Shown: piece by piece, positions 1-64,000 of the stretch
How positions within the stretch are numbered: position 1 is the stretch's first letter
How the letters are laid out: every line of letters begins with the position of its first letter
NCBI RefSeq assembly: GCF_016862815.1
Contig: NZ_BONR01000003.1
Coordinates: 124,001-188,000 of the forward strand
Source of the DNA: Demequina activiva
GTDB lineage: Bacteria; Actinomycetota; Actinomycetes; Actinomycetales; Demequinaceae
DNA length: 64,000 bases
Reading direction: 5' to 3'
Notes under the pieces: model-generated
Seen by the model: the letters and a program-made list of their open reading frames with translations, nothing else
Database searches by the model: none
What the model was told of the DNA's origin: nothing
Program-made: the position numbers and the translations under genes

Positions 1-529
1 CGTCGGTGAGGTCCATGCGCACCAGGACGTATCCGGGCATGCGCACGCGGGTGACCAGCTTGCGCTGGCCGTTCTTGACCTCGGTGACGTCCTCCATGGG
101 GACCTCGACCTGGAAGATGTAGTCCTCCATGTGGAGGCTGGCGCGACGGTGCTCGATGGCCTGCTTGACCCGCTTCTCGTGACCCGAGTAGCTGTGGACC
201 ACGTACCAGTCGCCCTCCTGCATGCGCAGCTCGAGGCGGAAGTCCTCGGCCGGGTCCTCCGCAGGCTCGGCGGGAGCGTCCTCGACCGCGATCGCCTCAG
301 CGGTCTCGGCCTCGACCACGTCCTCCGACGCGTCGCCGGGGACGGTGTCGTCGTCGCCCTCGACCACCGCGTCCTCCGGGGCGTCGCTCAGCGACGCCTC
401 GTCGACGGCAGGCGTGGTCTCGTCCGCGGGCGCATCGGCGGCCTCCTGGGCACGCTCGGTCGCCTCGGCGATGTCGGCCACCAGCTCATCGAGCTTGTCG
501 CCTGCTGCGTCGAGCTTGTCGTCACTCAC
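1..529 (-). CDS. nusG: Transcription termination/antitermination factor NusG (3' end cut by window edge)
   Basis: NusG binds RNA polymerase, modulates pausing and Rho termination, and couples transcription to the ribosome. 176 codons are visible from a GTG at 529, preceded by AAAGG about 11 nt upstream. Residues 1-100 are a very acidic, Ala/Glu/Asp-rich extension, as in many actinobacterial NusG proteins. The NGN domain starts near residue 106 ([18 protein letters not shown]) and includes [16 protein letters not shown] at 159-174. The KOW domain lies beyond the window. It follows secE by 28 nt, in the usual tRNA-Trp, secE, nusG order. Identity is certain; the end is not visible. Confidence 0.96.
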
Positions 530-557
530 GGGTGATCACTTACCTTTCAGGTGGCCG

Positions 558-815
558 TCAGGCGCCGAAGACGGCAGCCGACAGCCAGTTGAATACGAAG
601 TCCAGCACGAACACGATGACCATCATCACCGCGACGAACGCGAGGACGATCCAGATGTAGCGGATGAGCTCCTCACGCGTGGGGGTGACCACGCGCTTGA
701 GCTCGGAGATCACCTGACGCACGAACAGCGCGATGCGGCCGAAGATGCTCCGGCCCTCGCGGCTCTCGTGCCGCGGGTCCTTGTCTCCGGAATCCGTCAC
801 GGCAGATTCGCTCAC
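558..815 (-). CDS. secE: Preprotein translocase subunit SecE
   Basis: SecE is the small clamp subunit of the SecYEG protein channel in the inner membrane. The protein has 85 residues. It has a charged N-terminus, the conserved amphipathic stretch ELKRVVTPTREEL at 38-50, and one membrane segment at about 53-75. I chose the GTG at 815 (MSESAVTDS) because AAGGA lies about 7 nt upstream and the length fits the single-span Gram-positive form. The longer open frame reading upstream runs through tRNA-Trp and is not credible. It sits between tRNA-Trp and nusG and is probably transcribed with both. Confidence 0.95.
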   Translation of the reverse strand: MSESAVTDSGDKDPRHESREGRSIFGRIALFVRQVISELKRVVTPTREELIRYIWIVLAFVAVMMVIVFVLDFVFNWLSAAVFGA

Positions 816-870
816 CAGGAAGTCCTTACGTGTGTGGGGGTGCTGTGCGGCGCGGACGCGCCACGCTCCG

Positions 871-943
871 CAGGGCAGGAGGGACTCGAACCCCCAACCG
901 TCGGTTTTGGAGACCGATGCGCTACCAATTGCGCCACTGCCCT
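871..943 (-). tRNA. trnW: tRNA-Trp (anticodon CCA)
   Basis: The reverse complement folds as a 73-nt cloverleaf. The acceptor arms are AGGGCAG and CTGCCCT, the D arm begins GCGCAATTGG, the anticodon loop is CTCCAAA with CCA, and the T arm holds GGGGGTTCGAGTCCCTC. The discriminator is G and CCA is not encoded. The position just upstream of secE is the normal actinobacterial one. Confidence 0.97.
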
Positions 944-1008
944 TCGGGAGAGGTGGGAACTCCCGCGGATCTCGACAGCCACCGTCAAACCGCGCCGGGG
1001 CGCGAGTC

Positions 1009-1037
1009 ATCATGACGACTGTCAATCGCCGACTTGC
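1009..1037 (-). promoter_or_regulatory. Candidate promoter of the tRNA-Trp, secE, nusG unit
   Basis: Reading the minus strand, TTGCAA (1037-1032) and CATGAT (1014-1009) are 17 nt apart. This would place transcription start near 1002, about 60 nt before the tRNA. The rest of the gap between tRNA-Trp and the aminotransferase (944-1168) shows no gene. Confidence 0.4.
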
Positions 1038-1168
1038 AATAGTACGGGTTCCGGCGCGGGAATGCGAACCGGCCCCTGCGGCCGGTGCGAGCATCGGCCG
1101 TCCGCATGCGCGACCCGGGCCGCGCCCCTCGGGTGACCCTACCGCGCAGACGTGGAAGAATCAGGGCC

Positions 1169-2371
1169 GTGACCTCCAAGAACCGCGTCTCCGCCCGCCT
1201 TGGCGCCATCGCGCCGTCCGCCACCCTCGCCGTCGATGCGAAGGCGAAGGCCCTGAAGGCCGCTGGCCGCCCCGTCATCGGGTTCGGCGCCGGCGAGCCT
1301 GACTTCCCCACGCCGCAGTTCATCGTCGACGCCGCGATCGAGGCCGCCAAGGACCCCAGGAACCACCGCTACACGCCCGCAGCCGGACTGCCGGAGCTGC
1401 GCCAGGCGATCGCGGACAAGACCCGGCGCGACTCGGGCTATGAGATCGACCCCGCCACGACCCTGGTCACGAACGGCGGCAAGCAGGCGGTGTTCCAGGC
1501 CTTCGCCGCTGTGCTCGACCCCGGCGACGAGGTCATCCTGCCCGCCCCGTACTGGACCACCTACCCCGAGGCGATCAGCCTCACCGGCGCACGGCCCGTC
1601 GAGGTGTTCGCCGGCGCGGACCAGGACTACCTCGTCACGGTCGACCAGCTCGAGGCCGCCCGCACGGACGCCACCAAGGCGCTGCTGTTCTGCAGCCCGT
1701 CGAACCCCACGGGCGCCGTGTACTCCCCCGAGGCGACGCAGGCCATCGGCGAGTGGGCCCTCGAGCACGGCATCTGGGTCATCACCGACGAGATCTACGA
1801 GCACCTGCTCTACGACGACGCGCAGTTCACCCCCATGCTCTCCGTGGTCCCCGATCTCGCGGACACGTGCATCGTCCTCAACGGCGTGGCGAAGACCTAC
1901 GCGATGACCGGCTGGCGCGTGGGCTGGATGGTGGGCCCCCAGGACGTCATCAAGGCGGCCACCAACTTCCAGAGCCATCTCACGAGCAACGTCGCGAACG
2001 TCTCGCAGCGCGCCGCGATCGCGGCGCTGAACGGCGGCCTCGAGGAGGTCGAGCAGATGCGCACGGCCTTCGACCGCCGCCGGCGCACCATGGTGGACAT
2101 GCTGTCCGCGATCGACGGCTTCCAGGTGCCGACTCCGACCGGCGCGTTCTATGCCTACCCGTCGGTGGAGGGCGTGCTGGGCCGTGAGATCCGCGGCCGC
2201 GTCGCGACCACCTCGGCGGAGCTCGCGACCATCATCCTCGAGGAGGCCGAGGTCGCGATCGTGCCGGGAGAGGCGTTCGGCCCGTCGGGCTTCGCGCGAC
2301 TCAGCTACGCGCTGGGCGACGACGACCTGGCCGAGGGCGTGGGCCGCATCCAGAGGCTGCTCGCCGAGTAG
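1169..2371 (+). CDS. aspC: PLP-dependent aminotransferase, aspartate aminotransferase type (fold I)
   Basis: The enzyme transfers an amino group between aspartate (or a similar amino acid) and 2-oxoglutarate, using pyridoxal phosphate in the cytoplasm. It has 400 residues, normal for the bacterial class I-gamma type. PLP lysine K242 lies in [16 protein letters not shown]. Further family motifs are [10 protein letters not shown] near the N-terminus, [22 protein letters not shown] and TDEIYEHL. The GTG at 1169 starts the conserved N-terminus ([17 protein letters not shown]), with GGAAGAA 8 nt upstream; the in-frame extension to 1085 is in unlike sequence. In related actinobacteria this gene stands beside tRNA-Trp/secE. 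The exact substrate, aspartate or another amino acid, cannot be settled from the sequence. Confidence 0.88.
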
Positions 2372-2387
2372 CGGCGACCGCCCCGGC

Positions 2388-2397
2388 GGCCGATGCG
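2388..2397. repeat. GGCCGATGCG dispersed 10-mer (this and 17 other copies)
   Basis: By eye I find exact copies of GGCCGATGCG or its complement starting at 2388, 3790, 5528, 8365, 9450, 13854, 19180, 20762, 22735, 24976, 27331, 29058, 37313, 37774, 51548, 51752, 60750 and 63438. Those at 2388, 5528, 8365, 13854 and 37774 lie between genes, just after stop codons. Shorter GCATCGGCC copies occur at 1091 and 10431. A rough composition estimate gives fewer than one copy in 64 kb on both strands. The role is unknown. Confidence 0.6.
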
Positions 2398-2401
2398 CGG
2401 C

Positions 2402-3169
2402 TCACCCCAGGGCGAGAGCGGCGGCGGCACCCGTGGCGAGCAGCGCGGCGGCGGGCGTCCACCAGCGATCGTCCGCCCGCGCGAACCCGGTGTCGCGCAC
2501 GCGCTTGGTGACCCCCATCCAGCGTCCGTCACCGATGACCCGCAGCGAGAGCACCACGAGCGCCGCGATCAGGAGCCAGCGTGCCCACCCCGCAGGCTCC
2601 CCGGAGGCGCTGAGCAGCACGAGGATCGCGTAGACGGTCAGGAGCACGGCGACGCCCACGGTGGGCACGGGCCCGGGGACGAACGTGCGCTCGCCGCCGT
2701 CCGATCGCTGCGGCACCACGTTGGCGACACCCCGGCGTGAGCCGAGCGTCCATGCCACATGGAACCCTGCCGCCACGAGCGCCACGACCACCGCGACCGC
2801 GACCACGCTTCCCAGCAGCCAGGCGGGGAGCATGCCGGCGGAGCCGAGCGCCAGCAGTCCCGCCGCGAGGAACCCTGGCCAGGCGAGGTGGCCGGGCAGC
2901 ACCGCGAGGATGATGGCCGCGGCACTCAGGCACGTGGCAGCGAAGGTCACGGCGACGGGGACGCCCACGAGCGTGGCTGCGAGCGCCCACCACGCGAGAG
3001 TGGTGAGGTGCCAGGCGAACCGCAGCAGACGGTCGATGGCGCCCCTCGGGATCGCGGGGATGGACCACGTGCGCGAGGCGAGGAGGGGCCGCAGGATCTG
3101 CGCCTCCCCGAGCGCCGAATGCGCGATGCCGATGCCCACCAGGATGATCGCCGCTGCCCATGCCGCCAT
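2402..3169 (-). CDS. Multi-pass membrane protein of unknown function, divergent from a TetR regulator
   Basis: A 255-residue hydrophobic protein with about seven or eight predicted membrane helices and almost no soluble domain. The N-terminus MAAWAAAIILVGIGIAHSALGE resembles DUF3995/YhhN-like small membrane proteins, but I do not recognise the family with confidence. I start it at ATG 3169 rather than at the upstream GTG 3193, because the first TetR-type operator begins at 3195 and would otherwise touch the start codon. The gene is transcribed away from tetR across the twin operators, so it is probably the main target of that regulator. Its substrate is unknown. Confidence 0.75.
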   Translation of the reverse strand: MAAWAAAIILVGIGIAHSALGEAQILRPLLASRTWSIPAIPRGAIDRLLRFAWHLTTLAWWALAATLVGVPVAVTFAATCLSAAAIILAVLPGHLAWPGFLAAGLLALGSAGMLPAWLLGSVVAVAVVVALVAAGFHVAWTLGSRRGVANVVPQRSDGGERTFVPGPVPTVGVAVLLTVYAILVLLSASGEPAGWARWLLIAALVVLSLRVIGDGRWMGVTKRVRDTGFARADDRWWTPAAALLATGAAAALALG

Positions 3170-3194
3170 TGATGTCGCCTCTCGCCGTGGCACG

Positions 3195-3212
3195 CCATAC
3201 GGTGCCGTATGG
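3195..3212. promoter_or_regulatory. TetR-type operator 1
   Basis: CCATACGG and CCGTATGG form perfect 8-bp inverted arms around a 2-nt TG spacer. The site lies 25 bp before the start of the divergent membrane gene. Size and symmetry fit a TetR dimer. Confidence 0.75.
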
Positions 3213-3223
3213 AGAGGCTAGGA

Positions 3224-3239
3224 CATACGGTGGCGTATG
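3224..3239. promoter_or_regulatory. TetR-type operator 2
   Basis: CATACGGTGGCGTATG repeats operator 1 with one arm changed (CATACG/CGTATG arms). Its centre is 28 bp from the first and it ends 8 bp before the tetR start codon. Binding here would block transcription or early translation of tetR itself. Confidence 0.7.
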
Positions 3240-3247
3240 GTCAAGGC

Positions 3248-3808
3248 ATGGCCACCCTCACCGCGCGCGACTGGACCGTCGCCGCCGCCACCCGACTGGC
3301 CACCCACGGGGCGGACCAGGTGCGGGTCGAGCCCCTCGCCGAGGGCCTCGGGGTCTCGAAGGGCTCCTTCTACTGGCACTTCGCCAACCGCGACGCACTG
3401 CTGGAGTCGGTGCTGGAGCTGTGGGAGGAGCGCGGCACGGAGGCGATCATCGCCCACGTGGAGGCCGAGCAGTCCGACGCGCAGGCGCGCCTGCGCGCAC
3501 TCGTGCACCACACCTTCGGCCAGCCGGAGCACGATGGCATCGAGCTCGGCATCCGCGCCTGGGCCGTCAGGGACGATCGAGCCCGCACGGTCGCGGCGCG
3601 CGTCGACGCGCGGCGCATCGAGTACGTGGCGGGCTTGATCGAGAGCTGCGGCCTCGCTCCCGCGGCGGCACTCACCCGCTCGCAGCTCCTGTACCGCACG
3701 CTCATCGGTGAGTTCGTGCTGCGTTCGCACGGCCACCCGCGGCTGGATGAGCGCGAGCTGGACCGCCTCGCGGCGACGCTCACCCGCGAGGCCGATGCGC
3801 GCCCATGA
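3248..3808 (+). CDS. TetR/AcrR family transcriptional regulator
   Basis: A 186-residue one-component repressor. The N-terminal helix-turn-helix is clear (LAEGLGVSKGSFYWHFANRDALLES, near residues 30-54), followed by an all-helical ligand domain. I chose ATG 3248: the upstream in-frame ATG at 3209 lies inside operator 1 and encodes sequence unlike the family. It is divergent from the membrane protein at 2402-3169, with two matching palindromes between them, so it probably represses itself and that gene. The ABC exporter begins 22 nt downstream but seems to have its own start signal. The ligand is unknown. Confidence 0.9.
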   Translation: MATLTARDWTVAAATRLATHGADQVRVEPLAEGLGVSKGSFYWHFANRDALLESVLELWEERGTEAIIAHVEAEQSDAQARLRALVHHTFGQPEHDGIELGIRAWAVRDDRARTVAARVDARRIEYVAGLIESCGLAPAAALTRSQLLYRTLIGEFVLRSHGHPRLDERELDRLAATLTREADARP

Positions 3809-3817
3809 GGGCGCCGC

Positions 3818-3823
3818 TAGCCT
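3818..3823 (+). promoter_or_regulatory. -10 box TAGCCT, leaderless start of the ABC-2 exporter
   Basis: TAGCCT is followed by 7 nt and then ATG 3831. No ribosome-binding sequence precedes the ATG. Confidence 0.55.
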
Positions 3824-3830
3824 CGTGTGC

Positions 3831-4697
3831 ATGACCGACACCGCGATAGCCGTCAGCGGCCTGCGCAAGACCTACGGCGAACTGGTCGCCGTGGCCGATC
3901 TCGACCTCGAGATCCGCCGCGGCGAGGTGTTCGCGCTCCTCGGCCCCAACGGCGCCGGGAAGTCGACGACCGTCGAGATCCTCGAGGGGTTCCGCAAGCG
4001 CACCGCGGGCGACGTGACCGTGCTGGGCGAGGACCCCCAGCACGCGGACCGCGCGTTCCGCGAGCGCATCGGCGTCATGCTGCAGACCACCTCGGGGCGG
4101 TCCTTCCTGTCCGCGCGCGAGGCGCTGCACCACGCCGCCAAGCTCTACCCGCACGCGCGGGGCGTGGACGACACCCTCGCGGCCGTGGGTCTCGAGGCGA
4201 AGGCGAACGTCAAGCCACAGCTGCTGTCCGGCGGCCAGCGCCGCCGGCTCGACGTCGCGCTCGCGGTCATCGGCCGCCCCGAGCTGGTGTTCCTGGACGA
4301 GCCCACCACCGGCTTCGACCCTGAGGCACGGCGCCAGTTCTGGCGGCTCATCGAGTCCCTCAAGGACGACGGCACCACGATCGTGCTCACCACCCACTAT
4401 CTGGACGAGGCGGACTACCTGGCGGACCGCATCGGCATCATCGCCCAGGGCTCGCTGGTGGCGCTCGACACCCCTGCGGGGCTGCGGGCGCGCGCCACCG
4501 GCGCGCAGGTGAGCTGGACCGAGGCCGGCGAGCCGCGCACCGAGTCCACAACCACGCCGTCGGCATTCCTGCGCACGCTGCTCTCGCGTCACGACGGCGA
4601 GATCCAGCACCTCGAGGTGCGCCACCCGTCGCTCGAGGACGTCTACCTCGACCTCGTCGGTCTCGACCAGCCCGCCCTCGCCCAGGAGGCGTCATGA
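3831..4697 (+). CDS. ABC-2 type exporter, ATP-binding subunit
   Basis: ATPase of a drug/lipid-type ABC-2 exporter, 288 residues, cytoplasmic side of the membrane. Walker A is GPNGAGKST (about residues 39-47), the signature is LSGGQRRRLDVAL, Walker B is LVFLDEPTTGFD, and the H-loop is TTHYLDEAD. The C-terminal domain ends in HPSLEDVYLDLVG, typical of the DrrA/CcmA-like group. ATG 3831 gives the family N-terminus (MTDTAIAVSGLRKTYG); the frame upstream overlaps tetR. It shares a 4-nt ATGA overlap with the permease gene, so the two form one transporter. The substrate is unknown; the TetR gene upstream suggests an exported small molecule. Confidence 0.93.
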   Translation: MTDTAIAVSGLRKTYGELVAVADLDLEIRRGEVFALLGPNGAGKSTTVEILEGFRKRTAGDVTVLGEDPQHADRAFRERIGVMLQTTSGRSFLSAREALHHAAKLYPHARGVDDTLAAVGLEAKANVKPQLLSGGQRRRLDVALAVIGRPELVFLDEPTTGFDPEARRQFWRLIESLKDDGTTIVLTTHYLDEADYLADRIGIIAQGSLVALDTPAGLRARATGAQVSWTEAGEPRTESTTTPSAFLRTLLSRHDGEIQHLEVRHPSLEDVYLDLVGLDQPALAQEAS

Positions 4698-5512
4698 CCA
4701 CCACCGCGACGACCCGTCCCACCTGGACGAGCCTGGCGCTCGATCGCCTGGTGGTGGACCTCAAGGACTTCACCCGTTCACGCGAGCAGATGATCTTCAT
4801 CTTCGCGTTCCCGCTGCTGCTGCTCGCGATGTTCGGCGCGATCTTCGGCGGCCAGACCCTGGGCGACACCGGCGTGACCTTCTCGCAGTACCTCATGGCC
4901 GGCATGGTCGCCAGCGGCATCCTCAACACCGGGTTCCAGTCGCTCGCCATCTCGATCGCGATCGACCGCGACGAGGACGCGCTCAAGCGCATCCACGCCA
5001 CGCCGCTGCCCGCGACGGCGTTCTTCGCGGGAAAGATCGCGCAGGTGCTGCTCGTCTCGCTGGTGCAGATCGCGATCCTCGTGGCCATGGGCGTCGCGCT
5101 CTACGACGTCCAGGTGCCGTCCGGATCGCAATGGCTCACGTTCGCGTGGGTGTTCCTGCTGGGCACGGCGGCGTCGACCGCCCTGGGCATCGCCACCAGC
5201 TCGCTGCTGCGCAACGCGAAGGCAGCCTCGGCGATCCTCACCCCCATCGTGCTGTTCCTGCAGTTCACGTCCGGCGTGTTCTTCGTGTTCACCCAGCTGC
5301 CCGAGTGGCTTCAGCACGTGGCAGAGGTGTTCCCCCTGAAGTGGCTCGCACAGGGCATGCGATCGGTGTTCCTGCCGGAGTCCTTCGCGGCACAGGAGGC
5401 CGCGGGAAGCTGGCAGCACGGGCTCACGGCCGCGGTGCTCGCCGTGTGGTTCGTCATCGGCCTCGTCGTCGCGGTGCGCACGTTCCGCTGGCAGCGACCC
5501 GACGACCGCTGA
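4694..5512 (+). CDS. ABC-2 type exporter, permease subunit
   Basis: The 272-residue membrane partner of the ATPase encoded just before it, with the start overlapping by 4 nt. It has about six membrane helices, and an N-terminal cytoplasmic arm (DRLVVDLKDFTRSREQMIFIFAFPLLLLAMFG) typical of the ABC-2 fold. Conserved segments include the QFTSGVFFVFTQLPEWLQ and FPLKWLAQGMRSVFLP region near the C-terminus. Two ATPase-permease pairs would make the exporter. The substrate cannot be told from the sequence. Confidence 0.92.
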   Translation: MTTTATTRPTWTSLALDRLVVDLKDFTRSREQMIFIFAFPLLLLAMFGAIFGGQTLGDTGVTFSQYLMAGMVASGILNTGFQSLAISIAIDRDEDALKRIHATPLPATAFFAGKIAQVLLVSLVQIAILVAMGVALYDVQVPSGSQWLTFAWVFLLGTAASTALGIATSSLLRNAKAASAILTPIVLFLQFTSGVFFVFTQLPEWLQHVAEVFPLKWLAQGMRSVFLPESFAAQEAAGSWQHGLTAAVLAVWFVIGLVVAVRTFRWQRPDDR

Positions 5513-5575
5513 GGCATCCAGGACCACGGCCGATGCGCTCGTGCGGTTCTGAGAGCACCCTCAGGGCGTGCGGGG

Positions 5576-5581
5576 CACACT
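5576..5581 (+). promoter_or_regulatory. -10-like box CACACT, leaderless start of the His-rich secreted protein
   Basis: CACACT, 7 nt, then ATG 5589. It is weaker than the TANNNT examples because it lacks the leading TA. Confidence 0.35.
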
Positions 5582-5588
5582 GGACGCC

Positions 5589-6206
5589 ATGAATGCTCCG
5601 AGCATCCGTACCGTGGCCGTGGCCACCGCGTTCCTGGGGCTGTCGCTCGTGGTGGCCGGAGCCGCGACGGCGATGACGGCGCAGCCCAGCGACGAGCCGG
5701 TCGCCACGGCGGTGACCATCGAGCAGGGTCCGGCGAACGACGCCTCGCTGCAGAGCTCAGCGGACGAGGCGCCCCCGGCCACCGCGGTCGAGGTGCCGGC
5801 AGCGCCCATCGAGTGCACGCCGGAGGGCGTGTGCGGCGTCCAGCCGCCACAGACGTCCACGGTGGCGAACGACGTGAGTGCCAGCGAGACGGAGCCGGCG
5901 GCCGCGACGTCCGCCTCGCACGCGAGCGCCCCCGAGTCATGCGACCTCCCGGTGCGTCCTGAGCGGCCCGAGCACGGCGACCGCCGCGCGTGGGAGCGCA
6001 GCGTGAGGGCGTGGGCGGAGGACCTCGCCGCGGCGGCGCAGGACTGCGGTCTCGAGACCGCGGACTGGCGCAGGGAGATGGCCGAGGCGTCGTGGGAGGA
6101 GCACCGGTCGCGCTGGTCGGGCCACGACCATGGCCGCCACCACGCCTCACGCGGCTGGGATTCGCACCGCCTCAGCGACCGCGCATGGAGCCACCGGGAA
6201 CGGTGA
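5589..6206 (+). CDS. Secreted protein with a His/Arg-rich C-terminal tail
   Basis: 205 residues of unrecognised family. Residues 1 to about 28 are a signal peptide (short basic start, then AVATAFLGLSLVVAGAATA). The middle is Ala/Pro/Glu-rich and probably disordered, with paired cysteines at IECTPEGVCGV. The next part, with two more cysteines, is a likely helical segment (WERSVRAWAEDLAAAAQDCGLE). The last 35 residues carry many His, Arg and Trp residues (GHDHGRHHASRGWDSHR). It lies 93 nt before a sensor kinase on the same strand. Metal or anion binding outside the cell is possible but is only inferred from composition. Confidence 0.7.
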   Translation: MNAPSIRTVAVATAFLGLSLVVAGAATAMTAQPSDEPVATAVTIEQGPANDASLQSSADEAPPATAVEVPAAPIECTPEGVCGVQPPQTSTVANDVSASETEPAAATSASHASAPESCDLPVRPERPEHGDRRAWERSVRAWAEDLAAAAQDCGLETADWRREMAEASWEEHRSRWSGHDHGRHHASRGWDSHRLSDRAWSHRER

Positions 6207-6299
6207 TGCCGTCTTCCGCGGCGGCACGGGCGGTAGCGTGGGCCTCGGGAGGGTCCTATCGCGCGCCTGTATGACACGCTCACGCGCCCGGCACGCCGC

Positions 6300-7691
6300 A
6301 TGTCCGTCCGGGCGCGCGTCCTCGCGTACCTGGTGGGCCTCACCGCTCTCGCGCTGACCGTCGCAGGAATCACCGCGTTCGGGATCGAACGCGCCCGCAT
6401 CGACGCCTCGATCACCGAGGTGATCGCGTTGCGCACCGAGGCGTTCATCGACCTGGCGAACGAGCCGAACCCCGCCACCGGCGAGCCCTACGCCTCGTCC
6501 GACGACCTCATGCGCGAGGCGATGATCCGCATGGTCGCCACGCCCACGGAGAGCGCCGTGGCCCATGACGGCACCATCCCGCGCTTCGTGCCCTCAGCGC
6601 CCAACCGGCTCCGCCTCGAGGATGATCGCGAGTTCCTGGAGGCGGCCTCGGACAACGCCACCGAGGTCGTGCGCGTGCGCTCGACCATCACGGAGCTGGC
6701 GGACTACCGCTATGCCGCGGTGCCGATCGTCGAGCCGGACGGCACCACGGTGGGCGTGTTCACGATCGCCACGGACCGCGGCGCGCTCATCGACAACCTG
6801 CGCGAGACCTTCCGCCTCTACGCCCTCGTGGCGGCGGTCGCGCTCGCGATGATCGGCGTGGTCGCCTGGACCACCGTGGGGCGCATGCTGCGCCCCATCT
6901 CCGTGCTCGAGGAGAAGGCGCGCCACATCAACGAGCACGACCTGGCCGAGCGCATCCCGGTCACGGGGCACGACGACCTGTCGCGGCTCACGCGCACGGT
7001 GAACGGCATGCTCGACCGCCTGGAGCGGGCGTTCGCGGACCAGCGTCAGCTGCTCGACGACGCCTCGCACGAGCTGCGCACCCCGCTCGCGATCATGCGC
7101 ACCAACCTCGAGCTGATCGAGCCGCGCGACCCGGACGAGGTGCAGCGCACGCAGCGCGACCTGCTGGACGAGGTCAACATGATGTCGCGCCTCGTCGACG
7201 ACCTGGTCACGCTCGCCAAGTCCGACCGCCCCGAGTTCGTGCTGCGCGAACGGGTCGACCTCCACGAGCTCACCGAGACCACGTTCGCGCGGGCCACGGC
7301 ACTGGGCGAGCGCGACTGGCAGCTCGAGTCGACCGGGACGGGCGCCATCATGGTCGACGCGCAGCGCATCACGCAGGCGTGGCTGCAGCTCGCGGCCAAC
7401 GCGGTGAAGTTCTCGCCCGAGGGCTCGACGGTGGCGCTCGGGACGGCGATCGTCGGAGCCGAGGCCCACCTGTGGGTGCGCGACGAGGGCATCGGGCTCG
7501 CGCCCGAGGACCAGGCGCGCGTGCTCGAGCGCTTCAGCCGCGTCGACCCCGAGGCGGAGGGCGCCGGCCTCGGACTGCCCATCGCGGCGGCGATCGCGGC
7601 GGCGCACGGGGGCCGTCTCGCCGTAGATTCGACCCTGGGAGAGGGCTCGGCGTTCGCGCTGATCATTCCCCGGAACGGAGGAACGTCATGA
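6300..7691 (+). CDS. Sensor histidine kinase (HAMP, HisKA, HATPase_c)
   Basis: Membrane sensor kinase of 463 residues. A first membrane helix lies near 8-27 (LAYLVGLTALALTVAGITAF), an extracytoplasmic sensor region at about 30-170, and a second helix near 178-197. A HAMP linker follows (RMLRPISVLEEKARHINEHDLAERIPVTG), then the H-box with phospho-acceptor H257 in DASHELRTPLAIMR, and an ATP-binding domain with DEGIGLAPED and GAGLGLPIAAAIA. The start is uncertain. ATG 6300 is the first normal start codon, but the frame continues upstream to 6237 with kinase-like sequence (RLYDTLTRPARR), and GGGAGGG sits at 6247. It overlaps its response regulator by 4 nt. Confidence 0.92.
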   Translation: MSVRARVLAYLVGLTALALTVAGITAFGIERARIDASITEVIALRTEAFIDLANEPNPATGEPYASSDDLMREAMIRMVATPTESAVAHDGTIPRFVPSAPNRLRLEDDREFLEAASDNATEVVRVRSTITELADYRYAAVPIVEPDGTTVGVFTIATDRGALIDNLRETFRLYALVAAVALAMIGVVAWTTVGRMLRPISVLEEKARHINEHDLAERIPVTGHDDLSRLTRTVNGMLDRLERAFADQRQLLDDASHELRTPLAIMRTNLELIEPRDPDEVQRTQRDLLDEVNMMSRLVDDLVTLAKSDRPEFVLRERVDLHELTETTFARATALGERDWQLESTGTGAIMVDAQRITQAWLQLAANAVKFSPEGSTVALGTAIVGAEAHLWVRDEGIGLAPEDQARVLERFSRVDPEAEGAGLGLPIAAAIAAAHGGRLAVDSTLGEGSAFALIIPRNGGTS

Positions 7692-8350
7692 TTCGGATGC
7701 TGCTGGTGGAGGACGAGGACAAGCTGGTCGCGACCCTCACGCAGGGCCTGCGCACGGCCGACATCGCCGTCACGAGCGCACGCACCGGACGCGAGGGGCT
7801 CGCCCTGGCGATCGAGAACGACTTCGACATCATGGTCCTGGACATCGGCCTGCCGGATCAGGAGGGGTTCACCGTGCTGCGTCGACTGCGCGCGACGGGC
7901 TCCGACCTCCCCGTGATCATCCTCACGGCGCGCACGTCCGCCGAGGACACGGTGCGGGGCCTCGAGCGAGGCGCGGACGACTACATGGCGAAGCCGTTCA
8001 GCTTCGACGAGCTGGTGGCGCGCGTGCGCCTGCGCGCTCGCACCCCCGGCGAGGGCGAGCAGCCGGAGACGGGCACTCTGCGCGTGGGCCGCTGCGAGCT
8101 CGACCCGGTGGACCGCACGCTGCTGTGCGGGGGCGCGGAGATCCCGCTCAGCCCACGCGAGTTCCAGCTCGCGCAGCTGCTCATGTCGCGGCGAGGCGAG
8201 GTGGTGCCGCGGGCGGACGCGCTCAACGAGGTCTGGGGCGCCGCCGCCAAGGACAACGTGCTCGACGTGTACATCCGCTACCTGCGCACGCACCTGGGAC
8301 CGGACGCGATCGAGACGGTCCGGGGGGTCGGCTACCGCTTCGTGGGCTGA
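7688..8350 (+). CDS. OmpR/PhoB-family response regulator
   Basis: A 220-residue DNA-binding response regulator, partner of the preceding kinase (ATGA overlap). The receiver domain at 1-115 has acidic residues EDED at 8-11, phospho-acceptor D52 in IMVLDIGLPD, T80 in ILTART, and the conserved Lys in DYMAKPFSF. A winged-helix DNA-binding domain fills about 130-220 and ends VLDVYIRYLRTHLGPDAIETVRGVGYRFVG. The pair probably controls envelope or transport genes nearby; the target is unknown. Confidence 0.95.
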   Translation: MIRMLLVEDEDKLVATLTQGLRTADIAVTSARTGREGLALAIENDFDIMVLDIGLPDQEGFTVLRRLRATGSDLPVIILTARTSAEDTVRGLERGADDYMAKPFSFDELVARVRLRARTPGEGEQPETGTLRVGRCELDPVDRTLLCGGAEIPLSPREFQLAQLLMSRRGEVVPRADALNEVWGAAAKDNVLDVYIRYLRTHLGPDAIETVRGVGYRFVG

Positions 8351-8392
8351 GCGCTCGTGCGCACGGCCGATGCGCCGGTCGTTCCAGGGGCT

Positions 8393-8398
8393 TACGCT
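8393..8398 (+). promoter_or_regulatory. -10 box TACGCT before the NarL-type kinase
   Basis: TACGCT, 8 nt, then ATG 8407. The only candidate ribosome site (GGAG at 8401) would be too close to the ATG. Confidence 0.45.
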
Positions 8399-8406
8399 GT
8401 GGAGCC

Positions 8407-9687
8407 ATGGACCTGAGGCCCCCGCGCTGGAACGATGCGCTCGTCGCCGCAGGCCTGCTCATCCTCGGGGTGCTGTGGGCGGTCTCGCTCGACAGCGCCG
8501 AGCTGCTGTCCGCGTCGCGCGACATGGACCTGTGGGGCTACCTGCTGCTGATCGGTCAGGTGATCCCGCTGATCTGGCGTCAGCGCTTCCCGCGCGCGGT
8601 GCTGTGGCTCACGGGCAGCGTCTGGGTGGTGACGGTGGGTCTGGGCTACGAGTCCGGACCGGCCATGCTCGCGGTCTTCGTCGCGATCTACGGTGTGGGT
8701 GCGTACCTGCCGCGCTGGACGGCGATCAGGCATGGCGCCGTGCTGCTGGGCGTCATGATGACGTGGACGGCGGCAGGGCTCGCGACCTACGACAACATCC
8801 CCTGGTCCGCGCTCGTGGCCGTGCCGCTGGGAGTCCTGATCCCGCTTGCGCTGGGCATCGCGGACCGGCGCCGCCGCCAGCGCATCACCGAGCTGGAGGT
8901 CGCCAACGTCAGGCGTGAGCAGGCCGGCTTCGAGGCCGCGACGGACGCGGTGCGCGCGGAGAGGGCCCGCATCGCGCGCGAGCTCCACGACGTGGTCGCG
9001 CACGAGATCACCGTCATGACCCTGCAGGCCGAGGGCGCCCGCCGCACGCTCGGAGAGCGCGACCCCGAGATTCGGGAGGCGCTCGCCACCATCGCGGCGT
9101 CTGGCCGCACGGGACTCGAGGAGATGCAGCGCATGATCGGGGTGCTGCGCGCCTCCGAGCAGGAGGCCAACGAGCGCGCGGACGCGGATCGCGCCCTCGC
9201 GGCCGGGACGGCTCCCCCGCGCGCGAGCGTGCTCGACGGTCTGTCGCCCATGCCATCGCTGGCTGCGCTGCCCACGCTCGTGCGTCACGTCCAGGAGTCA
9301 GGGCTGCCGGTCACGCTCGAGATCTCTGGCTCGGCGCACGTGCCCGCGGGAGTCGAGGTGAGCGCCTATCGCATCGTGCAGGAAGCGCTGACGAACGCCC
9401 TCAAGCACGCAGGGTCAGGGGCGCGCGCGGAGGTCACGGTCAAGCGCACGGCCGATGCGGTGCGCATCACCGTGGTCGACGACGGTCGCGGAGCCACCTC
9501 CGAGACCGTGAGGCTCCCAGGAGGCCACGGCCTGACCGGCATGGCGGAGCGGGTCCAGGCGCTGGGCGGCTCGCTGTCGCATGGGTCCCGCCGTGGCGGA
9601 GGCTTCGAGGTGCACGCCGTGCTGCCGTCGGGAGACGATCAGATCCGGGGCGACAGGCCCGCCACAGCAGAAGGAGTGACAGCGTGA
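8407..9687 (+). CDS. NarL-type sensor histidine kinase (HisKA_3)
   Basis: A 426-residue membrane kinase. Five or six membrane helices fill residues 10-160 with no large external domain, so it probably senses a membrane or intramembrane signal, like DesK/LiaS-type proteins. The dimerisation domain has phospho-acceptor H194 in ARIARELHDVVAHEITVM. The ATPase domain has YRIVQEALTNALKHA, VDDGRGA and GGHGLTGMAERVQALGG. ATG 8407 is chosen; the open frame upstream overlaps the previous gene antisense-like and is out of family. It overlaps the response regulator by 4 nt (GTGA). Confidence 0.93.
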   Translation: MDLRPPRWNDALVAAGLLILGVLWAVSLDSAELLSASRDMDLWGYLLLIGQVIPLIWRQRFPRAVLWLTGSVWVVTVGLGYESGPAMLAVFVAIYGVGAYLPRWTAIRHGAVLLGVMMTWTAAGLATYDNIPWSALVAVPLGVLIPLALGIADRRRRQRITELEVANVRREQAGFEAATDAVRAERARIARELHDVVAHEITVMTLQAEGARRTLGERDPEIREALATIAASGRTGLEEMQRMIGVLRASEQEANERADADRALAAGTAPPRASVLDGLSPMPSLAALPTLVRHVQESGLPVTLEISGSAHVPAGVEVSAYRIVQEALTNALKHAGSGARAEVTVKRTADAVRITVVDDGRGATSETVRLPGGHGLTGMAERVQALGGSLSHGSRRGGGFEVHAVLPSGDDQIRGDRPATAEGVTA

Positions 9688-10370
9688 TCCAAGTGGGACT
9701 GGTCGACGATCAGGCGATGGTGCGCGTGGGTCTCAAGATGATCCTCGAGGCGGAGCCCGACATCGAGATCGTGGGCGAGGCTTCCGACGGCGCCGACGCG
9801 GTCGCCCTGGTGCGCGACCACGCGCCTCACGTGGTGCTCATGGACATTCGCATGCCCGGGATGGACGGCCTCGCCGCCACCGAGCAGGTCCTCGCAGCCC
9901 ACCCCGACGCCCACGTGGTGATCCTCACCACGTTCGATGACGACGAGTACGTCTACCAGGCCCTGCGCGTGGGTGCGTCGGGGTTCCTGCTCAAGAGCGC
10001 GGACGGCGACACGCTCGTCAATGCGGTCCGCGTGGTCGCCTCCGGCGAGGCGCTGCTGGCGCCAGAGGTCACCCGCCGCGTGATCGAGCGCTTCGCCGGC
10101 CGGGACCTGGAGCCGCTCGGCGCGCCTGCCGACCCGGAGACCCACGTGCCCTCCCCCGAGGCCATCGGCGACCTGTCGGAGCGCGAGGTGGAGGTGCTGC
10201 AGCTCATGGCGCGCGGCATGTCCAACCAGGAGATCGCATCCGAGCTATTCGTCTCCCCCACCACCGTCAAGACACACGTGAGCCACATCCTCACCAAGCT
10301 CGGAGTGCGCGACCGCGTGCAGGCCGTGGTCGAGGCCTACGACTCCGGCATCGTCCTTCCGCGCGGCTGA
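9684..10370 (+). CDS. NarL/FixJ (LuxR-HTH) response regulator
   Basis: 228 residues starting at a GTG that overlaps the kinase stop codon. The receiver domain has phospho-acceptor D54 in VVLMDIRMPGMDG and the switch residues ILTTFDDDEYVYQAL and GFLLKSAD. A LuxR-type helix-turn-helix lies near the C-terminus (SEREVEVLQLMARGMSNQEIA, then SPTTVKTHVSHILTKLG). The next genes, 120 nt downstream on the same strand, encode a MacB-like ABC exporter. Kinase-regulator pairs of this type often control such an exporter, so that is the likely target. Confidence 0.95.
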   Translation: MIQVGLVDDQAMVRVGLKMILEAEPDIEIVGEASDGADAVALVRDHAPHVVLMDIRMPGMDGLAATEQVLAAHPDAHVVILTTFDDDEYVYQALRVGASGFLLKSADGDTLVNAVRVVASGEALLAPEVTRRVIERFAGRDLEPLGAPADPETHVPSPEAIGDLSEREVEVLQLMARGMSNQEIASELFVSPTTVKTHVSHILTKLGVRDRVQAVVEAYDSGIVLPRG

Positions 10371-10489
10371 GCCCGCAAGGGTCATCCCTGAGGACGACGG
10401 AGCCGAACCGTTCTCGCGAGGGATATCCGTGCATCGGCCGCCGTTGGCAGACTGGTCCCGTTCGACCCCCTCAGATGAAAGGTCACCCC

Positions 10490-11233
10490 ATGACGACCAC
10501 GGCTGCTCCCGCGCTCGCGGCGACGATGCGCGACGGCTACAAGGACTACGGCTTCGGCGACGCCGCCGTGCGCGCCCTCAACGGCGTCAACGTCGACATC
10601 GCCCGCAGCGAGTTCACGGCGATCATGGGCCCGTCCGGCTCCGGCAAGTCCACCCTGCTCCACACCCTCGCAGGGCTCGACCGGCTCACGGCAGGCGCGT
10701 CGACCATCGCGGACACCACGATCACGACGCTCAGCGAGGCTCAGATCACCGAGGTGCGACGCAAGTACATCGGCTTCGTCTTCCAGTCGTTCAACCTCAT
10801 CCCCTCGCTCACCGCGAAGGAGAACATCACGCTGCCGCTGGACATCTCCGGCACGGACGTCGACAAGGCGTGGTTCGACGAGATCATTGGGATCCTCGGG
10901 CTGGGTGACCGCCTGACCCACCTGCCGGCCGAGCTGTCCGGCGGCCAGCAGCAGCGCGTCGCGGTCGCACGCGCGCTCGTGTCGCGCCCCGAGATCATCT
11001 TCGCGGACGAGCCGTCCGGCAACCTCGACTCGCGCTCCGGCGCGGAGCTGCTGGGCTTCATGCAGCGCGCCGTCAAGGAGTTCGGCCAGACCATCGTGAT
11101 GGTCACCCACGACCCCACCGCCGCGTCCTACGCGGACCGGATCCTGTTCCTCGAGGACGGTCAGATCGTGGACGAGATGCGCGAGCCCACCGCGGAGCGC
11201 GTGCTCGACCGCATGAAGCAGATGGGGCACTAG
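10490..11233 (+). CDS. MacB/LolD-type ABC transporter ATP-binding protein
   Basis: A 247-residue ATPase for a mechanotransmission-type ABC complex. It has Walker A GPSGSGKSTLLHTLAGLD, signature LSGGQQQRVAVARAL, Walker B IIFADEPSGNLD, and H-loop MVTHDPTAAS. ATG 10490 is preceded by AAAGG with 8-nt spacing, better than the in-frame ATG at 10475. The CAGACT box near 10446 may be the -10 of the promoter. The FtsX-like permease follows after 6 nt. Together they probably move a peptide or lipid across the envelope, or act as a bacitracin/peptide resistance system linked to the NarL-type pair upstream. Confidence 0.94.
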   Translation: MTTTAAPALAATMRDGYKDYGFGDAAVRALNGVNVDIARSEFTAIMGPSGSGKSTLLHTLAGLDRLTAGASTIADTTITTLSEAQITEVRRKYIGFVFQSFNLIPSLTAKENITLPLDISGTDVDKAWFDEIIGILGLGDRLTHLPAELSGGQQQRVAVARALVSRPEIIFADEPSGNLDSRSGAELLGFMQRAVKEFGQTIVMVTHDPTAASYADRILFLEDGQIVDEMREPTAERVLDRMKQMGH

Positions 11234-11239
11234 GCCACG

Positions 11240-13780
11240 ATGTTCAGACTTGCGCTGAAGTCCGTCCGGCACAACCCGAAGAGGCTCATCCTCACCGCGA
11301 TCGCGGTGGCGCTCGGCGTCTCTCTGGTGGCCGCGTCGCACACCTTCACCAACGCGCTGTCGAGCGGCTTCTCGGGACTCTTCTCCGAGATCTACGCCGG
11401 CACCGACGTGATCGTCGAGACCGACCCGGAGTCCGCTGAGTCCGACGGCGGCGACCCCTTCGCGGCCGTCGAGGCCGTCTTCGAGCCCGCAGTGGTCGAC
11501 GACGTCGCGGCGGTGGACGGCGTCGACGTCGCCGTGGGCGGCATCCAGGTCGCCGGCTCCGTGCTGCCCCCTGACACGGGAGAGGACGCGCCCACCGACC
11601 CGTTCGCGGGCGGGCCGCCCAGCCAGATCTTCAACTGGTCCGGCATCCCGGAGATCGACCAGTCCACCCTCGTGGACGGTCGCGGACCCGAGGCTGGCGA
11701 GATCGTCCTCGACATCGACTCCGCGCCCGGGCTGGGCTACGAGCTGGGCGACACGGTGCGCATCGCGACGGATGGCGGCGTCCAGGACTTCGAGCTCGTG
11801 GGCACCGTGCAGTTCGGCGAGTCCAACAGCCTGCAGGGCGCCACCCTGGCCTACCTCGCGGACGAGGACGCGCACGCGCTCGCCGGAGACCCCAACTTCC
11901 AGCAGATCAGCGTCCTGGTCGAGGACGGCGCCGACGCCTCGGCGGTGGCCGGGTCGATCGGCGAGGTGATCCCGGACGGGACTCGTGCGATCACCGGCGA
12001 GGACAAGGCGGCAGAGGAGACCGAGGCGCTCGACGACGTGCTGCAGTACGTCGACATCTTCGCGATCGCCTTCGCGCTCATCTCTCTGTTCGTGGGCGCG
12101 TACATCATCGTCAACACCTTCCGCATCATCGTCACCCAGCGCACGCGCGAGTTCGGCCTCATGCGCGCGATCGGCGTGACCGGCTCGCAGGTGCGCTCGA
12201 TGATCCTGCTCGAGGCCATCGTGGTCGCGATCCTCGCGTCGACGCTGGGCATTATCGCCGGCTACCTGCTCGCGCTCGGGGCGTCCGCTCTCGTGAGCCT
12301 GTTCGTGGGCGACATCTTCGGCACCATGACGCTGCCGATCGACGCGATCCTGTGGGCCTACGGGCTCGGCACGCTCGTGACGCTCGTCTCCGCGCTGCTG
12401 CCGGCGATCCACGCCTCGCAGATCTCCCCCATGGAGGCGTTGCGCGAGTCCGCCACGAGCGGCAAGAAGCCGCTCAAGGTGCGCAACATCGTGGGCACCG
12501 CGCTGGCTCTGGTGGGCGGGATCGTCATCTGGATGGGGCTCTTCCTCGATCTCGAGCGCCCCTACATCTACGTCGGTGCCGGTGCCGTGGCACTCGTCAT
12601 CGGCGTGACGCTCCTGGCGGCGCAGGTGCTCGTGCCGATGGCGTTCGGCCTGCGCAGCCTCCTCACCCGCATGTTCGGGGTGGACGGCAAGCTCGCCGCG
12701 AACAACATTCGCCGCGAGCCGCGACGCAGCGCGAACACCGCCGCGGCACTGATGATCGGCGTGATGCTGCTGGCGCTGGTCGCCACGTTCACGGAGTCGC
12801 TCAAGACGGTGGTCACCGCGCAGTTCTCGCAGACCAGCGCCGAGTTCTTCGTGTTCTCCGCGCAGGGTCCCGTGCCGCAGGGCGCTCTCGACGTCATCGC
12901 GGAGCAGGACGGGGTCTCGGCCGTGGTGCGTCAGGGATACATGTCCGTCGACCTCGACGGGCAGTCGTACCAGCTGTCCGCGCTCGACGCCGACACCGTC
13001 GACCGCGCCTTCGACTACGACACGGAGCCCGAGTTCTCCGGCATCGACGGCGGGGTGTTCATCTCTCCGGACGTCCGGGACGCGGGCGTCGCCGTGGGCG
13101 ACGAGGTCACGCTCGAGGGGCCTGAAGGCGACGTGACGCTGGTCGTGACGGGCACCATGGCCACCAGCGAGGAGGCCTCGCTGTGGGTGGACTGGGCGCA
13201 GGGCGTCGAGCTCGCGGGCGACACGCTCGAGACCTCAGGCGGCATGGTGGTGCTCGAGGACGGCATGGATGTCGACGAGGCGCAGACCCAGATCCAGGAC
13301 GCCCTCGCTGACGACTTCCCGCTCGTGGCGCTCCAGCAGCCTGGCGCGCTCGAGCAGTTCGCGAACCAGTTCATCGACCTGCTGCTGGGAGTGATCTCCG
13401 CGCTGCTCGCCAGCGCTCTGGTGATCGCGATCCTGGGTGTGGCGAACACGCTGCTGCTGTCCGTCACGGAGCGCACGCGAGAGATCGGCCTCCTCCGGGC
13501 GGTGGGCCTCAAGCGCTCATCCGTGTGGCGGATGATCACGGTCGAGTCCATGGTGATGGCGGTGTTCGGCACCATCCTGGGCATGATCCTGGGAGTGTCG
13601 CTCGGCTCCGCCCTGGTGCTCGCGCTCGAGGACTTCGGGTTCGACGGCGTCACGGTGCCGTGGATCTGGCTGATCGTCTACACGGTGCTCGCGGCGATCG
13701 CCGGCGTCCTGGCGGCCATCTGGCCCGCCTGGCGGGCATCGCGGCTCGACATCCTCAAAGCCATCGCCACGGACGGCTGA
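11240..13780 (+). CDS. FtsX-like/MacB permease of ABC transporter
   Basis: A 846-residue permease with two FtsX modules. The N-terminal helix (residues 17-38) is followed by an extracellular domain of about 230 acidic residues. A bundle of three helices (about 265-390) follows, then a central helical pair, a second extracellular domain (about 520-700), and a C-terminal three-helix bundle. Both bundles carry the typical motifs: RTREFGLMRAIGVTGSQVRSMI and RTREIGLLRAVGLKRSSVWRM. It pairs with the ATPase just upstream. The large outer domains suggest it works on a periplasmic-face or membrane substrate rather than an ordinary solute. Confidence 0.94.
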   Translation: MFRLALKSVRHNPKRLILTAIAVALGVSLVAASHTFTNALSSGFSGLFSEIYAGTDVIVETDPESAESDGGDPFAAVEAVFEPAVVDDVAAVDGVDVAVGGIQVAGSVLPPDTGEDAPTDPFAGGPPSQIFNWSGIPEIDQSTLVDGRGPEAGEIVLDIDSAPGLGYELGDTVRIATDGGVQDFELVGTVQFGESNSLQGATLAYLADEDAHALAGDPNFQQISVLVEDGADASAVAGSIGEVIPDGTRAITGEDKAAEETEALDDVLQYVDIFAIAFALISLFVGAYIIVNTFRIIVTQRTREFGLMRAIGVTGSQVRSMILLEAIVVAILASTLGIIAGYLLALGASALVSLFVGDIFGTMTLPIDAILWAYGLGTLVTLVSALLPAIHASQISPMEALRESATSGKKPLKVRNIVGTALALVGGIVIWMGLFLDLERPYIYVGAGAVALVIGVTLLAAQVLVPMAFGLRSLLTRMFGVDGKLAANNIRREPRRSANTAAALMIGVMLLALVATFTESLKTVVTAQFSQTSAEFFVFSAQGPVPQGALDVIAEQDGVSAVVRQGYMSVDLDGQSYQLSALDADTVDRAFDYDTEPEFSGIDGGVFISPDVRDAGVAVGDEVTLEGPEGDVTLVVTGTMATSEEASLWVDWAQGVELAGDTLETSGGMVVLEDGMDVDEAQTQIQDALADDFPLVALQQPGALEQFANQFIDLLLGVISALLASALVIAILGVANTLLLSVTERTREIGLLRAVGLKRSSVWRMITVESMVMAVFGTILGMILGVSLGSALVLALEDFGFDGVTVPWIWLIVYTVLAAIAGVLAAIWPAWRASRLDILKAIATDG

Positions 13781-13796
13781 CGCTCGTCTCCGCACG

Positions 13797-13840
13797 CGCA
13801 CGAGGGCCGGGTCACCCCACGGTGACCCGGCCCTCGTGCG
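13797..13840. terminator. Strong bidirectional terminator
   Basis: Perfect 20-bp inverted arms (13797-13816 and 13821-13840) enclose the 4-nt loop CCAC. It sits between the convergent permease gene and murB and can serve both. There is no clear T-run, as usual in very G+C-rich genomes. Confidence 0.9.
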
Positions 13841-13876
13841 TCAGGACGGCCGGCGCATCGGCCGCGCAGCGGTGAC

Positions 13877-14950
13877 TCAGAGCGTGGCGCCCAGCAGCAC
13901 CGGCTCCGGGACCAGCTCGACGGCGAAGCGCTCGCGCACCCCATCGCGGACCGCGCGCGCGAGCTCGAGCACATCGGCCGCGGACGCGGCGCCCCGATTG
14001 GTGAGCGCGAGCGTGTGCTTGGTGCTGAGCGTCGCCGGCGCACCCTCTGTCACCGCGAAGCCGCGCGTGAAGCCCGCCTGCTCGATCAGCCACGCGGCCG
14101 AGGTCTTGACCCGCCCCTCGCCTGCCGCGAAGCGCGGCGCGTCCTCGGGCAGCGTCGCCGCCACGGCCTCATCGAGGATCGGATTCGTGAAGAAGGAGCC
14201 GGCGCTCCAGGTGTCCGGGTCCGCGTCGTCGAGGACCATGCCCTTGCTCCCGCGCACCGCGAGAACGGCGGCACGCACGTCCGCGAGCGGCGCGCGCTCG
14301 CCCTCGGCGACATCGAGCGCCGCAGCGAGCTGGGCATAGCGGATGGGCGACGACAGCGTGCCCTGGCGCATCTGGAACGTCACGTCGAGCACCACGTAGC
14401 GCGGTGACGGCGACCACACCCCGGCGTCCGGCGCCGCCCCGCGCATCGAGCGCTTCAGCAGCGAGTCGCGGTAGGCGAACCCGCAGTCCACCCGCGCGAG
14501 CGAGCGCACCCTACTCTCGAGCCGATCCCACACTCTGACCAGCGCGATCACGTCCGCGACCTCGGCGCCGTACGCGCCCACGTTCTGCACGGGCGTGGCT
14601 CCCGTCGAGCCGGGGATCCCGCTGAGCGCCTCGATCCCCACCCAGCCCTCGTCCACGGCGCGCGCGACCACGTCGTCCCACGGCGTGCCCGCGGTGACCG
14701 TGACGGACACGCCTCCGCACATGCCGTCGTCCTGGACGGACACCGAGCGGCGCGGGTCGCGCACCACCAGGCCATCGAAGGGAGCGTCTGCCGCGAGGAT
14801 GTTCGAGCCGCCGCCCAGCACCAGCAGCGGCATGTGCGCCGCGTCGCTGGCGCGCACCGCATCGATGAGCTCGCGCTCGGTCGCGGGCTGGACGAGCGAG
14901 CGCACGGCGCCGCCTACGCGCAGCGTGGTCAGGTCCGCGAGACGGGTCAT
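13877..14950 (-). CDS. murB: UDP-N-acetylenolpyruvoylglucosamine reductase MurB
   Basis: An FAD enzyme that reduces UDP-GlcNAc-enolpyruvate to UDP-MurNAc in peptidoglycan synthesis, cytoplasmic. 357 residues. The N-terminus has TTLRVGG and the FAD-binding loop VLGGGSNILAAD (about 46-57). Further family motifs are GIPGSTGATPVQNVGAYGAEV, FAYRDSLLK with the catalytic Ser, and SAGSFFTNP and AAWLIEQAGFTRG in the C-terminal domain. The larger open frame upstream extends into the MFS gene and is rejected. ATG 14950 lies 6 nt after TACGCT. The gene belongs to the rpmG-hadAB-murB neighbourhood of actinobacteria. Confidence 0.96.
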   Translation of the reverse strand: MTRLADLTTLRVGGAVRSLVQPATERELIDAVRASDAAHMPLLVLGGGSNILAADAPFDGLVVRDPRRSVSVQDDGMCGGVSVTVTAGTPWDDVVARAVDEGWVGIEALSGIPGSTGATPVQNVGAYGAEVADVIALVRVWDRLESRVRSLARVDCGFAYRDSLLKRSMRGAAPDAGVWSPSPRYVVLDVTFQMRQGTLSSPIRYAQLAAALDVAEGERAPLADVRAAVLAVRGSKGMVLDDADPDTWSAGSFFTNPILDEAVAATLPEDAPRFAAGEGRVKTSAAWLIEQAGFTRGFAVTEGAPATLSTKHTLALTNRGAASAADVLELARAVRDGVRERFAVELVPEPVLLGATL

Positions 14951-14956
14951 GGCCTC

Positions 14957-14962
14957 AGCGTA
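14957..14962 (-). promoter_or_regulatory. -10 box TACGCT, leaderless start of murB
   Basis: On the minus strand TACGCT is followed by GAGGCC and then ATG 14950. Confidence 0.6.
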
Positions 14963-14990
14963 GTGAGGCCCGCGAGCGCCGACGCGCCCA

Positions 14991-16355
14991 TCACTGGCCG
15001 CGCACCGGCGCGTCGGGAGCGCCCGTCCCGGTGGCCGAGCCCGGAGCGACCACCGGCTCCTCCAGGGCCCGCTCCTTGTCCGCGAGCGCCAGCCGCGCGG
15101 CTCCCACCTTGCGCTCCTGGGCGCGACGGCTGGTGAACAGCGCGCCCTCCTTGCGGACCGCGCGCGCGAGCAGGAACGAGGTGGTCGAGGCCGCGGCCAC
15201 CACCAGCAGCGCGTCGTTGAGCGGCACGACCTCGGCAAGGTGGCCGATGAGCGGGGGCACCATGAGTCCAGCGACAGTCGAGAAGGACGCGACGGCCGCG
15301 ACGCGGGCGGCGGCGCGCTTGGGCTCGTCCGCCGCGGCGGAGAAGCCGATGGGAACGCCCAGCGCTGCACCCAGGCCCCACAGCATCGCGGCCACGGGCA
15401 CCAGCCAGAAGACGGGCGTGAGGGCGAACAGCAGCAACCCGCACACCACGCTCACGGCGCTGACGCGCAGCGAGACCACGCGTCCCAGGCGCCCGATGAT
15501 GGGCGCCCCGAACCAGCGAATGCTGACCATCGACACGACGAACACCCAGTACATGAGGTCGCCCATCGCCTCCGGCATGCCGAAGTCGTCCACCACCGCG
15601 AGCGACATCCACTGCGCGGCGCTCATCTCCGTCATCGACGCGGCGAACACGATGAGCCCGATCAGCACCACGCGCTTCTCCGTGTACTCCTTGCGCGCGG
15701 TCGCGAAGGGACCGCCGAGCGTCGCGGCAGCGGCGTCCTCGTCCGGCCGGCCGTTGATCGCGGAGGCGGGGATGATCGCGATGCGGATCACGGTGAGGAT
15801 CGCGGCCACGCCGATGAAGTGCCAGACGGGCTGCACTCCGGCGTGGGAGAGGATCGCGCCCAGGCCGAGCGCCACGGCCATGCCGATCGAGAACGCGCCA
15901 TGGAACTGGGGCATCACCGCGCGACCCATGCGTCGCTCGACCTCGGCGGCCTCCGCGTTCATCGCGACGTTGGTGAACGCGAAGGAGAAGCTCACGAAGA
16001 AGTGGCCGATCGCGAACATCACGCCGGAGGAGGTCACCGTGGACAGGGCGACGAGGCTGAACGCGGCCAGGTGCGACAGCGCGGACCAGAACAGCAGCGC
16101 CCGGGTGCCGAACCTCGCCGCCGCCCAGCCGGTGACCATCAGGCCCACGAGCGCACCGAACGCGCCGAAGATGATGAGGTTGGCCAGCCCGGACACGCTG
16201 ACCTCGAGCAGGTCCCGCACCGATGGCACGCGCGACAGGAAGGTCGACAGCATCGCGCCCATGATCGCGAACATGCCGAGCACGCCCCAGCGAGCGGTGC
16301 GCACGCGCGCAGGCGTGGGCGTGGTGGTGGGCTCGAGGCCGAAGGTGAGGGGCAT
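14991..16355 (-). CDS. Major facilitator superfamily transporter, divergent from a LacI regulator
   Basis: A 454-residue membrane transporter with about twelve helices and a charged C-terminal tail of some 60 residues. The N-terminal half has FLSRVPSVRDLLEVSVSGLANLI, as in the fucose permease/YbjJ-like MFS group (inner membrane protein YbjJ, FucP relatives). ATG 16355 is chosen because AGGA lies 5 nt upstream and the 30-residue extension before it is Arg-rich and unlike the family. It is transcribed away from a LacI-type regulator across a 136-nt gap, so that regulator probably controls it. A sugar or related substrate is likely but unproven. Confidence 0.88.
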   Translation of the reverse strand: MPLTFGLEPTTTPTPARVRTARWGVLGMFAIMGAMLSTFLSRVPSVRDLLEVSVSGLANLIIFGAFGALVGLMVTGWAAARFGTRALLFWSALSHLAAFSLVALSTVTSSGVMFAIGHFFVSFSFAFTNVAMNAEAAEVERRMGRAVMPQFHGAFSIGMAVALGLGAILSHAGVQPVWHFIGVAAILTVIRIAIIPASAINGRPDEDAAAATLGGPFATARKEYTEKRVVLIGLIVFAASMTEMSAAQWMSLAVVDDFGMPEAMGDLMYWVFVVSMVSIRWFGAPIIGRLGRVVSLRVSAVSVVCGLLLFALTPVFWLVPVAAMLWGLGAALGVPIGFSAAADEPKRAAARVAAVASFSTVAGLMVPPLIGHLAEVVPLNDALLVVAAASTTSFLLARAVRKEGALFTSRRAQERKVGAARLALADKERALEEPVVAPGSATGTGAPDAPVRGQ

Positions 16356-16454
16356 GGTGTCCTGTCGATCGTGGCGGCGCCGGGCATGGCGACGGCGCGC
16401 CATCGTCGGCGCTCGGGGGCTGCGGATGCGGCCCCGCTCGACCATTGTGCGACT

Positions 16455-16470
16455 ACGCTGTGACCAGCGT
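16455..16470. promoter_or_regulatory. Candidate LacI-family operator over the regulator promoter
   Basis: ACGCTG TGAC CAGCGT is a 6-bp inverted repeat with a 4-nt centre. It overlaps a TACGCT -10 box (16454-16459) for the LacI gene. It lacks the usual central CG of LacI operators, so the assignment is tentative. Confidence 0.4.
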
Positions 16471-16491
16471 CAAAATCGCGAGAGGGGCACC

Positions 16492-17556
16492 GTGGCAGCC
16501 AAGAGACGTCCGACCATGGCCGATGTGGCCGCGCGGGCTGGTGTGTCGCTGTCCACGGTCTCTCTTGCGTACTCGGGCGCGGGACCCATCTCGCCCGAGA
16601 TGAAGGCGCGCGTGGAGCAGGCGGCGCTGTCGCTCGACTACAGCGGCCCGTCCGCCCAGGCCAGAGCCCTGCGCTCGGGCCGCTCGCACGTGGTGGGGGT
16701 CGTGATCCACGACACGTTCACCCTGGCGTTCCGCTCCCCCTACATCCTCAACGTCATGGACGGCCTGATCTCCAAGCTGGGCGACATGGGCCTGGGGGTG
16801 CTGCTGATCCCCAACCCCACGGGGGACAGCGACGAGAAGTCTCTGCTCGACTCCGCTCCGATGGATGCCGCGGTCGTGTTCCGCGTGCGCGATCACGACG
16901 AGCCTGCGGTCGAGAAGCTGCGCAAGCGCTCGGTGCCGTTCGTGGTGATGGACGGCGACGCGCCTGCGGGCGCGGGTCAGGTGTCGATCGACGACGCCTC
17001 CTCGACGGTCCAGCTCATCGAGCACCTGCAGTCGCTGGGCCACGAGCGGATCGGCACCATCACTCTGCCCCACGCGCCCGGAGTCGAGACGGGCCTGCGA
17101 TCCCCGAACTACATGCCCAAGTCCGCGTGGGCGCCCATGCACAACCGACTCGAGGCCTTCCGGCTCGCGGGCGTCGAGCCCTGCGTGGTGGTCGAGGCGC
17201 GCGAGACGATGGTCGCCGAGGGCATCGCCGCGGGCCACCTCGCGCTCACCCACGAGTCGGCTCCCACCGCGATCGTGGCGCAGTCCGACATCCTCGCAGC
17301 CGGCGCCGTGCTCGCCGCGCGGGAGCTCGACCTCAAGGTGCCTCAGGACGTGTCCATCACGGGCTTCGACGGAATCGACATCCCCTGGCTCGCACCCCTC
17401 GAGCTCACGACAGTGATCCAGGACGGCGTGGCCAAGGGCGACGCGCTGGCGTCCGAGGTCCAGGAGCTGCTGGACGGAGAGACGCCGTCGCAGATCTGGA
17501 TGCCGCTGGAGTTCCGCCAGGGGACCTCCACCGGTCCGGTCAACCCGGAGCGCTGA
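16492..17556 (+). CDS. LacI family transcriptional regulator
   Basis: A 354-residue sugar-responsive type regulator. The N-terminal helix-turn-helix is MADVAARAGVSLSTVSLAYSG (residues 9-29), followed by a hinge and a periplasmic-binding-like effector domain. The C-terminal part has AIVAQSDILAAGAVLAARELDLKVPQDVSITGFDGIDIPWL. GTG 16492 is preceded by GAGAGGGG at 7 nt. It is divergent from the MFS transporter at 14991-16355, its likely target. The palindrome at 16455-16470 could be its operator. The effector is unknown. Confidence 0.93.
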   Translation: MAAKRRPTMADVAARAGVSLSTVSLAYSGAGPISPEMKARVEQAALSLDYSGPSAQARALRSGRSHVVGVVIHDTFTLAFRSPYILNVMDGLISKLGDMGLGVLLIPNPTGDSDEKSLLDSAPMDAAVVFRVRDHDEPAVEKLRKRSVPFVVMDGDAPAGAGQVSIDDASSTVQLIEHLQSLGHERIGTITLPHAPGVETGLRSPNYMPKSAWAPMHNRLEAFRLAGVEPCVVVEARETMVAEGIAAGHLALTHESAPTAIVAQSDILAAGAVLAARELDLKVPQDVSITGFDGIDIPWLAPLELTTVIQDGVAKGDALASEVQELLDGETPSQIWMPLEFRQGTSTGPVNPER

Positions 17557-17559
17557 GCT

Positions 17560-17991
17560 CTACTCGCAGTCGACGACCGCCTGGGCCTTGCCCAGGACAC
17601 GAGCCTCGCCGTGCTGCACCGTGAGGTCGACGCGCGCCGTGCGGCGCTCCTCGTCGAGGGCGCCGATCTTGGCCGTCACGGCGATCACCGCCTCTCCCGG
17701 GTTCGGCACCGTGATGGGGCGCGTGAAGCGCACCTGATAGTCCGAGACGTTGCCGGCGCCTGCCCACTCCTCGACCACGGAGGCCGCCGCACCCATGGTG
17801 AGCATCCCGTGCGCGATCACGCCCGGCAGTCCCACCTCCTGCGCGACCACGTCGTTGTAGTGGATGGGGTTGAAGTCGCCGGACGCTCCTGCGTAGCGCA
17901 CCAGGCTCGCGCGCGTGAAGGCCACCTCGCGTGTGGCGACCACCTGGCCCACCTCGAGCCCGTCGAAGCTGGGGCTGGTCGACTCGGTCAT
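17560..17991 (-). CDS. hadB: (3R)-hydroxyacyl-ACP dehydratase subunit HadB (MaoC hot-dog fold)
   Basis: A 143-residue MaoC-type hydratase. It carries the hydratase motif: GDFNPIHYNDVVAQEVGLPGVIAHGMLTMG, where Asp and His are catalytic. By the mycobacterial model it pairs with HadA to dehydrate 3-hydroxyacyl-ACP in fatty acid elongation. The start codon overlaps the hadA stop by 4 nt, so the two are translated together. In this genus-level context a mycolic acid role is unlikely; a general fatty-acid role is more probable. No hadC is present here. Confidence 0.85.
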   Translation of the reverse strand: MTESTSPSFDGLEVGQVVATREVAFTRASLVRYAGASGDFNPIHYNDVVAQEVGLPGVIAHGMLTMGAAASVVEEWAGAGNVSDYQVRFTRPITVPNPGEAVIAVTAKIGALDEERRTARVDLTVQHGEARVLGKAQAVVDCE

Positions 17992-18434
17992 GCGGCCTCC
18001 CTCACGGCGAGCGTGCTGAGCACGGTGGACACCGGAGCACCGTCCGCATCAGCGAGCTCGGATCGCGTGGTCACCATCGAGATGCCCGCGCGCTGCGTGA
18101 TGGAGTCGATGTGGACCGTGGTGGTGATGACGTCCCCGGCGACCAGGGGGCGGACGTGGGTGAAGCGCTCGTCTGCGTGCACGACCATCGAGAAGTCGAC
18201 TCCCACCTCGGGGTCGGTCACGACGTGGAACTCCGCTCGCTGCGCGATCACCACGGCGAAGGTGGTGGGGGCGACCAGGTCCGCGAAGCCCTCCGCATTC
18301 GCGACCGCGACGTCGCGGTGGGCTCCGGAGAAGGCATCCACGGCGTCCGCGAACTCGCGGATCTTCACGCGGGTCACCTCGTAGGGCTCGAACGGGCCGT
18401 AGGAGCGGCCCACTGCTTCTGGGTTCACTGGCAC
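17988..18434 (-). CDS. hadA: HadA-type dehydratase subunit (MaoC_dehydrat_N)
   Basis: A 148-residue hot-dog protein starting MPVNPEAVGRSYGPFEPYEVTRVKIREFADAV, the usual N-terminus of the MaoC_dehydrat_N/FAS1-like group. It lacks the Asp-x4-His hydratase motif, as expected for the non-catalytic HadA partner. GTG 18434 follows TAGGCT by 6 nt and has no ribosome site. It overlaps hadB by 4 nt. In many actinobacteria this gene directly follows rpmG; here a 1-kb gene lies between them. Confidence 0.85.
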   Translation of the reverse strand: MPVNPEAVGRSYGPFEPYEVTRVKIREFADAVDAFSGAHRDVAVANAEGFADLVAPTTFAVVIAQRAEFHVVTDPEVGVDFSMVVHADERFTHVRPLVAGDVITTTVHIDSITQRAGISMVTTRSELADADGAPVSTVLSTLAVREAA

Positions 18435-18440
18435 GCCATC

Positions 18441-18446
18441 AGCCTA
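18441..18446 (-). promoter_or_regulatory. -10 box TAGGCT, leaderless start of hadA-hadB
   Basis: On the minus strand TAGGCT, GATGGC, then GTG 18434. Confidence 0.6.
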
Positions 18447-18474
18447 GCGAAGGTCCCCGGCGCGCACCGCCGGG

Positions 18475-19491
18475 TCAGCGCCTCGCGTACTCGACCACGA
18501 GCGCGCGGTGGTCCGCGCCCGGCACGGCAGCAGTCCACGTCGACGTCGCGACCAGCGCCGCATCCCGCACCAGCATGTGATCGATGGCCGCCAGGGGCCA
18601 CGGCCGGCGGCCCTGCGGGAAGGTGAACTGGAGCCCGGACCCGGCCTGGTCCGCCGCGTCCAGGTAGCCGAGCGCCTCGATGGCTCGGAACGCGCGATGG
18701 TCTCGGGTGCTGTTGAAGTCGCCCGCGACTACGATCGGGCCCGTCTGCTGCGACAGATGCTCGGTGAGCGCGGTCATGCTCGCGTCCCAGCCGGAGTGCT
18801 CCACCGGGCCGGGCGCCGCGGGATGGACGGCGAGGACGCTCACGGACTCGTCACCGACCTCGATGTCCGCGCGCACCGCGCGGGACAGATAGCGATCGGT
18901 CGAGGACGCCGTGGTGAAGCCCGCGAGCGACTCGGCGTCCCCCAGAGGCGTGCTCGCCCACAGCCCCGTGCCGGTGACGCCGGGCTCGGCGGCCACCTCC
19001 GCGTGAGGCAGCAGGTCGGTGAGGCCCGCCGCCTCGAGAGCCTCCACCGACTCGGGCGTGACCTCCTGCGCCACGAGGACGTCCACGTCGCCCTCGCGGA
19101 CCAGGTCCACGACAGCCCGCGCATCCGCGCCGCCGTAGGTGAGGTTCACGGAGGCGACCGTCAGCACGGGGTCGCCTGTCGCATCGGCCGCTGTGAACAG
19201 GGGCGCCTGCCATGCCACGCCGAGCGCGAGCGCCGCAGCGGAGGCGACGGCCAGCGGCGCGCTGCGCACCAGCGCCGCGAGCGCGAGGGGACCCAGGCAC
19301 GCCAGCGTCATCCACGGCATGAGCGCGACCAGGAAGGCCAGCGGCCCCGTCTCCCAGCCGGTGGCACGGGCGATGACGGGCACGAGGAGCGCGGCGAGAG
19401 CGACCCATCCGAGGCTCAGGCCGGCACTCCGCCAGGGTCCGTGACCGGCGGGCGCGACGGTGGCGGTCCCCGCATGCGTCGTGCGATTCAT
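18475..19491 (-). CDS. Membrane-anchored endonuclease/exonuclease/phosphatase family protein
   Basis: 338 residues. Three or four membrane helices fill about residues 20-100, followed by an EEP-fold domain facing outside. Motifs of the DNase I-like fold are present: TVASVNLTYGG at its start, VAQEV with the metal-binding Glu, VVAGDFNSTRDHRAFR, AAIDHMLVRD, and ADHRALVVEYARR at the C-terminus. ATG 19491 follows GACACT by 6 nt; the longer frame to 19839 runs through rpmG and tRNA-Met. Members act on nucleic acids, sugar phosphates or lipids; which one applies here is unknown. It interrupts the usual rpmG-hadA adjacency. Confidence 0.85.
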   Translation of the reverse strand: MNRTTHAGTATVAPAGHGPWRSAGLSLGWVALAALLVPVIARATGWETGPLAFLVALMPWMTLACLGPLALAALVRSAPLAVASAAALALGVAWQAPLFTAADATGDPVLTVASVNLTYGGADARAVVDLVREGDVDVLVAQEVTPESVEALEAAGLTDLLPHAEVAAEPGVTGTGLWASTPLGDAESLAGFTTASSTDRYLSRAVRADIEVGDESVSVLAVHPAAPGPVEHSGWDASMTALTEHLSQQTGPIVVAGDFNSTRDHRAFRAIEALGYLDAADQAGSGLQFTFPQGRRPWPLAAIDHMLVRDAALVATSTWTAAVPGADHRALVVEYARR

Positions 19492-19497
19492 GGCGTG

Positions 19498-19503
19498 AGT
19501 GTC
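19498..19503 (-). promoter_or_regulatory. -10-like box GACACT, leaderless start of the EEP gene
   Basis: On the minus strand GACACT, CACGCC, then ATG 19491, downstream of the rpmG terminator. Confidence 0.45.
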
Positions 19504-19524
19504 GCACGCCCCGGGGCGAGAATG

Positions 19525-19562
19525 GCGAAGGCCCGCACCCTCGGGGAGGGGCGGGCCTTCGC
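19525..19562. terminator. Terminator after rpmG
   Basis: 12-bp arms GCGAAGGCCCGC and GCGGGCCTTCGC enclose a 14-nt loop, 14 nt past the rpmG stop codon. Confidence 0.8.
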
Positions 19563-19576
19563 TGGATGCTGAGGTG

Positions 19577-19741
19577 TCAGCGCGTCTCGCGGTGCGCGGT
19601 GTGCTTGCCGCACTTCCGGCAGAACTTGGAGAGCTCGACACGGTCAGGGTTGTTGCGACGGTTCTTGCGCGTGATGTAGTTGCGGTCCTTGCACTCGGTG
19701 CACGCGAGGGTGATCTTGGGACGGACGTCGTTCTTGGCCAT
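19577..19741 (-). CDS. rpmG: 50S ribosomal protein L33
   Basis: A 54-residue ribosomal large-subunit protein. It has two cysteine pairs (ACTEC and CRKC), so it is the zinc-binding C+ form. ATG 19741 with GGGAGA just upstream gives the conserved N-terminus [17 protein letters not shown]. It follows tRNA-Thr and tRNA-Met on the same strand and ends in a hairpin terminator, so the three probably form one transcript. Confidence 0.97.
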
Positions 19742-19805
19742 GGTTCTCTCCCAGCCTTGTGATGACGCGCTCGACAAGCGCGGTCGCAGACAGGTCGTCT
19801 GCTGC

Positions 19806-19879
19806 GTAGCGAGGGCGGGACTTGAACCCGCGACCCCACGATTATGAGTCGTGTGCTCTAACCAACTGAGCTACCCCGC
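19806..19879 (-). tRNA. trnM: tRNA-Met (elongator, anticodon CAT)
   Basis: The minus strand folds as a 74-nt cloverleaf with acceptor GGCGGGG/CCTCGCT, D arm GCTCAGTTGGTTAGAGC, anticodon loop CTCATAA and T arm GCGGGTTCAAGTCCCGC. It lacks the three G-C pairs of initiator tRNA in the anticodon stem, so it is read as elongator Met (a CAT-anticodon tRNA-Ile would need lysidine determinants I cannot judge). Confidence 0.93.
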
Positions 19880-19936
19880 CGCGAGAATGGCACCGCCGCC
19901 GGCCTCGTGAGAGGACGGCGGCGAAGCATTTCTCAG

Positions 19937-20009
19937 AGCCCCGACAGGGAATCGAACCCTGGACCTTTTCCTTACCATGGAAACGCTCTGCCGACTGAGC
20001 TATCGGGGC
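19937..20009 (-). tRNA. trnT: tRNA-Thr (anticodon GGT)
   Basis: A 73-nt cloverleaf on the minus strand: acceptor GCCCCGA/TCGGGGC, D arm GCTCAGTCGGCAGAGC, anticodon loop ATGGTAA, T arm CAGGGTTCGATTCCCTG. It is the first gene of the tRNA-Thr, tRNA-Met, rpmG unit. Confidence 0.97.
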
Positions 20010-20019
20010 AAGCCGGACA

Positions 20020-20049
20020 AGAATACATGCCACAGCGGGTGCTTGTGAA
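20020..20049 (-). promoter_or_regulatory. Promoter of the tRNA-Thr, tRNA-Met, rpmG unit
   Basis: Minus strand TTCACA (20049-20044), 18 nt, TATTCT (20025-20020). The start would fall near 20013, just before the tRNA. Confidence 0.5.
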
Positions 20050-20081
20050 ATCGGGCTGACGGCGGTGTCCGAGCCCCTGGC

Positions 20082-20087
20082 TAGGGT
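20082..20087 (+). promoter_or_regulatory. -10 box TAGGGT, leaderless start of the YcaQ-like gene
   Basis: TAGGGT, GGCGAT, then GTG 20094. Confidence 0.6.
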
Positions 20088-20093
20088 GGCGAT

Positions 20094-21425
20094 GTGAGCG
20101 TAGAACTCCCCCTCGACCTCGGTCCAGAGCTCAGCGCCGCCCAGGCGCGTCGCATCTTCCTGGAGGCCCAGTCCCTCTCGCGGCGGCGCCCGTCCCGGCG
20201 GCCGCGTGACGCGGACTTCGCGACGTACCTCGAGCGCCAGGGAGTGCTGCAGCTCGACACGGTGAACGTGCTGGCGCGGGCTCACTACCTGCCGCTGTAC
20301 TCGCGCTGGGGTCCGTACGAACCTGCCCGTCTCGATGCGTTCCTCTGGGGCGCTGCTGACGGGCACTCCGCGCACGCCTTCGAGCACTGGGGCCACGAGG
20401 CGTCCGTGATGCCGCTGGACCTGCTGCCCGCGATGCACCACCGGATGGTCCAGGCCACCTCGTGGAAGGCGCGCAGGCGCGTCGCGCTCGAGTCGGAGCG
20501 CCCGGGCCTCATCGCGCAGGTGACCTCCGCCGTCGACGACAGCGGACCGCTCGTCGCACGCGACCTGGAGCACCTCGCGCCTGCGCAGGGAGCTCGCGGC
20601 AGCTGGTGGGACCACGGTCACGTGAAGGACGCGCTCGAGCTGCTGTTCATCACGGGAGAGGTGGCCGCGTCCCGCGGCCGCCACTTCTCCCGCACCTACG
20701 ACGCGCCCGGGCGTGCGTGGGGCCGCCCGCCGGCGTCCCAGGGCGACTGGGGGATGCGACCGGCCGATGCGCATCAGGCACTGTTCGATCGAGCGCTGTC
20801 GGCATGCGGGATCGGCACCGCGAAGGACCTGTGCGACCACTTCCGGCTGCCCTACCAGGCAGGCACGCGCACCCCCGATGTGGCGGGAGGCAAGGCGTGG
20901 GCGGCATCTGCCGTCGAGAGGGGGCTGGCGCAGTGGGTGAGCGTCGAGGGATGGAAGGAGCCGGCGCTGCTCGCCAGCGCGGAGCCGGATGCGCAAGCGC
21001 CGTGGAGGCGCGTCGCACGCGACCCCGGTCGCACCACCGGGGTCGCGCTGCTCAGCCCCTTCGACCCCGTGTGCTGGTTCCGGCCGCGACTGCTGAGGAT
21101 GTTCGGCGTGGACTACCGCATCGAGATCTACACTCCCGAGCCTCAGCGCGTCTACGGGTACTACGCGCTGCCGCTGCTGGTGGGCGACCGCATCGTGGCC
21201 CGCCTCGACCTCAAGGCGGACCGCAAGCGCGGCGCGCTGCTGGTGCAGGCGGCGTGGCTCGAGCCGGGGCGCGCGCCCGGTGCGACGCGCATGGCGGGCG
21301 ACCGCGTGGCCGCCGAGGCGGCCGCGGAGCTGGAGGTGATGCGGGGCTGGCTGGGCCTGGACACCATCGCGGTCGCGGATCGCGGCGACCTGTCGACCGG
21401 GCTCGCCGTGGCCCTCGCTGGCTGA
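20094..21425 (+). CDS. YcaQ/AlkX-like winged-helix DNA glycosylase (HTH_42 family)
   Basis: A 443-residue protein of the HTH_42 (winged helix DNA-binding) family. Family members YcaQ and AlkZ excise alkylated bases and unhook interstrand DNA crosslinks. The catalytic Q-x-D/Q element is visible as Q53-L54-D55 in GVLQLDTVNVLARAHY, the QxD version seen in YcaQ. Other conserved parts are FEHWGHEASVMPLDLLP, RKGAL-like segments, SPFDPVCWFRPRLLRMFGVDYRIEIYTP and the YGYYALPLLVGDRIVARLDLKADR block. The GTG at 20094 comes 6 nt after TAGGGT. It is divergent from the tRNA-Thr unit. Activity on crosslinks is inferred from the family. Confidence 0.85.
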   Translation: MSVELPLDLGPELSAAQARRIFLEAQSLSRRRPSRRPRDADFATYLERQGVLQLDTVNVLARAHYLPLYSRWGPYEPARLDAFLWGAADGHSAHAFEHWGHEASVMPLDLLPAMHHRMVQATSWKARRRVALESERPGLIAQVTSAVDDSGPLVARDLEHLAPAQGARGSWWDHGHVKDALELLFITGEVAASRGRHFSRTYDAPGRAWGRPPASQGDWGMRPADAHQALFDRALSACGIGTAKDLCDHFRLPYQAGTRTPDVAGGKAWAASAVERGLAQWVSVEGWKEPALLASAEPDAQAPWRRVARDPGRTTGVALLSPFDPVCWFRPRLLRMFGVDYRIEIYTPEPQRVYGYYALPLLVGDRIVARLDLKADRKRGALLVQAAWLEPGRAPGATRMAGDRVAAEAAAELEVMRGWLGLDTIAVADRGDLSTGLAVALAG

Positions 21426-21511
21426 CCAGGCGGAATGCGGGGAGCGGGGTTAGTGTTCGAGACGAAGGCCCGCGCGCACCGGCGCGTGCGAGATGAGACG
21501 AGGAGAACTCC

Positions 21512-22993
21512 GTGACCGAGTCCCCAGCACCCGCCAGCCCCGTGGCCTCGCGCCTCAATCGCCGCGTCATCGGCATCAGCATCGGAGCCGCGCTGGGAGG
21601 CTTCCTCTTCGGCTTCGACTCCTCCGTCATCAATGGTGCCGTCGACTCGATCCAAGGCGAGTACGAGCTCTCCGACGCCTTCACCGGCTTCGCCGTCGCG
21701 TCGACGCTGCTGGGCTGCGCCGTGGGCGCGTGGTTCGCCGGGACCATCGCGAACCGCTACGGGCGCATCCGCGTGATGGTGCTCGCGTCGATCCTGTTCC
21801 TCGCATCCGCTCTGGGATCGGGCCTCGCCTTCGGCATCTGGGACCTGGTCATCTGGCGCGTGCTGGGCGGACTCGCCGTGGGAGCCGCTTCGGTGATCGC
21901 GCCGGCGTACATCGCGGAGGTCTCGCCGTCGAAGTTCCGCGGGCGCCTGGGCTCGCTGCAGCAGCTCGCGATCGTGACCGGAATCTTCACGGCGCTGCTC
22001 ACCGGCCAGCTCTTCGCGGAGGCTGCCGGCGGCGCATCGGAGGAGTTCTGGTTCGGACTCGAGGCGTGGCGGTGGATGTTCATGGCGGAGGCGATCCCGG
22101 CCGCCATCTACGGCCTCGCCGCCCTGAGGCTTCCCGAGTCGCCGCGCTACCTCGTGGGGCGCGGAGACGACAAGCAGGCCGCCGAGGTGCTGCGGATGTT
22201 CACCGGCGTCGAGGACGTCGACCACAAGATCGAGGAGATCGAGGAGTCGCTGCACCGCGAGGAGAAGCAGAGCCTGCGCGACCTGCGGGGCCGTGCCCTG
22301 GGGCTCAAGCCCATCGTGTGGACTGGCATCCTGCTGTCCGTGTTCCAGCAGTTCGTGGGCATCAACGTGATCTTCTACTACTCGACCACCCTGTGGCAGT
22401 CCGTGGGATTCGAGGAGAGCCAGGCGTTCCTGACCTCGACCATCACGTCGATCACGAACATCGTGGTCACGGTCGTCGCCATCATCCTCGTGGACCGCAT
22501 CGGGCGGCGACTGATGCTGCTCATCGGATCCGCCGGCATGACCGTCTCCCTGGGGCTCATGGCGGTCGCCTTCTCGCAGGCGATCACCGACGACGCCGGA
22601 GAGGTCACCGACTTCGTGGGCGCGTGGGGCACCATCGCCGTGGTCGGCGCGAACGCCTTCGTCGTGTTCTTCGGCGCGACCTGGGGCCCCGTGGTGTGGG
22701 TGCTGCTGGGCGAGATGTTCCCCAACCGGATTCGCGCATCGGCCCTCGCCGTCGCCGCTGCCGCGCAGTGGCTGGCCAACTGGGCCATCACGGTCTCGTT
22801 CCCGCAGATGGCCTCGATCGGCCTGACGTTCGCGTACGGGTTCTACGCCTCGATGGCGCTGCTGTCGCTGGTGTTCGTGTTCTTCCGAGTGCCGGAGACC
22901 AAGGGCATGGAGCTCGAGGCGATGAACTCCGACGTCAAGGTCAAGCGCGGGCACTTCGTGCGCGAGACCGCGGGCCCGGCTCACATCGACTGA
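21512..22993 (+). CDS. Sugar porter family MFS transporter
   Basis: A 493-residue proton- or facilitator-type sugar transporter with twelve helices. Sugar-porter signatures are visible: GFLFGFDSSVINGAV in helix 1, RYGRIR between helices 2 and 3, RVLGGLAVGAASVIAPAYIAEVSPSKFRGRLGS, PESPRYLV after helix 6, QQFVGINVIFYYS in helix 7, DRIGRR, and PETKG at the end. GTG 21512 has GAGGAG 7 nt upstream, and TAGTGT near 21450 may be the -10. It ends before a hairpin shared with tRNA-Tyr. Which sugar it carries is unknown. Confidence 0.93.
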   Translation: MTESPAPASPVASRLNRRVIGISIGAALGGFLFGFDSSVINGAVDSIQGEYELSDAFTGFAVASTLLGCAVGAWFAGTIANRYGRIRVMVLASILFLASALGSGLAFGIWDLVIWRVLGGLAVGAASVIAPAYIAEVSPSKFRGRLGSLQQLAIVTGIFTALLTGQLFAEAAGGASEEFWFGLEAWRWMFMAEAIPAAIYGLAALRLPESPRYLVGRGDDKQAAEVLRMFTGVEDVDHKIEEIEESLHREEKQSLRDLRGRALGLKPIVWTGILLSVFQQFVGINVIFYYSTTLWQSVGFEESQAFLTSTITSITNIVVTVVAIILVDRIGRRLMLLIGSAGMTVSLGLMAVAFSQAITDDAGEVTDFVGAWGTIAVVGANAFVVFFGATWGPVVWVLLGEMFPNRIRASALAVAAAAQWLANWAITVSFPQMASIGLTFAYGFYASMALLSLVFVFFRVPETKGMELEAMNSDVKVKRGHFVRETAGPAHID

Positions 22994-23064
22994 CCGCTGG
23001 GACGCGCCGCGGGTCCGTAACCGACACTCACGGACCGCTGGGGCGCGCAGGCGACACCAACGCG

Positions 23065-23094
23065 GAAGGCCCGGCGCTCAAGCGCCGGGCCTTC
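23065..23094. terminator. Bidirectional terminator between the sugar porter and tRNA-Tyr
   Basis: 14-bp perfect arms GAAGGCCCGGCGCT and AGCGCCGGGCCTTC meet with only CA between them, so the real loop is a few bases larger. It lies between convergent genes. Confidence 0.9.
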
Positions 23095-23101
23095 GTGTGT
23101 G

Positions 23102-23183
23102 TGGCAGGTGAGGGATTCGAACCCCCGAAGTCGATGACGGCTGATTTACAGTCAGCTCCCTTTGGCCGCTCGGGCAACCTGCC
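23102..23183 (-). tRNA. trnY: tRNA-Tyr (anticodon GTA)
   Basis: An 82-nt class II tRNA on the minus strand. Acceptor GGCAGGT/ACCTGCC, anticodon loop CTGTAAA with GTA, a long variable arm, T arm GGGGGTTCGAATCCCTC, discriminator A. A TATCCT box on the minus strand (23225-23220) may be its -10. Confidence 0.95.
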
Positions 23184-23317
23184 GTGCTCCCCGCTCGAAG
23201 CGAACGCGGCGCGCATGGAAGGATAGCAACAGAAACGGCCCCAGCGCTAACCGGTACGGGGCCCGCCGCACCGGCGACCGCAGCGGCGCTCCGCGCGCCC
23301 CGACTCGAGGAGGAACC

Positions 23318-23809
23318 ATGGCAGGCGACAGCACCTTCGACGTGGTGAGCAAGATCGACCGCCAGGAGGTCGACAACGCGCTCAACCAGGCGCACAAGGA
23401 GATCAACCAGCGCTACGACTTCCGCGGGGTGGGAGCCTCGATCGAGTTCTCCGGCGAGGCGATCCTCATGAAGGCCAACTCCGAGGAGCGCGTGAAGGCG
23501 GTGCTCGACGTGCTGATCGGCAAGCTCGCCAAGCGCGGCATCTCCATGAAGTCGCTCGAGTACGGCGACCCGGTGGCCTCCGGCAAGGAGTTCCGCCTGG
23601 TCGCGGACCTCAAGGAGGGGATCACTCAGGAGACGGCCAAGAAGCTGGGCAAGATCATCCGCGAGGAGGGGCCCAAGTCCGTCAAGTCGCAGATCCAGGG
23701 AGACGAGCTGCGAGTGCAGTCCAAGTCGCGTGACGATCTCCAGAAGACCATCCAGCTCCTCAAGGGTGCTGACGTGGACGTGGACCTGCAGTTCGTCAAC
23801 TTCCGCTAG
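23318..23809 (+). CDS. YajQ family nucleotide-binding protein
   Basis: 163 residues, the normal length of this conserved cytoplasmic family. The start [29 protein letters not shown], the RYDFRG element and the C-terminal block [22 protein letters not shown] are diagnostic. Family members bind tRNA, GTP or, in Xanthomonas, cyclic di-GMP; the role in actinobacteria is not settled. ATG 23318 has a strong GAGGAGGAA 3 nt upstream. Confidence 0.95.
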
Positions 23810-23824
23810 GCAGGCCTCGCGCGC

Positions 23825-24184
23825 TCACGGCGACTGCTGGTGCAGCATCATGCGCCAGCCGCCGCGCGAGCGCACGTAGGTGCTCGCGAGCATCGCGTCG
23901 AAGGGGTCCTCCTCGTCCCGCTCGGCGTGGACGTGATAGGTGACGACGGCCAGGCCCGCGCCCAGGTCGTGCACCTCGATGTGATCGAGGGAGTAGTCAC
24001 GCCAGCGACGCGACTCCGCCATGCCGTCGATCGCATCGCCCCGCTCCATCACGCCGAACGGGAACACCATCACGGCCTCACTGGTCAGGACCTCGTCGTA
24101 GAACTCGCGCGCATGCCCGTGGGTGAGCGCGTCCCAGCCGTCCCGCTCCAATGCGACCAGCTGCTCTGCTTCCTGCGTCCTCAT
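23825..24184 (-). CDS. SnoaL/DUF4440-like nuclear transport factor 2 fold protein
   Basis: 119 residues. The N-terminus LVALERDGWDALTHGHAREFYDEVLTSEAVMVFPFGVMERGDAI and the C-terminal strands AVVTYHVHAERD and YVRSRGGWRMMLHQQSP match small NTF2-like proteins (DUF4440/SnoaL_3). These proteins are ligand-binding or enzymatic, but the substrate is not predictable. It begins 5 nt after the pyruvate oxidase stop with its own CAGGAG, so it is read from the same message. Confidence 0.8.
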   Translation of the reverse strand: MRTQEAEQLVALERDGWDALTHGHAREFYDEVLTSEAVMVFPFGVMERGDAIDGMAESRRWRDYSLDHIEVHDLGAGLAVVTYHVHAERDEEDPFDAMLASTYVRSRGGWRMMLHQQSP

Positions 24185-24189
24185 GACCT

Positions 24190-25920
24190 TCAACTCCTGC
24201 TCTCGACTGCCTCGGTGATCTTGGCGACGGCGTAGCCCCACGCCTGGGATGCCCTCGGGTGGGGTGGCACGGCGATCTCATCGGGATTGGTGATGACATC
24301 CAGCAGCACGGGGCCGTCCTGCGCGAAGGCCCACGCCACCGCGTCGTCCACCGCACCGGGGTCCTCGACGCGTCGGGCCTGCAGCCCCATCGCGGCTGCG
24401 ACAGCAGCGAGGTCCGGGTTGTCGAGCTCCGTGCCGAAGGAGGCCTGTCCGGCCTCCTGCTGCTCCAGCTGGACCATGCCCAGCGACGCGTTGTCGAACA
24501 CGACGACCACGATGGGCAGCCGGAAGGCCACCGCCGTGCGCAGGTCGCCCAGCAGCATCATCAGCCCGCCGTCGCCGCTCATGCTCACCACGCTGCGCGT
24601 GCGATCGAGCGCCTGCGCGCCCAACGCCTGGGGAAGCGCGTTGGCCATCGATCCCAGGTTGAAGGACCCGATCAGCTCTCGCTGGCCACGCATCTCGACG
24701 AACCGCGCGAGCCAGGTGGTCGACATGCCGGTGTCGACCGTGAAGACCGCGTCGTCAGGCGCGTGGCGGTCCACGGCGGCGGCGAGCGCCTCCGGCCGGA
24801 TGCGGTCGTCCGGGTTGTCGAACACCGAGCGCACCTTCGCCACCAGGCCGCTGTCCTCGTAGTCAGGGTCCGCGACCTTGCGCTGGCGCTCGCGCCAGGC
24901 GCCGTACGTCGATCGCGCAGCCTCCAGGTGCGCGGTGTCGGCGCGCACGTCCAGCTGCGGCAGCAGCGCCGAGAGCGCATCGGCCGCATCGGCGACCACG
25001 GCGACGTCGACGCTCACGCGCCTGCCGATGTGCTGGGCACGGGCATCGATCTGGATCACCGTCGCGTCGGACGGGTAGAACTCGCGGTAGGGGAAGTCGG
25101 TGCCCACCATGAGCAGCACGTCGCACGAGGACAGCGCCTCGATCGCGCCCGGGTTGCCTAGCAGCCCGGCCTGGCCCACCTCATACGGATTGTGGCCCTC
25201 GAAGCCCGGCTTGCCCTTGAGCGTCACGACCATGGGCGCCTGCAGGCGAGCGGCCAGGGCCAGCGCCTCGTTGCGGGCTCCAGCGGCGCCCTGCCCCACG
25301 AGCATCGTCACGCTGTGCGCGTCCTGCAGCGCCGATGCGGCGGCGGCCAGCTGCTCCTCGTCGGGCAGCGGCGGGCGAGGGGCGGGCGCGAAGCGCGGCG
25401 CCGGGGCATCATCGTGCACGTCCAGCCCGCCCACATCGCCAGGGATAGTCAGCACAGCCACGCCGCGCTCGGCGTATGCCGCGTTGACGGCCTGCTCGAG
25501 CATCTGTGGCATCTGATCGGGAGAGGTCAGGGTCTGGTTCCACACCGCGACGTCGTCGAAGACGCGGTCGTTGTGGATCTCCTGGAAGTAGTCGGTGCCG
25601 ATCTCCGCCGTGGGAACCTGCCCGCAGATCGCGAGCATGGGAGTGTGGGACTTCTGGGCGTCGTACAGGCCGTTGAGCAGATGCAGCGAGCCGGGACCCA
25701 CGGTCCCCATGCACACGCCGATGGTCCCCGTGAGCTGCGACTGAGCGGACGCGGCGAACGCGCCTGCCTCCTCATGACGCACGCCGATCCATTCGACGCG
25801 CTCCTCGGTGCGGATCGCATCGGTGAGGGGATTGAGGGCGTCGCCCACCACTCCCCACACCTGCGTGACGCCGTGATCGGCCAGCGCCGTGACGATGTCT
25901 CCTGCGATCGTGCGGCTCAT
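24190..25920 (-). CDS. poxB: Pyruvate oxidase/dehydrogenase-type TPP enzyme (PoxB-like)
   Basis: 576 residues, close to the length of quinone-dependent pyruvate dehydrogenase. This peripheral membrane enzyme turns pyruvate into acetate and CO2 and passes electrons to the quinone pool. The N-terminal TPP domain has GVRHEEAGAFAASAQSQLTG, with the cofactor-activating Glu near position 50. The middle is a Rossmann domain. The C-terminal domain has the TPP/metal motif SGDGGLMMLLGDL followed by FDNAS. Two ATG codons (25923, 25920) follow GGAGG; 25920 has the better spacing. The long frame running upstream through htpX is rejected. A quinone acceptor fits the respiratory genes in this window. A related acetohydroxyacid-type activity cannot be excluded. 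Confidence 0.87.
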   Translation of the reverse strand: MSRTIAGDIVTALADHGVTQVWGVVGDALNPLTDAIRTEERVEWIGVRHEEAGAFAASAQSQLTGTIGVCMGTVGPGSLHLLNGLYDAQKSHTPMLAICGQVPTAEIGTDYFQEIHNDRVFDDVAVWNQTLTSPDQMPQMLEQAVNAAYAERGVAVLTIPGDVGGLDVHDDAPAPRFAPAPRPPLPDEEQLAAAASALQDAHSVTMLVGQGAAGARNEALALAARLQAPMVVTLKGKPGFEGHNPYEVGQAGLLGNPGAIEALSSCDVLLMVGTDFPYREFYPSDATVIQIDARAQHIGRRVSVDVAVVADAADALSALLPQLDVRADTAHLEAARSTYGAWRERQRKVADPDYEDSGLVAKVRSVFDNPDDRIRPEALAAAVDRHAPDDAVFTVDTGMSTTWLARFVEMRGQRELIGSFNLGSMANALPQALGAQALDRTRSVVSMSGDGGLMMLLGDLRTAVAFRLPIVVVVFDNASLGMVQLEQQEAGQASFGTELDNPDLAAVAAAMGLQARRVEDPGAVDDAVAWAFAQDGPVLLDVITNPDEIAVPPHPRASQAWGYAVAKITEAVESRS

Positions 25921-26018
25921 CATGCCTCCGTCGCGGGCGAGCGTCGCACGGTCGGCGACGTTCCGCGCCCACTCAGGCCAACGCGTCAGCCGTGCGCAGG
26001 CATTCCGTGGACGGCGGC

Positions 26019-26894
26019 CTAGAAGTGCTGGCCGTTCGCTCGCGCCATGCCCTCGAGGCGCCCGATGCGCTCGTCCATGGGCGGGTGCGTCGAGAACAGC
26101 TTGGCCATGCCGGCGCCCGTGAAGGGGTTCGCGATCATCATGTGGGAGACGTTCTCGAGCTTCGGATCCTGCGGCAGCGGGCGCGCCTCGGTGCCACGCT
26201 CGAGCTTGCGCAGGGCGGAGGCAAGCGCCAGGGGGTCGCCCGTGAGGCTCGCGCCGTCCTCGTCGGCGTCGTACTCCCGCGTGCGGGAGATCGCCATGCG
26301 GATCAGGGCCGCGGCGATGGGCGCGAGGAACAGCATCGCGAGCATCCCGATGGGACCCAGGGGATTGTCGCGGCCGTTGCCGCCACCCCCGAAGAAGAAC
26401 AGCATCTGCGCGGCCGCGGTGATGATGCCGGCGAACGCCGCCGCCACGGAGCCGATGAGGATGTCGCGGTTGTACACATGCATGAGCTCGTGACCCAGCA
26501 CGCCCCGCAGCTCGCGCTCGTCGAGCAGGCCCAGGATGCCCTCGGTGCAGCACACCGCGGCGTTGCTGGGATTGCGCCCGGTGGCGAACGCGTTCGGGGC
26601 CTGGGTGGGGGACACATAGAGCTGAGGCATGGGCTGGTTCGCCTGTGCGGAGAGCTCCCGCACGATGCGGTACATCGCCGGCTGCTCGACCTCCGTGACC
26701 GGCCGCGCGTGCATCGCGCGGATCGCGAGCTTGTCCGAGTTCCAGTACCCGTAGATGGTGCCGATCACGCCCAGACCGGCGAAGATCCAGATGTACTGGC
26801 CGCTGCCCACGAACGAGCCCACGGCGAGCAGCACCACCCACAGCAGCACGAACAGGCCGCCGGTCTTGAGACCGTTGAAGTATCGCTTTCCCAA
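26019..26894 (-). CDS. htpX: Membrane zinc metalloprotease HtpX
   Basis: A 291-residue M48-family protease that degrades misfolded membrane proteins. Helices lie at about 12-30 and 33-50. The zinc site HELMH is at 135-139, with the third ligand E207 in REYDADEDGA, and two more helices lie between. The C-terminal STHPPMDERIGRLE is typical. The start is an unusual TTG at 26894 (MGKRYFNGLKTG), chosen because GGAGGG ends 4 nt upstream and no ATG or GTG gives the conserved N-terminus. The 98-nt gap before poxB shows no other gene. Confidence 0.94.
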   Translation of the reverse strand: MGKRYFNGLKTGGLFVLLWVVLLAVGSFVGSGQYIWIFAGLGVIGTIYGYWNSDKLAIRAMHARPVTEVEQPAMYRIVRELSAQANQPMPQLYVSPTQAPNAFATGRNPSNAAVCCTEGILGLLDERELRGVLGHELMHVYNRDILIGSVAAAFAGIITAAAQMLFFFGGGGNGRDNPLGPIGMLAMLFLAPIAAALIRMAISRTREYDADEDGASLTGDPLALASALRKLERGTEARPLPQDPKLENVSHMMIANPFTGAGMAKLFSTHPPMDERIGRLEGMARANGQHF

Positions 26895-26961
26895 CTCACC
26901 CTCCGGGAGACATTTCTACCGGAGAAAGAACGGCCAGCGTGACAGCGCGGTTCCCGTGGCG

Positions 26962-27495
26962 TCAGCGGTCGCGGAGCACATGCCGCAGACAGACCAGACC
27001 GGCACGGTCGTCCCACGACTCCACTGCGGCGAAGCCGGCACGCTCGTAGAGCCTGATGGCACCCTCGCGCCACCGCCACACCGTGAGCTCGACCGCCGTG
27101 TCACGGCGTCCACGCGCCCGGTCGACGCAGTGCTCGACCAGCCGTCGCCCTACCCCTGTGCCCCGCGCCCACGGCTCCGTCCAGAGCCGCTTGATCTCGC
27201 ATCGTCCCTGCTCGGGCGCGGTGAGCACAGCCATGCCTGCGATCGCGCCGTCCGCCTGCGCGATCCACACCTCAGCGGCCGCGAAGGCCCGCGCCGGCTG
27301 CTCGACCTCGTGACGGTAGCGCTCTGGCAGGGCCGATGCGCCGGCTACGCTCGCGCCCTTCTCGCGCTCGGTCTCGAGCAGGTACGCGGCAAGCATCCGC
27401 GACACCGCCGCGGCGTCGTGGTCGTCCGACAGGACCGCCAGACGCACGAGGGCCGGCGCGGGATCGCTCCCTGCGCCGGCCCCGTGCTCGCTCAC
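26962..27495 (-). CDS. GNAT family N-acetyltransferase
   Basis: 177 residues. The acetyl-CoA-binding region is visible as CEIKRLWTEPWARGTGVGRRLVEHCVDRARGR (motif A with its G-x-G-x-G-R/K type loop), followed by LTVWRWREGAIRLYERAGF (motif B). The substrate is unknown. GTG 27495 begins 3 nt after the fprA stop, so it is co-transcribed with that gene, with no obvious functional tie. Confidence 0.88.
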   Translation of the reverse strand: MSEHGAGAGSDPAPALVRLAVLSDDHDAAAVSRMLAAYLLETEREKGASVAGASALPERYRHEVEQPARAFAAAEVWIAQADGAIAGMAVLTAPEQGRCEIKRLWTEPWARGTGVGRRLVEHCVDRARGRRDTAVELTVWRWREGAIRLYERAGFAAVESWDDRAGLVCLRHVLRDR

Positions 27496-27498
27496 GCG

Positions 27499-28869
27499 CT
27501 ACGCGCGCTTGAGCGCGATGTCCGTCATCTCGTCGCGCGGCACGATCTTCACGCGCTCACGGCCGTCGGCCTCGCCCAGGGCGCGCTCGTGCTGGTCCAG
27601 GATCTCCCAGTCGTGCCACTGCACCACGTCGACGCCGCGATCCTTGAGCAGGTGCAGCAGGTTGTCGGGGCTCAGCTGCTGAGCGCCCGCCTGCGTCTCC
27701 GCATACAGGCGCGGGGCGTCCTCGACCAGATTCGCGATGGTCTCCTGCGCGTCCGACTTGGTGTGGCCGATGAGCCCCACGGGGCCGCGCTTGATCCAGC
27801 CGGTGGTGTAGAAGCCAGGCACCACGTCGCCGCCGTCGACCACGCGGCCGGCCTCGTTCGCGATGGTTCCCTTCGAGGCGTCGAACGGCACGCCGTCGAT
27901 CTCGGTGCCGTAGTAGCCCACCGCGCGGTAGACGGCCTGGACCGGGTAGTCGATGAACTCGCCCGTGCCCTTGACCGTGCCGTCACCCTGCAAGGCGGTG
28001 CGCTCGACGCGCACGCCGGTGACCTTGCCGTCCTCGCCCAGCACCTCGTGCGGGCTCTGGAGGAAGTGCAGGTGGATGCGACGCGAGGCGTTGCCAGGCT
28101 CGCGCAGGGTCCAGTCCGTCAGGGTCTTGACCACCTGCTTGGTCTGCTTGTTGTTCTCGGCGGCGTCGATCGAGGCCTCGTCGAAGTCGTAGTCCTCCGG
28201 ATACACCACCACGTCGACGTCCGGCACGTGGCCCAGCTCGCGCAGCTCGAGCGGCGAGAACTTCACCTGGGCAGGGCCGCGACGGCCGAACACGTGGACG
28301 TCGGTGACCGGCGAGGCCTCGAGCAGCTCCATGACGTTGGCCGGCACCTCCGTGGAGGCGAGGTCCTTGGGGTGCTTGGCCAGGATGCGCGCGACGTCGA
28401 GGGCGACGTTGCCGACCCCGAACACCGCGACCTCCTTGGCCTCCAGCGGCCAGGTGCGAGGCACGTCCGGGTGGCCGTCGAACCAGCTCACGAAGTCCGC
28501 GGCGCCATAGGACCCGTCCAGGTCGATGCCAGGGATGTTGAGGTCAGAGTCCTTGAACGCGCCGGTCGCGAAGATGACGGCGTCATAGTGGTCGCGCAGG
28601 TCCTGGAGCGTCAGGTCCGTGCCGATGTTGACGTTGGCCAGCAGGCGGATGTCGCCGCGGCCCAGCACGTTCGCGAGCGCCACCACGATCTGCTTGATGC
28701 GCGGGTGGTCAGGCGCCACGCCGTACCGCACCAGACCGAACGGGGCGGGAAGGCGCTCGATGATGTCGATCGAGGTGGGGACGTCCGACTTGGACAGGAT
28801 GTCGGCGGCATAGGTGCCGGCGGGCCCGGCGCCGATGATGGCGACGCGCAAGGGGCGTTCGGTGGTCAC
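27499..28869 (-). CDS. fprA: Ferredoxin/flavodoxin-NADP+ reductase, FprA type
   Basis: Adrenodoxin-reductase-like flavoprotein of 456 residues, the same length as mycobacterial FprA. It moves electrons between NADPH and ferredoxin. The FAD site is VAIIGAGPAGTYAADIL near residue 9, with LVRYGVAPDHPRIK. The NADP site is VFGVGNVALDVARIL, and GRRGPAQVKFSPLELREL follows. The C-terminal part has TGWIKRGPVGLIGHTKSDA. I chose GTG 28869 (MTTERPLRVAIIG) from family alignment; another GTG at 28890 is possible, and the long upstream frame is not. The sulfite reductase 1.4 kb away is of the ferredoxin type and could be its partner. Confidence 0.93.
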   Translation of the reverse strand: MTTERPLRVAIIGAGPAGTYAADILSKSDVPTSIDIIERLPAPFGLVRYGVAPDHPRIKQIVVALANVLGRGDIRLLANVNIGTDLTLQDLRDHYDAVIFATGAFKDSDLNIPGIDLDGSYGAADFVSWFDGHPDVPRTWPLEAKEVAVFGVGNVALDVARILAKHPKDLASTEVPANVMELLEASPVTDVHVFGRRGPAQVKFSPLELRELGHVPDVDVVVYPEDYDFDEASIDAAENNKQTKQVVKTLTDWTLREPGNASRRIHLHFLQSPHEVLGEDGKVTGVRVERTALQGDGTVKGTGEFIDYPVQAVYRAVGYYGTEIDGVPFDASKGTIANEAGRVVDGGDVVPGFYTTGWIKRGPVGLIGHTKSDAQETIANLVEDAPRLYAETQAGAQQLSPDNLLHLLKDRGVDVVQWHDWEILDQHERALGEADGRERVKIVPRDEMTDIALKRA

Positions 28870-28938
28870 AGCAGGACTCGCAATCCTCACGGGGTGCAGG
28901 GGGCAGGCGGGCAGGACACTCTGCGCGCAATGGCCATG

Positions 28939-28944
28939 AGTATA
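28939..28944 (-). promoter_or_regulatory. -10 box TATACT for fprA, inside an inverted repeat
   Basis: TATACT on the minus strand would start transcription near 28932, about 60 nt before fprA. Around it GGCCAT (28932-28937) faces ATGGCC (28959-28964), and AGAC (28944-28947) faces GTCT (28954-28957). This may be a regulator site; the two arm pairs do not share one centre. Confidence 0.45.
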
Positions 28945-29001
28945 GACATGAACGTCTGATGGCCGTTCCGCGCGGCTCTGGCGAAGGCCCTGCCCCGGTG
29001 C

Positions 29002-29007
29002 CACGCT
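29002..29007 (+). promoter_or_regulatory. -10-like box CACGCT, leaderless start of the PLD-like gene
   Basis: CACGCT, CGGACC, then ATG 29014. Confidence 0.4.
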
Positions 29008-29013
29008 CGGACC

Positions 29014-30084
29014 ATGGTGACCGCGCCCGCGCTGCCCCTCCGCACCCCGACCACCGCCGCATCGGCCGTGGTCGACGTCCCCCTTGCGCCGGCGCGCCTG
29101 CTGCTGCCTCACGAGTACCTGGCCGACGCGACGGCCGCGATCGCGCAGGCCCGCACCCGCGTGCGCGTCACCACGCTGACCATCGCCGACGAGGACCGGA
29201 CGGGCGACCTCATCGAGGCCCTGGTGGCCGCGGCGCGGCGAGGCGTCGACGTGCGGGTCGCCGCGGACGTGTTCACCTACGCCGATGCGGCGGGCACCTT
29301 CCTGCCGCGCCGCTACCTCACCCGTCGGCGCCGCGAGTCCTCCGCGCTGGCCTCTCGGCTGAGCGATGCCGGGGTGCGCTTCACCTGGCTGGGCTCCGAG
29401 CGCGGGCTGATCTGGCGCGGCCGCACCCACACCAAGCTGTGCGTGGTCGACGACGTCGCGTACGCGTTCGGGGGCGTGAACCTGGACGATCGCGGTGCGA
29501 CCAATGTCGACTACATGCTGCGCCTGGCGGATCCCCTGCTCGCGGACCAGCTGACCGCGGTGTACGGACGCATCGTCCGCATGAACGCGTGCGAGCGAGG
29601 CCACCGGTCCGCCGTGCTGCAGCGCGGCGAGGATGCGGTGCTGGTGGACGGAGGGATGCCGGGCGAGTCCGTCATCTACGAGCGCGCTCTCACCCTGGCG
29701 TCACAGGCGGAGCACGTGCTGCTGGTGTCGCAGTACTGCCCCACCGGGCCGCTCGGCAGAGCGATCGCGGCGCGCCCGCACCAGCTGTGGTTCAACGCGC
29801 CCCGCAACGCCTCGCCCGCCAATCGCGCGCTCATCGCCGGCTCGATGGCCGTCACCGGCTACCGGACTCGCTACCGGTCACGCCGGTACCTGCACGCCAA
29901 GTGCCTGGTGTTCACCATGGCGGGCGGCGAGCGCGTGGCGATCACCGGCTCGCACAACTTCGTGCTGGGCGGGGTGCGGCTGGGGACCCGAGAGATCGCC
30001 CTCGAGACCCGCTCGACCGCGCTGATCGAGCAGCTGCTGACGTTCCACCGGACGTCCGTCGCGGCGCCCGTGGCGACGGGCTAG
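29014..30084 (+). CDS. Phospholipase D-like (cardiolipin synthase-like) protein
   Basis: 356 residues of the HKD superfamily. The first motif is complete: H139, K141 and D146 in HTKLCVVDD. The second, HAKCLVFT at 294-301, has His and Lys but Thr where Asp is expected, followed by ITGSHNF. Family members form or break phosphodiester bonds, including cardiolipin synthesis from phosphatidylglycerol. No N-terminal membrane helix is visible, unlike classic Cls. Basic segments (RRYLTRRRRESS, YRTRYRSRRYLHAK) suggest contact with phosphate groups. The altered second motif makes the catalytic status uncertain. Confidence 0.82.
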   Translation: MVTAPALPLRTPTTAASAVVDVPLAPARLLLPHEYLADATAAIAQARTRVRVTTLTIADEDRTGDLIEALVAAARRGVDVRVAADVFTYADAAGTFLPRRYLTRRRRESSALASRLSDAGVRFTWLGSERGLIWRGRTHTKLCVVDDVAYAFGGVNLDDRGATNVDYMLRLADPLLADQLTAVYGRIVRMNACERGHRSAVLQRGEDAVLVDGGMPGESVIYERALTLASQAEHVLLVSQYCPTGPLGRAIAARPHQLWFNAPRNASPANRALIAGSMAVTGYRTRYRSRRYLHAKCLVFTMAGGERVAITGSHNFVLGGVRLGTREIALETRSTALIEQLLTFHRTSVAAPVATG

Positions 30085-30105
30085 CGAATCGGCCGTGCCG
30101 TGTGC

Positions 30106-30111
30106 GAGACT
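30106..30111 (+). promoter_or_regulatory. -10-like box GAGACT before the Cys-rich leader ORF
   Basis: GAGACT, 7 nt (GTCCGGC), then ATG 30119, with no ribosome site: the layout of a leaderless message. Confidence 0.5.
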
Positions 30112-30118
30112 GTCCGGC

Positions 30119-30190
30119 ATGGCTGACACGCGGACCGCATGCGCATCGATGATGTGCTGTGTCTGCTGCGCCATGTGTCCCGAGGCCTGA
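30119..30190 (+). CDS. Cysteine-rich leader peptide upstream of sulfite reductase
   Basis: A 23-codon open frame with six Cys codons: C8, then C13-C14, C16-C17 and C20 (central part MMCCVCCAMC, ending PEA and TGA). It starts 7 nt after a -10-like box and would be translated without a leader. Its stop lies 109 nt before the sulfite reductase start. Leaderless poly-cysteine ORFs of this kind before sulfur genes act as cysteine attenuators in mycobacteria (established for that group). The composition is far from chance for this genome, where Cys is rare. I infer that slow decoding of the Cys run at low Cys-tRNA reports cysteine shortage. The peptide itself probably has no function. Confidence 0.82.
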   Translation: MADTRTACASMMCCVCCAMCPEA

Positions 30191-30294
30191 GCCCACGGAT
30201 ACACCCCCCCTGTAGCCCTGGGCGCTCGGCCGGCGAGCGCGCACCAGTCGCGCTCGGACGGCCTCGCTCCCTGAAGACACCACGAGTCGAGGAG
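30181..30294 (+). promoter_or_regulatory. Putative cysteine attenuator with alternative pairings
   Basis: Three alternatives can be seen. (1) The anti-SD segment GGCCTCG (30260-30266) contains CCTCG, which pairs with CGAGG (30288-30292) of the sulfite reductase ribosome site. (2) The same GGCCTCG pairs over 7 bp with CGAGGCC (30181-30187), the last codons of the leader ORF. (3) CGAGCGC(G) (30234-30241) pairs either with GCGCTCG (30222-30228) or with CGCGCTCG (30249-30256). A ribosome paused early in the Cys run leaves 30181-30187 free to hold the anti-SD, exposing the ribosome site. A ribosome finishing the ORF masks it and the site is shut. Pairings are by eye. Confidence 0.65.
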
Positions 30295-30299
30295 AATCG

Positions 30300-32087
30300 G
30301 TGACCAGCACCGACGCCAGCACCCCGGATGCGCGCAGCGCGCAGGAGATCGCCGACGCCGACGAGCGCCGCCGCCACCGCGAAGAGGCGCGCATGATTCG
30401 CACTCGCGAGGCCGCCGCGCGCAAGAACACCGCCTCCAAGGATGGCCAGTGGGCCGCGGGCGACCGCACGCCGCTGAACCCCAACGAGGAGATGAAGGCC
30501 GCAGGCGACCCCCTCGAGGTGCGCCAGCGCATCGAGTCGATGTACTCCAAGTGGGGATTCTGGTCGATCCCCCCTGGTGACCTGCGCGGACGCTTCCGCT
30601 GGTGGGGCCTGTACACGCAGCGGCGTCAGGGCATCGATGGCGGCAAGACCGCCGTGCTCGAGCCGCACCAGCTCGACGACGAGTACTTCATGCTTCGCAT
30701 CCGCTCCGACGGCGGGCAGCTGTCCGTGGCGCAGGCGCGAGAGATCGGTCGCATCTCCTCCGAGTTCGGTCGCGACACCGCCGACGTGTCCGACCGCCAG
30801 AACATCCAGCTGCACTGGATCCGCATCGAGGACGTCCCCGAGATCTTCCGTCGCGTCGAGGAGGTGGGGCTGCTGTGCACCGAGGCGTGCGGCGACGTGC
30901 CCCGCGTGATCCTGGGCTCGCCCGTGGCGGGCATCGCCAAGGACGAGCTGATCGACCCCACGCCCCAGATCCGCGAGATCATGGATCGGTACATCGGCTC
31001 CCCCGAGTTCTCGAACCTGCCGCGCAAGTTCAAGACCGCCTTCACCGGCACGCGCGTGCCGGACATCCTCCATGAGGTGCAGGACGTCGCGTTCTGCGCC
31101 GTCGAGCACCCCGAGCTGGGTGTGGGCTACGACCTGTGGGTGGGCGGCGGGCTGTCGATCAACCCCCACCTCGGCGTGCGTCTGGGCGTGTTCGTCCGGC
31201 CGGAGATCGCCCACGAGGTGTGGAAGGGCGTGGTCAGCATCTTCCGCGACCACGGCTACCGGCGCCTGCGCACCCGCGCGCGTCTCAAGTTCCTCGTGAA
31301 GGCGTGGGGCGGCGAGAAGTTCCTGCAGGTGCTGCAGGACGACTACCTGGGGTACGAGCTGCCGAAGGGTCCCGCACCCGAGCTCGCGAGCCGCGGGGAC
31401 CGTGGCGACCACGTGGGCATCCACCAGCAGGCCGACGGCCGCTACTACGTGGGCGTCGCGCCGGTCGCAGGACGCGTGTCCGGCGAGAAGATGCAGCGCA
31501 TCGCTCAGATCGCCGAGTCCGTGGGCTCGGACCGCATCCGTCTCACGCCGCTGCAGAAGATCCTGGTGCTGGACATCCCCGAGGACCGTGTCAGCGACGT
31601 GGTCAACGGGCTGCGCGCGCTCGAGCTCGAGTCCGAGCCCGGCGAGTTCCACCGCAACGTGATCGCCTGCACCGGCATCGAGTACTGCAAGCTCGCCATC
31701 GTCGAGACCAAGGCGACGGCCCGCGAGGTCGTCAAGGTGCTCGACGAGAAGTTCCCCACCCTCGACAACCCGATCACGGTGCACGTCAACGGCTGCCCCA
31801 ACTCCTGCGCCCGCGTGCAGATTGCGGACATCGGCTTCAAGGGCCAGCTGGTGCTCGACGAGGAGTCAGGGGAGCAGGTTCCCGGCTTCCAGGTGCACCT
31901 GGGCGGACGCCTCGGTCGCGGCGAGGACAACGACTTCGGCCGCAAGATTCGCGCTCACAAGGTCACGCAGTCAGGCATGCCCGAGTACGTGGAGCGCGTG
32001 ACGCAGAACTACCTGGAGGACCGCGAGTCCGCGGACGAGAGCTTCGCGGACTGGGCCTTCCGTGCCGACGAGGAGCTCATCAAGTGA
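30300..32087 (+). CDS. sir: Ferredoxin-type assimilatory sulfite reductase
   Basis: A 595-residue siroheme/[4Fe-4S] enzyme that reduces sulfite to sulfide with six electrons, cytoplasmic. It has the two half-repeats of the nitrite/sulfite reductase fold. Cluster ligands are C457 and C463 in ACTGIEYCKLA, and C499 and C503 in NGCPNSCA. Siroheme-contact stretches such as SDRQNIQLHWI and RVSGEKMQ are present. The length and the N-terminal extension of about 70 charged residues match actinobacterial SirA (NirA-like). GTG 30300 has GAGGAG 5 nt upstream, inside the attenuator. It overlaps cysH by 4 nt. Nitrite reduction is a family alternative, but cysH argues for sulfite. Confidence 0.93.
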   Translation: MTSTDASTPDARSAQEIADADERRRHREEARMIRTREAAARKNTASKDGQWAAGDRTPLNPNEEMKAAGDPLEVRQRIESMYSKWGFWSIPPGDLRGRFRWWGLYTQRRQGIDGGKTAVLEPHQLDDEYFMLRIRSDGGQLSVAQAREIGRISSEFGRDTADVSDRQNIQLHWIRIEDVPEIFRRVEEVGLLCTEACGDVPRVILGSPVAGIAKDELIDPTPQIREIMDRYIGSPEFSNLPRKFKTAFTGTRVPDILHEVQDVAFCAVEHPELGVGYDLWVGGGLSINPHLGVRLGVFVRPEIAHEVWKGVVSIFRDHGYRRLRTRARLKFLVKAWGGEKFLQVLQDDYLGYELPKGPAPELASRGDRGDHVGIHQQADGRYYVGVAPVAGRVSGEKMQRIAQIAESVGSDRIRLTPLQKILVLDIPEDRVSDVVNGLRALELESEPGEFHRNVIACTGIEYCKLAIVETKATAREVVKVLDEKFPTLDNPITVHVNGCPNSCARVQIADIGFKGQLVLDEESGEQVPGFQVHLGGRLGRGEDNDFGRKIRAHKVTQSGMPEYVERVTQNYLEDRESADESFADWAFRADEELIK

Positions 32088-32818
32088 CCATCCCGTCCCT
32101 CTCCGGAGGCCTCGCGCTCACCGCTCTGAACCCGAGCGAGTGGAACGCCGAGACCTGTGCCGAGGTGAACGCTCGCCTCGAGACCGCGTCCGCGTCGCAC
32201 ATCGCGGACTGGGCCGTCGCGACCTTCGGCAAGGGACTGGGCGTCGCCTCCTCGATGCAGGACACGATCCTCCCCCACCTGTTCGGCTCGCGGCTGCAGG
32301 GCGTCGACGTGCTGTTCCTCGAGACCGGCTACCACTTCGCGGAGACCATCGAGACCCGTGACGAGGCCGCTCGGGCGTTTCCCGTGACCATCGTGAACGT
32401 CATGCCGCGTCTCTCGGTCGAGGAGCAGGACGCGGAGTACGGCGCCGAGCTGTTCAAGCGCGACCCGAACCTGTGCTGCTTCATGCGCAAGGTCGACCCC
32501 CTGGCGCGAGCGCTGGAAGGCTACGACGCCTGGGTGACCGGGGCCCGACGGATCGACGCCGTGACCCGCTCCGAGATGCCGGTGGTGAGCTGGGACGCCA
32601 AGCACAACCTGGTGAAGATCAACCCGCTCGCCCTGTGGGACGACGCGGACGTCGAGCGCTACCAGGAGACCCACGGCCTCCCTCGCAATCCGCTGGTCGC
32701 GCAGGGCTACCCGAGCATCGGCTGCGCTCCCTGCACGCGCAAGGTCGCCCCTGGGGAGGACGCGCGTGCGGGCCGCTGGTCCGGGCAGGGCAAGACGGAG
32801 TGCGGCATCCACACGTGA
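32084..32818 (+). CDS. cysH: Adenylylsulfate (APS) reductase CysH, [4Fe-4S] type
   Basis: A 244-residue enzyme that makes sulfite from activated sulfate, using thioredoxin. C131-C132 (NLCCFMRKVDPL) and C214, C217 (IGCAPCTRK) are the four cluster ligands of the APS-specific class. The catalytic Cys is C240 in ECGIHT at the extreme C-terminus. These cluster cysteines mean the substrate is more likely APS than PAPS. GTG 32084 overlaps the sulfite reductase stop, so both are under the same leader. No cysD, cysN or sulfate transporter follows, so sulfate activation must be encoded elsewhere. Confidence 0.93.
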   Translation: MTIPSLSGGLALTALNPSEWNAETCAEVNARLETASASHIADWAVATFGKGLGVASSMQDTILPHLFGSRLQGVDVLFLETGYHFAETIETRDEAARAFPVTIVNVMPRLSVEEQDAEYGAELFKRDPNLCCFMRKVDPLARALEGYDAWVTGARRIDAVTRSEMPVVSWDAKHNLVKINPLALWDDADVERYQETHGLPRNPLVAQGYPSIGCAPCTRKVAPGEDARAGRWSGQGKTECGIHT

Positions 32819-33031
32819 CATACGCCACACGTCAGACGCACGGACACATGCTGGACACGCAGATTTAACGCAGGGCGCTGGACAACGCCCGTACGGCGCG
32901 GCGACGATGGTATCGACCGGAGACACGCGCATGTGAGCTCCGTCACGACCCGCAGGGCGCCACCTCTGGCGCCACCGCCGCTGACGTCGATCTCCCTCGC
33001 CCCTGCTCTGTCCCGCGTCCGGAGGTGCCGC
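32819..33031 (+). other. 213-nt gap between cysH and the glucan operon
   Basis: No gene is seen. GGGCG (32873-32877) and CGCCC (32886-32890) could form a weak terminator for cysH. TATCGA at 32911 is a possible -10. GGCGCC at 32956-32961 and again at 32968-32973 (as GGCGCCACC twice, 12 nt apart) can make a hairpin in the leader. The glucan synthase frame is open back to GTG 32933. Confidence 0.45.
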
Positions 33032-35017
33032 ATGCCCGCGCCAGCCGAAGTCGAATCCCCCATGCCCGCTGCTCACGAGAGTCGCGGTGGCCCGTCGCCC
33101 GTGATGATCCTCCTCGTGCTCGTGAGCACGGTGGGCATCCTGGTCTACGCCGCATTCCTGCTGAACCCCGCCAACCGCGGGGATCTCATCCCCTACGCGA
33201 TGGTGATCTCCGCGGAGACGGTGCTGGTGTTCCACGCGCTGCTGGCGATGTGGACCATCCTGTCGGGAGGCCAGGACCCACGCGACTTCGCGTACCACCG
33301 CGCACGAGACGGGCTGCACGGACGCTCGCACGGCTCGAACCCTCGTGAGTGGCCGCTGCTGATCAGCGGGCGCAGGGTCGACGTGGACGTGTTCATCACG
33401 GTGTACGGCGAGGACGTCGAGGTGATCCGGCGCACCGCCACGGCGGCGCTGGCGATGCACGGCCGCCACCGCACCTGGATCCTCGACGACGGCCGATCGG
33501 ATGAGGTGCGCGACCTCGCCCACGAGCTGGGAGCCCGCTACGTGCGCCGGCTCAGCTCCGGCGGTGCCAAGGCCGGGAACGTCAACCACGCGCTCACTCT
33601 CGCGAAGGCGGAGTTCTTCGCGATCTTCGATGCCGACTTCGTGCCCGACCCCACCTTCCTGCAGGAGACGCTGCCGTTCATGGTGGACGAGCGCGTCGCG
33701 TTCGTGCAGACGCCGCAGGCCTACGACAACCTGCACACCACGGTGGCTCGTGGCGCCGCGTACATGCAGGCGGTGTTCTACCGGTTCATCCAGCCTGGCC
33801 GCAACCGCTTCAACGCCGCGTTCTGCGTGGGCACGAACGTCCTGTTCCGGCGCGCCGCCATCGAGGACGTCGACGGCATCTGCACGGACTCCAAGTCGGA
33901 GGACGTGTGGACGTCGCTCGCCCTGCACGAGCGGGGCTGGCGCTCGGTCTTCATCCCGGAGGTGCTGGCGATGGGAGAGGCGCCGGAGACGATCGAGGCG
34001 TACTCGAAGCAGCAGCTGCGCTGGGCCACCGGCGGGTTCGAGATCCTCCTCACCCGCAACCCGCTCGCGAACCGCCGCCTCACCATGGACCAGCGCATCC
34101 AGTACTTCGTGACCGCGAGCTTCTATCTCACGGGGATCTGCCCCTTGCTGCTGCTGCTCGTGCCGCCGCTTGAGATCTACTTCGACCTGCGACCCATGAA
34201 CCTCTCGCTCACGGTGCTGACCTGGGCGCTGTACTACTGCGGCTTCTACGCGATGCAGATCCTGCTGGCCTGGTACACGCTGGGCTCCTTCCGCTGGGAG
34301 ACGCTCACGCTCGCGACCGTGTCCTTCGCGATCTACGCGAAGGCGTTCGTGAACGCGTTCACGGGCAAGGACGTGGGCTGGCAGTCCACCGGCACCGCCC
34401 GCAAGAGCTCGCCGTACAACTTCGTGATCCCCCAGATCCTGTTCTTCCAGTTCCTGCTGCTGACCTCCGCAGTCGCCATCTGGCGCGACGTCGACAACGG
34501 CGTGCTCACGCTCGCGACGGCGTGGAACGTCACCAACACGCTGATCCTCGGGGCGTTCCTCAACGCCGCGAGGCGCGAGGCGCGAGCCCTGCGCAAGGGG
34601 CGGCCGCTGTCGCCGCCCGTCGCTCCTGAGGCTGGTGAGGAGGCCGCGGTGCTGCGCACGGTCGTGGCCCGCCCGGAGGGCACTCCCTCGCGACGGCCCG
34701 CTCGTGTGGCCGTGCCTGCCCTCGACCGTGACGCCGCCTGGGCCGGTCCGGGACGCAGTCGCCGCACCGCGCCCGCGCCGCTGCCCGCGCGCCATCCCGC
34801 CCGTGTCCCCGATCCGGCACCGTTCGAGCTCGCCGCGCCGCTGCCCCGCGAAGCCCGAGTGCCGCGGCCATCGCCCGTGCGCTGGCAGCCGGTGGACCTG
34901 TCGGCGGAACGGGCGAGCGAACAGTCCGAGCAGCCGCTGCAGCGCGAGCCTCGCGAGACCGTCGCCGCGGGCACGCGTTCGTCGCGCCGAGACCACAGAA
35001 CGGAGGAGCCGTCATGA
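33032..35017 (+). CDS. Membrane-bound processive family 2 glycosyltransferase (cellulose/curdlan synthase-like)
   Basis: A 661-residue membrane synthase that should polymerise a glycan from a UDP-sugar and pass it across the membrane. Two helices lie near 27-47 and 58-80. The cytoplasmic GT-A domain carries D152-D153 (LDDGRSDE), D200-A-D202 (IFDADFVPD), E290-D291 (SKSEDVWTS) and Q327-Q-L-R330-W331, the D,D,D,QxxRW set of BcsA/CrdS enzymes. About six helices follow. The C-terminus is a 130-residue Arg/Pro/Ala-rich tail instead of a PilZ domain, so no c-di-GMP site is visible. ATG 33032 is chosen over GTG 32933 because GGAGGTG stands 4 nt upstream. It overlaps the next gene by 4 nt. Confidence 0.92.
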   Translation: MPAPAEVESPMPAAHESRGGPSPVMILLVLVSTVGILVYAAFLLNPANRGDLIPYAMVISAETVLVFHALLAMWTILSGGQDPRDFAYHRARDGLHGRSHGSNPREWPLLISGRRVDVDVFITVYGEDVEVIRRTATAALAMHGRHRTWILDDGRSDEVRDLAHELGARYVRRLSSGGAKAGNVNHALTLAKAEFFAIFDADFVPDPTFLQETLPFMVDERVAFVQTPQAYDNLHTTVARGAAYMQAVFYRFIQPGRNRFNAAFCVGTNVLFRRAAIEDVDGICTDSKSEDVWTSLALHERGWRSVFIPEVLAMGEAPETIEAYSKQQLRWATGGFEILLTRNPLANRRLTMDQRIQYFVTASFYLTGICPLLLLLVPPLEIYFDLRPMNLSLTVLTWALYYCGFYAMQILLAWYTLGSFRWETLTLATVSFAIYAKAFVNAFTGKDVGWQSTGTARKSSPYNFVIPQILFFQFLLLTSAVAIWRDVDNGVLTLATAWNVTNTLILGAFLNAARREARALRKGRPLSPPVAPEAGEEAAVLRTVVARPEGTPSRRPARVAVPALDRDAAWAGPGRSRRTAPAPLPARHPARVPDPAPFELAAPLPREARVPRPSPVRWQPVDLSAERASEQSEQPLQREPRETVAAGTRSSRRDHRTEEPS

Positions 35018-35739
35018 CCTGGGGCAATCGCTTTCGTCTCCTGCTGGGCACCCTGATGGTGCTCGTGCTCGTCGCAGGAGCGACGTTCGTGTTCAATCAG
35101 CGCGCCACGCAGGTCGAGAGCAGCTCCGCGAGCATCGGCGCGGCGATGTACGGCGTCGGCACCGACTACAGCGGGCTCGTGACCGAGTCCTTCGTCACCG
35201 AGGGCGACCACGTGGGCGAGGGACAGCGCATGTTCGTGATCGAGAGCCTGCAGCTCGAGCGCGACGTCGAGAACGGGCTGGTGTCCGCGGACGAGCCGTC
35301 CGTGAACTCCGACGCAGCCTTCGTGGTGCGCGCCAGCACCTCCGGCACCGTGGGTGCGGTCGCGATCGGCGAGGGCGGCTACGCGCAGGCCGGAGACGTG
35401 CTCGCCACCATCGAGGCCGACGGCACGCTGTTCGCGCAGGCGGAGTTCGTGCTCTCCGGCCGCGACTTCGGGCGCCTCGAGGAAGCCGCGACCGTCGAGC
35501 TGATGCTTCCCGACCGCCGCACGCTCACGGGGACGGTCGCCGACATCGACGTCGAGACGCTGGACGGCGAGGCGCACGTCACCGCGCGCGTCGAGTCGAT
35601 CGCGCTGGAGGACAGCCGGGACGACGCACTGGTGAAGCCGGGCACCCCGCTCGAGGCCACCCTCGACCTGCGCGACGACGGTCCACTCGCCGGCGTCGAG
35701 GACATGGTGCGCGACTTCGCGGCGAGGATCGGGCTGTGA
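35014..35739 (+). CDS. HlyD/Alg44-like single-span membrane protein of the glucan operon
   Basis: 241 residues. One N-terminal helix (about 8-28, LLLGTLMVLVLVAGATFVF) is followed by an extracytoplasmic part with two half biotinyl-lipoyl-like motifs. The first is GLVTESFVTEGDHVGEGQRMFVIESLQLE. The second is VVRASTSGTVGAVAIGEGGYAQAGDVLATIEADG. A beta-barrel-like segment follows (SGRDFGRLEEAATVELMLPDRRTLTGTVADI). This is the membrane-fusion-protein fold found in Alg44 and in the BgsB partner of mixed-linkage glucan synthase. In a Gram-positive cell it may guide the polymer through the wall. Overlaps of 4 nt on both sides fix it in the operon. Confidence 0.87.
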   Translation: MTWGNRFRLLLGTLMVLVLVAGATFVFNQRATQVESSSASIGAAMYGVGTDYSGLVTESFVTEGDHVGEGQRMFVIESLQLERDVENGLVSADEPSVNSDAAFVVRASTSGTVGAVAIGEGGYAQAGDVLATIEADGTLFAQAEFVLSGRDFGRLEEAATVELMLPDRRTLTGTVADIDVETLDGEAHVTARVESIALEDSRDDALVKPGTPLEATLDLRDDGPLAGVEDMVRDFAARIGL

Positions 35740-37712
35740 CGGCGCGCCGCGCGAGTGCGGCGCTGCTGGCCGCGGGCCTCGCCGTCGCGATCAGCGGCTG
35801 CGACGAGGGCGACGCGCCCGCGGCGACGCCGAGCGCATCCCCGGACATCGCCGCAGACGCGGCCGCAGACGTGGCGCTCCTGCCCGAGCGGTCCGCCGCA
35901 GAGGAGGTCGTCACGCGACTGGCGGACGGCGTCCCGCCACCCACCAACCGGTGGTACTCCTCCCTGGCGTTCGGCGAGGAGGGGCTGCCGGTGTTCCCCA
36001 AGCCGCTCGCCTTCTCCACCGTCTCCGGGGGGTTCGCGGTGGGAGTGACCTCGCCCGAGGCGAGCGCCGCCGCGATCATCGCGCCGGCGCGCGCCGATGT
36101 CAGCGTGATGATCGACGGCGAGAGCGGCGCGGGCGTGGTCTCCCACGCAGGACCGTCGGACGTCGCCGTGAGCTGGGACAGCGCAGCGGTGATGCTCGCG
36201 CAGGGATGGCCGGTGGTGGGCATGACGGCGGCAACGGATCTGACCGCGACGCTCTCCGCACCGTTCGACGCAGTCTCCGAGACCCTCGCGACCGCGGAGG
36301 TCGATGGCCGCGCGTACGGGATGCGGCTGGACGGCGGGACCGTCGACGGCGCCCTGCTGACGCTCGATGAGGGCGGCTCGATCCAGCTGTTCGCCGTCCC
36401 CGAGGGCGGCGACGCGACCGCGTTCGCGGCCGCACTGAGCGAGCCCATCACGAGCCTGGGCTGGGCGGGCGCCTCTGACGGGGACACGGTGAGCACCACG
36501 CTCGACTACGGGGTGCAGACCGTGGCGACGATGCCCATGGAGCGCGCCGAGGGATCGGGGCTCGACTGCAGCCTCGGCACCTACGCGACCATCGACGGAC
36601 CGTTCGCAGTGTGCGCGACGCGCGAGGTGACGTGGAGCGTGCCCGCGGTAGAGCCGTCTGCGACGCTCGACCTCGACGGCGTCACGGCCGAGCAGGAGGC
36701 GGAGATCCGCGCGCAGCTGCTGGCCGACGCCGCGAGCATCCCGCCGCTGCCCTCCGACACGTACTTTGGCGGCAAGGCGCTCGCACGCCTCGCGAACCTC
36801 GTGTCGCTGGCGCAGGCCCTCGGGGAGGACGAGGCCGCCCAGGACGTCCTCGCGGTGCTGTCCCCTGCCCTGCGGGAGTGGGGCGACCCACAGCGCTGCG
36901 CGAGCGCGGACGCCCGCTGCTTCGTGTACGACACAGAGCTCGAGGGCGTCGTGGGACTCACGCCGTCGTTCGGCTCGGAGCAGTTCAACGATCATCACTT
37001 CCACTACGGCTACTTCCTGTACGCCGCGGCGGTGGCAGTCGAGGCCGAGCCCGCGCTGGCCGACGAGATCGGCCCCGTGTTCGACCTGGTCGCCGCGGAC
37101 ATCGCTGGCACCGGAGGGCCGATGCCTGCGATGCGGGTGTTCGACCCCGTCGCCGGCCACTCGTGGGCCTCCGGCTTCTCTCCCTTCGCGGACGGCAACA
37201 ACCAGGAGTCGAGCTCCGAGGCGGTCGCGGCGTGGAACGGTCTGGCCCTCTGGGCCGCCGCGCGCGGCGACGAGGCGCTCGAGCAGCGCGCCCGATGGCT
37301 GCTCGCCTCGGAGGCCGATGCGGCGCGCCGCCTGTGGCTCGCCCCCGATCTCGAGCCGTTCCCCGCGTTCGAGCACCAGATCATCGCGCTCGAGTGGGGA
37401 GCCAAGCGCGACTACGCGACCTGGTTCTCCCCCGAGCCCAGCGCGATGCTGGGAATCCAGGTGCTGCCAGCACAGCCGGCGCAGCTGGCCGTGCTGGGCG
37501 CGGTCGACGGCGAGCGAATCCAGGCCGCCGTCGACGAGGCGACGGCGCCCAGCGACGAGCTGCTCTTCGCGGACTACCTGCTGATGTACGCCTCGCTCGC
37601 AGGCGCGCAGGCGAAGGAGGACGCGTGGGACGCGGCGATCGCGTTGCCCGACGACGCGATCGACGACGGCAACTCGCGAGCGTACATGCTCGCCTGGATC
37701 GCGACCGCCTAG
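35736..37712 (+). CDS. GH81 endo-beta-1,3-glucanase lipoprotein
   Basis: A 658-residue surface enzyme. The start MTARRASAALLAAGLAVAISGC is a lipoprotein signal with the lipobox AISGC, so it should be anchored on the outer face of the membrane. The catalytic region has the GH81 motifs FNDHHFHYGYFLYAAA, with D419, and GNNQESSSEAVAAWNGLALW, with E491 and E495. PPPTNRWYSSLAFGEEGLPVFPKPLAF near residue 68 is the family N-terminal block. GH81 enzymes cut beta-1,3-glucan chains internally. GTG 35736 overlaps the previous stop by 4 nt. As the last gene of a synthase operon it probably trims, releases or clears the polymer rather than feeding on foreign glucan. Confidence 0.92.
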   Translation: MTARRASAALLAAGLAVAISGCDEGDAPAATPSASPDIAADAAADVALLPERSAAEEVVTRLADGVPPPTNRWYSSLAFGEEGLPVFPKPLAFSTVSGGFAVGVTSPEASAAAIIAPARADVSVMIDGESGAGVVSHAGPSDVAVSWDSAAVMLAQGWPVVGMTAATDLTATLSAPFDAVSETLATAEVDGRAYGMRLDGGTVDGALLTLDEGGSIQLFAVPEGGDATAFAAALSEPITSLGWAGASDGDTVSTTLDYGVQTVATMPMERAEGSGLDCSLGTYATIDGPFAVCATREVTWSVPAVEPSATLDLDGVTAEQEAEIRAQLLADAASIPPLPSDTYFGGKALARLANLVSLAQALGEDEAAQDVLAVLSPALREWGDPQRCASADARCFVYDTELEGVVGLTPSFGSEQFNDHHFHYGYFLYAAAVAVEAEPALADEIGPVFDLVAADIAGTGGPMPAMRVFDPVAGHSWASGFSPFADGNNQESSSEAVAAWNGLALWAAARGDEALEQRARWLLASEADAARRLWLAPDLEPFPAFEHQIIALEWGAKRDYATWFSPEPSAMLGIQVLPAQPAQLAVLGAVDGERIQAAVDEATAPSDELLFADYLLMYASLAGAQAKEDAWDAAIALPDDAIDDGNSRAYMLAWIATA

Positions 37713-37719
37713 CCGGAGG

Positions 37720-37750
37720 CAGTCGGGCGGTGCCAGCCACCGCCCGACTG
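37720..37750. terminator. Terminator of the glucan operon
   Basis: 13-bp perfect arms (CAGTCGGGCGGTG and its complement) around a 5-nt loop, 7 nt past the GH81 stop. A copy of the dispersed 10-mer follows at 37774. Confidence 0.88.
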
Positions 37751-37804
37751 GCGCCTGCCTGCCACCACTGGTGCGCATCGGCCGGGCAGGTCTCGCCCCG
37801 GTGA

Positions 37805-37810
37805 GACAAT
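37805..37810 (+). promoter_or_regulatory. -10 box GACAAT, leaderless start of rarD
   Basis: GACAAT, CGCTCG, then GTG 37817. Confidence 0.5.
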
Positions 37811-37816
37811 CGCTCG

Positions 37817-38755
37817 GTGAGCGAGAACCTCAGTCGACCGGGCCTCGCCTTCGGCGCCGGCGCGTACCTGGTCTGGGGAACCTTCCCCCTGCTCATGAAT
37901 GCCCTGAGGCCCGCGGGCGCCCTCGAGATCACCGCGCATCGGGCCGTCTGGTCCGTGCTGGTGTGCTTCGTGATCGTCGCGGTGATGCGCGGCTGGCGGC
38001 GGCTGCGCGCCGCGCTCGTGAACCGCCGCACGCTGGGCGTGCTGGCGGTCGCCGCCTTCTTCATCGCGATCAACTGGCTCATCTACGTGTACGCCGTGGT
38101 GACCGACCACGTGAACTCCGCCGCGCTCGGGTACTACATCAACCCGCTGTTCACGGTCGCGCTGGGCGTGATCTTCCTGGGCGAGCGGCTGAGGCGCCTG
38201 CAGGTGGTCGCGATCGGCATCGCCGTGGCGGCCGTGGTGGTGATCGGCGTGGGGCTGGGCGAGTTCCCGTGGATCGCGCTCGCGCTCGCGACCTCGTTCG
38301 GCCTGTACGGGCTCATCAAGAAGCGGGTGGGCGGGTCCGTCGACGCGATCACGGGGCTCACCGTCGAGACACTGGTGCTGCTGCCCGTCGCTCTCGTGGG
38401 CCTGTGGTGGATCCAGGAGACCGGGCGCGGCACGTTCGGCGAGCGCGGCGAGGAGGGCCTGGGACTCGGTCACGACCTGCTGCTGATGTCGACGGGCGTC
38501 TTCACCGCCGGCGCGCTGCTGCTGTTCGCCGCGGGTGCGCGGCGCCTGCCGCTCTACGTCACCGGACTGCTGCAGTACATCGCGCCCACGCTGATGTTCA
38601 TCCTGGCGGTGTGGCACTTCGGAGAGCCCATGCCAGTGTCCAGGTGCATCGGCTTCATCCTGGTATGGGTCGCGCTCGTGGTGCTCACCGTGGACGGCTG
38701 GCGCGGCCGGCCCCGACGCGGCGTCGCGCGCGTCGAGCCAGCCGAGCCCGTCTAG
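37817..38755 (+). CDS. rarD: EamA family transporter, RarD type
   Basis: 312 residues with ten membrane helices, the normal size of RarD (chloramphenicol-sensitivity protein family). The start LAFGAGAYLVWGTFPLLMNALRPAGALEITAHRAVWSVL and the segments NWLIYVYAV, LGYYINPLFTVALGVIFLGERL and LLQYIAPTLMFILAV are typical. RarD proteins are thought to export metabolites; the substrate is unknown. The stop codon shares CTAG with the stop of the convergent gene at 38752. Confidence 0.92.
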   Translation: MSENLSRPGLAFGAGAYLVWGTFPLLMNALRPAGALEITAHRAVWSVLVCFVIVAVMRGWRRLRAALVNRRTLGVLAVAAFFIAINWLIYVYAVVTDHVNSAALGYYINPLFTVALGVIFLGERLRRLQVVAIGIAVAAVVVIGVGLGEFPWIALALATSFGLYGLIKKRVGGSVDAITGLTVETLVLLPVALVGLWWIQETGRGTFGERGEEGLGLGHDLLLMSTGVFTAGALLLFAAGARRLPLYVTGLLQYIAPTLMFILAVWHFGEPMPVSRCIGFILVWVALVVLTVDGWRGRPRRGVARVEPAEPV

Positions 38756-40305
38756 TCCGTCGCGCTCCGTCCCGGGAAGTAGACGCTCCAGGCCATCTCG
38801 CTCTCGCTGGGGCCGTGCCCGAAGATCATGCCCAGCTCGGCATCCTCGATCTGTGCGGGCTGGATGCCCTCGCACGCAAGGGCCAGGTCCGACACATCGC
38901 CGATGTACCAGAGGTGCTCGCCGTCCAGCGATCCGGGCAAGGGAAGCAGATCGTCCTGCCCGGGACCGAACATCAGGCCCGGGTCCTCCTCGGTGTAGTG
39001 CTGCTGGCGCGCGATGATCGTGCCGTCGTCGTCGACCCAGATCAGCGCCTCGTAGACGACGTTGCCCTCGACCGCCCCGCCGATCTCGAACGACGAGCTG
39101 CTCCATCCGGAGTACTGATACAACTGGGCCTCCACTCCGGGATAGGTCTCCTCTGGTGCCCCCACGATGTATCCGCCGTCACCGAAGTCGAACTCGATGC
39201 CGGCCTCAGTGACCTCGTAGTACGAGCCCATCTTGTGCTCGACCCGGCTCGGCTGCGCGATCAGCGCCTCCGGGACGGGAGCGAGGCACTGGAAGGTGTC
39301 GGACTCCGGGCCCTCGAGGTACGCACCGGCCTCGAAGCCGACCGGCTCCGGGACGGAGCCGTCCTGGGAATCCTCCTCGAGCAGCGGCAGCGCCACACCG
39401 CATGCCGCCTCGTAGGTCTGGGAGGCGTCGTAGTGCGACGTGATCTCGTACGTCTCGCCCTCGGGGCTGGTCGCGCGGATGGAGGCACTCACGAGCCCGT
39501 CGAAGTCCCGGATCGCGGCTCCGGGCTCACCGAAGCCGATCTCGCTGACCTGCTCGTCGCCGTCGTCGTAGCGCAGCACGGACTCGACCACCGCATCCGC
39601 GCCTGCGACGGCACCCGACAAGCCCATGCCGGAGTAGCCGAGCGTGGCAGAGTGGACCTGCATCAGCGCCACCGGGTCCACCCAGCGTGGTGCGTCGTCG
39701 GGAGCCTCCGTGGTCCACTCGTAGCCCAGCTGCGGACCAGCAGGAGACGCCAGGTACGGTCCGCCGCCCCCGCCTCCGCCGAAGAAGTCGAACGCGTAGT
39801 GCACGTACGGCATGCCCGGGCCGTCCTCACCTGGGACCGAGATGGTGATGCCGGCGGCGCCGGTGGCCTCGTAGTCGCCGTCCGCGTTGCGGCGCATCTG
39901 CTCGACCGAGCCGTCGGGCGCGACGAACAGGAACTGCCCAGCGCCGTAGTCGGCGTACGCGCGGCCGCCGTACTCTGCCGGACCGAATGCCTCGGGGTTC
40001 GGGGCCGGATAGCCGTCGACGTGGCACCACTGCGGCGCTCCCGCGGCGGGCACCGGCACTCCTTCGGCGTCGTTCGGGGCCGCAACGGAGGATCCGTCGC
40101 CGCCCATGGCCGGCACGGCCACGGCGGCGAAAGCGATCGCTCCGCACGCCGCGGCGGCACCACCGACCGCGACCGCCGACCGGCGCGCGCGCCTGCGACG
40201 GATGTCGCCGAGCGCCGATGCCGGCGCGACCTCCACCCCGCTGTCCCCCAGCGCGCGGGCGTGGCCAGTGAAGGCCTCGTGCAGCACGTCCCTCAGTTCT
40301 CGCAT
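38752..40305 (-). CDS. Single-span membrane protein paired with an ECF sigma factor (possible anti-sigma)
   Basis: 517 residues of unrecognised family. The N-terminus is cytoplasmic (MRELRDVLHEAFTGHARALGD...IRRRRARR, about 1-60). One helix follows at about 62-84, then an acidic extracytoplasmic domain of 430 residues rich in Gly, Tyr and Asp, with a run of seven glycines (FFGGGGGGGPYL). ATG 40305 shares one base with the sigma-factor stop (TGATG) and has GGAGAGGGG upstream. Topology and coupling fit a membrane-bound regulator that holds the sigma factor until an outside signal comes. No known anti-sigma zinc motif (HxxxCxxC) is visible, so the role is inferred from position. Confidence 0.75.
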   Translation of the reverse strand: MRELRDVLHEAFTGHARALGDSGVEVAPASALGDIRRRRARRSAVAVGGAAAACGAIAFAAVAVPAMGGDGSSVAAPNDAEGVPVPAAGAPQWCHVDGYPAPNPEAFGPAEYGGRAYADYGAGQFLFVAPDGSVEQMRRNADGDYEATGAAGITISVPGEDGPGMPYVHYAFDFFGGGGGGGPYLASPAGPQLGYEWTTEAPDDAPRWVDPVALMQVHSATLGYSGMGLSGAVAGADAVVESVLRYDDGDEQVSEIGFGEPGAAIRDFDGLVSASIRATSPEGETYEITSHYDASQTYEAACGVALPLLEEDSQDGSVPEPVGFEAGAYLEGPESDTFQCLAPVPEALIAQPSRVEHKMGSYYEVTEAGIEFDFGDGGYIVGAPEETYPGVEAQLYQYSGWSSSSFEIGGAVEGNVVYEALIWVDDDGTIIARQQHYTEEDPGLMFGPGQDDLLPLPGSLDGEHLWYIGDVSDLALACEGIQPAQIEDAELGMIFGHGPSESEMAWSVYFPGRSATD

Positions 40306-40844
40306 CAGCGTCCCCTCTCCTTGGTCGCGACCACTGCGGCGGTCATCGGCTCCTCGTCCCATTCGTCGGTCACGTCCAGCAGCGGCGCGAGCCTCGCCGT
40401 CGCGTCATACAGGTAGCGCTTGACGGAGCCCTCGGCGAGTCCCAGCCGGTCCGCGATCTGCGGCACAGTGAGGTCGTCGAAGAAGCGCAGCACCACGCAC
40501 ACCTGCTCGCGGGGCGGGAGCTCCCGCAGGGCGCGTCGCACGTCCAGACCGGCTTCCACGTCCGAGCGCGCGGGGTCCCGCTGGAATGCCCGTGTGGTCG
40601 CACGGCGGCGGCTCGCGGCGCTGCGGGCGCGGTCGATGACGATGCTGGGCATGGCAGAGCGGACGTACGCCTCAGCCTGTCCCACAGACGCGAGGCGTCG
40701 TCTCCTGGAGAACACCTTGACCAGCGCATCGTGCACCAGGTCCTCGGCGTCCCCGTCGCGCCCCACCAGCAACGCGGCGTACGCGGTCAGCCGCGGTCCA
40801 CGCTCGCGGACCAGCTGCTCGACCAACGGCTCCCAGGACACCAT
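40305..40844 (-). CDS. ECF RNA polymerase sigma factor, SigE (actinobacterial) subfamily
   Basis: 179 residues. Sigma-2 region is at about 15-80 (LLVGRDGDAEDLVHDALVKVF and YVRSAMPSIVIDRARSA). Sigma-4 is at about 108-160 (LRELPPREQVCVVLRFFDDLTVPQIADRLGLAEGSVKRYLYDATARL). A 20-residue C-terminal extension follows. ATG 40844 has GGGGAGG 4 nt upstream. It is translationally coupled to the large membrane protein, which is probably its regulator. Targets and signal are unknown. Confidence 0.93.
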   Translation of the reverse strand: MVSWEPLVEQLVRERGPRLTAYAALLVGRDGDAEDLVHDALVKVFSRRRRLASVGQAEAYVRSAMPSIVIDRARSAASRRRATTRAFQRDPARSDVEAGLDVRRALRELPPREQVCVVLRFFDDLTVPQIADRLGLAEGSVKRYLYDATARLAPLLDVTDEWDEEPMTAAVVATKERGR

Positions 40845-40925
40845 CGGACCTCCCCTTCGTCGTCGTTCTACCCCCCTGAACGGAGCCGGGCGACAGATCG
40901 TTGGGCGGAGGCGCCTGGGGGCCGG

Positions 40926-41585
40926 TCAGTCCAGCACGGTCGCGATCAGCATGCCGTCGTAGCCCTTGGAGCCCACCGTCTGGATGACGGTGGCCTCGAC
41001 GCGGGGGTCCGCTCCCACGCGGTCGATCACGGCGCGTGAGCCCTGAACGCGCTCGTCCGCGCTGTTCGGGTCAGCGACCTCGCCGTCGCGCACCACGTTG
41101 TCGACGATGACCAGCCCGCCAGGGCGCATGCGGGTCATCGCGGCCTCGTAGTAGTGGACATTGCTGGGCTTGTCGGCGTCGATGAACGCGAGGTCGAAGG
41201 GCTCGTCGTGCGCGAGCGTCTCGATCCTTTCGAGCGCGGGGCCCACGCGGATGGTCACCTGGTGGCCCACGCCGGCGGCGTCAAGGCTCGCGCGCGCGAC
41301 GGAGGCGTGGCGTTCGTCGAGCTCGAAGGTGACGACCCTGCCGTGCGGCGGCAGCGCCCGCGCGAGGCACAGCGTCGAGTATCCGCCCAGCGTGCCGAAC
41401 TCCACCACGCGCTCGGCCCCGATGGAGCGCGCGAGCACGCTCAGCAGGCGGCCCTGCGGGCGGCTGACCGCGATGTCCGGCAGCTCCGCGGACTGCTGAG
41501 CACCGAGCACCCTCTCGCCCTCGGAGTCCTCGCCCAGCACACTGCTCTGGATGTACGCGTCCACGTCCTGCCACCGTTGGTCCAT
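40926..41585 (-). CDS. SAM-dependent O-methyltransferase (class I, type 3)
   Basis: 219 residues of the catechol/caffeoyl-CoA O-methyltransferase-like family. The SAM site is VVEFGTLGGYSTLCLARALP, with FELDE at the end of the second strand. Metal and substrate residues lie in FIDADKPSNVHYYE and IVDNVVRDGEV. The substrate is unknown; many actinobacterial members act on small phenols. ATG 41585 follows TAGGGT by 6 nt, so it has its own leaderless promoter and is separate from the nuo transcript that ends just before it. Confidence 0.9.
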   Translation of the reverse strand: MDQRWQDVDAYIQSSVLGEDSEGERVLGAQQSAELPDIAVSRPQGRLLSVLARSIGAERVVEFGTLGGYSTLCLARALPPHGRVVTFELDERHASVARASLDAAGVGHQVTIRVGPALERIETLAHDEPFDLAFIDADKPSNVHYYEAAMTRMRPGGLVIVDNVVRDGEVADPNSADERVQGSRAVIDRVGADPRVEATVIQTVGSKGYDGMLIATVLD

Positions 41586-41591
41586 GCCGCC

Positions 41592-41597
41592 ACCCTA
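41592..41597 (-). promoter_or_regulatory. -10 box TAGGGT, leaderless start of the methyltransferase
   Basis: On the minus strand TAGGGT, GGCGGC, then ATG 41585. Confidence 0.6.
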
Positions 41598-41655
41598 ACG
41601 AGATGCGCGGCGGACGGTGCCACGGCGGGCTCGCGTGGCGCGGGGTGACGCCGCC

Positions 41656-42654
41656 TCAGGCGGCGCGGGCCACCAGCGCGTCGGCGAACGTCATCAGCGC
41701 GTCGCGCACCTCGCCCTCGGGCAGGCCCGCCACCGCGTCCTTGGCTCTGCGCGCCCATGCCTGCGCGAGCGCCGCGGTCTCGTCCACCACGGCGTGACGG
41801 GACAGCCGCGCCACCACGTCCGCGAGCACCTCGTCGGCGCTGAGGTCGCCGTCGATGTCCGCGAGCAGGCGCCGGTCGTCGTCCGTCGCGTCCGGACCTG
41901 CCACGCGCTGCCGCAGCAGCAGCACGGGCATGGTGGGGACGGCCTCGCGCAGATCCGTTCCCGGCGTCTTGCCGGTGGTCTCCGCATCCGAGCGCACATC
42001 GATGACATCGTCAGCGAGCTGGAAGGCCACGCCGGCGTACTCGCCGTACTCGGTCACCTGCTGGACCACCGACGGCATGCAGCCGGCGAACATCGCGCCG
42101 AAGCGCGCCGAGGTGGCGATGAGCGAGCCCGTCTTGTCGGCGAGCACCTGGAGGTAGTGCGCCACCGCATCGGCGTCCTCGTCAGGGCCCACCGTCTCGT
42201 GCAGCTGGCCCAGGCACAAGCGCTCGAAGGTCTGCGCCTGGATGCGCACCGCCTCCGGGCCCAGCCCGGCCACCACCCGCGACGCGCGGGCGAACAGCAG
42301 GTCGCCCGTGAGGATCGCCACCGAGTTGCCCCAGACCTCGTGCGCGGCGGGAGCGCCGCGACGGGTGGGCGCAGAGTCCATGACGTCGTCGTGGTACAGC
42401 GTGGCCAGGTGCGTCAGCTCGACCACCACGCCGGCCTCGACCACCTCGGGCCTGGCGCCGTCGCCCAGCTGTGCGGTGAGCAGCGTGAGCATGGGACGCA
42501 GACGCTTGCCGCCGGCGTCGACCAGGTGACGCGAGGTCGCGTGTGCCAAACGGTCCGACTGCGCGACCGCGTCGCGCAGTCGCTCCTCCACCAGCGCGAG
42601 GCGCGGGGTGAGCGCCTCCTCGAGGGCGGCGGAGCCGAGTGGCAGGGAGGTCAC
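41656..42654 (-). CDS. Long-chain polyprenyl diphosphate synthase
   Basis: 332 residues of the E-isoprenyl diphosphate synthase family. It elongates an allylic diphosphate with isopentenyl units to build the side chain of menaquinone. Both Mg-binding motifs are intact: D89-D-x-x-D93 (LYHDDVMDSAPTRRG) and D215-D-x-x-D219 (FQLADDVIDVRSD). The N-terminal KRLRPMLTLLTAQ is also typical. GTG 42654 starts 3 nt after the nuoN stop, so it is the last gene of the complex I transcript. GCCGCC TCA GGCGGC (41650-41664) spans its stop codon and may end transcription. Grouping with complex I and a MenJ-like gene supports a menaquinone role over one in cell-wall lipid carriers. Confidence 0.9.
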   Translation of the reverse strand: MTSLPLGSAALEEALTPRLALVEERLRDAVAQSDRLAHATSRHLVDAGGKRLRPMLTLLTAQLGDGARPEVVEAGVVVELTHLATLYHDDVMDSAPTRRGAPAAHEVWGNSVAILTGDLLFARASRVVAGLGPEAVRIQAQTFERLCLGQLHETVGPDEDADAVAHYLQVLADKTGSLIATSARFGAMFAGCMPSVVQQVTEYGEYAGVAFQLADDVIDVRSDAETTGKTPGTDLREAVPTMPVLLLRQRVAGPDATDDDRRLLADIDGDLSADEVLADVVARLSRHAVVDETAALAQAWARRAKDAVAGLPEGEVRDALMTFADALVARAA

Positions 42655-42657
42655 TGG

Positions 42658-44238
42658 TCAGCCGTTCGACAGCACCAGGAACTGCGCGGCGCTCTCGAAC
42701 ACGCTCAGCACCCCCGCGGGCAGCACGCCCAGGACGATGACGCCGGCGGCTGTCACCACGACCACGAGCGTGGCCAGGGGGCTGTCCTCGACCTCGACGG
42801 CGTCCTCGATCCCCTCGGGCACGTCGGTGAGGAACATCAGGACCACGAGGCGCACGTAGAAGAACGCCGCCACGGCAGAGGCGATCACCGCGACCAGCAC
42901 CAGCGGCCAGCCGCCACCGGCGATCGCCGCGGAGAACACCTCGAACTTCCCGATGAAGCCCGCGGTCAGCGGGATGCCGGCGAAGGACAGGAGGAACAGG
43001 GCCATCGCGCCCGCCAGCAGCGGCGAGCGCTTGCCCAGCCCTGCCCACTGGCCCAGCCGCACCGCCTCCGCGCCCACGGAGCCGTCCTCGGTGCGCTCGC
43101 GCACCTGGGAGACCACCGCGAACGCGCCGATCGTGGCGAGGCCGTACGCCAGCAGGTAGAACGGCAGCGCTGCCACGGCCTCGTTCGTGAGGCCAGCGAA
43201 GGCGACGAGGATGAAGCCCGCGTGCGCCACGGACGAGTACGCCAGCATGCGCTTGACGTTGGTCTGCACGAGCGCCAGGACGGTTCCCAGGACCATCGAG
43301 AGACACGCGACCGCCCAGATCATCCAGCTGATCTCCCACTCGAGCGGGTACAGCGACGTGTACAGGATGCGCACGAGCGCAGCGGTGGCCGCAGCCTTGG
43401 TCGCCGCACCCATGAACGCGGTGACGGGCGTGGGCGCGCCCTGGTAGGCGTCCGGGGTCCAGGAGTGGAACGGCACCGCGCCCAGCTTGAACAGCAGGCC
43501 CACGAGCACCAGCACGACGCCCGTGAGCAGCAGCGGGTCACGGTCGCTGATGACGTCGATCGCGCGTCCCACGGGGGCGAACGAGGTCTGGGTGGTGGCG
43601 CCGTAGATGAGCGCCACGCCGAAGATGTAGATCGCTGACGAGAACGCGCCCAGCAGGAAGTACTTGAGCGCGGCCTCGTGCGACATCAGGCGACGTCGGC
43701 GCGCGAGCGCCACCAGGATGTACAGCGCCAGGGAGAACACCTCGAGTGCGACGAACAGGAACACGAAGTCCGTGACGCAGGTGAAGAGCATCATGCCGCC
43801 CACGGCGAAGAGCAGCAGCGGGAAGACCTCGGTCACCTCGAGCCCGCGGCGGCGCGCGAGGGTCTCCTCGAGCGAACCGGGGCTCGCGGATCCCAACGCG
43901 GTGAACGCAGGCTCGCCCGCGCGGGTGCGCGCGGCGAACAGGATGATCCCCAGGATGCCGAACACGAGGATGACGGTCTGCCATGCGAGGGCCTGGCGGT
44001 CCACGGTGAGCATGAACTGCATGACCGTGGTGCCACCGCCCTCGAGGGCGGCCCACTGCGCGATCGTGGTGCCCAGCGCGGCGATCAGCACCACCAGCCC
44101 GAACCCGAGCTGGATGGTGCGGCGCGTCGCCGGGCGCCGCACGAAAGCCTCGATGAGCACGCCGATGGCGGCGGCCCCCAGGACGATGATGATGGGCGCC
44201 AGCGGAGCCCAGGCGATCTCAGGAGTCACGAAGTTCAC
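42658..44238 (-). CDS. nuoN: NADH-quinone oxidoreductase subunit N
   Basis: A 526-residue antiporter-like subunit of the complex I membrane arm, about 14 helices. Family blocks include VALEVFSLALYILVAL with the key Glu, AALKYFLLGAFSSAIYIFGVALIYG with the conserved Lys, KLGAVPFHSWTPDAYQGAPTPVTAFM and LAYSSVAHAGFILV. GTG 44238 overlaps the nuoM stop by 4 nt. Confidence 0.96.
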   Translation of the reverse strand: MNFVTPEIAWAPLAPIIIVLGAAAIGVLIEAFVRRPATRRTIQLGFGLVVLIAALGTTIAQWAALEGGGTTVMQFMLTVDRQALAWQTVILVFGILGIILFAARTRAGEPAFTALGSASPGSLEETLARRRGLEVTEVFPLLLFAVGGMMLFTCVTDFVFLFVALEVFSLALYILVALARRRRLMSHEAALKYFLLGAFSSAIYIFGVALIYGATTQTSFAPVGRAIDVISDRDPLLLTGVVLVLVGLLFKLGAVPFHSWTPDAYQGAPTPVTAFMGAATKAAATAALVRILYTSLYPLEWEISWMIWAVACLSMVLGTVLALVQTNVKRMLAYSSVAHAGFILVAFAGLTNEAVAALPFYLLAYGLATIGAFAVVSQVRERTEDGSVGAEAVRLGQWAGLGKRSPLLAGAMALFLLSFAGIPLTAGFIGKFEVFSAAIAGGGWPLVLVAVIASAVAAFFYVRLVVLMFLTDVPEGIEDAVEVEDSPLATLVVVVTAAGVIVLGVLPAGVLSVFESAAQFLVLSNG

Positions 44239-45728
44239 GCGCCGGCCTCCTCGATGGCGACCTGCGACACCGCGTCAGCGGACGGGGCGCTCAGGTAGTC
44301 GATGGCGATGCCCGGCAGGAAGCCGAGCAGCAGCATGAGGGCGATCAGCGGGCCCACGACGAGCCGCTCGCGCACGGTGAGCTCGCGCGTGGCGGCGAGC
44401 TCCTCGCGCGGCGGGCCGGTGAACACCCTCTTGTAGGTGAGCAGGATGTACAGGGCGGCCAGCACCACCGAGATCGCGGAGATGATGACGGCGACCGCGG
44501 CGACCGGGTAGGCGCCCACGAAGACCATGATCTCCGAGATGAACGGCGACAGGCCAGGCAACGACAGCGACGACAGGCCCACCACCAGGAAGTAGCCGGC
44601 GAACACCGGCACCACCTTCTGGAGCCCGCCGTAGGCGTCGACGTCGGCGGTGCCCGTGCGGGCCACGAGGAAGCCGACCAGCAGGAACAGAGCGCCTGTC
44701 GACAGGCCATGGTTGAACATGTACAGCGCGGCGCCCTCGATGGACGTCTGCTGGAACGCGAAGATTCCCAGGATCATCACGCCGAAGTGGCTCACCGACG
44801 TGAACGACACCAGGCGCAGCATGTCCTTCTGGCCGATCGCCAGCAGCGCGCCGTAGATCACGGAGATCACGGCGAACACGATCACTCCCGGAGCTGCCCA
44901 CTGCGACGCCTCGGGGAACAGCACCAGGCACAGCGTCAGCATGCCGAAGGTGCCGATCTTGTCGAGCACGGCCACCAGCAGAGCGGTGGTGCCCGGCCGC
45001 GCAGACTCGGCCACGTCCGGCAGCCACGTGTGCACCGGCACCATGGGCGCCTTGATCGCGAACGCGAGGAAGAAGGACAGGAACAGCAGCCTCTCCGTCG
45101 TGGTGGACAGCTCGAGCCCGGTGAGCCTGTCCGTGAGGAAGCCGTCCTCGCCGCCGGGGCCCTGGAAGTACAGGGCCACGACGCCGACGAGCATGACCAG
45201 CCCGCCTGCGAGGGAGAACAGCAGGAACTTCACTGCGGCGTAGCGCCTCTGCAGACCGCCGAAGCGGCCGATGAGGAAGTACAGCGGGATCAGCATCGCC
45301 TCGAACAGGACGTAGAACAGGAACACGTCGCGCGCGGCGAAGATGCCGACCATGAAGGACAGGCTCACCAGGATCAGCGCGAGGTAGTCGCGGCGCGCCT
45401 TGAGATCCGTGTCCTCGCGCCACGCAGCCAGGATGGCGAGCGGCGTGAGGATCACGGCGAGCGCGATCAGCAGCAGGCCGAAGCCGTTGACGCCGAGGGC
45501 CCAGCTGGTGCCGATCTGCGGAATCCAGGCGTAGGTCTCAGAGAACTGGAAGGCGCCTGCATCGGCCTTGTCGAACTGCAGCGCCATGACGACGAACAGG
45601 ACGAGCTCGAGGCCGGTGACGCCGATCGCGATCTCCCGCGAGCGGGCACGCGCGGGAGCGGGCAGGGCCCACAGCAGCGCGGCGCCCGCGGCGGGGAGCG
45701 CGACGAGGATGGTCAGGAACGGGAACAC
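44235..45728 (-). CDS. nuoM: NADH-quinone oxidoreductase subunit M
   Basis: A 497-residue proton-pumping antiporter-like subunit, about 14 helices. It has FYVLFEAMLIPLYFLIGRFGG, with the helix-5 Glu, the conserved Lys in VKFLLFSLAGGLVML, and AFAIKAPMVPVHTWLPDVAESARPGTTALL and SVSHFGVMILGIFAF. GTG 45728 begins 3 nt after nuoL. It overlaps nuoN by 4 nt. Confidence 0.96.
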   Translation of the reverse strand: MFPFLTILVALPAAGAALLWALPAPARARSREIAIGVTGLELVLFVVMALQFDKADAGAFQFSETYAWIPQIGTSWALGVNGFGLLLIALAVILTPLAILAAWREDTDLKARRDYLALILVSLSFMVGIFAARDVFLFYVLFEAMLIPLYFLIGRFGGLQRRYAAVKFLLFSLAGGLVMLVGVVALYFQGPGGEDGFLTDRLTGLELSTTTERLLFLSFFLAFAIKAPMVPVHTWLPDVAESARPGTTALLVAVLDKIGTFGMLTLCLVLFPEASQWAAPGVIVFAVISVIYGALLAIGQKDMLRLVSFTSVSHFGVMILGIFAFQQTSIEGAALYMFNHGLSTGALFLLVGFLVARTGTADVDAYGGLQKVVPVFAGYFLVVGLSSLSLPGLSPFISEIMVFVGAYPVAAVAVIISAISVVLAALYILLTYKRVFTGPPREELAATRELTVRERLVVGPLIALMLLLGFLPGIAIDYLSAPSADAVSQVAIEEAGA

Positions 45729-45731
45729 GGC

Positions 45732-47612
45732 TTAGAGACCCCCCACCACGATGACGGCGACGACGATGACGAGACCCACGAGCATCGTCGCGGCATAGGA
45801 ACGCACCTGTCCGTTCTGGAGGCGACGGGACGCCTCGCCCAGGCCGGCCCAGCCTCGCGCCTGCTTGTTGACGGCACCGTCGACGACGGTGGCGTCCACG
45901 TAGACCAAGGTCCGTGTGAGGTGCTGGCCGGGGCGCTGCACCACGGCTCGATTGACCGAGTCCTGGAAGAAGTCGTTGCGCGCGGCGAGCGTGGCCAGGG
46001 ACGCCGAGGGCGCCGTCTCCGGCACCTCGGCGCGGCCGTACCTGAGCCATGCGAGCAGACCGCCGGCGGCGACCAGGATGAGGGTGAGGGCGATCAGCAC
46101 CGGCACGGGCAGCACGGGCTCGTGGTGCTCGGCGTGGCCGGTCACGGGCTCGAGCCAGTGAGTGAAGCGATCACCCATCGCGAGGAACAGGCCCAGGAAG
46201 GCGGAGCCCACGGCGAGGATCATCATGGGCACGGTCATGAGAGCGGGGCTCTCGTGCGGGTGCACCTCGTCGGTCCAGCGGGCCTTGCCGTGGAACGTCA
46301 TGAAGAACAGACGCGACATGTAGAAGGCCGTCAGGCCGGCGCCGATGAGCGCTGCGCCCCCGAACACCCAGGGCTGCCAGCCCTCGCCCACGAAGGCCGC
46401 CTCGATGATCTTGTCCTTGGAGAAGAAGCCGGAGAACGGCGGCACGCCGAGGATCGCGAGCCACCCGAGGCCGAACGTCACCCAGGTGACCACCATGGCG
46501 CCCTTGAGCGCGCCGAACCGGCGCATGTCGACCTGATCGTTCATCGCATGCATCACCGAGCCTGCGCCCAGGAACATGCCGGCCTTGAAGAAGCCGTGCG
46601 TGACCAGGTGGAAGATCGCGAAGGCGTAGCCGATGGGACCCAGTCCCGCGGCGAGCATCATGTAGCCGATCTGCGACATGGTCGAGGCGGCGAGCGCCTT
46701 CTTGATGTCGTCCTTGGCCATGCCGATGAGCGCACCCAGGATGAGCGTGAACGCGCCGACGGCGGCGACCACCACCTGGGCGTTGGGCGCACCGTTGAAG
46801 ATGGGGGCCGAGCGGACGATCAGGTACACACCAGCGGTCACCATGGTCGCGGCGTGGATGAGCGCGGACACGGGTGTGGGGCCCGCCATCGCGTCTCCCA
46901 GCCAGGACTGCAGCGGGAACTGCGCGGACTTGCCGCATGCGGCGAGCAGCAGCATGAGGCCGATGGCCGTCAGCTGCGCCGTGGTCGCCTCCGGTGCCTG
47001 CGACAGCACGGAGTCGAAGTCGAGCGCACCGAAGTAGCTGAACATGAGGCCCATCGCGAAGATGAGCCCCAGGTCGCCGATGCGGTTGACGAAGAACGCC
47101 TTGTTGGCGGCGGTCGCGTACTCGCGCTTGAAGTTCCAGAAGCCGATGAGCAGGTACGAGGCGAGGCCCACGCCCTCCCAGCCGACGAACAGCAGCAGGT
47201 AGGAGTCGGCGAGCACCAGCAGCAGCATCGCGGCCACGAACAGGTTCAGGTACGCGAAGAAGCGGCGGCGGTCCGCATCGTGCTCCATGTATGCCACGGA
47301 GTAGACGTGGATGAGCGTGCCCACGAACGTGATGAGCAGCACGAACGTCATCGACAGCGGGTCCACCAGCAGGCCGGCGTCGAGGTTCAGCTCCCCGCCG
47401 GGGATCCACGAGAACAGGTGCACGCTGGTGGCGCGCTCCTCGGACTCGAGGCCCAGCATCTGCAGGAAGGCGACGAAGCCCACGACGAACGCCGTGCCCG
47501 AGGCGGCGACGCCCAGCCAGTGGCCCCAGGCGTCGGCCCTGCGGCCGGCCAGCAGCAGCACTGCCGCGCTCGCCAATGGCACAGCGATGAGCAGCCAGGT
47601 CAGAGTCAGCAT
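45732..47612 (-). CDS. nuoL: NADH-quinone oxidoreductase subunit L
   Basis: A 626-residue distal antiporter-like subunit with the long lateral C-terminal helix. Motifs are [19 protein letters not shown] with its Glu, [53 protein letters not shown] and [18 protein letters not shown]. The C-terminal 100 residues carry the amphipathic helix region and a final membrane span. It starts 4 nt after nuoK. Confidence 0.96.
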
Positions 47613-47616
47613 TCCG

Positions 47617-47916
47617 TTACCCCTTCAGCTCGGCGGGCTCGTCGAGCGAGATGGTCTGGCGGGCGCGGAACAGCGCGATGATGATCGCGAGGCCCACCAC
47701 CACCTCAGCGGCGGCGACGACCATGACGAAGAACGCCATGACCTGACCGTCGAGCTGACCGTGGATGCGCGAGAACGCGACGAGCGCGAGGTTCGCGGCG
47801 TTGAGCATGAGCTCGACGCCCATGAAAGCGACGATCGCGTTGCGGCGCAGCAGCACCGCCGCAGAGCCGATCGAGAACAGGATCGCGGCGAGGATCACGA
47901 AGTTGATGGGGTTCAC
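47617..47916 (-). CDS. nuoK: NADH-quinone oxidoreductase subunit K
   Basis: 99 residues and three helices, the standard size. The two conserved membrane glutamates are seen in [18 protein letters not shown] and [21 protein letters not shown] 47916 (MNPINFVIL) is inside a larger open frame whose upstream part belongs to the shadow of nuoJ; the start overlaps the nuoJ stop by 4 nt. Confidence 0.96.
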
Positions 47917-48716
47917 TTCTGGTCCTCCTCGCCGATGCGGGGGGTGCGCTCGTCGCTGTCCGCCGAGGGCGCGCCGTTGGGGAGCTGAGAGTCCTCGGGG
48001 TTCGAGGTGTTCTCCAGTCGCGTGCGGAACTCGTCGCCGTCGGACATCTGGTGACGCGCCTCGAGCACGCGGGACACCGAGTGCTCGATGGGCTTGCCCT
48101 CCGGGTCGCGGGCCGGGACGTCGAGGGCGTTGTGGCGTGCGAACACGCCAGGCATGGGCTTGTTGACCGGGTCGGCGCCCGCGAGCACGCGCGCCGCCTG
48201 CACCTCGGACTGGGTGCGGCGCGGGGTCAGGCGCGGGGTGTGCGTCATGATGAGCGCGCCCACCGCGGCGGTGATGAGCAGCGCGCCCAGCACCTCCATC
48301 ACCAGGACGTAGCGGCCGAACAGCACCAGGGCGATCTCCTCGGGGTTGCCCACGCGGGCCGCCTGCGGAGCGATCGACACGCGGCCCAGGACGGAGATGA
48401 GCAGGAACGCGATGCCGCCTGCCGTGAAGAAGGCGATCCAGCGCTGGCCCTTGATGGTCTCCCTGGTGTCCTCGCGCTGGTCCACTCCGACGAGCATGAG
48501 GACGAACAGGAACAGCATCATGACGGCGCCGGTGTAGACGACGATCTGGACCACTCCCAGGAACGGAGCGTCGAGGCCCACGTACGCGGCGGCGAGCCCC
48601 ACCATGACGCACACGATGGACATCGCGATGTGCACGGCCTTGCGGGCGAACAGCAGCGACAGCGCCGGCACCACGGTGAGGATCGCGACGACCCAGAACA
48701 GGACGGGGCTAACCAC
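47913..48716 (-). CDS. nuoJ: NADH-quinone oxidoreductase subunit J
   Basis: 267 residues. Five helices lie in the first 170 (including [33 protein letters not shown] with the conserved Tyr-Gly-containing helix 3). A hydrophilic C-terminal tail of about 95 residues follows, a common actinobacterial addition. GTG 48716 overlaps nuoI by 8 nt. Confidence 0.95.
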
Positions 48717-49395
48717 GACCGGCCTCCTGCTTCTGGTTCTCCGGCAGCGTCGGGTCCTCGGGACGGTGCTCGCGCACCCACTCCGTCTGCTCCTTCACGA
48801 CCTTCGTGACGTCGCCCTTGTAGTAGTCGTCGTCGACCGTGCCGGGAACCATGGGGTGCGGCGCCTGCAGCATGCCGTCCTCGAGCGGCGCCAGCAGGTC
48901 CTGCTTCTCGTAGATGAGTCCCTCGCGGGTGGGGCCGGCGAGCTCGTACTCGTTGGTCATGGTCAGCGCGCGGGTGGGGCACGCCTCGATGCACAGCCCG
49001 CAGAAGATGCATCTCAGGTAGTTGATCTGGTAGACGCGTCCGTAGCGCTCACCGGGCGAGTACTGCTTGTCCTCGGTGTTGGAGTCCGCCTCGACGTAGA
49101 TTGCGTCCGCAGGGCACGCCCACGCGCACAGCTCGCAGCCGATGCACTTCTCCAGCCCGTCCGCGTAGCGGTTGAGCTGGTGACGGCCGTGGTAGCGCGG
49201 CATGGCCGGCGTCTTCTTGTCCGGGTACTGCTCCGTCACGGTGGGACGGAAGAAGTTGCGCAGCGTCACGCCGAAGCCCGCGACCGGCGCGAAGGCGCGG
49301 CCCACGGGGCCGTACTGGGGGAAGTTCGACTCGAAGCGCTGCGCCTCGCCGTCGCGCTCGCGGTTGACCTTCCAGACGTCGTCGGACTCGCTCAT
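48709..49395 (-). CDS. nuoI: NADH-quinone oxidoreductase subunit I
   Basis: A 228-residue peripheral-arm ferredoxin subunit with two [4Fe-4S] sites: [17 protein letters not shown] and [17 protein letters not shown]. These are clusters N6a and N6b, which pass electrons towards NuoB. The N-terminus ([18 protein letters not shown]) lies on the membrane. ATG 49395 overlaps the nuoH stop by 4 nt. Confidence 0.97.
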
Positions 49396-50741
49396 GCGGA
49401 CGCGTCTCCTTCCGTGTCGGTGCCACCGGTGCGCGCCTCGACGGTGCGTCCGGAGCGGGGCGAGGGCGGCAGGCTCTGATGGGGCAGCGGGGGAACCGGG
49501 TAGCCGCCCGCGAAGGCGTCGAGCTCCTCCGGCTCCGGCGGCGCCTCCTCGATGGGCTCGCCCTTGAGGAAGCTGACGACCGCGATGGTGAGCAGCACGG
49601 CGACCACGCCCGCCACCGCATCGTAGACGTTGAGGTCACGGCCCCAGGCGGCGAAGGCCTCGCGGCCCACGGCGAAGAAGACCAGCCAGCCCAGGCCGAC
49701 GGGGATCAGCACCTTCCAGCCGAACTTCATGAACTGGTCGTAGCGGAAGCGCAGGAGCGACCCGCGGATCCACACGAACACGAACATCAGCAGCCAGATC
49801 TTGAGGATGAGCCACAGCGGCGGGAACATCCCGGAGTTCAGGAACTCGGCGCCGGCCCACGAGGTGGGCCACGGGGCTCGCCATCCGCCCATGAACAGCG
49901 TCGCGGCCACCGCGGACACGTTGATCATGTTCATGTACTCCGCGAGGAAGAACCACGCGAACTTCATGGACGAGTACTCGGTCATGAAGCCGGCGACCAG
50001 CTCGCCCTCCGCCTCGGGGAGGTCGAAGGGGAGGCGGTTGGTCTCGCCCACCATCGAGATGACGTAGAGGATGAACGCCGGGAACAGCGGCCAGATCCAC
50101 CAGCGGTCGGTCTGCGCCTCGACGATGCCGGAGGTCGACATGGTGCCCGAGAGCAGGAACACCGTGACGAGCGACAGGCCCATCGCGAGCTCGTAGGAGA
50201 TCACCTGCGCGGTCGAGCGGATCGAGCCCATGAGCGGGTAGGTCGAGCCCGATGCCCAGCCACCCAGGACGATGCCGTACACGCCCAGCGCGGCGCACGC
50301 CAGGATGAACAGCACCGCGACGGGGAAGTCGGTGAGCTGCAGCGGCGTGTGGATGTCCGTGCCCGGGATGTGCGTGACAGGTCCGAAGGGGATCACGGCG
50401 AAGATCAGGAACGCGCAGAACACGGAGATCGCAGGCGCGATGATGTACAGCACCTTGTCGGCGGCGCGGACGGTGATGTCCTCCTTGAACAGGAGCTTCA
50501 TCGCGTCCATCACGGACTGGAGCAGACCGAACGGGCCGTGGCGGTTGGGTCCGGGCCGCTCCTGCAGGCGACCGATCACGCGCCGCTCGAACCACACGGC
50601 GAACAGCACGGACGTCAGCAGGAAGACCAGGATGATGACCGCCTTGACGATCGACATCCACAGCGGGTCGTTCGCCAGGGCCTCCGCGTTGGTGAGGTCC
50701 TCGACAGCGGCGTCCGCGAGCAGCGCGCTCATCGACGTCAT
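49392..50741 (-). CDS. nuoH: NADH-quinone oxidoreductase subunit H
   Basis: 449 residues with eight or nine helices; it forms the entry to the quinone chamber. Motifs are [58 protein letters not shown] and [15 protein letters not shown]. The last 60 residues are a Pro/Glu-rich tail absent from E. coli. ATG 50741 shares one base with the nuoG stop, with GGGGGG just upstream. Confidence 0.96.
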
Positions 50742-53251
50742 CAGATGCCCCCCTTCACGCTCACGCGTGCACCGGGCTCGACGCCCAGCTCCTGAGCGAC
50801 CCACGACCCGGGCGACTTCGCCGGGAGCCAGACCACGCCATCGGCCATGGGAGTGATGACCACGGGCAGCTCGATCGAGCTGCGACGCTCACCGGAGACC
50901 GTGACCACGCCGTCCTTCACGCCGATGCGCTCGGCCGTGGCCTGCGACAGTCGCGCCACGGCGGTGCGGCCGGTGCCGGCGAGGTAGGGCTCGCCGTCCT
51001 GCAGCGCGCCCTCGTCGACCAGCAGGTGCCACGAGGCCAGCACCAGCTCGTCGCTCGCGCCGGCGGAGGCCTTCGCAGCCTTGGCGGTGGGCGCCTTGAC
51101 GCGTTCGCCCTTGCCCGCAGCGCCCAGGGCGGCCAGCTGCTCGTTCACGTCGCTGACGGTGCCGACCTTGAGGTCCACGCCCAGCTCGCGTGCAAGGAAG
51201 TCCAGGGCGCGGTGATCGGAGATCGCGTCCGTGCGGATCGCGGTGGCGAAACCGCGCAGGCGGCCCTCCCAGTTGACGAACGTGCCGGGCTTCTCCGACG
51301 GCGGCGCGACCGGAAGCACCACGTCCGCGTACTGCGCTACCTCGGTGCGGCGCACCTCGAGGCTCACCACGAAGCCCACCCGGTCCAGCGCCTTGCGCAG
51401 GTCAGCGGTCAGGTCGGACGGCGTGACGCCGCCCACCACGAGGGCGTCCAGCTGGCGCGCGGCGGCCGCCGCGATGATGGCGTCCGCGTCGCGGCCGTCC
51501 GTCTCGGGCAGCCCGTCCACGCCCCAGGCGTCCGCGACGGCCTGACGGGCCGATGCGCTCGCGGCATCGCGTCCGCCCGGCAGCAGTCCCGGCAGGGCGC
51601 CCGCCTCGAGCGCTCCGCGCTCTCCGGCGCGGCGGGGGATCCATGCCAGTCGTGCTCCGGTGCGCTTGGCGAGGCGAAGCGCCTCGGACAGTGCCCCCGG
51701 AGAGCCGGCGAGGCGCTCGCCCAGCACGATGACAGCACCGTCCTGGCCCAGCGCATCGGCCGTCTCGGTACCGGCCTTGATGGCTGCGAGGGCGGCTGCC
51801 TCGGCACCGGGAACGGTCTCGATCAGCGTGGCGGACAGCTTCTCCGCACCCCGGCTCAGGAAGGGCGCCACGGTGAGCACCTGCTGCGTGCCCCACGACT
51901 TGCGCAGGCGGAGGAACACCACGCCGCCCTCGTCCTCGGGCTCGAAGCCGGCGAGAAGCACCGCGGGAGCCTTCTCGAGGTCGCTGAACGTCACGCCCAG
52001 GCCGGTGCCCGCGACGGCGGCGCCCAGGAACGCCTGCTCCTCGTCCGAAGAGATGCGGGTGCGCGTGTCGATGTCGTTGGTGCCGAGCGCGACGCGCGCG
52101 AACTTCTGATACGCGTAGGCGTCCTCGAGGGTGATGCGTCCGCCCGGCAGCACGCCCACGCCCTTGGCCTTCTTGTCAGCGGCGGTGCCGGTGCGACCGG
52201 CCGCGGCGCGCAGGCCCTCGGCCGCGCGTGCGATCGCAGCGGGCCACGAGGCCTCGTGCAGCTCGCCGTCCTCGCCTCGCACCAGGGGGCGCGTGAGACG
52301 GTCGGACAGGTTCTGCCACGCGAAGGCGAAGCGGTCCTTGTCCGTGATCCACTCCTCGTTCACCACCGGGTCGTTGTCCGAGAGCCGGCGCAGGATCTTG
52401 CCGCGACGGTGGTCCGTGCGGATGGCCGCGCCGGACGAGTCGTGCTCGGAGATGCCGGGGGCGCTCACCAGGTCGAAGGGACGCGACCGGAAGCGGTAGG
52501 CAGCGGAGGTGAGGGCACCGACCGGGCAGATCTGCACGGTGTTGCCGGAGTAGTACGAGGAGAAGGCCTTGCCGGACTCGTCCTCGGCGGCCACGCCGAT
52601 GGGCTCGTAGCCGTCGAAGTTCAGCACCTCCTCGTTGAAGGTGCCGATCTGCTGCATCGCGCCGCGGTTCTGCAGGTCGATGAAGGCGTCGCCGGCGATC
52701 TCCTTGGAGAAGCGGGTGCAGCGCTGGCACAGCACGCAGCGCTCGCGGTCGAGCAGGATCTCCGAGCTCAGGGCGAGAGGCTTCTCGAACACCCGCTTGA
52801 CGTCGATGAAGCGCGACTCGGGGCGTCCGTGGCTGAGCGCCTGGTTCTGCAGCGGGCACTCGCCGCCCTTGTCGCACACCGGGCAGTCCAGCGGGTGGTT
52901 GATGAGCAGCAGCTCCATCACGCCCTCCTGGGCGCGCTTGGCGTCGTCGGAGGTGTGCTGCGTGTTGACGATCATGCCGTCCATCGCCTGCATCGTGCAC
53001 GAGGCCTGGGGCTTGGGGAACGCTCGCACGTTGCCCTCGCGGTCGGGGGCCGCGACATCCACCAGGCACTGGCGGCACGCGCCGGCGGGCGCCAGCAGCG
53101 GGTGGTCGCAGAAGCGGGGGATGTCGATGCCTACCTGCTCGGCGGCGCGAATGATGAGGGTTCCCTTGGGGACCGTCACCTCCGTGCCGTCGATGGTCAG
53201 GGTGACGGTCTCGACGGCCTCGGACGTGGCCGTGTCCGCGGTCGAGGTCAT
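50741..53251 (-). CDS. nuoG: NADH-quinone oxidoreductase subunit G
   Basis: An 836-residue peripheral-arm subunit. The N-terminal [2Fe-2S] domain has C48, C59, C62 and C85. The HxxxCxxCxxxxxC site follows (H119, C123, C126, C132), then CVLCQRCTRF with its downstream CPVGALTS. The remaining 550 residues form the molybdopterin-type fold, Ala-rich and without a visible cofactor site. It overlaps nuoF by 4 nt. Two copies of the dispersed 10-mer (51548, 51752) lie inside the coding region. Confidence 0.96.
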   Translation of the reverse strand: MTSTADTATSEAVETVTLTIDGTEVTVPKGTLIIRAAEQVGIDIPRFCDHPLLAPAGACRQCLVDVAAPDREGNVRAFPKPQASCTMQAMDGMIVNTQHTSDDAKRAQEGVMELLLINHPLDCPVCDKGGECPLQNQALSHGRPESRFIDVKRVFEKPLALSSEILLDRERCVLCQRCTRFSKEIAGDAFIDLQNRGAMQQIGTFNEEVLNFDGYEPIGVAAEDESGKAFSSYYSGNTVQICPVGALTSAAYRFRSRPFDLVSAPGISEHDSSGAAIRTDHRRGKILRRLSDNDPVVNEEWITDKDRFAFAWQNLSDRLTRPLVRGEDGELHEASWPAAIARAAEGLRAAAGRTGTAADKKAKGVGVLPGGRITLEDAYAYQKFARVALGTNDIDTRTRISSDEEQAFLGAAVAGTGLGVTFSDLEKAPAVLLAGFEPEDEGGVVFLRLRKSWGTQQVLTVAPFLSRGAEKLSATLIETVPGAEAAALAAIKAGTETADALGQDGAVIVLGERLAGSPGALSEALRLAKRTGARLAWIPRRAGERGALEAGALPGLLPGGRDAASASARQAVADAWGVDGLPETDGRDADAIIAAAAARQLDALVVGGVTPSDLTADLRKALDRVGFVVSLEVRRTEVAQYADVVLPVAPPSEKPGTFVNWEGRLRGFATAIRTDAISDHRALDFLARELGVDLKVGTVSDVNEQLAALGAAGKGERVKAPTAKAAKASAGASDELVLASWHLLVDEGALQDGEPYLAGTGRTAVARLSQATAERIGVKDGVVTVSGERRSSIELPVVITPMADGVVWLPAKSPGSWVAQELGVEPGARVSVKGGI

Positions 53252-54573
53252 GCGTGCGCCTCCTCGGCGGTCTCAGCAGATGCGTAGTCGAACAGTGCCG
53301 CGGCGCTGTGGTCGAACGGGCACCCGCCCTGCTGCACGTGAGCCTCGTACTCCTCGCGGAAGAGCTTCACGGAGCTGGTGATGCAGCTGGTCGCGCCGTC
53401 TCCCAGCGCGCAGAACGAGCGTCCCAGGATCGAGTCGCAGGTGTCCAGCAGCTGCTGGATGTCGGCGTCCGTGCCGTGGCCGTCCTCGAGGCGCTCCAGG
53501 ATCTGGGCGAGCCAGAAAGTGCCCTCGCGGCACGGCGTGCACTTGCCGCACGACTCGTGCTTGTAGAACTCGGTCCAGCGCGTGACGGCACGCACCACGC
53601 AGGTGGTCTCGTCGAAGATCTGCAGCGCACGGGTGCCCAGCATCGAGCCTGCCGCGCCCACGGACTCGTAGTCCAGGGGCGTGTCCAGGTGCTCCGCGGT
53701 GAACAGCGGCGTCGACGAGCCGCCCGGGGTCCAGAACTTCAGCTCCTTGCCGCCGCGCATGCCGCCGGCCATGTCGATGAGCTCGCGCAGGCTGATGCCC
53801 AGCGGAGCCTCGTACTGGCCGGGCTTGTTGACGTGGCCCGACAGCGAGAACAGGCCCATGCCCTTGGAGCGCTCGGTGCCCATCGACGTGAACCAGTCCA
53901 CGCCCTTGTCCACGATCGACGGGACGGACGCGATCGACTCGACGTTGTTGACCACGGTGGGACGCGCGTAGAGGCCCTCGACCGCGGGGAACGGCGGCTT
54001 GAGGCGCGGCTGGCCGCGACGGCCCTCGAGCGAGTCGAGCAGCGCCGTCTCCTCGCCGCAGATGTAGGCGCCCGCGCCGGCGTGCACGGTGACGTCCAGG
54101 TCGTAGCCGCTGCCGTGGATGTCCTTGCCCAGGTGGCCGGCCTCGTAGGCCTCACGCACCGCCTGCATCAGGCGCCGGTACACGTGGACAACCTCGCCAC
54201 GCAGGTAGATGAAGGCGTGGTTGCAGCCGATCGCGAACGACGTGATCGCCACGCCCTCGACCAGCACGTGCGGGGCGGACAGCATGGTGGGGATGTCCTT
54301 GCAGGTACCCGGCTCGGACTCGTCCGCGTTGACCACCAGGTAGCGAGGCTTGCCGTCGTCGGGAGGCAGGAAGCCCCACTTCATCCCGGTGGGGAAGCCG
54401 GCGCCGCCACGGCCGCGCAGGCCGGAGTCCTTAACGGCCTGGATGATGTCCGCGGGCGGCATGCCGAGCGCCTTCTTGAGCGCGCCGTAGCCGCCGTGCT
54501 CCTCGTAGGTGCCGAGCTTCCACGACTGCTCGGCGTCCCACGTGGCGCTCAGTACGGGGGTCAGATCGGTCAC
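53248..54573 (-). CDS. nuoF: NADH-quinone oxidoreductase subunit F
   Basis: The 441-residue NADH-oxidising subunit. The glycine-rich NADH/FMN segment is GLRGRGGAGFPTGMKW at about 51-66, with YLVVNADESEPGTCKD and GAYICGEETALLDSLEG. The N3 cluster motif is SCGKCTPCREGTFW near residue 345, with a fourth Cys downstream in CALGDGATSC. It overlaps nuoE and nuoG by 4 nt each. Confidence 0.97.
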   Translation of the reverse strand: MTDLTPVLSATWDAEQSWKLGTYEEHGGYGALKKALGMPPADIIQAVKDSGLRGRGGAGFPTGMKWGFLPPDDGKPRYLVVNADESEPGTCKDIPTMLSAPHVLVEGVAITSFAIGCNHAFIYLRGEVVHVYRRLMQAVREAYEAGHLGKDIHGSGYDLDVTVHAGAGAYICGEETALLDSLEGRRGQPRLKPPFPAVEGLYARPTVVNNVESIASVPSIVDKGVDWFTSMGTERSKGMGLFSLSGHVNKPGQYEAPLGISLRELIDMAGGMRGGKELKFWTPGGSSTPLFTAEHLDTPLDYESVGAAGSMLGTRALQIFDETTCVVRAVTRWTEFYKHESCGKCTPCREGTFWLAQILERLEDGHGTDADIQQLLDTCDSILGRSFCALGDGATSCITSSVKLFREEYEAHVQQGGCPFDHSAAALFDYASAETAEEAHA

Positions 54574-55223
54574 TTGGACGCCTCCCAGCCCTGCTCGCGG
54601 GCCACCTTCAGTCCCACCACGGTGGGCTCGCCGATGCCCTGGTCCTCATCCGCGCGGCCGTCCTCGAAGCCTGCGAGCACGCGCGAGACCTCTTTGAACG
54701 GCGCGACCTTCGCGGAGCCGCGCGTGGGAACCACGTCGCGCCCCTCGAGGATGTCGTCGACCACGCGCAGCGCGCGGTCCGGCGTCATGTTGTCGAAGAA
54801 CTCCCAGTTGACCATCATCACCGGTGCGTAGTCGCACGCGGCATTGCACTCGAGTCGCTCGAGGGTGATCTTGCCGTCCGGGGTGGTCTCGTCGTGGCCC
54901 ACGCCGCAGTGCTCGCTCACACGGCGCCAGATCTCGTCGCCGCCCATGATCGCGCACAGGGTGTTGGTGCACACGCCCACCTGGTACTCGCCGTTGGGGC
55001 GGCGCTTGTACTGGGTGTAGAACGTCGCCACCGCGCTCACCTCGGCGCTCGTGAGCTCGACCTGCGTCGCGCAGAAGGCGATGCCGTCAGGGCTCACGTA
55101 GCCGTCCACCGACTGCACGAGGTGCAGCAGGGGCAGCAGCGCCGAGCGCCGGACCGGGTAGCGGCCCAGGATCTCCGCGGCGTCCTTCTCCAGCTGCGCG
55201 AGGGTGTCTGCTGCATAGGTCAT
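54570..55223 (-). CDS. nuoE: NADH-quinone oxidoreductase subunit E
   Basis: 217 residues with a thioredoxin-like [2Fe-2S] domain. The ligands lie in [12 protein letters not shown] (C-x4-C) and [15 protein letters not shown] (C-x3-C). A 45-residue charged C-terminal tail follows. ATG 55223 gives [23 protein letters not shown]; the longer frame upstream lies antisense to nothing but belongs to the nuoD shadow. It overlaps nuoD and nuoF by 4 nt. Confidence 0.96.
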
Positions 55224-56563
55224 CGGTCCACGCCTCCCAGCACCATGTCGATCGAGGCGATGGCCACGACGACGTCGGCCACCTGGCCGCCCTCGCACAT
55301 GATCCCCAGCGCCTGCAGGTTGTTGAAGCCCGGGTCGCGGAAGTGCGCACGCCACGGCTTGGTGCCGCCGTCCGAGACCAGGTGCACGCCGAGCAGCCCC
55401 TTGGGCCCCTCGATGGCCTGGTACACCTGCCCCGCGGGGACCTCGAAGCCCTCGGTCACCAGCTTGAAGTGGTGGATCAGGGCCTCCATGGACTCGCCCA
55501 TGATGTGACGGATGTGGTCGAGCGAGTTGCCCTGGCCGTCCGCGCCCAGTGTGAGCTGAGCCGGCCACGCGATCTTCTTGTCCGCGACCATGACGGGGCC
55601 GTCGCCCAGCTGCTCGAGACGGTCCGCGCACTGCGCGACGATCTTGAGGGACTCGTAGCACTCCTCCATGCGCAGCATCACGCGAGCCCAGGCGTCCTGA
55701 TCCGTCGACGTGGGCACCTGGAAGTCGTAGGTCTCGTAGCCGCAGTAGGGCTCGGACTTGCGCAGGTCGTAGGGCAGCCCGGTCGCACGCAGCATGGGGC
55801 CGGTGATCCCCAGCGCCATGCACGCGGAGAGGTTGAGCTCGGCGACGTTCTGGAGACGGAGCTTCAGGATGGGGTTGGCGCCCTGCAGCGCCATCAGCTC
55901 GTCGAGCTTGGCCTTGACCTTGGGGATCATCGCGCGGATCTGCGCGACGCCGTCCTCGGGCAGGCCCTGAGACACGCCGCCGGGGCGGATGTAGTTGTTG
56001 TTGGTGCGCAGGCCCGTGATGGCCTCGATCACCCGGAAGGTCTCCTCGCGCGCCACGAACGCGGTGGTCATGATCGTGGTCGCGCCCAGCTCGTTGCCTC
56101 CGGTGCCGACCGCGACCAGGTGCGAGCCGATGCGGGTGAGCTCGGCCATGAGCACCCGCAGCACGGAGGCGCGCTCGGGGATGTCGTCGGTGATGCCGAG
56201 CAGCTTCTCGATGCCCAGGCAGTACGCGAGCTCCTGCGTCATCGACGCCACGTAGTCCATGCGGGTGCAGAACGTGACGCCCTGCGTCCACGTCCGGTAC
56301 TCCATGTTCTTCTCGATGCCGGTGTGGAGATAGCCGATGCCGGCGCGGGTCTCCGTGACCGTCTCGCCCTCGATCTCGAGCATCACGCGCAGCACGCCGT
56401 GCGTGGAGGGGTGCTGGGGGCCCATGTTGACGACGATGCGCTGCTGGCCCAGGCGCTTGGCCTCCTCGACCACCTCTGACCAGTCGGCACCGTAGACGGT
56501 GTACTCGGGGGCGTCGGGGTCCTCGACGAAGGCGCGGGGCGCGTGCGGGGTCTGCGTGCTCAT
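55220..56563 (-). CDS. nuoD: NADH-quinone oxidoreductase subunit D
   Basis: The 447-residue 49-kDa subunit, lining the quinone site with NuoB. Conserved stretches are [53 protein letters not shown] and the C-terminal [23 protein letters not shown] with DMVLGGVDR. The His and Tyr that contact quinone lie in the first of these and in the [18 protein letters not shown] helix. It overlaps both neighbours by 4 nt. Confidence 0.97.
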
Positions 56564-57255
56564 CGGTACTGCCTCCGCTCGTCGGGCGACGGGATCTCGG
56601 CTCCCTTGTACTCGACGGGGATGCCGCCCAGCGGGTAGTCCTTGCGCTGGGGGTGGCCCTGCCAGTCGTCGGGCATCTCGATGCGAGCCAGCGACGGGTG
56701 GCCGTCGAAGACGATGCCGAAGAAGTCCCAGGTCTCGCGCTCGTGCCAGTTGTTCATGGGGTACACGGACACGATCGAGGGGATGCGCGCATCGGCGTCC
56801 GGCACGGCGACCTCGAGCCGCAGGCGGCGGTTGTGGGTGATCGACTGCAGCGGGTACACCGCATGGAGCTCGCGGCTCGTGTCCGACGGGTAGTGCACGC
56901 CGGACACGCCCAGGCACATCTCGAAGCGCAGGTCCTGGTCGTCGCGCAGGTGGCGGCAGACGTCCACGAGGTGGTCGCGCTGGATGTACAGCGTGAGCTC
57001 GCCGCGGTCGACCACGACGTACTCGATGGCCTGGTCCGCCGCGTCTCCCAGCAGCTCGGTCAGGATGTCCACGACGCCGTCGAACCACTCGCCGTACGGT
57101 CGCTCCGAGGCGCCCGGCATCTGGACGCGCTCCACGAGGCCGTCGTAGCCCGAGGTGTCGCCCTTGGCGCCAAACATGCCCTCGCGCACGTTGATGAGCG
57201 TGAGAGGCTCCCGTCCCTGCGGTGCGAGTGCCTCGAGGTGCTTGTCGTCCGTCAC
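56560..57255 (-). CDS. nuoC: NADH-quinone oxidoreductase subunit C
   Basis: The 231-residue 30-kDa subunit. The C-terminal signature is [44 protein letters not shown]. The subunit is separate from NuoD, unlike the fused NuoCD of E. coli. GTG 57255 overlaps nuoB by 4 nt. Confidence 0.97.
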
Positions 57256-57803
57256 CGCAGCAGCCCCTTCATGTCCGAGGTGGGCGTCGCCTGCAGGGCG
57301 GCGGCCTCGGCGGCCGCGGCGATCTCACGGCGGTTCGCGCCCATGGGACGGTCGCGCACCTGCTGCTGGAGCTCGAGCAGGGCGTGGAGGAGCATCTCCG
57401 GGCGCGGCGGGCAGCCGGGCAGGTAGATGTCGACCGGCACCACGTGGTCGACGCCCTGGACGATCGCGTAGTTGTTGAACATGCCGCCCGAGGAGGCGCA
57501 GACGCCCATGGACAGCACCCACTTGGGCTCGGCCATCTGGTCGTACACCTGGCGCACGATCGGCGCCATCTTGTTGGACACGCGACCGGCGACGATCATC
57601 ATGTCCGCCTGCCGCGGCGAGCCGCGGAAGACCTCGGAGCCCAGGCGCGAGATGTCGAAGCGCGGGGTTCCCGTCGCCATCATCTCGATCGCGCAGCAGG
57701 CCAGGCCGAAGGTGGCCGGCCACAGCGAGCCCGCTCGCATGTAGCCGACGAACTTCTCGACCGTGCCCAGCATGAACGGAGGTGCACTCTCTTCGATTCC
57801 CAT
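57252..57803 (-). CDS. nuoB: NADH-quinone oxidoreductase subunit B
   Basis: The 183-residue subunit that holds cluster N2, the last electron donor to quinone. The ligands are visible as the adjacent pair in [11 protein letters not shown], then [14 protein letters not shown] and LPGCPPRPE. It starts 6 nt after nuoA. Confidence 0.97.
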
Positions 57804-57809
57804 GTCAGA

Positions 57810-58172
57810 TCAGTCCCACTCGAATCCGCCGCGGCGCCACTCGTACACGAACGGGATCGTGATGAGGGCGAGGAAGGTCATGGTCGCGATGAGCCCGAAC
57901 CACCCGAGCGCGTCGTGAGCGACGGCCCAGGGGTACAGGAACACGACCTCGATGTCGAAGACGATGAAGGTCATCGCCACCAGGTAGTACTTGATGGGCA
58001 CGCGCCCGCCGCCCAGAGCTCCGGGGGTGGGCTGAAGGCCGGACTCGTACTTGTCCACCTTCGCCGCGTTGTACCGCTTGGGCCCGCCCACGAGGGAGCT
58101 GACCACGAGGCCGGCAGCCGCCATGAGGGCGGCGATGACGACCATCACCACGATAGGCACGTACGGATTCAC
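57810..58172 (-). CDS. nuoA: NADH-quinone oxidoreductase subunit A
   Basis: 120 residues, three helices. The conserved loop KVDKYESGLQPTPGALGGGRVPIKYYLVAMTFIVFDIEVVFLYPWAV includes the Cys-free actinobacterial variant of the ND3 loop and the membrane acidic residues. GTG 58172 has AGGGGAG 7 nt upstream. The gene follows the MenJ-like gene by 46 nt on the same strand. Confidence 0.96.
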   Translation of the reverse strand: MNPYVPIVVMVVIAALMAAAGLVVSSLVGGPKRYNAAKVDKYESGLQPTPGALGGGRVPIKYYLVAMTFIVFDIEVVFLYPWAVAHDALGWFGLIATMTFLALITIPFVYEWRRGGFEWD

Positions 58173-58218
58173 GCGTTCGCTCCCCTGTCGTTCTCGTATC
58201 CTTCGGCCCGACCGCGCC

Positions 58219-59502
58219 TCATGCCGCTGGCGCGATCCGGGTGAGGGTGGCCATCAGCCTGTCGGCCCAATCGCCGCCGCGCGGTTCATACACATCTGCC
58301 AAGAGTTTATGCGTAAACCGCATGACCACGGGCCGTGGCAGACCATACCGGGTGCAGGCCTTCATGACGGACGGGTTCGCGATGAGGCTGGCAAACACCC
58401 GGCCCAGGCTGTAGTAGCCGCCCAGGTCCTCCTTCATGCGGTCCGCGTAGGCCGCGAGCGCGGCCTCCTTGGCGGCATCGTCCGAGGCCTCGCGCCAGGC
58501 CACGGCCTGCTCGGCGGCGCGGCGTGCGGCCTGCATGGCGTACGCGATGCCCTCGCCGTTGAACGGGTTGACCATGCCGCCCGCATCCCCGATGAGCATG
58601 AGGCCCGGCACGTAGTGCGGCTGGCGGTTGAACGCCATGGGGATGGCGGCTCCCTGGACCTTCTCGACCGGCGCGTCGGCGTCGAAGCCCCAGCCCTCGG
58701 TGCCGTGGCGGACCCAGCCGTCGAACAGCGCGCGGTGGTCAAGCTTGGACGGCGCGCCGCGAGGGCTGAGCGTGCCCAAACCCACGTTGGCGGTGCCGTC
58801 CCCCAGCGGGAAGATCCAGCCGTAGCCCGGCAGCAGCCGCGACTCGCCGCGCGGGCCGTCCCAGATCTCGAGATGGCCCTCCATCCACTCCTCGTCGTGG
58901 CGTGCGGTCTCGAAGTACGTGCGCACGGCGACGCCCATGGGGCGGTTGTCGAGGCGCTCCATCCCCAGGCCCAGGGCGATGCGTGCGCTGACGCCGTCCG
59001 CCGCGATCACCAGCGGCGCGGAGTAGGTCACCTCGTCGCCCACCTTGCGGCCCTTCTCGTCCGTCTGCCGGGCGGTGACGCCGGTGACGCGGCCCGTGCG
59101 CTCGTCCCGCACGGCGCCGGTCACGAACCAGCCCTCGCGCACATCGGCGCCCGCGGTCCGGGCATGCTCGGCCAGCTTGTGGTCGAAGCTCGAGCGCGGC
59201 AGCGAGAGGCCATAGCTGGGGAAGGAGTCCTGCTCGTGCCAGGGGAACTCGAGGCGGTGGCCGCCGCCCACCATGCGCAGGCCCCAGTTGGGGATCCAGC
59301 CCTCCTCGCGCGGCGTGGGCAGGCCGATGAGCTCGAGCTCGCGCACGGCGCGGGGGGTGAGTCCGTCACCGCAGACCTTCTCGCGGGGGAAGCGGGACTT
59401 CTCGAGCGCGATGACGTCGAAGCCCTCCTGGGCCAGGTAGTGCGCGGCTGCGGAGCCGCCGGGTCCGGCGCCCACCACGATCACATCGGCCGCAAAATTC
59501 AC
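58219..59502 (-). CDS. menJ: Geranylgeranyl reductase family flavoprotein, MenJ-like menaquinone reductase
   Basis: 427 residues. The FAD site is VIVVGAGPGGSAAAHYLAQEG at 8-28. Next come FPREKVCGDGLTPRA, typical of geranylgeranyl reductases, and GLMLIGDAGGMVNPFNGEGIAYAMQA, the second FAD contact. In mycobacteria the related MenJ saturates one isoprene unit of menaquinone and lies beside a polyprenyl synthase gene. Here the gene is the first of the run that continues through nuoA-nuoN to such a synthase. GTG 59502 follows TAGGCT by 6 nt. The quinone role is inferred from family and position; a role on other prenyl lipids remains possible. Confidence 0.85.
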   Translation of the reverse strand: MNFAADVIVVGAGPGGSAAAHYLAQEGFDVIALEKSRFPREKVCGDGLTPRAVRELELIGLPTPREEGWIPNWGLRMVGGGHRLEFPWHEQDSFPSYGLSLPRSSFDHKLAEHARTAGADVREGWFVTGAVRDERTGRVTGVTARQTDEKGRKVGDEVTYSAPLVIAADGVSARIALGLGMERLDNRPMGVAVRTYFETARHDEEWMEGHLEIWDGPRGESRLLPGYGWIFPLGDGTANVGLGTLSPRGAPSKLDHRALFDGWVRHGTEGWGFDADAPVEKVQGAAIPMAFNRQPHYVPGLMLIGDAGGMVNPFNGEGIAYAMQAARRAAEQAVAWREASDDAAKEAALAAYADRMKEDLGGYYSLGRVFASLIANPSVMKACTRYGLPRPVVMRFTHKLLADVYEPRGGDWADRLMATLTRIAPAA

Positions 59503-59508
59503 GTCCCA

Positions 59509-59514
59509 AGCCTA
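59509..59514 (-). promoter_or_regulatory. -10 box TAGGCT, leaderless start of the menJ-nuo run
   Basis: On the minus strand TAGGCT, TGGGAC, then GTG 59502. The 111-nt gap to aldO also holds an AT-rich patch at about 59568-59594. Confidence 0.6.
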
Positions 59515-59601
59515 CGCGCTGTGAGGGTGTGGTCCCGTACGCGAAATGGCGCCCTCCCCGTTCAGAAAAAGCAACTCGCACGTATCTTTATTCGGGAACC
59601 G

Positions 59602-59607
59602 TAGGGT
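59602..59607 (+). promoter_or_regulatory. -10 box TAGGGT, leaderless start of aldO
   Basis: TAGGGT, GACGGC, then ATG 59614. Confidence 0.62.
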
Positions 59608-59613
59608 GACGGC

Positions 59614-60870
59614 ATGAGCATCGGAGCCACCTGGGCCGGGACCCACACCTTCACCGCTGCCGCCCTGATCGAGGCGACCAGCATCGAGGACGTCGCACGC
59701 GCCGTCCGGGACACCCGCGGACCCGTCCGCGCGCTCGGCACCCGCCACAGCTTCAACGACCTCGCGGACACCGCCGGCACGCTCGTGACGGTGACCGGCA
59801 TCCCGGCAGACCCCGTGCTCGACCACGACGCCCGCACCGTGACGGTCGGCGCGGGCACGCGCTACGGCGACCTCGCGACATGGCTCGAGTCCCGCGGATG
59901 GGCGCTGCACAACATGGGCTCCCTGCCCCACATCTCCGTGGGTGGAGCGGTCGCGACCGGCACCCACGGATCGGGCGTCACGAACGGCTGCCTGTCCGAT
60001 GCGGTGGCGGCGCTGGAGTACGTCGATGCGTCCGGGGCGCTCGCCGTGTCCCGGCGCGGGGACCCAGGGTTCGAGGGCCTCGTGGTGGGGCTGGGCGCGT
60101 ACGGGATCGCGGTGCGCATCACCCTCGACATCCAGCCCACCTACCTGGTGCGCCAGGACGTCTACCGCGGCCTGCCGTGGGACACCCTGCTCGCAGACCT
60201 GCCGGCCGTGATGGCCTCGGGCTACTCGGTCAGCGCATTCACCATGTGGGCCGAGCCGACGGTGCAGCAGGTGTGGCGCAAGACCCGCATCGGCGCCGGC
60301 GAGGAGCCCGCGGAGCGCTGGATGGGCGCACGCATCGAGCGACCCGAGGAGTCGGGCCTGGTCGACGTGCCGCCGGACAACCTCACCGTGAAGGGCGGAG
60401 TCGAGGGTGCGTGGCTCGAGCGGCTTCCTCACTTCCGGCTCGACTCGACGCCGTCCAACGGCGACGAGATCCAGACCGAGTACTTCGTCGCCCTGGAGGA
60501 CGGCGCCGACGCGCTGCGGGCCGTCCGCGAGCTGGGTGAGGCCATCGCGCCCCACCTGCTCATCACGGAGCTGCGCACGGTGGCCGCGGACAGCCTGTGG
60601 CTGTCCGGGGCATACGGGCGCGACACGCTCGCGATCCACTTCACGTGGCGCAACGACGCCGCCGCCGTCGCCTCTCTGACGCCCCGGATCGAGGCCGCGC
60701 TGGCGCCGTTCGGAGCGCGACCCCACTGGGGCAAGGTGCACACCATGACGGCCGATGCGGTGGCGGCGGTCACGCCGCGGCTGGCCGACGCGAAGGCTCA
60801 GTTCGAGCGGCTGGACCCGGCGGGGCGGTTCGCGAACCAGCACCTGCGCAGGCTGGGCATCAGGGACTGA
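59614..60870 (+). CDS. aldO: Alditol oxidase (VAO-family flavoprotein)
   Basis: 418 residues, the same length as Streptomyces AldO, which oxidises xylitol and sorbitol at C1 and makes hydrogen peroxide. Near the N-terminus GTRHSFNDLADT holds H45, matching the His that binds FAD covalently in AldO. VGAGTRYGDLATWLESRGWALHNMGSLPHISVGGAVATGTHGSG is the FAD-binding block, and the C-terminus HWGKVHTMTADAV and FANQHLRRLG match the family. The protein looks soluble. It is divergent from menJ. CTGAGGGCCCTCAG (60867-60880) at the stop codon is a perfect palindrome that may end transcription. Confidence 0.88.
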   Translation: MSIGATWAGTHTFTAAALIEATSIEDVARAVRDTRGPVRALGTRHSFNDLADTAGTLVTVTGIPADPVLDHDARTVTVGAGTRYGDLATWLESRGWALHNMGSLPHISVGGAVATGTHGSGVTNGCLSDAVAALEYVDASGALAVSRRGDPGFEGLVVGLGAYGIAVRITLDIQPTYLVRQDVYRGLPWDTLLADLPAVMASGYSVSAFTMWAEPTVQQVWRKTRIGAGEEPAERWMGARIERPEESGLVDVPPDNLTVKGGVEGAWLERLPHFRLDSTPSNGDEIQTEYFVALEDGADALRAVRELGEAIAPHLLITELRTVAADSLWLSGAYGRDTLAIHFTWRNDAAAVASLTPRIEAALAPFGARPHWGKVHTMTADAVAAVTPRLADAKAQFERLDPAGRFANQHLRRLGIRD

Positions 60871-60882
60871 GGGCCCTCAGGG

Positions 60883-61206
60883 TCACCAGCCGGCGCGGCC
60901 CTGGCAGGTGTTGCCCAGCAGGTACATGCCGCGCTCCTTGTCGGAGAACACCTCCCAGACGCGTGCGCCGTCGCCGGCCTGCGCCGCGGCACGCATGTCG
61001 CGCAGCGTCTGCGTCCCGTGCCTGACCCAGCCGTCGGCCGAGGCCGGCAGCTCCGAGGGACGAGCCGCCTCGTTCGCGAGCAGCTGGTCCACCAGAGCCA
61101 CCACCTCGGCGCCCTTGGCGGGGTCCGTCTGGATGTCGAACACGGCCGCCATCAGCTGCACCGTGGGCTCCTTCGCCGCCGCGCAGTAGTCGTCGATGCC
61201 TGCCAT
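60883..61206 (-). CDS. Conserved-looking hypothetical protein, 107 residues
   Basis: I do not recognise this protein. It is soluble, mostly helical, and starts MAGIDDYCAAAKEPTVQLMAAVFDIQTDP. It ends FSDKERGMYLLGNTCQGRAGW, with two cysteines and no membrane segment or signal. ATG 61206 has AAGGAG 5 nt upstream. It lies 30 nt after the FHA gene on the same strand and ends 12 nt from the convergent aldO stop. Base use is like its neighbours. Confidence 0.8.
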   Translation of the reverse strand: MAGIDDYCAAAKEPTVQLMAAVFDIQTDPAKGAEVVALVDQLLANEAARPSELPASADGWVRHGTQTLRDMRAAAQAGDGARVWEVFSDKERGMYLLGNTCQGRAGW

Positions 61207-61236
61207 GGTGCTCCTTCGTGGGTGGGAGGTCGTGAA

Positions 61237-61848
61237 CTAGCCGTCGAGCCGCGCCGTGAGGGTCGCGCGCACATCGCCGAAGGACAGCACGTCGCCGTGG
61301 CCGATCGCGAGCGGTGCACCGGCAGCGCACGTCGCCGTTCGGCCACCGCGCTCGACGCGGGTCCCGTTCGCCGATCCCAGGTCCTCGATGGTGAGCGCGT
61401 CGCCGCGGCGACGGATCACCGCATGGCTGCGCGACACCGTGCGGCTCGGGTCCTCGACGGCGATCGCATCCGCCCCTGCGTCCGGCGCGGGCCGCCGGCC
61501 GACGACCACGTCACGGGACAGCAGATGCTCGGCTCCATCGACCGCGAGCACCCACACGTAGGACGCCGCACCTGGGGGCGGGGCCGACGGCGATGCCACC
61601 GCGGGCTCGGGCGCGGCGCCCCCCGCGGATGGCGGGACGGCGACGGGCGCGGGGGACGCGGACGGCGCGGGCGGGGCCGGCGGCTCGGGCGCTCGAGGCT
61701 GCGGTGGCGCGGTGCTCTCCGAGCGATCGCTGCGAGAACCGGCGCCCACGGGCTCGGGACCCTGGCGCGTCACCAGCTGGCCGCAGTCCAGGCAGAACAT
61801 GCTGTTGGGGCGCAGATCGCTGCCGCAGTACGAGCACTGTGCTGCCAC
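61237..61848 (-). CDS. FHA domain protein with N-terminal zinc ribbon
   Basis: 203 residues. Residues 5-22 are a zinc ribbon (CSYCGSDLRPNSMFCLDCG). A Pro/Ala/Ser-rich linker follows to about 95, then an FHA domain at about 100-203. The FHA motifs are VVGRRPAPD, SRSHAVI, DLGSANGTRV and GDVLSFGD. FHA domains bind phosphothreonine, so the protein probably reads out a Ser/Thr kinase that is not in this window. GTG 61848 has GGGGGAG 11 nt upstream. It follows the lipoprotein gene by 56 nt. Confidence 0.88.
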   Translation of the reverse strand: MAAQCSYCGSDLRPNSMFCLDCGQLVTRQGPEPVGAGSRSDRSESTAPPQPRAPEPPAPPAPSASPAPVAVPPSAGGAAPEPAVASPSAPPPGAASYVWVLAVDGAEHLLSRDVVVGRRPAPDAGADAIAVEDPSRTVSRSHAVIRRRGDALTIEDLGSANGTRVERGGRTATCAAGAPLAIGHGDVLSFGDVRATLTARLDG

Positions 61849-61904
61849 GTTCGGTTCACTCCCCCTGGTTGCGAGTCGGACGAAAGTCTAGACGCACGCG
61901 ACCC

Positions 61905-62654
61905 TCACTCGGTGTCGAGATCATCACACCCGGAGGCGATCGGAGCGGGTGGCGCGGACCACCGCGAGAACTCGACGGTCGCGGCACCCGACGGGTCCTC
62001 GAGCTCGATCCGTGACGGCACGGGCTGTCCCGTCGCGGAGACCTCGACGGTGCCGACCACGGCGCCTCCGGCGAGCACCTGGAAGGTCACCGACTGGCCG
62101 GTGTCGTCCACCTCCGCTCCTCCCAGCTCGGCGTCGCCCAGCAGCGTCTCGACGATGGCCCGCCCGCTGCCCAGCCACGCCCACTGCGCCCGCAGCGGAT
62201 CGTCGGAAGCGAGGCACAGCCCCGCGGCGTCGGGCCGCCCGAGCGCTGACGCCGCAGCCGGGTCGGCCGCGATCCACAGCTCCTCGCCGGCGCCAGACAG
62301 CGCCACCGTCGCGCCCGACCACGTGGCGCTCGCGTCGAACGCACGCTCCGTCCCGGCGAACGTGAACGAGAAGGGGCTCTGCGTCACCGTGCCGTCCTCC
62401 CGAGTCGTCGAGCGCACCAGGGCGCCGGAGACCTCCGCAGACGTCTGGGCGTCGACCGCCGTCAGGATCGCGGCCTCGACGGTCGCGGAGGGCATCTCCT
62501 CGATCCCGTTGCGCTCGGCTGGCAGAGGCGTGGCCGGGATCGCGTCGAGACCCGCCGGAACCGAGGGAGAGGGCCCTGCCGGCGGCGCACTCGTGCTGCA
62601 GCCCGCGACGATGACGGCGGTGGCGAGCACCAGCGCCAGGCGGAGCGGGCTCAC
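61905..62654 (-). CDS. Lipoprotein of unknown function
   Basis: 249 residues. The start (GTG 62654, MSPLRLALVLATAVIVAGCS) is a lipoprotein signal with the lipobox VAGC. The mature part resembles LppX/LprG-like or DUF1396-type beta proteins: PSATVEAAILTAVDAQTSAEVSGALVRST, then alternating strands. That likeness is weak. It overlaps the preceding membrane-protein gene by 4 nt, so the two are coupled. The longer open frame upstream is the shadow of that gene. Confidence 0.8.
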   Translation of the reverse strand: MSPLRLALVLATAVIVAGCSTSAPPAGPSPSVPAGLDAIPATPLPAERNGIEEMPSATVEAAILTAVDAQTSAEVSGALVRSTTREDGTVTQSPFSFTFAGTERAFDASATWSGATVALSGAGEELWIAADPAAASALGRPDAAGLCLASDDPLRAQWAWLGSGRAIVETLLGDAELGGAEVDDTGQSVTFQVLAGGAVVGTVEVSATGQPVPSRIELEDPSGAATVEFSRWSAPPAPIASGCDDLDTE

Positions 62655-63205
62655 CCGTCGGACACGCAGATCATCGAGCCGCCGGCATCCTCGGCTCCGC
62701 TCGCGGCGGTCGGCACGGGCGCAGGCGGCTCGGAGACGGGCATCACCGCGAAGCACGTGCGCGGGGTGTAGAGCCCCGCGCTGAGCGGGATCCACGCGGT
62801 CTGGCCCTGCACCAGCTGGCTGAGATCCGCGGGTGCCTCGTCACCAGGGTCGTACGCGTACAGCGCGGCCCCGTCCGCGGCGCCGCTCCATGCCAGGGAC
62901 ACGGAGCCGTCGCCGGTCGTGATCGTCAGGCCGTCCACCGCGGCGGCCGCGTCGTCGTCCCCGAACGGGTCAAGCACCAGCAGCACCACCATCGCGACGA
63001 TCGCGAGCACCGTCGTCACGATCGACACGATGAATGCGGGGTGACGGAACCAGCGGCGCCCCGCGCTCTGCGCCTCCTCGACCTCGGGCAGCACCCGCCG
63101 CGGAGACTCCAGTCGCACGCGCGCGGCCTGCGCGTCGCCGAACGGCAGGGCACGCCCTGCGTAGTCATCATGACTGACGCGGTGATGACCCTCAGGGGCG
63201 CTCAT
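62651..63205 (-). CDS. Single-span membrane protein with a small outer domain
   Basis: 184 residues. The cytoplasmic N-terminus is about 55 residues (MSAPEGHHRVSHDDYAGRALPFGD), one helix follows (HPAFIVSIVTTVLAIVAMVVLLVLD), and then an acidic outer domain of about 100 residues. That domain holds GLTITTGDGSVSLAWSGAADGAALYAYDPG, like a fibronectin III strand pattern, and two cysteines. ATG 63205 has GAGGGAA just upstream; the long frame before it is antisense to the next gene. It is the first gene of the operon with the lipoprotein and the FHA protein. Function unknown. Confidence 0.8.
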   Translation of the reverse strand: MSAPEGHHRVSHDDYAGRALPFGDAQAARVRLESPRRVLPEVEEAQSAGRRWFRHPAFIVSIVTTVLAIVAMVVLLVLDPFGDDDAAAAVDGLTITTGDGSVSLAWSGAADGAALYAYDPGDEAPADLSQLVQGQTAWIPLSAGLYTPRTCFAVMPVSEPPAPVPTAASGAEDAGGSMICVSDG

Positions 63206-63297
63206 TGTTCCCTCACGTCCTGCCGGATAGACTCGCGGCGACCGTCGATCGCGGTGGGTGACACCAGCATCATAGGGGGACGCGGGAGGATGCCCGG

Positions 63298-64000
63298 ATG
63301 AGCCGAGACGCGCACCCGCGTCGCCCAGGCGCGACCAGCCGGGCAGTCCTCGTCGCGGTCTGCGCAGGCGCGGTGATCGCTCTCGCACCTCCCGCTGGCG
63401 CGGCGCTCGAGCCGAACGCGGATGCCACCGATCCTGGCGCATCGGCCGCACCCGTCGACCCCATGACCATCGAGGTTCCCTACCTCGCCCAGGCGCAGGT
63501 CTCGATCAATGCGGCGTGGGACCTCGCCGCATGCCCGGCGGCTCCCGAGGGCGCGCCGGTCCAGGTGTCGTGCGAGGACCAGTCCGGCGGCGTGGTCGTC
63601 ACCGCGAGCGCGTTCGACCCCGACGCAGGTCCATGGCCCTTCCCCATCGAGGTCACGACCGAGTCGGGCGACCCCCGCACCCTGGACTACACGCTCGCGC
63701 TGGCGCTGCCGGAGGCCCCGACGCCCGTCGCGGGGCCGTTCGAGTCGCCAGGAGTCGCCGGCGGGCGGACCCTCATCCCTCTCGCGGCGCTGGTCGCCGA
63801 GTGCACCTTCTGCTCGACCGGCGTGGCCGCGAGCGCGCAGGCCGTCGACCCCGAGGACGGGCCGGTGCGGGTGCGAGCCTGGATAGCCGAGCGACACCTG
63901 GTGATCGACGCGGACGCGGACGTCACGGAGGCCGTGATCGCCGTCACCGTCCGCGACGGGGCTCAGACGGCGTCACAGCCAGCGGAGATCACGGTGCCGC
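63298..64000 (+). CDS. Secreted repeat-type surface protein (3' end cut by window edge)
   Basis: 234 codons are visible. ATG 63298 has GGGAGG 8 nt upstream. Residues 1-35 form a signal peptide (basic start, then AVLVAVCAGAVIALAPPAGA). The rest alternates beta strands in units of roughly 80-90 residues (PMTIEVPYLAQAQVSINAAWDLAACPAAPEG and later TLIPLAALVAECTFCSTG), suggesting Ig-like or cadherin-like domains. It is divergent from the FHA/lipoprotein operon across a 92-nt gap. In related genomes such a long secreted protein often precedes MoxR/DUF58/transglutaminase genes; whether that holds lies beyond the window. Confidence 0.72.
   Translation, partial: MSRDAHPRRPGATSRAVLVAVCAGAVIALAPPAGAALEPNADATDPGASAAPVDPMTIEVPYLAQAQVSINAAWDLAACPAAPEGAPVQVSCEDQSGGVVVTASAFDPDAGPWPFPIEVTTESGDPRTLDYTLALALPEAPTPVAGPFESPGVAGGRTLIPLAALVAECTFCSTGVAASAQAVDPEDGPVRVRAWIAERHLVIDADADVTEAVIAVTVRDGAQTASQPAEITVP

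Follow-up and report, generated by a model that had tools for sequence, protein, structure and literature searches.

A conserved gene trio of Demequina activiva and related actinobacteria encoding a GT2 synthase, an HlyD-type adaptor and a GH81 lipoprotein: a candidate operon for curdlan-type glucan

Introduction

Curdlan is a commercial polymer, and its genetics rest on the Agrobacterium crdASC cluster, in which the HlyD-type protein CrdA, the GT2 synthase CrdS and a third protein, CrdC, are encoded in this order. An HlyD-type protein also accompanies a GT2 synthase in rhizobia, where the gene of BgsB overlaps that of the PilZ-less BgsA; the product of bgsBA is a mixed-linkage glucan, and the C-terminal tail of BgsA, with residues R599 and H615, binds c-di-GMP (PMC5567048). 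A further pairing of this kind is present in the GH8-HlyD-GT2 set of Sulfitobacter. In the bcsABZ system the GT2 fold is combined with a co-encoded secreted glucanase, an arrangement that is also seen in the locus described here. The gene adjoining those of BcsA and BcsB is of family GH8, and a Gram-positive synthase operon carrying its own glycosidase, clostridial ccsZABHI, has also been described (PMC7710045).

The curdlan of Cellulomonas has been studied for decades, and C. flavigena is reported to produce it (PMC3035266; PMC3544764). For C. gelida, absence of curdlan production is reported (PMC3035266). In the literature searched, the synthesis gene has only been guessed from lists of GT2 proteins, and the re-use of the polymer is unexplained. 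The available text of a 2013 paper gives Cfla_3154, Cfla_2615 and their equivalents as CrdS-like GT2 candidates of Cellulomonas; it names GT2 proteins only, and neither an adaptor nor a GH81 partner is mentioned in that text (PMC3544764). A 2025 paper on Actinoplanes deals with a different, multi-GT matrix cluster.

Results

The operon and its distribution

The DNA analysed was a 64,000-nt stretch (the window) of the Demequina activiva genome (GCF_016862815.1, NZ_BONR01000003.1). An earlier note on this DNA described three genes joined by 4-nt overlaps and followed by a 13-bp stem, and all of these features were confirmed in the sequence (Table 1). The fold z of the hairpin is -3.4, and none of 200 shuffled sequences folded equally well; because no T-run follows the stem, it can only be called terminator-like. 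No sigma-70-type promoter was found upstream of the operon.

Table 1. Features of the operon (33032-37712), in positions of the window
Feature	Position	Strand	Remarks
GT2 processive beta-glucan synthase (predicted)	33032..35017	+	661 aa, ATG start
HlyD/BgsB-type membrane-fusion adaptor	35014..35739	+	241 aa, ATG start
GH81 endo-beta-1,3-glucanase lipoprotein (predicted)	35736..37712	+	658 aa, GTG start, lipobox AISG/C22
ATGA overlap, 4 nt: synthase stop / adaptor start	35014..35017	+	-4 spacing in 51/66 copies
GTGA overlap, 4 nt: adaptor stop / GH81 start	35736..35739	+	in-frame RTGA in 48/66 copies
GC-rich hairpin, 13-bp stem, 3' of operon	37720..37750	+	terminator-like

The trio was found beside every synthase relative of at least 52% identity whose flanks were read, nearly always in the same order, the carriers being Demequina, Agromyces, Cellulomonas and other genera of the order. 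Recurrence of the gene order over several families, mostly with the same 4-nt overlap, is far beyond chance, and an isolated chance neighbourhood is thereby ruled out. Phage or plasmid cargo was also rejected, as only weak GT2 matches (30-41%) were found there. These comparisons show that the synthase, adaptor and GH81 genes form a genuine conserved unit, which is probably translationally coupled.

Co-occurrence of synthase and GH81 was counted over 126 genomes. Of the genomes that have the synthase, GH81 was present in all 27 of Demequina and in 51 of the 52 of Cellulomonas, and in none of the 47 synthase-less genomes of the two genera (0/17 and 0/30, respectively). The D. activiva genome has no second GH81 besides the operon copy. 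Genomes assigned to C. flavigena 134T, C. fimi and C. gilvus all contain the trio. Tandem copies of synthase and adaptor also occur, some of them lacking a separate GH81; wherever their surroundings were read, a GH81 gene lies next to them.

The synthase

The first gene product matches Pfam Glyco_tranf_2_3 (E=6.6e-27) and is composed of membrane segments, a GT2 domain and a low-complexity C-terminal tail of about 130 aa. Its motifs DDG, DAD, SED and QQLRW correspond to the GT2 signature D, D, ED, QxxRW, which the earlier note had rightly called intact. No Pfam match to PilZ was obtained for the synthase, and no PilZ was found elsewhere in the Demequina genome. Identity is 31-33% to three BcsA proteins, 30% to a CrdS orthologue and 28-29% to BgsA; with these low values, the description of the synthase as BcsA/CrdS-like holds at the level of the superfamily but not more closely.

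In all 20 trio synthases compared the gating loop is W-x-x-T-G, and the FxVTxK motif of BcsA, which CrdS retains, is absent. The motifs DAD, SED and QxxRW are shared with CrdS. At three channel-entrance sites (BcsA numbering) the trio synthases have Q276, Q298 and R/K309, as in CrdS and BgsA, whereas the BcsA residues are H, N or G, and L or N, respectively. Since Q276/Q298/K309 is common to most of the other non-BcsA GT2 proteins compared, the pattern is an argument against BcsA rather than for curdlan. Among the residues described as differential for CrdS (Gln237, Gln259, Lys270, His374, Trp422, Glu439 and His442; PMC6821405), the first three are matched by the trio synthases (Q, Q, R/K), the sites aligned to His374, Glu439 and His442 are not, and the region of Trp422 is unreliably aligned.

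In the phylogenetic tree CrdS was represented by an orthologue, recognized as such by ten published residues at the same numbering, a crdASC-like layout and the CrdA N-terminus. The trio synthases formed an actinobacterial clade of their own, which grouped neither with BcsA nor with CrdS/BgsA. A constrained clade of trio and CrdS/BgsA was rejected (AU p=0.0003), and so was one of BcsA and trio. Grouping with cellulose synthases, which the earlier note had named as evidence against its proposal, was thus not observed in this tree, built without hyaluronan synthases.

The best named models for the synthase are nevertheless cellulose synthases (TIGR03030, 242 bits; BcsA of the PDB, 173 bits), as would be expected if it made either cellulose or a polymer of the glucosamine type, with foreign glucan of fungal or algal walls as the target of the GH81. 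However, 242 bits is far below the equivalog cut-off of 699 bits of TIGR03030, BcsA is a separate clade (see above), and the bcsABZ system differs from the trio in having PilZ, BcsB and GH8, with neither a BcsB nor a GH8 gene adjoining the trio, as well as in its FxVTxK gate and in TED in place of SED. Taking into account also that a GH81 of catabolic function is hardly expected to follow the presence and absence of the synthase gene over 126 genomes, we regard this possibility as very improbable. The clostridial ccsZABHI operon differs from the trio in its cellulose product, its acetylation genes and its GH5 enzyme CcsZ, which has little or no activity on curdlan.

The adaptor

The second gene product matches HlyD_3 (E=1.6e-10) and consists of one N-terminal helix (the anchor), two lipoyl-like (barrel-sandwich) halves and a beta-barrel. 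Only a short helix (79-86) lies between the lipoyl halves; the long alpha-helical hairpin, usual in Gram-negative HlyD/membrane-fusion members although not in all of them, is absent. The claim that a membrane-fusion partner is unusual did not hold, because CrdA and BgsB are HlyD-type proteins as well. A close relationship to CrdA, which differs from the adaptor in its length (484 aa) and long insert, was rejected (profile E=0.19). The N-terminus aligns with that of BgsB (profile E=1.9e-5). Gene order is synthase-adaptor-GH81 in the trio and A-S-C in crdASC, whereas bgsBA has two genes with the adaptor first and no hydrolase.

The relationship to BgsB and the residues Q276, Q298 and R309, shared with BgsA, would be compatible with a mixed-linkage (1,3;1,4)-beta-glucan like those of BgsA and Romboutsia RiGT2, in which the GH81 would cut only the 1,3 runs. 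A Gram-positive mixed-linkage synthase is already known (PMC10374906). In contrast, the constant partner is a GH81 and not a lichenase-type enzyme, low identity and the rejected clade (see above) set the synthase apart from BgsA and its kin, and curdlan is the only chemotype reported for a carrier genus in the available text of the literature searched. A mixed-linkage product is, on these grounds, unlikely.

The GH81 lipoprotein

GH81 is a family of beta-1,3-glucanases. The third gene product matches Glyco_hydro81C (E=3.8e-48), and its description as a lipobox-bearing GH81 with catalytic acids was borne out: in addition to the lipobox AISGC, motifs of the NDHHFHYG and GNNQESSSEA types are kept in 12 relatives, in all of which the Asp of NDHHFH and both Glu of NNQES-SE, aligned to solved GH81 structures, are invariant. 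Within the second motif, the first Glu aligns with an Ala of the CtLam81A entry 6fop, which is titled mutant E515A. The predicted structure (pLDDT 87) matched 6fop, 5t4a, 4k35 and 5xbz over its full length with TM values of 0.79-0.83 (0.83 to 6fop), the next-best folds scoring 0.25 or lower. A relationship between CrdC and GH81 was rejected by profile comparison (hhalign E=0.42), and the match of CrdC to an endo-beta-1,2-glucanase was no more than borderline.

Discussion

The operon probably serves the production and handling of a glucan of the curdlan type (beta-1,3-), a reading to which we assign a probability of roughly 70 per cent. In the genome comparisons, the constant GH81 neighbour and the presence of the trio in C. 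flavigena point to beta-1,3-glucan, and the combination of GT2 and HlyD is the layout of both crdASC (beta-1,3-glucan) and bgsBA (mixed-linkage glucan). Against this reading, the synthase is outside the CrdS/BgsA clade and has no equivalents of CrdS His374, Glu439 and His442. The cited curdlan work was done with C. flavigena strain KU, and the genome compared here is that of strain 134T. C. fimi, reported as a weak curdlan maker, carries the trio; C. gilvus likewise.

The synthase would polymerise glucose from UDP-glucose and thread the growing chain through its own membrane channel, and the membrane-anchored adaptor would guide the chain off the membrane on the outer face; an adaptor without a long hairpin would be in keeping with a cell envelope that has no outer membrane. 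The GH81 lipoprotein would be attached to the outer leaflet and cut consecutive beta-1,3 bonds there; it may set chain length, release stuck chains or later recover sugar. The earlier note proposed that the operon makes a beta-1,3-containing glucan, passes it through the wall and trims it. The GH81 partner and C. flavigena support the first part of this proposal, whereas passage through the wall is a presumed step, and so is a trimming rather than a recycling role of the GH81.

The role of the GH81 could also lie outside export, in the recycling of the same beta-1,3-glucan as an extracellular reserve or sheath, which is compatible with the product proposed above. In C. flavigena a storage function has been proposed for curdlan, and the re-use of the polymer is left unexplained in the available text of the 2013 genome paper (PMC3544764); a cell-anchored lipoprotein would suit the keeping of products, and some tandem synthase-adaptor copies lack their own GH81. 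The mostly conserved 4-nt overlaps, however, imply co-translation with the synthase, which is better suited to an editing partner, and the tandem copies with neighbourhood read adjoin a GH81 gene. We consider recycling quite possible, if somewhat short of probable.

Among present candidates for the curdlan machinery of actinobacteria, the trio is the best. Map position suggests that Cfla_3154 and its counterparts are the trio synthase, and one Cellulomonas GT2 in the 2013 CrdS-like list is thus probably this protein; the full gene set in C. flavigena was previously unrecognised in the literature searched. More tentatively, the trio may represent an actinobacterial lineage of beta-1,3-glucan synthases in its own right, with a WxxTG gate independent of PilZ and c-di-GMP, a hairpin-less adaptor carrying the chain into the thick wall and a co-translated GH81 setting chain length, that is, a Gram-positive counterpart of crdASC with its own origin.

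The conserved operon in C. flavigena and its relatives gives experiments a named candidate synthase gene and an enzyme to work on, and the trio would offer a clean case for the passage of an insoluble glucan through the Gram-positive wall.

Organization of the operon

The three genes lie head to tail on one strand, and their coordinates (Table) bear out the 4-nt overlaps claimed for both junctions in the earlier note. The 13-bp terminator also claimed there holds in part: a perfect 13-bp hairpin is present 3' of the GH81 gene (fold z -3.4), but it is not followed by a T-run. Since the flanking genes code for a sulfite reductase (upstream) and for an EamA transporter and an ECF sigma factor (downstream), the operon stands alone. 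The synthase and GH81 genes are each present in a single copy in the 2.47-Mb host genome. The ECF sigma factor gene and an adjoining gene without Pfam match, both oriented opposite to the operon, possibly form a sigma/anti-sigma pair. Further downstream, a 4-kb bin has the lowest G+C of the window and a marked AT skew.

Features in the window and in relatives (plain coordinates refer to the window; L, loci from relatives; G, genomes)
Feature	Position	Strand	Remark
GT2 synthase	33032-35017	+	661 aa
HlyD-like protein (adaptor)	35014-35739	+	241 aa
GH81 lipoprotein	35736-37712	+	658 aa, GTG start
ECF sigma factor gene	40305-40844	-
ECF sigma factor gene with neighbour	38752-40844		neighbour 536 aa
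Low-G+C bin	44001-48000		G+C 0.682, AT skew 0.236
Long-tailed synthase paralogues	L039:7827-9329, L046:6061-7605, L051:11153-12634, L052:7840-9396, L053:8023-9534
Broken synthase and GH81 frames	L136:7034-11582		D. litorisediminis NBRC 112299
Additional full-length GH81	G027:C3:76153-78129		47% identity
GH8-HlyD-GT2 set	L151:2625-6872		Sulfitobacter indolifex plasmid
CrdC-type proteins	L147:6908-8188, L149:3724-4890

Conservation of the gene trio

Orthologues of the synthase, at about 52-86% identity, occur in 27 of 44 Demequina and 52 of 82 Cellulomonas genomes, in 16 more genomes of the order and in Agromyces bauzanensis. Wherever their flanks were read, the order was GT2-HlyD-GH81 on the same strand, with HlyD immediately after GT2; the exceptions were contig ends, one rearranged locus (L052) in which GH81 precedes GT2-HlyD, and extra tandem GT2-HlyD copies which have no GH81 of their own, yet adjoin a GH81 gene. 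No HlyD or GH81 neighbour was detected at GT2s of about 31-41% identity in other actinobacteria. Of the synthase-bearing genomes, all 27 from Demequina and 51 of 52 from Cellulomonas also had a trio-type GH81; the one without it, G737, is a fragmented draft. No such GH81 occurred in the 47 genomes that lack the synthase in these two genera (Fisher's test, 1.5e-12 for Demequina and 1.4e-21 for Cellulomonas, ignoring shared ancestry). Among 66 copies, a set that takes in tandem copies and one genome twice (L084 = L133), the synthase/adaptor spacing was -4 in 51, and an in-frame RTGA overlap led into GH81 in 48.

Some Demequina synthase paralogues carry low-complexity C-terminal tails of roughly 380-560 aa, rich in Pro, Gly, Tyr and Gln; they are followed by an HlyD gene, with GH81 absent downstream. 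In D. litorisediminis the synthase and GH81 frames are broken at several places, which reflects either pseudogenisation or draft-sequence errors (assembly G010 is rated 50% complete). The additional GH81 of genome G027 is not on the contig of that genome's trio.

Phylogeny and sequence features of the synthase

As CrdS reference we used the 655-aa protein of an Agrobacterium plasmid (L147), which has all ten AtumCrdS residues given in PMC6821405 at identical numbering. The gene preceding it is of HlyD type, its product starting with MLFRN in agreement with the crdA primer MLFRNK (PMC4327974), and a CrdC-like gene follows. The CrdC-type proteins of L147 and L149 may be glycosidase-like, because they show borderline similarity to endo-beta-1,2-glucanase (E about 0.001-0.009).

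A phylogeny, proposed as a check in the earlier note, was computed for 46 GT2s, with L147 counted in the HlyD-linked alpha group. The 20 trio synthases formed one clade (100/100), BcsA a separate one (99/96), and CrdS/BgsA with their alphaproteobacterial kin a third (100/99). In AU tests chosen after the tree had been seen, joining the trio and its nearest relative (L104) to CrdS/BgsA was rejected (p 0.0003), as was joining them to BcsA (p 0.0004). The trio synthase is thus outside the BcsA clade, but does not belong to the CrdS/BgsA clade either. Its identity is 30% to CrdS, 28-29% to BgsA and 31-33% to three BcsA proteins.

The trio shares Q, Q and R/K with CrdS and BgsA at three sites of the channel entrance, where R. 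sphaeroides BcsA has H, N and L; this pattern is common to most other non-BcsA rows. The trio differs at the sites equivalent to CrdS His374, Glu439 and His442. Its gating loop reads WxxTG, in place of the FxVTxK of the BcsA, CrdS-type and BgsA rows (save one conservative change). No PilZ match was found in the synthase or elsewhere in the host genome, which has seven GGDEF domains. Taking into account the clade, the channel sites, the gate and the absence of PilZ, the linkage is not settled by the synthase sequence by itself; most of the argument comes from the GH81 partner and from the link to known producers.

Models of the adaptor and the GH81 protein

The adaptor model (pLDDT 82, pTM 0.61) consists of a single long N-terminal helix, lipoyl-type halves and a beta-barrel, and resembles ZneB, EmrA and MexA, but has only a short helix in place of the long hairpin of Gram-negative adaptors. 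The protein is also much shorter than R. etli BgsB (410 aa), with which its N-terminus aligns (E=1.9e-5), and the CrdA orthologue (484 aa). The GH81 model (pLDDT 87, pTM 0.89) aligns with GH81 enzymes along its entire length (TM 0.79-0.83), including the N-terminal domain, though this was not reported by the Pfam scan.

From family knowledge, the synthase would most likely form the polymer from UDP-glucose and extrude it, the adaptor would guide the glucan outward and the GH81 lipoprotein would cut it, either editing it during export or serving later sugar recovery; both may hold.

Relation to known systems and to curdlan producers

The earlier note called it unusual for a Gram-positive synthase to be paired with a membrane-fusion partner and a GH81 editor. 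A membrane-fusion partner is not unusual: GT2 with HlyD is also the layout of crdASC and bgsBA. Synthase-dependent systems commonly encode a hydrolase as well (BcsZ, CcsZ; PMC7710045). What is new is that the partner is a GH81, that the cell is Gram-positive and its adaptor lacks the hairpin, that the synthase belongs to a clade of its own with a changed gate, and that the set is so widely conserved. The trio is described in no paper found in the searched literature, outside which subscription papers mostly fall. The GH8-HlyD-GT2 set of Sulfitobacter indolifex is a Gram-negative parallel of synthase, adaptor and hydrolase.

The trio is present in genomes assigned to C. flavigena 134T, C. fimi and C. 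gilvus (L178-L180). According to PMC3544764 and PMC3035266, curdlan is abundant in C. flavigena and scarce in other species. In the 4.12-Mb C. flavigena genome the trio synthase lies at 3.50 Mb, close to the position that an estimate from gene density, not the locus tag, gives for Cfla_3154, which PMC3544764 lists with Cfla_2615 as a CrdS-like candidate. How C. flavigena re-uses its own curdlan was left unexplained in PMC3544764; a GH81 lipoprotein adjoining the synthase would be one answer.
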